Part shown: positions 1 to 20,503 of the stretch, in pieces
Layout of the letters: each line of letters starts with the position of its first letter
Numbering within the stretch: the first letter of the stretch is position 1
Translations under genes and position numbers: made by a program
IMG/VR virus record: IMGVR_UViG_3300042906_000674
Coordinates: 1 to 20,503 of that record
Reading direction: 5' to 3' (one strand)
DNA from: a virus
Length of the DNA: 20,503 nt
Notes under the pieces: generated by a model
Told to the model about the DNA's origin: nothing
The model's input: only the letters and a program-made list of their open reading frames with translations
The model's database searches: none

Positions 1-1
1 T

Positions 2-460
2 GGAGATACATTAGACCAAGATTATATCTCACAACAATTTGCAAAAGGAGCTAATAGAGAGTACGGAAAGATTTATTATACGGATACTACAAACTTTTAT
101 TCACAAGGTACATTTGAAGTTAAAACTACATTTGCATCTGACCCATTGGTTAGAATTGCAGGAACAGGTTTATCAGGTAGTATTGGCGGTATCAATCCTA
201 CACCTACTACGTTTTATGCAGGTCAAGTAACACTTACACCATCATCTAGTCCTACTTATGCATGTACTTCACCAATTACATATGATGTATATACTGTTTC
301 AGGAACATTAGCACAAGGTGAGATTTTATATTATGATAGATATTCTTCATCTCCTGTTACTGGATTTTATTATTTTGTTGAAACATATAGTGGTGCAGAA
401 ATAATTGAAATTAATAGAATAAACGGAACAATAGGATACGGAAGTGGATTCTTCTGCTAA
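2..460 (+). CDS. Baseplate/tail-tip structural protein, 3' part only
   Basis: The reading frame is open from the left edge of the window to the stop at 460, so the true start lies outside; 152 residues are visible. An internal TTG at 146 is not needed, because the frame continues upstream without a stop. The early part (QQFAKGANREYGKIYYTDT, then a short stretch ending TTFASDPL) looks to me like the N-terminal region of tail or baseplate proteins in Bacteroidota phages. The rest is Ser/Thr/Gly/Tyr-rich and probably beta-structured, ending in a terminal cysteine (GYGSGFFC). The gene lies 12 nt upstream of another tail-type gene and shortly before the tape measure gene, which supports a tail-tip role. 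The exact function is not known; a receptor-binding or decoration protein is also possible. Confidence 0.7.
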   Translation, partial: GDTLDQDYISQQFAKGANREYGKIYYTDTTNFYSQGTFEVKTTFASDPLVRIAGTGLSGSIGGINPTPTTFYAGQVTLTPSSSPTYACTSPITYDVYTVSGTLAQGEILYYDRYSSSPVTGFYYFVETYSGAEIIEINRINGTIGYGSGFFC

Positions 461-472
461 AATAAAAATATT

Positions 473-991
473 ATGAGTCAAATTATACCAATATACATAC
501 CAACTTACATAAACAATGCAGATTACACACCTGCAAGAGTATTACCTCGTTTATTATTTTATAATGGTTTACTTGATTGTCAAACTTATTGGATTGAAAG
601 TGGTTCAGCAGCTTTTGGTGGTGTAACATTTCAACAAAATGCATTCCCTTATTTTGACAATTATAATGTAGTAAGTGGTAGTTTTCCTACAACAGATAGT
701 GATTCATTACTTTTTAATAATGAAGCTGCATCTTATGGACAGATACCAGATAACTCACTTTATACAACCTATTGGGAAAAGTATATTGAATTTCTTTATA
801 ATCCAAAAACAAGAATATTAAATTGTTCTGCAATCATACCTCTTGCTGATTACTTTGAGATGGAATTGAATGATATAGTAAATTTCAGAGGAAACTATTG
901 GCATTTAAGAGCAATAAACGATTACTCACTTAAAGATGGTACATGTAATTTACAATTATTAGGGCCAGTTATACCTGATGTATTTGATTAG
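473..991 (+). CDS. Tail hub / baseplate-like protein
   Basis: 172 residues, starting at ATG after an A-rich leader (AATAAAAATATT), the usual initiation context in this phage. The C-terminal third holds WEKYIEFLYNPKTRILNCSA, then a segment with LNDIVNFRG and the closing LQLLGPV. This pattern of a strand, a short 'D-I' turn and a 'G-yw-L-i-dy' strand recurs in tail or baseplate proteins of Bacteroidota phages, by my recall of the family. The gene directly precedes a possible promoter box, a small gene and the tape measure, consistent with a tail-tip component. No catalytic motif is seen. The structural call is fairly safe; the position within the tail is inference. Confidence 0.65.
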   Translation: MSQIIPIYIPTYINNADYTPARVLPRLLFYNGLLDCQTYWIESGSAAFGGVTFQQNAFPYFDNYNVVSGSFPTTDSDSLLFNNEAASYGQIPDNSLYTTYWEKYIEFLYNPKTRILNCSAIIPLADYFEMELNDIVNFRGNYWHLRAINDYSLKDGTCNLQLLGPVIPDVFD

Positions 992-1016
992 TCCTCAATA
1001 ATAGAAAAAAATTAAA

Positions 1017-1025
1017 TTGTTATTA
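1017..1025 (+). promoter_or_regulatory. TTGTTATTA box before the tape measure region
   Basis: One of six TGTTATTA sites in the window. It lies 25 nt after the stop of the gene ending at 991 and leaves exactly 4 nt before the ATG at 1030, the same gap as at the protease gene (3106). TG-T-TATTA resembles an extended -10 element. A promoter role is inference from recurrence and position. Confidence 0.45.
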
Positions 1026-1029
1026 GTTT

Positions 1030-1194
1030 ATGATAAACAACATCGTTGAATTACTTAATACAAAAGAGTTTTACGGAGTATCTGAAAATATTGACATAGC
1101 AAAAGGAAAATACAAAATTCCTTTTACATGGAAAGATACTTGGAAAAACATTAAAAGAAGATTATGGCAGATAAGAAAATCAAAGTCCAAGTAG
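1030..1194 (+). CDS. Small basic protein overlapping the tape measure start
   Basis: A 54-residue frame beginning MINNIVELLNTKEFYGVSEN, with an aromatic and basic C-terminal half (WKDTWKNIKRRLWQIRKSKSK in part). Its last 31 nt overlap the first 31 nt of the tape measure gene in another frame, a typical compact phage arrangement. The ATG stands 4 nt after a TTGTTATTA box, the same spacing as at the protease gene, so it could be read from a nearly leaderless mRNA. The family is not recognised. It might be a small tail-assembly accessory protein, or a leader frame that couples translation to the tape measure gene. Without it, 172 nt would lie empty before the tape measure gene. Confidence 0.5.
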   Translation: MINNIVELLNTKEFYGVSENIDIAKGKYKIPFTWKDTWKNIKRRLWQIRKSKSK

Positions 1195-3074
1195 ATATTG
1201 ATGTAAATGCAGAGCCATCTATTGCTCAACTTAAAGCTCTTAAAAAAGAGTTAAAGAATACTGCTGCCGGCTCCGAAGACTTTAAAAGACTTTATAATCA
1301 AATTGATGATTTAGAAGATAAGATTAAAAGTGCAAAGGGTGCATCTGCTGATTGGGTTGACACATTAGAAAGTGCAGGTGGCCCTATTGGTATGTTGGGG
1401 TCTGCAATAAATAAAGCAAAAGTTGCAACAGTATCATTCGGTGCTGCATTGAAAGCAACAGGTATCGGTTTAATCGTTGCTGCTGTTGGTGGATTAGTTG
1501 CTGCATTTACACAAGTAGAAGGTGCAACTAAAAAATTAGAACCATTGCTAATAGGATTTGAAAAGATTTTAGGTGGTATCTTTGAAGCATTAACTCCACT
1601 AATAGATGCATTTGTAGAACTTGCAACATCAGCTTTACCATATATTACAACAGGTATTAAAGTATTTTATTCCAGTTTAGTTGCGTTATTTACATTAGTA
1701 AAAGAAGCAGGTGTAGGTGTTGGTAAAATATTAAAGGGTGTATTTACTTTAGATATGGGCTCAATCAAAGAAGGTTGGGAACAATTAAAAGGCGGATGGG
1801 GAAAAACAGTTGATGCATATGTTGCAACTTCAGAAAGATTTGAAGCAGGAACAAAGAAATTAACTAAAACTCAAAAAGAAAATCTTAAAGAACAAAATGA
1901 TGATGCAAAGAAAGCATTTGATGAAAAGTTAAAAAGATTAGAGGCAGAGGATAAATTAAATGAAGCTAAATTAAGAAAATTAAAAGAAGAAGCTCTTGCA
2001 CTTGCTACAACTGAACAACAAAAATTAGATGTAGAAAGAAAGTTTGCCGAATTATCATACAACGCTAAATTAAAAGATTTAGATGATAGAATGGCATTAT
2101 ACAAAAAAGATAGTGTTGAATATAAAAATTTACAGGCTGAAAAGATAGGTGTAGAAGCTGATTACATTAGTGAATTAACTGGCTTTAAAGAAAAGCAAAA
2201 GAAAATAGATGATGAGGCTCAGAAAGATGCTTTAGAAAAAGCTAAAAAGAAAGCAGAAATTGAAAGAGGTATTAAAGCAACTGAATTACAAGCAGAGTTT
2301 GAAGAACTAAATAGAAAAAATAAACAAGCCGATGCAGATTTTCAACAAGATTTAGAAAGAATAAAACTACAAAGAGGACTTCTTGCTGAACAAGAAATAA
2401 ATGATTTATCTAATACTGAACTTACTGAATTTCAAAGAACAGAAATTAGAAAGAAATATGCAGACCAAAGAATTGCATTAACAGATTTAGAGATTGCAAC
2501 TGAGAAAGCTGCAACACAGGCGAAGGCAGATATCAATATGGCTTACCTACAATTGTTTGAACAATTTGGTAATCTATTAGGACAAGTAGCAGGAAAGAAT
2601 AAAGCATTAGCAATTGCAGGTGTTGTAATATCACAAGCTGCATCTATTGGACAAATTATTGCAAACACAGGTATAGCAAATGCAAAAGCAGTTGCTGCAT
2701 CTCCACTTACATTCGGTGCTCCATGGGTATTAATAAATTCTATATCAGCAGGTTTAAGTATTGCATCAACAATTGCAGGAGCAGTTAAATCAATACAACA
2801 AATAAATTCAGCTGCGTCACAAGCCGGCATAGGTGGTGGAGGAGGTGCTGCTGCAGCGACAAGTGCAACAGCAATGCCAGCGGCACCTAGAGTAAGTGGA
2901 ACTGCTGCACCTGAAATACAAACTGCAGCTGGACAAAATCCAAATACTCAATTAGCACAAACATTAGGTAGAGCATCTGCTCCATTGAAAGCATATGTAG
3001 TGAGTGGTGATATTAGTTCTCAACAGGCATTAGATAGAAGAACGAGTAGAGCAGCAACATTTAGTGGGGGATAA
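1164..3074 (+). CDS. Phage tail tape measure protein
   Basis: 636 residues. The tape measure protein fills the tail tube lumen, sets tail length during assembly and is expelled on DNA delivery. Visible features: a charged N-terminal helical region (about 1-65), a hydrophobic segment at about 88-115 (GIGLIVAAVGGLVAAF), further hydrophobic helices to about 190, a long highly charged Lys/Glu coiled-coil region at about 225-470, a second hydrophobic Ala/Ile-rich stretch at about 475-550 and a Gly/Ala-rich low-complexity tail near 556-576. This order is classic for tape measures. At roughly 0.15 nm per residue the length would correspond to a tail near 95 nm. The gene ends in GG-stop, and its stop lies in a 37-bp block repeated at 15244. 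Confidence 0.9.
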   Translation: MADKKIKVQVDIDVNAEPSIAQLKALKKELKNTAAGSEDFKRLYNQIDDLEDKIKSAKGASADWVDTLESAGGPIGMLGSAINKAKVATVSFGAALKATGIGLIVAAVGGLVAAFTQVEGATKKLEPLLIGFEKILGGIFEALTPLIDAFVELATSALPYITTGIKVFYSSLVALFTLVKEAGVGVGKILKGVFTLDMGSIKEGWEQLKGGWGKTVDAYVATSERFEAGTKKLTKTQKENLKEQNDDAKKAFDEKLKRLEAEDKLNEAKLRKLKEEALALATTEQQKLDVERKFAELSYNAKLKDLDDRMALYKKDSVEYKNLQAEKIGVEADYISELTGFKEKQKKIDDEAQKDALEKAKKKAEIERGIKATELQAEFEELNRKNKQADADFQQDLERIKLQRGLLAEQEINDLSNTELTEFQRTEIRKKYADQRIALTDLEIATEKAATQAKADINMAYLQLFEQFGNLLGQVAGKNKALAIAGVVISQAASIGQIIANTGIANAKAVAASPLTFGAPWVLINSISAGLSIASTIAGAVKSIQQINSAASQAGIGGGGGAAAATSATAMPAAPRVSGTAAPEIQTAAGQNPNTQLAQTLGRASAPLKAYVVSGDISSQQALDRRTSRAATFSGG

Positions 3075-3102
3075 TCATTTTTGAAAACTTTAATGTTATT
3101 AC
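3066..3102 (+). repeat. Copy A of a 37-bp gene-end/promoter cassette
   Basis: Starts GGGGGATAAT, spanning the last codons and stop of the tape measure gene, and ends in TGTTATTAC. It matches 15244-15280 at 32 of 37 positions with no gap (differences at positions 11, 13, 18, 22 and 28). Confidence 0.8.
3093..3101 (+). promoter_or_regulatory. ATGTTATTA box before the protease gene
   Basis: The TGTTATTA core begins here with A instead of T at the first position. The box starts 19 nt after the tape measure stop and leaves 4 nt before the ATG at 3106. A T-rich tract lies about 12 nt upstream. If it is a promoter, the protease mRNA would be leaderless or nearly so. Promoter function is inferred. 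Confidence 0.5.
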
Positions 3103-3105
3103 ATT

Positions 3106-4182
3106 ATGAAAGATTTATTATACGAACTTAGAATAGAAGATGATTCCGATGAGGTATTTGCTATCTCATTAGTTGAATCTCCGGCAATAGAATCTGATTT
3201 TATTTATTTTGACAAAGAACAAATACTCTTTGCATCGGTTGATACTGAACAAAGAATGTTAATAGGCCCTATTTTAATACCTGATAAAAAGATATTAAGA
3301 GTAGATGGTGAAGGACAACCTTATCATGTATTTTTTACAAAAGATACTGTTAAGAAAATTGCACAGAATTACTTAATGAAAAAGTATACTGATAAAGCAA
3401 CTTTGGAACATGACGCTAAAATAAAAGGAGTTAATTTAGTTGAGAGTTGGATTAAAGATGGTAAGTTAGATAAAAGTAATAATTACGGATTGAATGTGCC
3501 TGAAGGAACTTGGATGGGTATGTTTAAAATTCAGGACGATATTATTTGGAATGATTATGTTAAGGAAGGTAAAATCAAAGGCTTCAGTATCGAAGGGATT
3601 TTCTCAAATAAATTAATTGAAAATTCAGCTATATCTTATTTAGATAAAAACATTGATGAGTTAAACGAAGAAGAAGCTACTATGTTTCTTTCAATGATTA
3701 AAGCATTAGTTAAAAAAGATAGTAGATATAAAGCAGGAAAGAGAATGGAAATGGAAAGTTATTCAGACTATCCAGATGGTGTAAAGAATAATGCTAAAAG
3801 AGCATTAGAGTATGCAAATACAAATGGTTGGGGTAGTTGTGGAACTCCTGTTGGAAAACAAAGAGCAAATCAATTAGCAAAGGGTGAACCTATTTCAGTA
3901 GATACTATAAAGAGAATGTATTCTTTTTTAAGTAGACATGAAGGAGACTTACAAACATCAACTGCATACGGAGACGGATGTGGTAAACTTATGTATGACG
4001 CATGGGGTGGTAAAGCAGGATTAGGTTGGAGTAGAAACAAATTAAGAGAATTAGGTTTACTAACTGAAACGGAAGCTAATCCATCAATACCTAATAGTAG
4101 TTATGCAGGAGAGCCGGCAAAGAAGAAAGATAAAAAAGATTTAATTGTTGCACCAGCATTAATAGGAAATGACAGAAAATAA
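3106..4182 (+). CDS. XkdF-like head maturation serine protease with C-terminal phage domain
   Basis: 358 residues. The N-terminal half looks like the XkdF-type phage serine protease family, which processes capsid proteins or scaffold during head maturation. It shows 'SLVESPAIESDF' near the start, LIGPILIPDK (about 53-62), LEHDAKIKGVNLVESWI with candidate catalytic His102, and KGFSIEG with candidate nucleophile Ser161. Residues about 218-318 form a second domain (SDYPDGVKNNAKRALEYA, GWGSCGTPVGKQRANQLA, GDGCGKLMYDAWGG), a module I recall from head-protease and portal-region proteins of many phages; its role is unclear. The gene lies about 14.6 kb from scaffold and capsid genes, whereas these usually adjoin. 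Its 3' end overlaps the next gene by 14 nt. Confidence 0.82.
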   Translation: MKDLLYELRIEDDSDEVFAISLVESPAIESDFIYFDKEQILFASVDTEQRMLIGPILIPDKKILRVDGEGQPYHVFFTKDTVKKIAQNYLMKKYTDKATLEHDAKIKGVNLVESWIKDGKLDKSNNYGLNVPEGTWMGMFKIQDDIIWNDYVKEGKIKGFSIEGIFSNKLIENSAISYLDKNIDELNEEEATMFLSMIKALVKKDSRYKAGKRMEMESYSDYPDGVKNNAKRALEYANTNGWGSCGTPVGKQRANQLAKGEPISVDTIKRMYSFLSRHEGDLQTSTAYGDGCGKLMYDAWGGKAGLGWSRNKLRELGLLTETEANPSIPNSSYAGEPAKKKDKKDLIVAPALIGNDRK

Positions 4183-4495
4183 AGTATACGATAAATTAAT
4201 GAACTTTGCTTTAAGCGAAATCTCATTTAATACATTTGAATTGATGTTAAAAGAATCAACTCAAAGTAATCCAATTCGTATAGGTTGGCAAACGGAAGAA
4301 GGTAGAAATAGATATTACTTTTGTTATTGGGATAGTGCAGCATATGTAGGTGGTGACGCCGGCGGAAGTGCAACCAAAGCAGCAGAAGGAATGGTAAATT
4401 TACAAGTAATGGATATTGATGGAGATTGGAGAACAATTGACTACAATACTGTTTCAAGGTGTAGATTTAATAATCAAACATTTAGAGTAATTTAA
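4169..4495 (+). CDS. Hypothetical protein, 108 aa
   Basis: The ATG lies within the last codons of the protease gene (14 nt overlap), suggesting coupled translation. The first 40 residues look helical (VYDKLMNFALSEISFNTFEL), followed by a part with many aromatic residues (NRYYFCYWDSAAYVGG) and a closing WRTIDYNTVSRCRFNNQTFRVI that resembles a small beta-barrel fold with a tyrosine/arginine-rich surface. No catalytic motif is seen and the family is not recognised by name. Its place between the protease and a capsid-spike-like gene suggests a virion or head-assembly accessory role, which is inference only. Confidence 0.75.
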   Translation: MTENKVYDKLMNFALSEISFNTFELMLKESTQSNPIRIGWQTEEGRNRYYFCYWDSAAYVGGDAGGSATKAAEGMVNLQVMDIDGDWRTIDYNTVSRCRFNNQTFRVI

Positions 4496-4514
4496 AAAAT
4501 AAAAATAAAAAACA

Positions 4515-4772
4515 ATGAGCAAAATTTTAAATCAAGCATCATATGTAGAGAATGGACAATTCTCAGGTGGTCAAACAATAACTGGTTCTAACCCTATTGG
4601 GTCTTTACCATTTACAGCAGGTGGATTATACATAGGTCAAGTTGGAACATTGGTAGCACAAACTATTGATGGTTCAATTGTATCCTTTGTATCGGCATCA
4701 GGTTTTATTCCTGGTATCTTTACTGCGGTATCATCATCATCAACTGCTGCTTCTATCGTAGCATTAAGATAA
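4515..4772 (+). CDS. Small capsid spike-base-like protein
   Basis: 85 residues starting at ATG after an A-rich leader. The pattern GGLYIGQVGTLVAQTIDGS, then FIPGIFTAVSSSSTAASIVAL, matches my recollection of the widespread small phage protein called spike base protein (RCAP_Rcc01079 type, from gene transfer agents). In that family a 'GLYVG..G.v.v.t.dG' strand pair is followed by 'G..lP....V..tgTTAt.IvAL'. Such proteins decorate capsid vertices or carry fibres. The N-terminal ENGQFSGGQTITGSNPIGS resembles a stretch in the fibre gene at 15587 (NTFSGSQTITGSVYGN). A structural role is likely; placement on the capsid is inferred. Confidence 0.62.
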   Translation: MSKILNQASYVENGQFSGGQTITGSNPIGSLPFTAGGLYIGQVGTLVAQTIDGSIVSFVSASGFIPGIFTAVSSSSTAASIVALR

Positions 4773-4784
4773 AACATTTAGATA

Positions 4785-5678
4785 ATGCTGTATTTAAGAA
4801 ACACAAACCAATTGCAATCAATTGGAGAAGTAGTAAGAAGAGGTGCAACTGTACCTGTTGTCAATACCGATGCTACAATTGATTACCTATTTGCTGAAAA
4901 TAGTGCAGATGGTAGATTGATTATTTTAGATGATGGTAACACAATTCTTGATTTAACATCTTCTGCATCTAGTATATTAACTGTTGCAAGTTCATCTGTT
5001 GTATCTGCATCATTGAGTGGTATAAGTTGGCCGTTGACAGGTTCGACTTCTATGAGTTTGTTTATTACAGGTGCAAATGTATCTTATAATCAAACTTCTA
5101 TTGTATCATCTTCAACATTAATGACAAATTGGACAGCATTATCAGGAGCAGCATATATTGTATCTGCATCTATAAATCACAATCCTAATGTAACACCTAT
5201 TCCACCAAGTCCAGGTACTGGAAGATATGCATATGGATTTGCTAAAGGTGGTTCAGTTGGTTCTACTTTTGAATATGTTGACCAAAACAATGTATCACAA
5301 AGTTTTTCACTTGGTGCATATCTAACATCTTCGGTTGATTCTCCATTTATATTTGATACAACAATTGGTATTAGTACTCCGGTTGGGCCAATTGCTGCAC
5401 AAACTTGGTCATCACCATTTACTTCATCATTTACAACGGGCTCATCTTCAAGTTGTAAGACAACAACATTTACTAATCCAAGACCAAGTAGTCCTGCAAG
5501 TGAAAACTTCTATTTAGCAGCATACATACCTTGTAATAGTACAACATATGCATTTAGACTTATTAAACCTGCTCAATCATATCAAGATTGTGTATCTTAC
5601 TTAAATATTGCTTATATGAGTCCAGGTGGAACTTATAATTTAGAGCAATCTAATATTACAACAGGAAGTGCTTGTTAA
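4785..5678 (+). CDS. Ser/Thr-rich virion structural protein
   Basis: 297 residues. The N-terminal part (MLYLRNTNQLQSIGEVVRRG and VNTDATIDYLFAENSADGR) looks like a short capping or anchoring segment. The rest is dominated by Ser, Thr, Ala and Gly with repeated 'S-[AV]-S' strands, typical of phage fibre or head-decoration proteins with beta architecture. The C-terminal region is Cys-containing (SSSCKTTTFTN, IPCNSTTYAF, YQDCVSYLNIAY) and ends in a terminal cysteine (TTGSAC), like the partial gene at 2-460. It starts 12 nt after the spike-base-like gene and probably acts with it as a spike or fibre. The specific family is not recognised. Confidence 0.7.
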   Translation: MLYLRNTNQLQSIGEVVRRGATVPVVNTDATIDYLFAENSADGRLIILDDGNTILDLTSSASSILTVASSSVVSASLSGISWPLTGSTSMSLFITGANVSYNQTSIVSSSTLMTNWTALSGAAYIVSASINHNPNVTPIPPSPGTGRYAYGFAKGGSVGSTFEYVDQNNVSQSFSLGAYLTSSVDSPFIFDTTIGISTPVGPIAAQTWSSPFTSSFTTGSSSSCKTTTFTNPRPSSPASENFYLAAYIPCNSTTYAFRLIKPAQSYQDCVSYLNIAYMSPGGTYNLEQSNITTGSAC

Positions 5679-5691
5679 TAAATAAAATAAT

Positions 5692-6009
5692 ATGCCAGTA
5701 GATAAACCAAAAGCCGGAGAAAGTAGAGATAAGTATTTAAATTATTGCATACCAATTGAGGTAGAATCAGGTAAGGAAGTAAGTCAGGCAGCTGCTATTT
5801 GTAATTCATATTACGATAAAGATAAAATGTCAAAGATAACTGACACATCTGCAAAAGTAATGGCAAGAGTAGCATACGATACAAAGTTCAGAGGTATCAA
5901 CTTAAAGGATGCAAACGACCCCTGCACCGATGGTTACGAGCAATATGGAATGAAAGATATGGATGGTAGACAAGTCCCTAACTGCATTCCGATTCAAGAA
6001 CCAAAATAA
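5692..6009 (+). CDS. Small phage protein with two short Cys motifs
   Basis: 105 residues. It combines two modules I have seen in Bacteroidota phage proteins. Residues about 1-42 are a 'P-k-ge-rdkYlnyCIp... qAaAICnsyY' module (AGESRDKYLNYCIPIEVESG, QAAAICNSYYDKDK), often at the ends of portal or protease proteins. Residues about 75-103 are DPCTDGYEQYGMKDMDGR followed by VPNCIPI. Four cysteines are present, but their spacing does not form an obvious zinc site. The function is unknown; location among virion genes suggests a structural or assembly role. The start at ATG 5692 follows an A-rich leader 13 nt after the upstream stop. Confidence 0.72.
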   Translation: MPVDKPKAGESRDKYLNYCIPIEVESGKEVSQAAAICNSYYDKDKMSKITDTSAKVMARVAYDTKFRGINLKDANDPCTDGYEQYGMKDMDGRQVPNCIPIQEPK

Positions 6010-6015
6010 AAAATA

Positions 6016-6204
6016 ATGTTTAATATATTCAAGCGTAAAGAAAAATTCAATTCTTCACTTTACGATTTGGAATTGAAATTAGAAAATCAACAAGGACAAA
6101 TGGACGAGTTGAGACAAATGATATTACAAATCAGCAGAGAAGTAAATAGCATTAGAATAGAAGTAGATTATTTAGTAAACAACAAATATGGTAAGAGTTT
6201 ATAA
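6016..6204 (+). CDS. Small coiled-coil protein
   Basis: 62 residues. After a basic N-terminus (MFNIFKRKEKF) nearly the whole chain is a continuous amphipathic helix with heptad spacing of Leu, Met, Ile and Val (LKLENQQGQMDELRQMIL, then VNSIRIEVDYLV). This predicts a coiled coil that forms oligomers or binds another helical protein. It is the last rightward gene before the terminator at 6310. No signal peptide or membrane segment is seen. The family is not recognised; a small structural or chaperone-like role is a guess from position. Confidence 0.65.
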   Translation: MFNIFKRKEKFNSSLYDLELKLENQQGQMDELRQMILQISREVNSIRIEVDYLVNNKYGKSL

Positions 6205-6207
6205 AAA

Positions 6208-6221
6208 TAGGTTACAACCTA
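6208..6221. repeat. Short inverted repeat after the last gene of the left arm
   Basis: TAGGTT-AC-AACCTA, a 6-bp dyad just after the stop at 6204. A related sequence, TAGGTTACCACCC, occurs at 9688-9700 in front of the leftward operon. A protein-binding site is possible but unproven. Confidence 0.35.
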
Positions 6222-6309
6222 ATTTTAAGACTGCTTCCTGACACTCAAATACAATATTGGTATATAGATATCAAATCGGAGAATATACGAAAAATAAGAA
6301 ACAAAAAAG

Positions 6310-6337
6310 ACCCGAGCCATTTACGACTCGGGTTTTC
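6310..6337 (+). terminator. Strong intrinsic terminator closing the left structural operon
   Basis: Stem ACCCGAG (6310-6316) and CTCGGGT (6327-6333) with a 10-nt loop, followed by TTT. An A-run (6303-6308) on the other side means it could also stop leftward transcripts from the gene ending at 6389. It sits between convergent genes, as a bidirectional terminator should. Confidence 0.85.
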
Positions 6338-6388
6338 TGTTGCAAGGATATGACACTAACCTTACAACTTGATATCAAACAAAGTATC

Positions 6389-7549
6389 TTATCTACCTAC
6401 TTCTTGTAGGTATTTTTCTTTACATTCATCCCATGTCATACCGATTACATCAATATAATATAGGGTTTCATTCTTTAATCTATTTTCATTGTATAGTTTT
6501 GTATATCTACTTACTGCATGTTTTTTCCACCATTGTATCATCTTAGTATCATCTATAAACTTAGGTTTTAAGATTAAATCTTTCACTTCAATTTTACTAC
6601 AAAGATAGTCATTACCATTTTCATACATGCCTGCAAAATATACACCTCTCTTAAATCCGTGATTGTATTTATCCGGCTTAATATCAAACTCTTTGAATAT
6701 TCTTTTTAATACATTTTGTTTAGGGCCAGTTGCAAGCATTGCTTTTGCATACCATATAGGGTCTAACTCTTTTACATAATGATGCATGGGTTCATACACA
6801 CTATCATCGGGCTTGATACTAATCATTCCTTTTGACTCACCTAATGTTTTGAAATTAGGTAGTCCGTTATATTGTGAATGAATACCATACAAAGAGGTTG
6901 TAGTAATTCCTACAAGGACATCGTTATATCTTTTATACCACTCATCTCTAATCACAGGTGAGGTTGCGAGTAGTGAAACTAATTTACCACCTAACATATT
7001 ATATCCCAATGGTTGAACTGAAACGATTGTGGATGCAATTGTAGTATTGTTTAACTTACCATCAACAAACTTATTATCCTTAGTCCAACCTATGTGTTTA
7101 TCTCTAACACCTAAACTTGTGACATCTGAACTTAAATTTATTAGGCCTAATATCTTGCCAGTATTTCTATCTTTGATATATACTTTCAAATTACGACCTA
7201 CACCTGTATCATAACTCATAGTATGAATTAGTTTTCTAATACCAATCCATCTATTAGTTTCATTGTCATTAGCTATTTCAGCATATGGTTCTAATGAATT
7301 GATTTCACTTATCGTTAAATCGTAGTTTGACATATCGGTAGGAAACCATAGTAAATCGTAATAGGAACTCAAACGGGGGAGTTTCTCAAAGTTTGAGAGT
7401 AAATCCCCATTTAGTTCTATCCACTTCTTATATAGGGTTTGTTCCTCAACTGACATAGACGCGATAAAATCCATATTGGATATAAAGTTATCCTTACATC
7501 TTTGTAAATCAAAGGTAGTGTCCTCACTCTCCCAAAACTTATTCCCCAT
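6389..7549 (-). CDS. DUF4338 / DruA-like protein
   Basis: 386 residues from the ATG at 7549; an upstream in-frame ATG at 7579 would add ten residues and a larger overlap, so I prefer the inner start, which overlaps the upstream gene by 11 nt. The central part carries the pattern I know from DUF4338, the family of DruA in the Druantia defence system: LGLINLSSDVTSLGVRDKHI followed by GW, then KLNNTTIASTIVSVQPLGYN, LLATSPVIRDEWYKRYNDVL and TTTSLYGIHSQYNGL with FKTLGESKG. The biochemical activity of the family is not settled as far as I know. It is the last and largest gene of a leftward operon of small orphan genes. In a phage it could act in superinfection exclusion, counter-defence or DNA metabolism. 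The family call is by motif recall only. Confidence 0.65.
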   Translation of the reverse strand: MGNKFWESEDTTFDLQRCKDNFISNMDFIASMSVEEQTLYKKWIELNGDLLSNFEKLPRLSSYYDLLWFPTDMSNYDLTISEINSLEPYAEIANDNETNRWIGIRKLIHTMSYDTGVGRNLKVYIKDRNTGKILGLINLSSDVTSLGVRDKHIGWTKDNKFVDGKLNNTTIASTIVSVQPLGYNMLGGKLVSLLATSPVIRDEWYKRYNDVLVGITTTSLYGIHSQYNGLPNFKTLGESKGMISIKPDDSVYEPMHHYVKELDPIWYAKAMLATGPKQNVLKRIFKEFDIKPDKYNHGFKRGVYFAGMYENGNDYLCSKIEVKDLILKPKFIDDTKMIQWWKKHAVSRYTKLYNENRLKNETLYYIDVIGMTWDECKEKYLQEVGR

Positions 7550-7778
7550 CTTGAATAAATTCAGACATACCAAAATCATTTATACCAGCATCCCATATAT
7601 CTTTTGTATCATGGTCATATAGGTCATCAATCATATCATCTACATTCTTAAACATATCGTTGATATATCCTTTCTTACTTTGTAAGAGTAAATGATATGT
7701 CTCTCTATTGATATACATTTGTAATCTCTCTAATGTCTCTGTAATTTGTTCTAACTTTTGAATTTGTTCTACTGTCAT
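7539..7778 (-). CDS. Small helical protein, 79 aa
   Basis: Starts MTVEQIQKLEQITETLERLQ and ends with an acidic region (DDMIDDLYDHDTKDIWDAG). The first half is an amphipathic, probably coiled-coil helix. The first 17 nt of the gene (ATGACAGTAGAACAAAT) are identical to those of the gene starting at 8008, suggesting a duplicated start module. It overlaps the DruA-like gene by 11 nt, so the two are probably translated together and may work together. The acidic C-terminus could be a protein- or DNA-mimic surface, but this is speculation. The family is not recognised. Confidence 0.7.
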   Translation of the reverse strand: MTVEQIQKLEQITETLERLQMYINRETYHLLLQSKKGYINDMFKNVDDMIDDLYDHDTKDIWDAGINDFGMSEFIQDGE

Positions 7779-7834
7779 TTTATGTGTTTTTTGTTTATAC
7801 TCTAATATACGATAAATTTTTCATATTACCAAAT

Positions 7835-8008
7835 TTATCTATTTCTATGATTATCTACATTCCAATAATCTCTTTTCTTTTTGCGTGTTTCTTGTTCTAA
7901 TTCTTCATAGTATTCTTCACTATCTTCTATTTTTTTCACTTTGGATTTTAGTGATTTTATTTCCTCATACATAATTTTGAGGGCCTGTTCTATTTGTTCT
8001 ACTGTCAT
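7835..8008 (-). CDS. Small coiled-coil protein, 57 aa
   Basis: A short frame of 57 residues: MTVEQIEQALKIMYEEIKSL, a Lys/Glu-rich helix, then a basic C-terminus (TRKKKRDYWNVDNHRNR). It fills an otherwise empty gap between the genes at 7778 and 8018, on the same strand and with the same MTVEQI start as the 79-residue neighbour. Shared start sequence, position and a clean helical composition argue that it is real despite its size. It looks like a coiled-coil or DNA/RNA-binding basic peptide. The function is unknown. Confidence 0.6.
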   Translation of the reverse strand: MTVEQIEQALKIMYEEIKSLKSKVKKIEDSEEYYEELEQETRKKKRDYWNVDNHRNR

Positions 8009-8017
8009 AATTTCATT

Positions 8018-8272
8018 TTAGGGTTTATAATTCATAAATAATTTGATTATACTTTGTTCCAAATCACGTATTTCATTTTCGTTATGGTTATAATTGTATA
8101 GGGCCTGTCTCACCTCTTTGTTCCTATTAGTAGAATATTTATGGAATAATTCATTGTGTATATCACTTAAATTTTCACTTTGAGTTTTTAACTCTAATAT
8201 ACGATTTCTATATTTAATCATTGTTTCCAAAACACTGTCGTTGATTATAGATTGTCTTTGTTCGTTTGTCAT
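8018..8272 (-). CDS. Small helical protein, 84 aa
   Basis: Starts MTNEQRQSIINDSVLETMIK and is predicted to be almost entirely helical and charged, with LELKTQSENLSDIHNELFHK as a probable coiled coil and RDLEQSIIKLFMNY near the end. It belongs to the tight leftward operon (6 nt after the gene stopping at 8279, 9 nt before the next start at 8008). It contains a 15-bp sequence (ACTCTAATATACGAT on the + strand, 8191-8205) repeated at 7799-7813 outside any gene. No known domain is recognised. Confidence 0.68.
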   Translation of the reverse strand: MTNEQRQSIINDSVLETMIKYRNRILELKTQSENLSDIHNELFHKYSTNRNKEVRQALYNYNHNENEIRDLEQSIIKLFMNYKP

Positions 8273-8278
8273 AACTTA

Positions 8279-8578
8279 TTATATTGTTGGTTTATATTCA
8301 GGTACATCTTCTAAATACTCATGTGATTTCACTTCGTTTTTTAATACTCTTTGACGACATCTTTCCATTTCATTTAAGAAAACCTTTTGGTCGCGAGTTA
8401 GTTTAATATTATGTTGTATTGAAATTCCACATCTTTGTAGGTATATGATTAAATCAAATCTTTTCATATCGTATATTTTCCTAAACAGTTTGAGATTATT
8501 ATCATCCTCTAAAAAGATTTGATATTTACCTACCCTCTGTATCATTTTTTCTCTTTGTTCCATTTCATCTATTGTCAT
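8279..8578 (-). CDS. Small hypothetical protein, 99 aa
   Basis: Starts MTIDEMEQREKMIQRVGKYQ. It is rich in Lys, Arg, Asp and Glu, with hydrophobic positions spaced as in helices (LFRKIYDMKRFDLIIYLQRC). It ends with EYLEDVPEYKPTI. The gene sits 3 nt from the stop of its upstream neighbour and 6 nt before the next start, so it belongs to the same transcript. No catalytic or metal-binding motif is visible; two cysteines are too few to suggest a zinc site. The function is unknown; the setting suggests a host-takeover or counter-defence set. Confidence 0.68.
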   Translation of the reverse strand: MTIDEMEQREKMIQRVGKYQIFLEDDNNLKLFRKIYDMKRFDLIIYLQRCGISIQHNIKLTRDQKVFLNEMERCRQRVLKNEVKSHEYLEDVPEYKPTI

Positions 8579-8581
8579 AAC

Positions 8582-8821
8582 TTACCATTTATATTTTTTA
8601 CCAATTTTTATCATTATTGCAGTTTCAGCTGTTCTAATACTATCCCAATCGGTAGAATTGTAACTTGAGTCAAACATATCAATAAACCATCTACCATGTA
8701 TAAATCCAGTTATACCTCTATCGTCAAATGAAAAACTAGCTTTTTTTCCTGTTTCGGTATGTTGAACTACACATACACCATATTCTCTTTTTGGTAATTT
8801 AATTACTTTTACTTTTTTCAT
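8582..8821 (-). CDS. Small basic beta-rich protein, 79 aa
   Basis: I place the start at the ATG at 8821 (MKKVKVIKLPKREYGVCVVQ). A longer frame could begin at 8884, but its first codons fall in the upstream terminator hairpin (8870-8889), making it unlikely. The protein alternates short strands and turns (KKASFSFDDRGITGFIHGRW), then FDSSYNSTDWDSIRTAETAI, and ends in IKIGKKYKW. This looks like a small, compact, basic beta fold. It is the first gene after the terminator at 8870, so it may have its own promoter in the AT-rich 8822-8869 stretch. The family is not recognised. Confidence 0.65.
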   Translation of the reverse strand: MKKVKVIKLPKREYGVCVVQHTETGKKASFSFDDRGITGFIHGRWFIDMFDSSYNSTDWDSIRTAETAIMIKIGKKYKW

Positions 8822-8863
8822 AACTTGTTTTTTTATATTATTTTTCACTTTGATTTTTTGTAA

Positions 8864-8889
8864 TAAAAAGGGGAGATATTTCACTCCCC
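8864..8889 (-). terminator. Intrinsic terminator of the gene at 8897-9241
   Basis: Read leftward: stem GGGGAG (8889 to 8884) and CTCCCC (8875 to 8870) with an 8-nt loop, followed by five T (8869 to 8865). It lies directly after the stop at 8897. Its flank (stop codon TAA then TCAAAAC) and stem are almost the same as at 9267-9288. Confidence 0.85.
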
Positions 8890-8896
8890 GTTTTGA

Positions 8897-9241
8897 TTAT
8901 TTATGTTCTCCGTAGAATTTTACCCATTTGATAATATCTACGATTTCATCTAGATTTACAGTAGAAGTTTTGAAATATAAATTACCTCTATATTCATCAT
9001 TTTGATAAATGTGAACATTTGTCATTTCACCACTTGTCATTGGAACATCATAGAATTTCACTTTGGTTTTTTTGTAATTTTTACCATTTAGATAAACTGA
9101 ATAAACATAGTAAGTACGAGTTTCAGTTTGAACTGGGTATTCACGCTGGATTACCTTTTCTTCTTTTCCTAATGATTTCAATTCCCATGTAGTTTCATTG
9201 AAAGTTAAAACTAAATTGTTTTTTGTTTTTGACTGTGTCAT
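8897..9241 (-). CDS. Hypothetical protein, 114 aa (paired with the 9299 gene)
   Basis: Starts MTQSKTKNNLVLTFNETTWE. Beta-rich and charged, with many Tyr and Lys (TRTYYVYSVYLNGKNYKKTK), then VHIYQNDEYRGNLYFKTSTV and ending DIIKWVKFYGEHK. The N-terminal ten residues match the gene at 9299 (MTKSKTQKQL), and both genes end in TAATCAAAAC plus a near-identical terminator hairpin, suggesting duplication of the gene ends while the bodies diverged or were replaced. It probably forms a small single-domain cytoplasmic protein. The family is not recognised. A role in host interaction is a guess from the operon. Confidence 0.7.
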   Translation of the reverse strand: MTQSKTKNNLVLTFNETTWELKSLGKEEKVIQREYPVQTETRTYYVYSVYLNGKNYKKTKVKFYDVPMTSGEMTNVHIYQNDEYRGNLYFKTSTVNLDEIVDIIKWVKFYGEHK

Positions 9242-9260
9242 ATTATTTGTTTTTGTTTAT

Positions 9261-9288
9261 AAAAAAGGGGAAGATTTTTCACTTCCCC
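9261..9288 (-). terminator. Intrinsic terminator of the gene at 9299-9676
   Basis: Read leftward: GGGGAAG (9288 to 9282), 8-nt loop, CTTCCCC (9273 to 9267), then six T (9266 to 9261). It follows the stop at 9299. Similar in stem, loop and flanks to the hairpin at 8870-8889. Confidence 0.88.
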
Positions 9289-9298
9289 TATGTTTTGA

Positions 9299-9676
9299 TT
9301 ATTTCCAATCCGGCTGAATTGAATTACCGATTGTAGTGGTAAAGTCTTTGATTAAAGTTTTAATCACTTTTAACTGAAACTTATCAATTTTTGTAGAACC
9401 AAGATTTGTAATCTTTGTTTCCGAATATGTTACATAACCACCTACTTTTATAATGATATAATCCTCAGTTATCTTAACTGAAAACCATACATCGTCTCCA
9501 CCTGTTGTAGTTTCAAACACCTCAATATTTCCGTTTGGTTTATAACCTAATTCAGGTTTAGTTGATAATTCAAAATAATCCACATATCCTGGTTCTTGAT
9601 ACATTGGAAGTTTTTGTAATTGTTCTTGTGTTAAAAATTTAGATACCAGTTGTTTTTGTGTCTTTGACTTTGTCAT
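9299..9676 (-). CDS. Hypothetical protein, 125 aa, first gene of the leftward region
   Basis: Starts MTKSKTQKQLVSKFLTQEQL and continues with a mixed alpha/beta sequence (PGYVDYFELSTKPELGYKPN, GGDDVWFSVKITEDYIIIKV, GGYVTYSETKITNLGSTKID) and a C-terminal helix (FQLKVIKTLIKDF). Repeated polar strands suggest a beta sandwich or an antirestriction-like small fold, but no family can be named. It is the first leftward gene after the control region, usually the place of the earliest expressed gene. A terminator follows at once, so it may be made in larger amounts than the genes behind it. Confidence 0.72.
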   Translation of the reverse strand: MTKSKTQKQLVSKFLTQEQLQKLPMYQEPGYVDYFELSTKPELGYKPNGNIEVFETTTGGDDVWFSVKITEDYIIIKVGGYVTYSETKITNLGSTKIDKFQLKVIKTLIKDFTTTIGNSIQPDWK

Positions 9677-9687
9677 TTTTTTTGGTA

Positions 9688-9700
9688 TAGGTTACCACCC
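9688..9700. repeat. TAGGTTAC element upstream of the leftward operon
   Basis: TAGGTTACCACCC lies 12 nt upstream of the ATG at 9676 and matches TAGGTTACAACCTA at 6208-6221 in its first eight bases and the following ACC. The two copies bracket the leftward operon. Possible binding site; weak evidence. Confidence 0.25.
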
Positions 9701-9709
9701 TTTGTTTGT

Positions 9710-9747
9710 GTTTCCATTTAATAATATAATACTGTATATGTGGAAAC
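9710..9747. promoter_or_regulatory. Operator-like inverted repeat
   Basis: Arms GTTTCCA (9710-9716) and TGGAAAC (9741-9747), seven perfect pairs separated by 24 bp of almost pure A/T (containing AATAATATAATA). Placed 34-71 bp upstream of the leftward ATG at 9676. An operator over a promoter is the natural reading; the regulator is not in this window. Confidence 0.45.
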
Positions 9748-9798
9748 TTTCATATATAGTATTTTTTATATACCCTAACCTTCATTGGTGAGGATAAC

Positions 9799-9806
9799 CA
9801 AAGATA
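9799..9806 (-). promoter_or_regulatory. Possible Bacteroidota-type -7 element, leftward
   Basis: On the minus strand this reads TATCTTTG, a match to TAnnTTTG. It would give a leader of roughly 115 nt before the ATG at 9676. I do not see a convincing -33 TTTG partner at the expected distance, so confidence is low. Confidence 0.28.
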
Positions 9807-9883
9807 CGACAATTTCCTGAATTTACCTACTACTTTATGAGACGATTTGTCATATTCCCTTAAAATCCCAAAGATTTTTTATT

Positions 9884-10041
9884 GAGTATCAACGAGTTAT
9901 ACATATGTTTTTACCTAATATGTCAGTTTGGGTATAAACGGTTGAAAATCAACGATTTAGCTAAAATATTGATAATCAACGAGTTGCACTAACTAACTGA
10001 TAATCAACGAGTTATGTAACTGATTGATAATCAACCGCTTG
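9884..10041 (+). repeat. Iteron array, five copies of TTGATAATCAACGAGTT
   Basis: The core ATCAAC begins at 9888, 9948, 9975, 10003 and 10030, giving steps of 60, 27, 28 and 27 bp. Copies three and four match almost fully (TGATAATCAACGAGTT); the first, second and fifth diverge by a few bases. Within each good copy TTGAT-A-ATCAA is an 11-bp dyad. The array lies in a gene-free region between divergent operons. Iterons of this kind bind a replication initiator, or serve as a multi-site operator. The spacing near 27-28 bp is too short for CRISPR. Confidence 0.8.
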
Positions 10042-10107
10042 TATTTTTGGTCATTTTTACTGTATTTTTAGGTATTTTTGGTGTTTTCAATAATTTTTCT
10101 TATATTT
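10042..10107 (+). other. Phased T-tracts, predicted intrinsically bent DNA
   Basis: Runs of four or five T begin at 10044, 10054, 10065, 10075, 10084 and 10094, with a shorter one at 10105: steps of 10, 11, 10, 9, 10 and 11 bp. A-tracts in phase with the helical repeat add up to a strong static bend. The tract begins directly after the last iteron. Together they have the layout of a replication origin or a looped control region. Confidence 0.7.
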
Positions 10108-10125
10108 AATATTGTCCGAAAGGAT

Positions 10126-10241
10126 GGGGGCTCTGTTAAGGTGGATGATACTCAAATCATATAATCTTATTTCCTTCTTATCACTTCATTTTTTTATGAG
10201 GGGGGTAAGGGGGGTGTAAGATGAACAATATCTAAATCATA
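10126..10241 (+). repeat. G-tracts and an imperfect duplicated segment
   Basis: Runs of G at 10126-10130 (five), 10200-10205 (six) and 10209-10214 (six) stand out in this A/T-rich phage. The first is followed by GATGATACTCAAATCATA (10144-10161). The last is followed by GATGAACAATATC and then TAAATCATA, ending near 10241. The two halves look like an old duplication about 80 bp apart. No gene is seen here. Confidence 0.4.
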
Positions 10242-10265
10242 AAAAAGCTGCAGCAGTAAAGCAGC
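10241..10265 (-). terminator. Possible leftward terminator
   Basis: Read leftward: GCTGC (10265 to 10261), 9-nt loop, GCAGC (10251 to 10247), then six T (10246 to 10241). Stem of five G/C-rich pairs. It would protect the iteron region from leftward transcription, but no leftward gene is visible to its right. Confidence 0.4.
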
Positions 10266-10393
10266 ACTTAATAATTAAATTAAAAATATATTATAAATTA
10301 TTTGGAAATATCAGGAAAAAGTTGTAACTTCTCACAAGTTTAGAAAGCACTGATAAAATAATAAAAAAAGATTAAAGATAAAATAAAAAGAAT

Positions 10394-10402
10394 ATGTTAT
10401 TA
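10394..10402 (+). promoter_or_regulatory. ATGTTATTA box before the small RNA candidate
   Basis: Same core (TGTTATTA) as the boxes before the structural genes. If transcription starts about 5 nt downstream, the RNA would begin at the base of the long hairpin at 10408-10463. The ATG here could also open a 19-codon frame to 10453, which I regard as chance. Confidence 0.45.
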
Positions 10403-10407
10403 AAAAA

Positions 10408-10507
10408 TACAGGATTAAAAAATACTTTATCGCTATTCAGCATTACATTATAAAGTTCCTGTACAACATATATAGGCCAAGGTTTTTTGTCATTCCTTGG
10501 CCTTTTT
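10408..10507 (+). ncRNA. Candidate structured small RNA of about 100 nt
   Basis: TACAGGA (10408-10414) and ACTTTAT (10424-10430) pair with ATAAAGT (10450-10456) and TCCTGTA (10457-10463). This gives 14 pairs interrupted only by a 9-nt one-sided bulge and capped by a 19-nt loop. Shortly after comes a strong rho-independent terminator (10475-10507). A promoter-like box precedes it at 10394. There is no plausible gene between box and terminator. The combination of box, long hairpin and terminator is what a phage regulatory or decoy RNA looks like. The family is unknown to me; the role could be antisense regulation, replication control or sequestration of a host factor. Confidence 0.5.
10475..10507 (+). 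terminator. Strong rightward intrinsic terminator
   Basis: Stem GGCCAAGG (10475-10482) and CCTTGGCC (10495-10502), eight perfect pairs, 12-nt loop, then TTTTT (10503-10507). No gene ends just upstream, so it must end a non-coding transcript or insulate the operon promoter at 10514. Confidence 0.9.
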
Positions 10508-10513
10508 AATGCG

Positions 10514-10543
10514 TTTGACTTTTTAAAATGATATATATGTTTG
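10514..10543 (+). promoter_or_regulatory. Bacteroidota-type promoter of the rightward operon
   Basis: TTTG at 10514-10517 and TATGTTTG at 10536-10543 (a match to TAnnTTTG) with 18 nt between them, close to the known -33/-7 layout of Bacteroidota primary-sigma promoters. Transcription would start near 10550, before the ATG at 10595 and after the alternative TTG at 10541, which rules out that TTG as the main start. Confidence 0.65.
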
Positions 10544-10594
10544 GTAATATCAGAAATTATTAGTATATTACATTATAACAAAAACATAAATAAA

Positions 10595-11098
10595 ATGACA
10601 AACTTAAAACAACACCCAGTATTTACGGATTACGCATCGGACAAAGATGGTAACATTTATTCTCTTAAATTCAATAAGGTAAAAGAAATCAGTAGAGTTA
10701 ATCATACAAGAGGATATCAGCAATTTTGTATACATAATGGTTTTCCTAAAATGTATTTAGTACATCGTTTTGTATATGAATGCCATAACGGAATTATTAA
10801 AGATGGATTACAATGCCATCACATAGACCATGAGTATTATATGGTGCTGCAAATCCAAAACATCCACAATATAGAAATTAAAAATATGAAAAAAACAATT
10901 AAATGCATAGGATGCTTCATTAGATTAGGAAGTATTTTAGAACACATTATAGGACTTGTAACATTAGGTTGGGGTAAACATACTGCCAGTTGGGTTGCAA
11001 GAAAATTAGGATACTCTAATTGCGGTTGTGATAGACGCAGAGTATATCTTAATCAATTGACGTGTAAAAGTTATTCAGAAACAATTAGTATATTATAA
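10595..11098 (+). CDS. HNH endonuclease N-terminal part fused to a small phage protein (chimeric frame)
   Basis: 167 residues from the ATG at 10595, which fits the promoter at 10514-10543. Residues 1-80 look like an HNH homing-endonuclease front half: FTDYASDKDGNIYSLKFNKV, VHRFVYECHNGIIKDGLQCH and HIDH. The usual N and last H/N of the motif are not convincingly present. From Met98 (ATG 10886) the frame reads as a separate small phage protein, MKKTIKCIGCFIRLGSILEH ... LGYSNCGCDRRRVYLNQL, whose 'CGCDkRr..LN' ending I recall from other Bacteroidota phages. Another frame between them (10834-10881) encodes VLYGAANPKHPQYRN then stop, like the tail of a lost gene. I read this as a broken endonuclease joined in frame to a resident gene. 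Translation may also start at 10886. Confidence 0.55.
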   Translation: MTNLKQHPVFTDYASDKDGNIYSLKFNKVKEISRVNHTRGYQQFCIHNGFPKMYLVHRFVYECHNGIIKDGLQCHHIDHEYYMVLQIQNIHNIEIKNMKKTIKCIGCFIRLGSILEHIIGLVTLGWGKHTASWVARKLGYSNCGCDRRRVYLNQLTCKSYSETISIL

Positions 11099-11109
11099 AT
11101 TAAAAACAA

Positions 11110-11397
11110 ATGCAAACAACAAAAGCAAAATTAGACGGAACATTCGGTTACACATTAGAAACATCAGACTTTGACAAAGATGCATTATACTTTGTAGATT
11201 GGCAAAACTTAAAAGGAGTAGAGGATTTAGTTTTAATCTTCGCATGTATGGGTTTATCATTCTCAGGACATCACCCACACTTTGAAACAATTAAACATCT
11301 TTTGGACTTATCTAATCCTGTTAAACCAAATCAACCTACACCTGCACAACCAAAAGCAGTGGATTTGAAATTACCTAAAATGAAACAAGTTAAGTAA
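11110..11397 (+). CDS. Hypothetical protein, 95 aa
   Basis: Starts MQTTKAKLDGTFGYTLETSD. The first 60 residues look like a compact alpha/beta fold (DALYFVDWQNLKGVEDLVLI, then FACMGLSFSGHHPHFETIKH). The last 30 are a Pro/Gln/Lys-rich linker-like tail (NPVKPNQPTPAQPK). Its stop shares one base with the next ATG (TAATG), so translation is coupled with the 70-residue gene behind it. The function is unknown. Position in the operon leading to the sigma-like factor and terminase suggests an early or middle gene. Confidence 0.72.
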   Translation: MQTTKAKLDGTFGYTLETSDFDKDALYFVDWQNLKGVEDLVLIFACMGLSFSGHHPHFETIKHLLDLSNPVKPNQPTPAQPKAVDLKLPKMKQVK

Positions 11398-11609
11398 TGA
11401 ATGAATTAAATCCAGAACAACTATTAGAACTTAAAAATGAATTAAGTCAAATAGGTGGTTATCTTCCAGAAAACAAAGCACCTTATATTTGGGATACATT
11501 CAATCACATTAGAGGTGAGAATGAAATGAGACCTTGCACCTGTGCATCCGCAGGAGGACATTGGAAAAGAGCGGTTGACTTTTTACATGATTACGCAAAG
11601 AATAGATAA
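11397..11609 (+). CDS. Small CxC-motif phage protein, 70 aa
   Basis: Contains GGYLPENKAPYIWDTFNHIR followed by PCTCASAGGHWKRAVDFLHD (Cys47 and Cys49). I recognise this as a small protein family common in Bacteroidota phages near the terminase genes, with the pattern 'GGyip.....yiW......g...kPC.C.saG..W..Av..l'. Its function is not known to me. The CxC pair could bind metal as a dimer. It is joined to its neighbours by TAATG overlaps on both sides, so it is in the middle of a tightly coupled operon. Confidence 0.8.
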   Translation: MNELNPEQLLELKNELSQIGGYLPENKAPYIWDTFNHIRGENEMRPCTCASAGGHWKRAVDFLHDYAKNR

Positions 11610-12169
11610 TGATTGATTCAGGTAGTATTCAACATAGTGAATGTGAAAGAAGATTAGTCGGACTTTATAATGAGTCAAACAATTGGTTGATATCAGCAGC
11701 AAAAAAGATTACAAAGAATAGAGAGGAAGCAGAAGACTTAGTACAAGAACTTTACATTTACTTACATGAGAAGTGTAATGTTAAATTGTTTTGGGGTGAC
11801 AACACTTACAATCTATTCTATTGTAATAAGTTTTTGCATAGTAGATTTATGAACAAAACTAAAAAATTGAATCGTGTTAAACTAATGGGTGACTATACCG
11901 CATGGGAAGAACAAGATGAAATTATTTATGATGAAGAAAGAGATTTACAGATACAAAGAACACATGACCAAGTATTACATGAATTAAAACAATTAGAGAA
12001 AACAAAGATGTGGCCTCAATCAAAGATATTCCAATTGTATTGGATGAGTGATGATACTTTGGACGAGGTTGCAAAGAAAATTAAAATTAGTAAGAGTACA
12101 ACATTCCTTGCAGTTAAGAAGATAAGAAAATATTTAGAACAAGTTATAGATAATCCATTTGATGTTTAA
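11609..12169 (+). CDS. Sigma-70-like (ECF-type) RNA polymerase sigma factor
   Basis: 186 residues, close to ECF sigma size. Region 2-like: SNNWLISAAKKITKNREEAE with DLVQELYIYLHEK (about 27-58), then the hydrophobic, basic stretch to KTKK. Region 4-like: KIFQLYWMSDDTLDEVAKKI, then KISKSTTFLAVKKIRKYL, a helix-turn-helix of the '-tl.eIA..l..s..tv...l.ra...L' kind (about 145-180). The 'EAEDLVQE' core is the best single match. Phage sigma factors redirect host RNA polymerase to later phage genes. It sits in an operon with a host-type promoter, and TGTTATTA boxes before later gene blocks are candidate targets (inference). It could alternatively be a non-sigma HTH regulator such as a terminase-linked transcription factor. 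Confidence 0.72.
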   Translation: MIDSGSIQHSECERRLVGLYNESNNWLISAAKKITKNREEAEDLVQELYIYLHEKCNVKLFWGDNTYNLFYCNKFLHSRFMNKTKKLNRVKLMGDYTAWEEQDEIIYDEERDLQIQRTHDQVLHELKQLEKTKMWPQSKIFQLYWMSDDTLDEVAKKIKISKSTTFLAVKKIRKYLEQVIDNPFDV

Positions 12170-12608
12170 GAAACCATTCAATCGTAAAGTAGGTGAAACA
12201 AGACAATGTAAACATTGTGGTGATACATTCCATGCAAAGAAACCAATATGGAAATGTACAAAGTGTGTTAACGCTTCTCAAAAGATAATTGAAGCAAAGA
12301 AGAGAGCTAGAACTCCAAAGAAAGATAAATACCCATTTGACAATTATACTAATCAAGCATTTAAAAGATTTTGTTCAATAAGAACTGCTTTAAGAAAAGC
12401 ATGGATTGAATTTGAAAAGACAGGTGATAGAAGTATTATTACTGCACACTATGATAAACAACTTAAAGATATAAAGGATAACGGAATAATGGAATGGATT
12501 TTAGATAGAAGAACACCTGAAGCAAAAAAAGAAATGAATCCATATGCAAGAACTAGGAATATGATTAAGAAAGATTATCCTGATACTCGTGGACATTATG
12601 AATACTAA
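12162..12608 (+). CDS. Zinc-ribbon protein, 148 aa
   Basis: I choose the ATG at 12162; the TTG three bases earlier is weaker. It overlaps the sigma-like gene by 8 nt. The N-terminus has a four-cysteine zinc ribbon, CKHCGDTFHAKKPIWKCTKC (Cys16, 19, 32, 35). The rest is strongly basic and helical (KKRARTPKKDKYPF, FCSIRTALRKAWIEFEKTGD) and ends PYARTRNMIKKDYPDTRGHY. This suggests a small nucleic-acid-binding protein. Coupling with the sigma-like gene raises the chance of a transcription role, for example a sigma partner or an RNA polymerase binding protein; a packaging helper is equally possible because terminase follows. Confidence 0.75.
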   Translation: MFKKPFNRKVGETRQCKHCGDTFHAKKPIWKCTKCVNASQKIIEAKKRARTPKKDKYPFDNYTNQAFKRFCSIRTALRKAWIEFEKTGDRSIITAHYDKQLKDIKDNGIMEWILDRRTPEAKKEMNPYARTRNMIKKDYPDTRGHYEY

Positions 12609-12771
12609 CCATCATAATATAGATTATCAATATGTGCATCTTAACTTTAATTGGACTTGGATAAGAGATAAGCAAATAATATTAAGAGGTGATGAAGATA
12701 GTGGTATGTTGATAATTGCAGATGAAGATGGCAATATGATTAAGATGTATGGATTTCAAAGAATTATATAA
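12598..12771 (+). CDS. Small hypothetical protein, 57 aa
   Basis: Start chosen at ATG 12598, inside the last codons of the zinc-ribbon gene (11 nt overlap); a GTG at 12589 is possible. The sequence (MNTNHHNIDYQYVHLNFNWT, then ILRGDEDSGMLIIADEDGNM) suggests a small beta protein with an acidic loop. No motif is recognised. It fills the gap before the small terminase gene. Confidence 0.6.
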   Translation: MNTNHHNIDYQYVHLNFNWTWIRDKQIILRGDEDSGMLIIADEDGNMIKMYGFQRII

Positions 12772-12795
12772 TCAACTACAAATATTGAATAGTAT

Positions 12796-12808
12796 TGTTA
12801 AAATAACA
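12796..12808. promoter_or_regulatory. Small dyad before the terminase genes
   Basis: TGTTA-AAA-TAACA, a perfect 5-bp inverted repeat in the 53-nt gap before the small terminase gene. It includes TTGTTA, half of the box seen elsewhere, and may be a weak variant or an operator. Confidence 0.25.
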
Positions 12809-12824
12809 TATACAAACATAATTT

Positions 12825-13118
12825 ATGCCATTCGTTAAAGGAAATCAATTGAGTAAAGGTAGACCAGCAGGAGCATTGAATAGGTCAACAGAACAAATGA
12901 AGTTAACTATTGCTCGTGCAGTAAACAATACCCTCAATACAATATCAGAAGATTTAGAAGAGATAAAGAAGAGAGACCCAGAGAAGGCAATGGACTTAGC
13001 ATTGAAGTTAATGGAATATGCTTTACCTAAATTGAGTAGGACAGAAATGAAAGCAGAGATTGAACAAAAGATACAATCTATAAATGTAAACATAACCAAA
13101 TCAGGAAGTGGAAGTTAA
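12825..13118 (+). CDS. Terminase small subunit-like protein
   Basis: 97 residues. Starts MPFVKGNQLSKGRPAGALNR ST..., the basic Gly/Arg-rich opening typical of small terminase and related DNA-binding proteins of Bacteroidota phages ('F.kGNklGgRkkGalNk.T'). It is followed by helical segments (LTIARAVNNTLNTISEDLEE) and a 'DPEKAMDLALKLMEYALPKL' segment also usual in the family. The small subunit binds the packaging site on phage DNA and regulates the large subunit. The gene overlaps the large terminase gene by 11 nt, supporting the assignment. At 97 residues it is short but complete for this type. Confidence 0.82.
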   Translation: MPFVKGNQLSKGRPAGALNRSTEQMKLTIARAVNNTLNTISEDLEEIKKRDPEKAMDLALKLMEYALPKLSRTEMKAEIEQKIQSINVNITKSGSGS

Positions 13119-14274
13119 TATCAACACAACAGTTACATTTGAAAACCTATTAGAATCTAATAGCAGAGTCACACAACACATAGGAGGAACGAGAAGTGGT
13201 AAGACATATGCTGTATTGCAATTCCTGATAGTAAAAGCAATCGAAAATAAAGAAACAATAACAATAGTAAGGAAAACAATACCCTCTCTAAAAAGGACGG
13301 TAATGAAGGATTTTAAAGATATCCTACAATCACTAAACATATGGCAAGATGAAAAGTTTAATATTACTGATAGGGTCTATAACTTGTACGATTCTACTAT
13401 TCAATTCCTCTCTACTGATGATGCTGATAAGTTACGTGGTATTAAGTCTACTATACTCTTTATTGATGAGGCAAGTGAGATTGATGAAGAAAGTTATTTT
13501 CAGTTATCTATCCGTACTTCTGGCAAAATCATACTTGCTTACAACCCGACAGTTAGTCCTTACCATTGGCTTAGAACAATGCCAGAGGTTGAAAGATTTG
13601 TAACAACTTATAAAGATAATATTTACTTACCAAAAGAAATGGTAGATGCGATTGAGAACTTACAACATACAAACGAGAAATATTGGAAGATATATGGTAA
13701 GGGTGAATTTGCTCCCAATGATAAAGCGATTTTTCAATTTGAGTTGTGTGATAGTATTGACGCTGATTTTGTGGCCTTTGGGATTGACTTTGGATTTAGT
13801 AATGACCCAACTGCCTTATGTGCAGTATATAAAAATAGTGATACAATCTTTTTGGAAGAACTTATTTACGAAAAGGGATTAGTGACAAACGACATAGTAG
13901 CTAAATTAAATTCATTGGATATTCAGAAGTCAGAAGAGATATGGGGAGATAGTGCAGAACCAAGATTGATAGAAGAACTATATAGAAGTGGATTCAATAT
14001 AAAGCCAGTAGTGAAAGGTAAAGATAGTATTAAGTTTGGTATAGGTGTGATGCAAAACTATAAGATAAAGATATTAAAGACATCACAGAACTTAATCAAT
14101 GAGATGTACGCCTACCAATACTCAACTGACAAACATGGTTATACTACTGACACACCTGAAGGAGGATTAGACCACTTAATAGATGCGGCAAGGTATTGTT
14201 GTATGATGAAGTTAAGTCAGAAAGCACAACGTAAAGGTACATACGCAATTACAATAGGACAATATAAATACTAA
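13108..14274 (+). CDS. terL: Terminase large subunit
   Basis: 388 residues with a GTG start at 13108; no suitable ATG exists before the essential Walker A motif. It powers DNA packaging into proheads with an N-terminal ATPase and cuts the DNA with a C-terminal nuclease. ATPase: Walker A GGTRSGKT (26-33) and Walker B TILFIDEA with Asp120-Glu121 (115-122). RNase H-like nuclease: FGIDFGFSNDP with Asp227, IWGDSAEP with Asp281, and GGLDHLIDAARY with Asp355/Asp359. All key acidic residues are present, so the enzyme appears intact. It follows the small subunit with an 11-nt overlap and shares a base with the next gene. Confidence 0.96.
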   Translation: MEVNINTTVTFENLLESNSRVTQHIGGTRSGKTYAVLQFLIVKAIENKETITIVRKTIPSLKRTVMKDFKDILQSLNIWQDEKFNITDRVYNLYDSTIQFLSTDDADKLRGIKSTILFIDEASEIDEESYFQLSIRTSGKIILAYNPTVSPYHWLRTMPEVERFVTTYKDNIYLPKEMVDAIENLQHTNEKYWKIYGKGEFAPNDKAIFQFELCDSIDADFVAFGIDFGFSNDPTALCAVYKNSDTIFLEELIYEKGLVTNDIVAKLNSLDIQKSEEIWGDSAEPRLIEELYRSGFNIKPVVKGKDSIKFGIGVMQNYKIKILKTSQNLINEMYAYQYSTDKHGYTTDTPEGGLDHLIDAARYCCMMKLSQKAQRKGTYAITIGQYKY

Positions 14275-14492
14275 TGGAAAACATAGATTTAAACAATGGA
14301 TTTAGTGACACGAGACCGCAGATGTGGACAAGTGATGAGATAAGAGAACTTATACTCTATGCTAAACAATTACAGCAAGAAGTAGATGATAAGTCTGCTC
14401 AACTGATAATGATGAATAGCAAATTAGAAATAGAAGAAAAGAAAGTTACAAGATTGACAAATATATTAAAAGCATTAAACATATGGCAATAA
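14274..14492 (+). CDS. Small coiled-coil protein, 72 aa
   Basis: Starts directly at the terminase stop (TAATGG) and overlaps the following gene by 10 nt. After a short N-terminal part (MENIDLNNGFSDTRPQMWTS) the chain is one long amphipathic helix (LILYAKQLQQEVDDKSAQLI, then LEIEEKKVTRLTNILKAL). This predicts a parallel coiled coil. It ends in ALNIWQ. Tight coupling to terminase and the tail chaperone suggests a virion assembly factor; no family is recognised. Confidence 0.72.
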   Translation: MENIDLNNGFSDTRPQMWTSDEIRELILYAKQLQQEVDDKSAQLIMMNSKLEIEEKKVTRLTNILKALNIWQ

Positions 14493-15145
14493 AAGAATTA
14501 GAATTAAGAATACCAACCAGTTATGGTGATATTACTTTAAAGAAGTGGTTAGAATTACAGAATGATATTAAGAACTATAAAGGTGATGAAGAAGCTATAA
14601 CGGCAATAATGATGCACCACTTATGTGGATTACCTGTTGAGTATTTAAATAGTTTAGGATTAGAAAACTACATAAAAATCAAAGATGAACTATCTAAGTT
14701 TTTATCTAAGATTGATTTACCTTTGCAACGATTCATTGAAATAGACGGAGTAGAATATGGCTTTGAACCTAACTTATCTAAAATGACTTATGGTGCTTAT
14801 GCGGACATAACAAAGTATCAAACAATAGAGATAGATACAAATTGGCAGAACATAATGAGTATACTATATAGACCTGTAACAAAGAAGCAAGGTGATATGT
14901 ATTTAACTAAAACATATGAAGGTACTGGTGATGCATCCAAATTCTTATCAGTAGGTATGGATGTACACTTTGGAGCACTTTTTTTTTTGTTAAATTTATT
15001 AATGGAATTGTGGAACGATATCCTGAACTCTTCGATGCAGATGGACATTCCTCCCAACACCAAGCTAATTTTGCAAAAAAGTGGGCAGCTTACACAACAA
15101 TATATGAACTCGCTGAAGGGAACATTCTCCGTTTTGACAAAGTAG
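14483..15145 (+). CDS. Tail assembly chaperone-like protein, zero-frame product
   Basis: 220 residues. The N-terminal two-thirds (LRIPTSYGDITLKKWLELQN, IEIDGVEYGFEPNLSKMTYG, MSILYRPVTKKQGDMYLTKT and MDVHFGALFFLLNLLMEL) match my memory of a conserved Bacteroidota phage protein of the tail module. Near its end, after FGAL, the gene contains ten T in a row (14979-14988), and a second open frame at -1 continues to 15252. This arrangement is known for gpG/gpGT-type tail chaperones, where a fraction of ribosomes slips to make a longer protein that recruits the tape measure. The short product would end MNSLKGTFSVLTK. The gene starts inside the coiled-coil gene. The tape measure is not adjacent in this window, which is unusual. 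Confidence 0.7.
   Translation: MAIKELELRIPTSYGDITLKKWLELQNDIKNYKGDEEAITAIMMHHLCGLPVEYLNSLGLENYIKIKDELSKFLSKIDLPLQRFIEIDGVEYGFEPNLSKMTYGAYADITKYQTIEIDTNWQNIMSILYRPVTKKQGDMYLTKTYEGTGDASKFLSVGMDVHFGALFFLLNLLMELWNDILNSSMQMDIPPNTKLILQKSGQLTQQYMNSLKGTFSVLTK
14979..14988 (+). other. T10 slippery site, likely -1 frameshift
   Basis: Ten T followed by G. In the zero frame the codons are TTT TTT TTG, so T-TTT-TTG (14983-14989) fits the X-XXY-YYZ rule for -1 slippage. The -1 frame is open from 14932 to 15252 and encodes a family-like sequence. Transcriptional slippage on the T-run would give the same result. Confidence 0.7.
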
Positions 15146-15252
15146 TAGAAGAACCATTAGAGAAATGTTTATTGTATCTTGCGTATAAAGCAGATAGAAC
15201 TCAAGTTGAAAACCTATTACATAAGGAAGCAATGAAAAAAATGGGGGGATAA
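14989..15252 (+). CDS. Tail assembly chaperone, -1 frame extension
   Basis: 87 residues in the -1 frame, read after slippage at 14983-14989. With the first 169 codons of the upstream gene the fused protein would have 256 residues. The extension reads VKFINGIVERYPELFDADGH, then SSQHQANFAKKWAAYTTIYE, LAEGNILRFDKVVEEPLEKC, LLYLAYKADRTQVEN. The pattern 'FakKWaaYttIYeLAeGni..fd.v.e.p...cl.yLaYk.dk..ve' resembles small proteins encoded before tape measures in other phages, supporting a gpT-like role. An independent start at GTG 15010 is possible but has no clear leader. It ends GG-stop, like the tape measure gene, in the repeated 37-bp cassette. Confidence 0.68.
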   Translation, partial: VKFINGIVERYPELFDADGHSSQHQANFAKKWAAYTTIYELAEGNILRFDKVVEEPLEKCLLYLAYKADRTQVENLLHKEAMKKMGG

Positions 15253-15280
15253 TAACTTTTCAAATCTTTATTGTTATTAC
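15244..15280 (+). repeat. Copy B of the 37-bp gene-end/promoter cassette
   Basis: Matches 3066-3102 at 32 of 37 positions without gaps, starting GGGGGATAAT (last codons and stop) and ending TGTTATTAC. The next genes are unrelated, so the similarity is not due to a whole-gene duplication. Confidence 0.8.
15271..15279 (+). promoter_or_regulatory. TTGTTATTA box before the fibre block
   Basis: Begins 19 nt after the stop at 15252, the same distance as at 3093 and 17985. A T-tract lies about 11 nt upstream. ATG 15293 follows 13 nt after the box. Candidate phage promoter by recurrence. Confidence 0.5.
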
Positions 15281-15292
15281 TAAAACGAAACT

Positions 15293-15571
15293 ATGGGAGG
15301 CATTTGGAGCAATAGCAGAAGTGGTAATTTGAGATACTCTGTTAATAGAGAGAATCAAAGTGGTATCTACATAGGCCCTACTCGTGGATTAAGTTCACCA
15401 AAGAATAGTAGAAGAGGTTGTTTATGTTTAGATAAAGATACTTATGATGTTAAATGTTGCAATGGAGCATTGATGCAGCAAGGTATTGGTAACATACAAT
15501 CACCTAATAGAACAGGTGGTGGTGGATTTAGTGATGGGTATGATGAAGGTTTCGAACAAGTAAATCAGTAA
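15293..15571 (+). CDS. Small Cys-motif structural-region protein, 92 aa
   Basis: Starts MGGIWSNSRSGNLRYSVNRE. The centre has RRGCLCLDKDTYDVKCCNGA and then LMQQGIGNI (Cys43, Cys45, Cys55, Cys56). I recall the 'gClC.dgtYs.kCCdGsl.aQGIG.i' pattern from small proteins located among virion genes of Bacteroidota phages. The four cysteines could form a metal site or disulfides. The C-terminus is Gly-rich (NRTGGGGFSDGYDEGFEQ). It is the first gene after a promoter-like box and directly precedes the fibre gene, so a virion or fibre-attachment role is plausible but not shown. Confidence 0.78.
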   Translation: MGGIWSNSRSGNLRYSVNRENQSGIYIGPTRGLSSPKNSRRGCLCLDKDTYDVKCCNGALMQQGIGNIQSPNRTGGGGFSDGYDEGFEQVNQ

Positions 15572-15586
15572 AAATAAAATAAAGAT

Positions 15587-16921
15587 ATGTCTCAAATATC
15601 AAAGCAAGCACTTATTGTAGATAATAGTCAATCATTCCCTAATAATAATGTAGGTGATATTACACCTTCGGACTTACGTTCGTTTAATGTTAATATGATT
15701 GATTCATTGGTAAACGAAATACCATACCAATCATTTACAGCATCAGTAACTAATTCAATTAACTTATTGAATCAGTTTAGTGCATCTCAACAACCATCGT
15801 TTACTAATTTGAATGCATTCACTGCAAGTCAATTAGTTTTAAATACAGGATACAATGCAGCAACTTATTCATTAGATGCAAGATTAGATTCAGCTGAAAT
15901 AAATTTAAGCAATTTAAATACGTGGTCACAATCAGTAAATGAAATAAAAGATGATGGTATACTGCAAGGATATTCTACAAGATTACATTTTTATGGTTTA
16001 GTTAGTGCAAGTATTGTACCAAATGTAAATGGAGCAATTGCTTCTATTGATATTTTACAAGACGGAAGTAAAGTAGGCACAGGTTCATACAATGCATTCA
16101 CTTCATCTACTAATCAAAGAATAGATAGTTTAGAAGTGTTTAGTGGTAGTGCAAAGATATCAATTGCTGCATTAAACGCATTTACTGCTTCAGTAGGCCC
16201 TATTCAAACAGGCTCATTGGTAAATACTGCATCATATAGTGGAACAACAATAACATATACAAAAGGTGATGGTAGTAGTTTTACTAACGTAGGAATACAG
16301 AATACAGCATCGTTTAACTCTTATACTTCTTCTATTAACTCATATACTTCTTCTACTAATGGAAGATTAAATAATTTAGAAGCTGCATCAGCAAGTGTAA
16401 ATATTTCAGTTGCTGAATTGAATACATTTACTTCATCACAGAATACTAAAAATACAACCCTTCAAGCATTAACGGCATCATTACTTAGTTATACATCTTC
16501 AAATGATATAAAGTGGGGTGTTTTAGGTTCACAAAGTGGTAGTTGGGCTTTAATTAATGCTTCTAATACATTTAGCGGAAGTCAAACAATAACAGGTTCA
16601 GTTTATGGAAATGTAACATCTTTAAGTACTGTATCCGCTACTGCTAGTATGGATTTAAGTAAAGGAAATTTCTTTACACTTACATTATCTGCACCTGTTA
16701 CAACAATTCAAGCAACCAATATAAAAGCAGGACAAACTGCTAATTTATTAATTACACAGAATGTTAGTGGTACAGGCTCTATCGTAATGGCAAGTACATT
16801 CAAACAACAAAGTGGTAATTTTTATACAACAACTATATCATCATCAGCACAAGACCTATTAAGTTTTGTAGCGTTTGATACATCATCTTTGTATTTGGCT
16901 AATGTGAAAAATTTAATATAA
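15587..16921 (+). CDS. Tail fibre-like protein with internal repeats
   Basis: 444 residues. The N-terminus (MSQISKQALIVDNSQSFPNN, then ITPSDLRSFNVNMIDSLV) is a virion-anchor type I recall from Bacteroidota phage fibres. The shaft is Ser/Thr/Ala-rich, with three or more related units built on '[AY]T.S.t..[RI]LD.LE...': near residues 92-115 (SLDARLDSAEINLSNLNTW), 168-203 (AFTSSTNQRIDSLEVFSGSA) and 252-287 (YTSSTNGRLNNLEAASASVN). The last two are about 84 residues apart. A C-terminal domain (FFTLTLSAPVTTIQATNIKA, then LLITQNVSGTGSIVMAS) is shared by many phage fibres. It probably forms a trimeric fibre. It overlaps the next gene at TAATG. Confidence 0.82.
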   Translation: MSQISKQALIVDNSQSFPNNNVGDITPSDLRSFNVNMIDSLVNEIPYQSFTASVTNSINLLNQFSASQQPSFTNLNAFTASQLVLNTGYNAATYSLDARLDSAEINLSNLNTWSQSVNEIKDDGILQGYSTRLHFYGLVSASIVPNVNGAIASIDILQDGSKVGTGSYNAFTSSTNQRIDSLEVFSGSAKISIAALNAFTASVGPIQTGSLVNTASYSGTTITYTKGDGSSFTNVGIQNTASFNSYTSSINSYTSSTNGRLNNLEAASASVNISVAELNTFTSSQNTKNTTLQALTASLLSYTSSNDIKWGVLGSQSGSWALINASNTFSGSQTITGSVYGNVTSLSTVSATASMDLSKGNFFTLTLSAPVTTIQATNIKAGQTANLLITQNVSGTGSIVMASTFKQQSGNFYTTTISSSAQDLLSFVAFDTSSLYLANVKNLI

Positions 16922-17748
16922 TGAAATTTAGTTCAGTAGCATTCTTAGGACAAACAGAAGCTTCTAGTGGGGCAATTGTAGAAGATGGATTGGTATTTGA
17001 TTTTCGTGCTCAAGATTACGTTTCAGGCTCATTGACATGGAACTCGAATACCGGTGATTATACTGCATCTATAACTGGAACTATTGGTGGTGGCTTGCAA
17101 TACTTTGATGGAAGTAAAGTTGCATTTGATGGCAATCATTGGTTGACATTTTCTAATTCAATAACATCATCATTCGTAAGTGCATCTCAATGGAACATTT
17201 ATGTTTTAACTGAATTTACAAATACGCAATTACAAACAAATACTTTTAAACCTGCATTCTTTTCAAAAGGTGTAGCTGATTTTCCTGATTGGAACTGGTG
17301 GTTTAGAGGTGGTAATAGTGGTATGGCAGCTTCACAAACAGGAGATGTTTTAGTTAATGGATATGTTAATTCATCTACATACAATCAAGGTGGTATGTTA
17401 GCGGATAGTTATAGTGCATCCTTTGCAGGAAGTTCTAAACAATTATTTGGATTTCAAATATTAGGAAGTGCTACTGGTAGTTCTACAAACGGATTTGTTA
17501 CAACAAATTTTAATACAACAATACCAGGTAATTCTGTATCTATTGACCCTGCTGTATATGGTCCAGGTTCATTTACAGGTAGTTTAGCAGAGCCTGTTTT
17601 ATTTGGAAGAGAAATCAATCAAGGATTTGGTTTACCCGCTTCAACAAATATGACTGGAAGTGTTGTACGAATCTTCGCATATAATAGAAATTTGACATCT
17701 GTTGAAAGAAAACAGAATTATATATCACTATTTAATAAATACCCATAA
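16921..17748 (+). CDS. LamG/concanavalin-like receptor-binding spike protein
   Basis: 275 residues. GLVFDFRAQDYVSGSLTWNS begins a lectin-like beta-sandwich. Further strands include VAFDGNHWLTFSNSITSSF, QWNIYVLTEFTN, FFSKGVADFPDWNWWFRGGN and FTGSLAEPVLFGREINQ. The C-terminal VVRIFAYNRNLTSVERKQNY ISLFNKYP is the signature ending of LamG_3/ConA-type phage domains ('iYnRaLs..E..qNy...k.ry'). Such domains bind sugars on the cell surface. Translation is coupled to the fibre gene upstream, so the two are likely to form one adsorption device. No catalytic glycosidase residues are recognised. The gene is complete. Confidence 0.8.
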   Translation: MKFSSVAFLGQTEASSGAIVEDGLVFDFRAQDYVSGSLTWNSNTGDYTASITGTIGGGLQYFDGSKVAFDGNHWLTFSNSITSSFVSASQWNIYVLTEFTNTQLQTNTFKPAFFSKGVADFPDWNWWFRGGNSGMAASQTGDVLVNGYVNSSTYNQGGMLADSYSASFAGSSKQLFGFQILGSATGSSTNGFVTTNFNTTIPGNSVSIDPAVYGPGSFTGSLAEPVLFGREINQGFGLPASTNMTGSVVRIFAYNRNLTSVERKQNYISLFNKYP

Positions 17749-17966
17749 TGATAACACAAATACAAATAGACGGAACATACCCACATAGTTTTGATAACAA
17801 GGATGTTCAATTAACAGGCAGCAATCACATCGTAATAGATGCTGATACTCAATTAGTAAAAGTAAGATACGAAGGTACTGAACAATTTACAGGCGGAACA
17901 ATAGAAAGCATAGATGGATGGACATATCACACATTCACAGAGACAGGATTTTTAAACGAAAAATAA
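17748..17966 (+). CDS. Small protein after the spike gene, 72 aa
   Basis: Begins at the stop of the spike gene (TAATG). The sequence (MITQIQIDGTYPHSFDNKDV, LTGSNHIVIDADTQLVKVRY, GWTYHTFTETGFL) looks like a small beta-sheet protein. It may cap or chaperone the spike, or be a virion decoration. The family is not recognised. Its stop lies exactly 19 nt before the next TTGTTATTA box. Confidence 0.75.
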   Translation: MITQIQIDGTYPHSFDNKDVQLTGSNHIVIDADTQLVKVRYEGTEQFTGGTIESIDGWTYHTFTETGFLNEK

Positions 17967-17984
17967 CTATTTTTTTTAACACAT

Positions 17985-17993
17985 TTGTTATTA
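17985..17993 (+). promoter_or_regulatory. TTGTTATTA box before the capsid block
   Basis: Begins 19 nt after the stop at 17966, with a run of eight T about 8 nt upstream. It leaves a leader of about 20 nt before the ATG at 18014. Placed ahead of scaffold and major capsid genes, which need high expression. Confidence 0.55.
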
Positions 17994-18013
17994 ACATTAT
18001 AAACAACTAAACA

Positions 18014-18757
18014 ATGAATTCAAAAACTGTATTAAGTAAGATATTAGGACTTTTATCTATGGATAATGAGGTTGCATTAGCTTACGCAAAATTGAAAGAC
18101 GGAACAATCGTTGAATCTGCAACATTTGATGTAGGTGAAGATTTATTCGTAGTATCAGAAGATGGTACTAAAACCCCTGCACCAGATGGTGAGCATGAAT
18201 TATCTTTAAAGGATGAATCAGGTAATGAGAACTTAATTAAAGTATTCGTTAAGGATGGTAAGATTGCTGAAAGAGAAAACGTAGAATTAGAAACTGTAAA
18301 GGTTGAAGATTTACCTTCTGCATCAGGAGATGTATTAGAAGTAAATGTAGTACCTGACCAAAAGAACCAAGTTAAATCTGGAACTTTGATGGCAGAAGAA
18401 ACCGAAGAAGTAATGCCAATCCCAGAAGATGCTACAAAAGAAGATGAAGAAGAAGCTGAATCAGAAGTAGAAATCAACTTAGGCGATATGGCTAAGAAGA
18501 TGGAAGATATGGCTTACAGAATCCAAGAAATGGAAATGAAATTAGAAGCAATGATGCCACCAGTAGATTCAGAAGTAACTCAAGAAGTTGCAGGAATGAA
18601 AATGTCAGCAGAGCCTGATGAAGAAGAAGAGTTACCAAAATTAGATGGTGCTCCAACAGAAGAAGTAAGCAAATTCTCAGTTGAAACAAACAGAAAAAAC
18701 TATGGTAAGAAAACAGTAGACTCACAATCTTCTTTCTTATCTAAACTTTATAAATAA
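18014..18757 (+). CDS. Head scaffold-like protein
   Basis: 247 residues. N-terminal part (MNSKTVLSKILGLLSMDNEV, then KLKDGTIVESATFDVGEDLF) is a small beta-rich region. The second half is very acidic and helical: PIPEDATKEDEEEAESEVEI, LGDMAKKMEDMAYRIQEMEM KLEAMM, PDEEEELPKLDGAP. It ends in a short basic tail (TNRKNYGKKTVDSQSS ... LSKLYK). Acidic, coiled-coil and ending in a basic segment, located directly before the major capsid gene, it has the usual features of a scaffolding protein that guides prohead assembly and is later removed. Here the likely protease is encoded far away (3106). Identification rests on composition and position. Confidence 0.75.
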   Translation: MNSKTVLSKILGLLSMDNEVALAYAKLKDGTIVESATFDVGEDLFVVSEDGTKTPAPDGEHELSLKDESGNENLIKVFVKDGKIAERENVELETVKVEDLPSASGDVLEVNVVPDQKNQVKSGTLMAEETEEVMPIPEDATKEDEEEAESEVEINLGDMAKKMEDMAYRIQEMEMKLEAMMPPVDSEVTQEVAGMKMSAEPDEEEELPKLDGAPTEEVSKFSVETNRKNYGKKTVDSQSSFLSKLYK

Positions 18758-18785
18758 AATTATTAACAATCCTAAAAAGGAAACA

Positions 18786-19769
18786 ATGAACAAATTACAA
18801 AAATTCGCACTTCCTACTATTAGCAACTCTACCTACGCAGGTGAGGCAGCAAGTGGTTATATCGCAGCAGCGTTATTAAGTGCAAACACATTGGACAAGA
18901 AGCTTGTTACTATCATGCCAAACGTGAAGTACAAATCTGTAATCCAAAAATTAGCAGTAAGTGGTATCGTACAAGATGCTTCTTGCGATTTCACAACCTC
19001 AGGTAGTGTAGCTATTTCTGAACAAATCTTACAACCAAAAGAATTACAAGTTAACTTACTATTATGTAAGCAAGAGTTTGTAGCATCTTGGGAGGCTTTA
19101 CAATTAGGTTTCTCAGCTTTTGATGAAATCCCTAAGAACTTTAACGACTTCTTAATCTCTTATGTTGGTGGAACAGTAGCACAAGCAACTGAGGAAAACA
19201 TTTGGGCTGGAACTGCAACTAATGGTTCTTTCACAGGATTCCAAACTTTATTCTCTGCATCAATTGCAGCGGGTGGAGCAACAGCAGTATTAGCTGCAAA
19301 AGCGACTGGTTCAGGTGCAATCATCTCTGGTAGTGTAGACGCAACAAACGTAATCTCTAAATTAAACGATGTTTACTTAACAATCCCTAAAGCGGTATTT
19401 GGTAAGCCTGATTTATTGATTTATGTATCTACTGACGTAGCAAGAGACTATCAAGCTGCATTAGCAGGTGGTGGTGCAAGTGGTTTAGGTGCAAATGGTT
19501 TCAACAACCAATTGAACGTAGGTGAAAAACCAATGAACTTCAATGGTATTGAAATGGTAATGTGTCCAGGTATGGGTACAAACAAAATCGTAGCAGCTCA
19601 AAAATCTAACTTATTCTTCGGAACAGGTTTACTTTCTGACTACAACGAAACAAAAGTAATCGACATGGCTAACATTGATGGTTCTCAAAATTACAGAATT
19701 GTAATGAGATTTACATCAGGTGTTCAGTTCGGTGTTGGACAAGATATCGTTTACTACGGAGCTTACTAA
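18786..19769 (+). CDS. Major capsid protein (HK97-fold type)
   Basis: 327 residues. Starts MNKLQKFALPTISNSTYAGE, with an AAGGA Shine-Dalgarno-like sequence 6 nt upstream, rare in this window and fitting high expression. Segments such as KLVTIMPNVKYKSVIQKLAV, KELQVNLLLCKQEFVASWEA, FLISYVGGTVAQATEENIW, a Gly-rich loop (AGGGASGLGANGFNNQL), NGIEMVMCPGMGTNKIVAAQ and a closing YRIVMRFTSGVQFGVGQDIV are typical of HK97-fold capsid proteins of Bacteroidota phages, by length, order and position after a scaffold gene. Codon use looks more selective than in neighbours, with several C-ending codons (AAC, TTC, ATC), as in highly expressed genes. Confidence 0.9.
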   Translation: MNKLQKFALPTISNSTYAGEAASGYIAAALLSANTLDKKLVTIMPNVKYKSVIQKLAVSGIVQDASCDFTTSGSVAISEQILQPKELQVNLLLCKQEFVASWEALQLGFSAFDEIPKNFNDFLISYVGGTVAQATEENIWAGTATNGSFTGFQTLFSASIAAGGATAVLAAKATGSGAIISGSVDATNVISKLNDVYLTIPKAVFGKPDLLIYVSTDVARDYQAALAGGGASGLGANGFNNQLNVGEKPMNFNGIEMVMCPGMGTNKIVAAQKSNLFFGTGLLSDYNETKVIDMANIDGSQNYRIVMRFTSGVQFGVGQDIVYYGAY

Positions 19770-19801
19770 TATATTAACTAACAAAACTAAATCAAAGTAT
19801 C

Positions 19802-20347
19802 ATGGCTTGTAATTTATCAGCAGGAAGAAACGAAGTTTGTAAAGAAAGTATCGGTGGTATACAAGGTGTATACTTCGTAAACTATACAACTGGCTCTTTC
19901 ACTAAAAACGGAGCAGGTGAAGTAAGTGCAGTTCCTTCAGGAAGTGTATTATATTTCTACTCTTTAAAAGGTTCAAGTGCATATACTGAAACTGTTACAA
20001 CTTCAAGAGATAACGGTACTACATTCTTCTCACAAGAATTAGTATTGAATCTTAAAAAGTTGACAAACGAAATGACGACTCAATTAAAGCTTATGGCTTA
20101 TGGTCGTCCTCAAATTATCGTTTGGACAAATAATGGTGATGCATTGTTAGTTGGTGAACATTTAGGAGCAGATGTAACTGCGGGTACAATTCAAACAGGT
20201 GCGGCATTGGGTGACCTTTATGGTTATTCAGTAACGTTCACAGGTATGGAACAATTACCAGCAGCATTCTTAACCGGTTCGACAACAACTAACGCTTTAG
20301 CAGGTTTAACTGCAAACTACTCAGTAGTTTACGGAACAAACAGCTAA
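19802..20347 (+). CDS. Tail tube / major tail protein
   Basis: 181 residues. Starts MACNLSAGRNEVCKESIGGI QGVYFVNY. The central region (VLYFYSLKGSSAYTETVTTS, NGTTFFSQELVLNLKKLTNE) followed by LMAYGRPQIIVWTNNGDALL VGEHLGADVTAGTIQTGAAL and GDLYGYSVTFTGMEQLPAAF fits the pattern of tail tube proteins, whose 'G...tG...gD..Gy.ltf.g.E..pa' end I recall from Bacteroidota phages. Tail tube subunits stack as hexamers around the tape measure. It follows the capsid gene by 32 nt and closes the transcript before a strong terminator. A minor head protein is a less likely reading. Confidence 0.78.
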   Translation: MACNLSAGRNEVCKESIGGIQGVYFVNYTTGSFTKNGAGEVSAVPSGSVLYFYSLKGSSAYTETVTTSRDNGTTFFSQELVLNLKKLTNEMTTQLKLMAYGRPQIIVWTNNGDALLVGEHLGADVTAGTIQTGAALGDLYGYSVTFTGMEQLPAAFLTGSTTTNALAGLTANYSVVYGTNS

Positions 20348-20370
20348 TCAGTATTAGCATAAAAATATTA

Positions 20371-20398
20371 AACCCTACTCTTCGGAGTGGGGTTTTTT
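20371..20398 (+). terminator. Strong intrinsic terminator with UUCG loop
   Basis: Stem AACCCTACTC (20371-20380) and GAGTGGGGTT (20385-20394) with one G-T pair, capped by TTCG, and a T-run through 20398. It closes the capsid/tail tube transcript. Confidence 0.92.
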
Positions 20399-20423
20399 GT
20401 TTTAACTATTATTAGATAATTCT

Positions 20424-20432
20424 TTGTTATTA
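20424..20432 (+). promoter_or_regulatory. TTGTTATTA box before the last partial gene
   Basis: The sixth TGTTATTA site. It lies after the terminator and leaves 29 nt before the ATG at 20462. A box between a terminator and a new gene is good circumstantial evidence for a promoter. Confidence 0.5.
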
Positions 20433-20461
20433 TTAGATACAGACAAGATAAACAATAGATA

Positions 20462-20503
20462 ATGCTAGCATATTACATATCTCAATCCAATGAGTATACA
20501 TTT
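20462..20503 (+). CDS. Start of a gene cut by the window edge
   Basis: ATG followed by 14 open codons (MLAYYISQSNEYTF) up to the window end. It is supported by a promoter-like box at 20424 and by the terminator that isolates it from the previous transcript. Too short to identify. Confidence 0.45.
   Translation, partial: MLAYYISQSNEYTF

Follow-up and report, generated by a model that had tools for sequence, protein, structure and literature searches.

The window, that is, the whole stretch of DNA analysed (20,503 bp), corresponds to the virus record in full and encodes a tailed phage with a terminase, a maturation protease, and a tape measure protein. The terminase was nearest to those of Flavobacterium phages (37% identity) and a capsid-region protein to its counterparts in Nonlabens phages. 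Genes from ~6.4 to 9.7 kb lie on the minus strand and those beyond 10.5 kb on the plus strand, with the RNA element studied here located between both blocks. Among the leftward genes, the one at 6389–7579 (minus strand) strongly resembled DruA (Pfam PF14236, E = 4.9e-24), a protein elsewhere associated with the Druantia defence system, and two alike terminator-like hairpins were found at 8870–8889 and 9266–9289 (loops TGAAATAT and TGAAAAAT), which could be read as terminators on either strand. Closer to the RNA element, positions 9880–10035 contain four to five iteron-like repeats (TTGATAATCAACGAGTT), akin to repeats (CTCATTGATAATCAAC) of contigs L051 and L157, and a G-rich conserved stretch at 10112–10220 (GGATGGGGGCTC ... 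ATGAGGGGGGTAAGGGGGGTGTAAG), also present in L006, is a possible origin feature. On the other side, the plus-strand gene that follows the RNA (10595–11098) encodes an HNH_3-type endonuclease, which compared with L024 and L061 carries a 76-nt internal deletion and a frameshift that fuse it to a small downstream gene and leave only the first half of HNH_3. Further to the right, a gene at 11609–12169 encodes a sigma-70 region 2-like protein with a helix-turn-helix, which could be a phage sigma factor for promoters of the TTTG-N20-TAnnTT type; such promoters are over-represented in the window (29 vs 12.7 expected).

The RNA element is encoded on the plus strand. Its first recognizable part is a TGTTATTA box (10395–10402), whose TGTT core is near-invariant in the alignments at 11–14 nt 5' of the first helix. 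This helix, P2, pairs 10408–10414 with 10457–10463, and the next one, P3, pairs 10424–10430 with 10450–10456, together making 14 Watson–Crick pairs in the window. A conserved one-sided bulge of 9 nt (10415–10423, consensus TTAANNAAT in the family alignments) separates both helices, and an apical loop (10431–10449) lies between the P3 strands. Downstream, sequence and folding revealed a terminator hairpin at 10475–10502 with a stem of 8 bp (10475–10482 with 10495–10502), which displays a 12-nt seed loop, TTTTTTGTCATT (10483–10494), and is followed by a T5 tract (10503–10507). The preliminary description had already listed the 14 pairs, the 9-nt bulge, the 8-bp terminator hairpin, its T5, and the box, and all of them were found where it had placed them. 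The 119-nt RNA folded with −26.8 kcal/mol (z = −3.87), a value equalled by none of 200 shuffled sequences, and the seed had a predicted mean unpaired probability of 0.93 in the window and of 0.87 over the family.

Regarding transcription, a candidate Bacteroidetes-type promoter for the RNA, TTTG-N20-TAACTT, was recognized by sequence pattern at 10301–10330 (plus strand), and 36 of 54 members carry a TTTG-N18-21-TAnnTT motif 5' of the RNA, compared with 6.6% of random windows. If this promoter is used, the RNA may be longer, of ~170 nt. In one clade, the −7 promoter element precedes the TGTT box by 12 nt, and in another TGTT abuts TAnnTTTG. A promoter element and the RNA 5' end are both candidates for its role; as the spacing between promoter motif and TGTT varies between clades, the 5' end of the RNA is uncertain. 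A second promoter candidate, TTTG-N20-TATATT (10540–10569, plus strand), is located 3' of the terminator, is conserved in relatives, and might provide separate drive for the target gene.

A search with the terminase identified 80 related contigs, and the RNA region could be aligned in 11 terminase-related contigs, with identities from 97% down to ~72%, whereas more diverged clades share its plan. These clades were recovered without prior input by a covariance model built from 8 close relatives, and alignments from this model were used in place of an earlier MAFFT structural alignment, which was out of register between clades. Among 31 distinct relatives, 98.3% of the helix cells were paired, and changes on both sides were detected in 12 of the 14 base pairs (7/7 in P2 and 5/7 in P3), and the covariation score was 0.737; shuffles scored 0.218, and sliding the partners gave no more than 0.154. 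A conserved structured RNA at this site is therefore confirmed. Both the covariation analysis in related phages and the covariance-model search had been suggested in the preliminary description, which named relatives keeping the position but losing the pairing as the outcome against it; the results favour the structure instead, and the conserved, covarying family supports its proposal of a distinct phage non-coding RNA of probably ~100 nt with its own terminator.

With pattern and model searches, the family grew to over 50 loci in viral contigs, and the RNA was present in 15 of the 16 terminase-related contigs with more than 6 kb upstream, being absent from L065 alone. Around 16 weak model hits (E from 0.05 to 0.9) among the pattern loci were left out of the membership, and the two that were inspected (L175 and L194) had no seed hairpin. 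The Rfam search gave no family at the gathering threshold and, at E up to 10, just two chance-level hits, neither of them c4; the element returned no hit in a tRNA/tmRNA search. No match to the RNA was found in isolated phages, and the 10 pattern hits in bacterial genomes were not members under model R3 (best E = 0.13). In addition, the terminase was not found when genome contigs were searched for prophages or hosts.

From 5' to 3', the family plan consists of TGTT, P2 (~7 bp), a bulge of 9–10 nt, P3 (~7 bp, starting with ACT/AGT), the apical loop, and the P2 exit. The seed hairpin comes after this exit and in most members it is the terminator; in five of them (L101, L107, L115, L119, and L145), a seed hairpin is followed by a distinct terminator, so the functions of loop and terminator are separable. 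Terminator stems diverge freely among relatives whereas the seed of the loop is conserved. This adds to the preliminary description a point that it did not contain, namely that the 12-nt terminator loop itself appears to be the conserved functional part.

The genes adjacent to the RNA encode mostly HNH_3 (Pfam) proteins or zinc-ribbon proteins with GIY-YIG similarity, the latter corresponding to homing-endonuclease families in PHROGs, with no hit in Pfam. Thus, one site holds two unrelated types of usually free-standing nucleases, with sizes from 120 to 197 amino acids. A family of small proteins of 60–70 amino acids (MKWIKLGDYAEALIHVITFGFG / MCIIKLGNIVSGIIEILTLGWG) is often encoded 3' of the endonuclease (L032:2361, L024:4689, L100 on the minus strand, and others).

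The loop sequences were then compared with the start of these genes. In the window, the seed 5'-UUUGUCAUU (10486–10494) is complementary over 9 bp to the following gene around its start codon, AAUGACAAA (10594–10602, plus strand), so that the predicted target site, AATGACAAA, extends across the start codon. Elsewhere, the seed is mostly GUGCCAU plus flanks, and the loops of the family retain GUCAU or GCCAU, the complements of AUGAC or AUGGC, with the partner, flanks included, found at the start of the next gene. The length complementary to the nearby start-codon region ranges from 6 to 12 nt across the family. For 45 unique loop/start pairs, the mean contiguous match was of 7.5 nt vs 5.95 ± 0.20 after re-pairing, with none of 50,000 permutations reaching it, and re-pairing inside seed classes gave likewise 0/50,000, the number of independent events being smaller than that of pairs because the contigs are related. 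The 15 GCCAT loops followed by an ATGGC start matched in 32 of 45 positions within the 3 nt beside the seed, compared with 21.2 ± 2.6 in permutations (14/50,000). Matches of at least 7 nt were found in 16 of 24 family members vs none of 10 control terminators located before genes in the same contigs, the control loops being somewhat shorter (mean 9.7 vs 13.8 nt). The mean match was 7.7 nt at adjacent starts, 70% of which reached at least 7 nt, and 4.8 nt at the remaining starts of these contigs, of which 9% did. Only the seed loop gave a clear signal of this kind; the 5' segment, the bulge, and the apical loop showed nothing comparable, and as candidate seeds the last two gave weak (568/20,000) or no signal.

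Individual members illustrate how closely loop and gene go together. The core RNAs of L030/L032 and L099 are nearly identical, but their loops are different and each fits its own gene (TGCCATCGGTT/AACCGATGGCA in L032, TTTTGTCATT/AATGACAAAA in L099), and contigs L146, L102, and L100 contain one HNH gene with three start contexts and three matching loops. L079 presented a 12-nt loop/start match, and L053 matched through AGTGCCATCTT. Substitutions in the seed are mirrored in the target, as in L122 (TCCATTT/AAATGGA), where GCCAU has changed to UCCAU and AUGGC to AUGGA, and in L041 (TTGCTATT/AATAGCAA), where GUCAU has changed to GCUAU with AAUAGCAA directly 5' of the AUG. The divergent member L054 was recovered only with filters off, after the loop/start rule had been fixed, and its atypical loop, TTGTCATACT, forms 10 bp, one of them G–U, with AGTATGATAA at the endonuclease start. 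Other members fit less well: L103, L061, L006, L084, L074, and L130 showed weak matches of ~5–6 nt to the adjacent gene, the best matches of L145 and L115 were to other genes, and L179 had no clear target. The match in the window is itself modest: it consists of 9 pairs rich in A/U (−8.5 kcal/mol), takes third place within the contig, and is equalled by that of the left-operon gene starting at 9676. As a conserved second target, this gene was unsupported, its 90% relative (L062-like) starting with ATGTCAAAG. A second seed in the TGTTATTA box acting on the target leader, as in c4, was suggestive with 32 pairs, but with 45 it was not significant (1263/20,000), and AACA is missing from several target leaders, which counts against this pairing.

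No endonuclease adjoins the RNA in clade 4 and comparable contigs, where the endonuclease start is found kilobases off on the opposite strand. This distant start matches the loop over 7–10 nt in 8 of 12 contigs (10 nt in L118, 9 nt in L143, 8 nt in L150), the flanks of the start differ between L143 and L118 in step with the loops, and the combined probability is about 0.001, an indicative value given that the contigs are related. Such an arrangement favours action in trans.

On the basis of these sequence patterns, we propose, with a probability of about 0.7, that the element is a phage antisense RNA with its own promoter and terminator that blocks translation initiation of a homing endonuclease by pairing in trans. 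The antisense role was one of those considered in the preliminary description, and the complementarity of the loop to endonuclease start codons makes it plausible. The RNA would be transcribed from its own promoter and end at its own terminator, and its exposed loop would pair with the start codon of an endonuclease mRNA made separately, from the promoter 3' of the terminator. Covering of the AUG and its A-rich context would then block initiation, because flavobacterial mRNAs have no Shine–Dalgarno sequences and rely on a start region that is A-rich and unstructured (PMC6847099), and a potentially harmful nuclease would be kept scarce or delayed. P2 and P3 form a conserved domain that may stabilize the RNA or bind a protein. 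Most likely, then, the RNA holds the translation of the neighbouring endonuclease gene in check, repression and not activation being assumed. In the window genome, since this match is modest and the endonuclease gene looks broken, the RNA could be a remnant or have another gene as its target.

Other explanations account for part of these data. Most members have RNA and target side by side and equally oriented, ~110 nt apart, as would also be expected from a cis-acting leader, in which read-through transcripts fold the hairpin onto the endonuclease start and only transcripts from an internal promoter are translated, as in T4 I-TevI, where the hairpins are formed on early transcripts only (PMC2988022). 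We consider this unlikely, as a terminator and a conserved promoter lie between RNA and target, the best endonuclease start of clade 4 shows its 7–10 nt of complementarity from the other strand, and fold-back does not need a conserved P2/P3 domain. A general antisense RNA directed against many phage (or host) genes starting with AUGGCA or AUGACA, the endonuclease being one among them, is somewhat easier to conceive, because replication-type genes fit equally or better, in place of the endonuclease, in L145 (9 nt) and L118 (10 nt, two genes) and because the window loop also fits the gene at 9676. It is nevertheless doubtful, given that the flanks of the loop follow specifically the adjacent gene, that other starts match so much less than adjacent ones, and that ATGTCAAAG begins the L062-like relative of the gene on the left.

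The replication control suggested in the preliminary description, with the RNA acting on the adjoining iterons, agrees with the repeats at 9880–10035 and with those near the RNA in L051 and L157. However, the RNA is kept directly 3' of a coding gene, iterons not alongside, in L024, L041, L010, and others, the loop follows endonuclease starts, and a non-systematic look noticed no RNA–iteron complementarity, so we regard this role as very improbable. No evidence was found for the sponge and host-defence roles also raised there. Hardly more credible is the view that base composition and common descent produce the match between loops and starts: starts are A-rich, many of them ATGGCA, and the contigs are related, but the permutations preserve composition and classes, control terminators and other RNA segments have no match, seed substitutions are mirrored in the targets (L122, L041, L079, L032), and L054 was fitted blind.

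The family could represent a widespread RNA system of Bacteroidetes phages dedicated to taming homing endonucleases, with a fixed scaffold and an exchangeable anti-start-codon loop re-tuned for each new unrelated nuclease, for which we put the chances at about even. It would be a programmable start-codon silencer suited to Shine–Dalgarno-free translation, showing antisense regulation where ribosomes do not use such sequences. What is known of how phages coexist with selfish homing endonucleases comes mostly from the T4-like group, in which mRNA hairpins delay translation, and a separate RNA whose loop co-evolves with the start codon of the endonuclease would add a second solution, acting in trans. 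The covariation of seed and target provides ready-made compensatory mutants, and a fixed scaffold with a free loop might serve as a gene-silencing tool for flavobacteria.

The c4 RNA, which Citron and Schuster are said to have described in 1990, is reportedly a small, structured RNA of phages, encoded just 5' of its target and in the same orientation; through short loops that are complementary to the region of translation start, it represses the downstream gene in trans. In temperate phages, it acts on the antirepressor (ant) operon. By analogy, c4 would be the closest functional precedent, although it is unrelated in sequence: c4 (RF01695) and the RNA described here share a loop complementary to the translation start of the downstream gene, here one loop only, the second site having been rejected, with no sequence or covariance-model match between them. 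Here, in addition, the targets are HNH_3 or GIY-YIG-like endonucleases of Bacteroidetes-type phages, not the ant operon, and a single seed in the loop of a terminator-type hairpin lies directly on the AUG. Seeds in terminator loops are known from bacterial small RNAs such as Helicobacter RepG, which likewise expose them in the hairpin loop; the RNA studied here differs in being phage-encoded and in its hypervariable seed, which follows one neighbouring gene. A type I toxin–antitoxin RNA was rejected, as the targets are nucleases of 120–197 amino acids and not a short hydrophobic toxin. The c4 antisense RNA of P1/P7 (Citron and Schuster 1990) is cited in PMC12197685 and PMC2864571.

A search of the literature outside subscription papers for phage RNAs that affect homing endonucleases returned only CfrI and in-mRNA hairpins. 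CfrI of cyanophage S-PM2 is a psbA-linked antisense transcript from the region between psbA and an endonuclease gene (PMC12197685), thus also a phage antisense RNA beside a homing endonuclease gene, whereas the RNA described here is not antisense to a gene and would pair via a short loop. In T4-like phages, in-mRNA hairpins restrict homing endonucleases translationally, with possible toxicity discussed as the reason (PMC2988022). Repression at the RNA level, predicted here, is thus shared with I-TevI, segB, and Aeh1 mobE; in those cases, the hairpin of the mRNA hides the ribosome-binding site, whereas here a separate RNA with a terminator would pair with the start codon. Finally, the family resembles the class of trans-acting antisense small RNAs in its accessible seed with conserved target complementarity; its terminator and, in the 36 of 54 members given above, a candidate promoter motif may make it an independent transcription unit.
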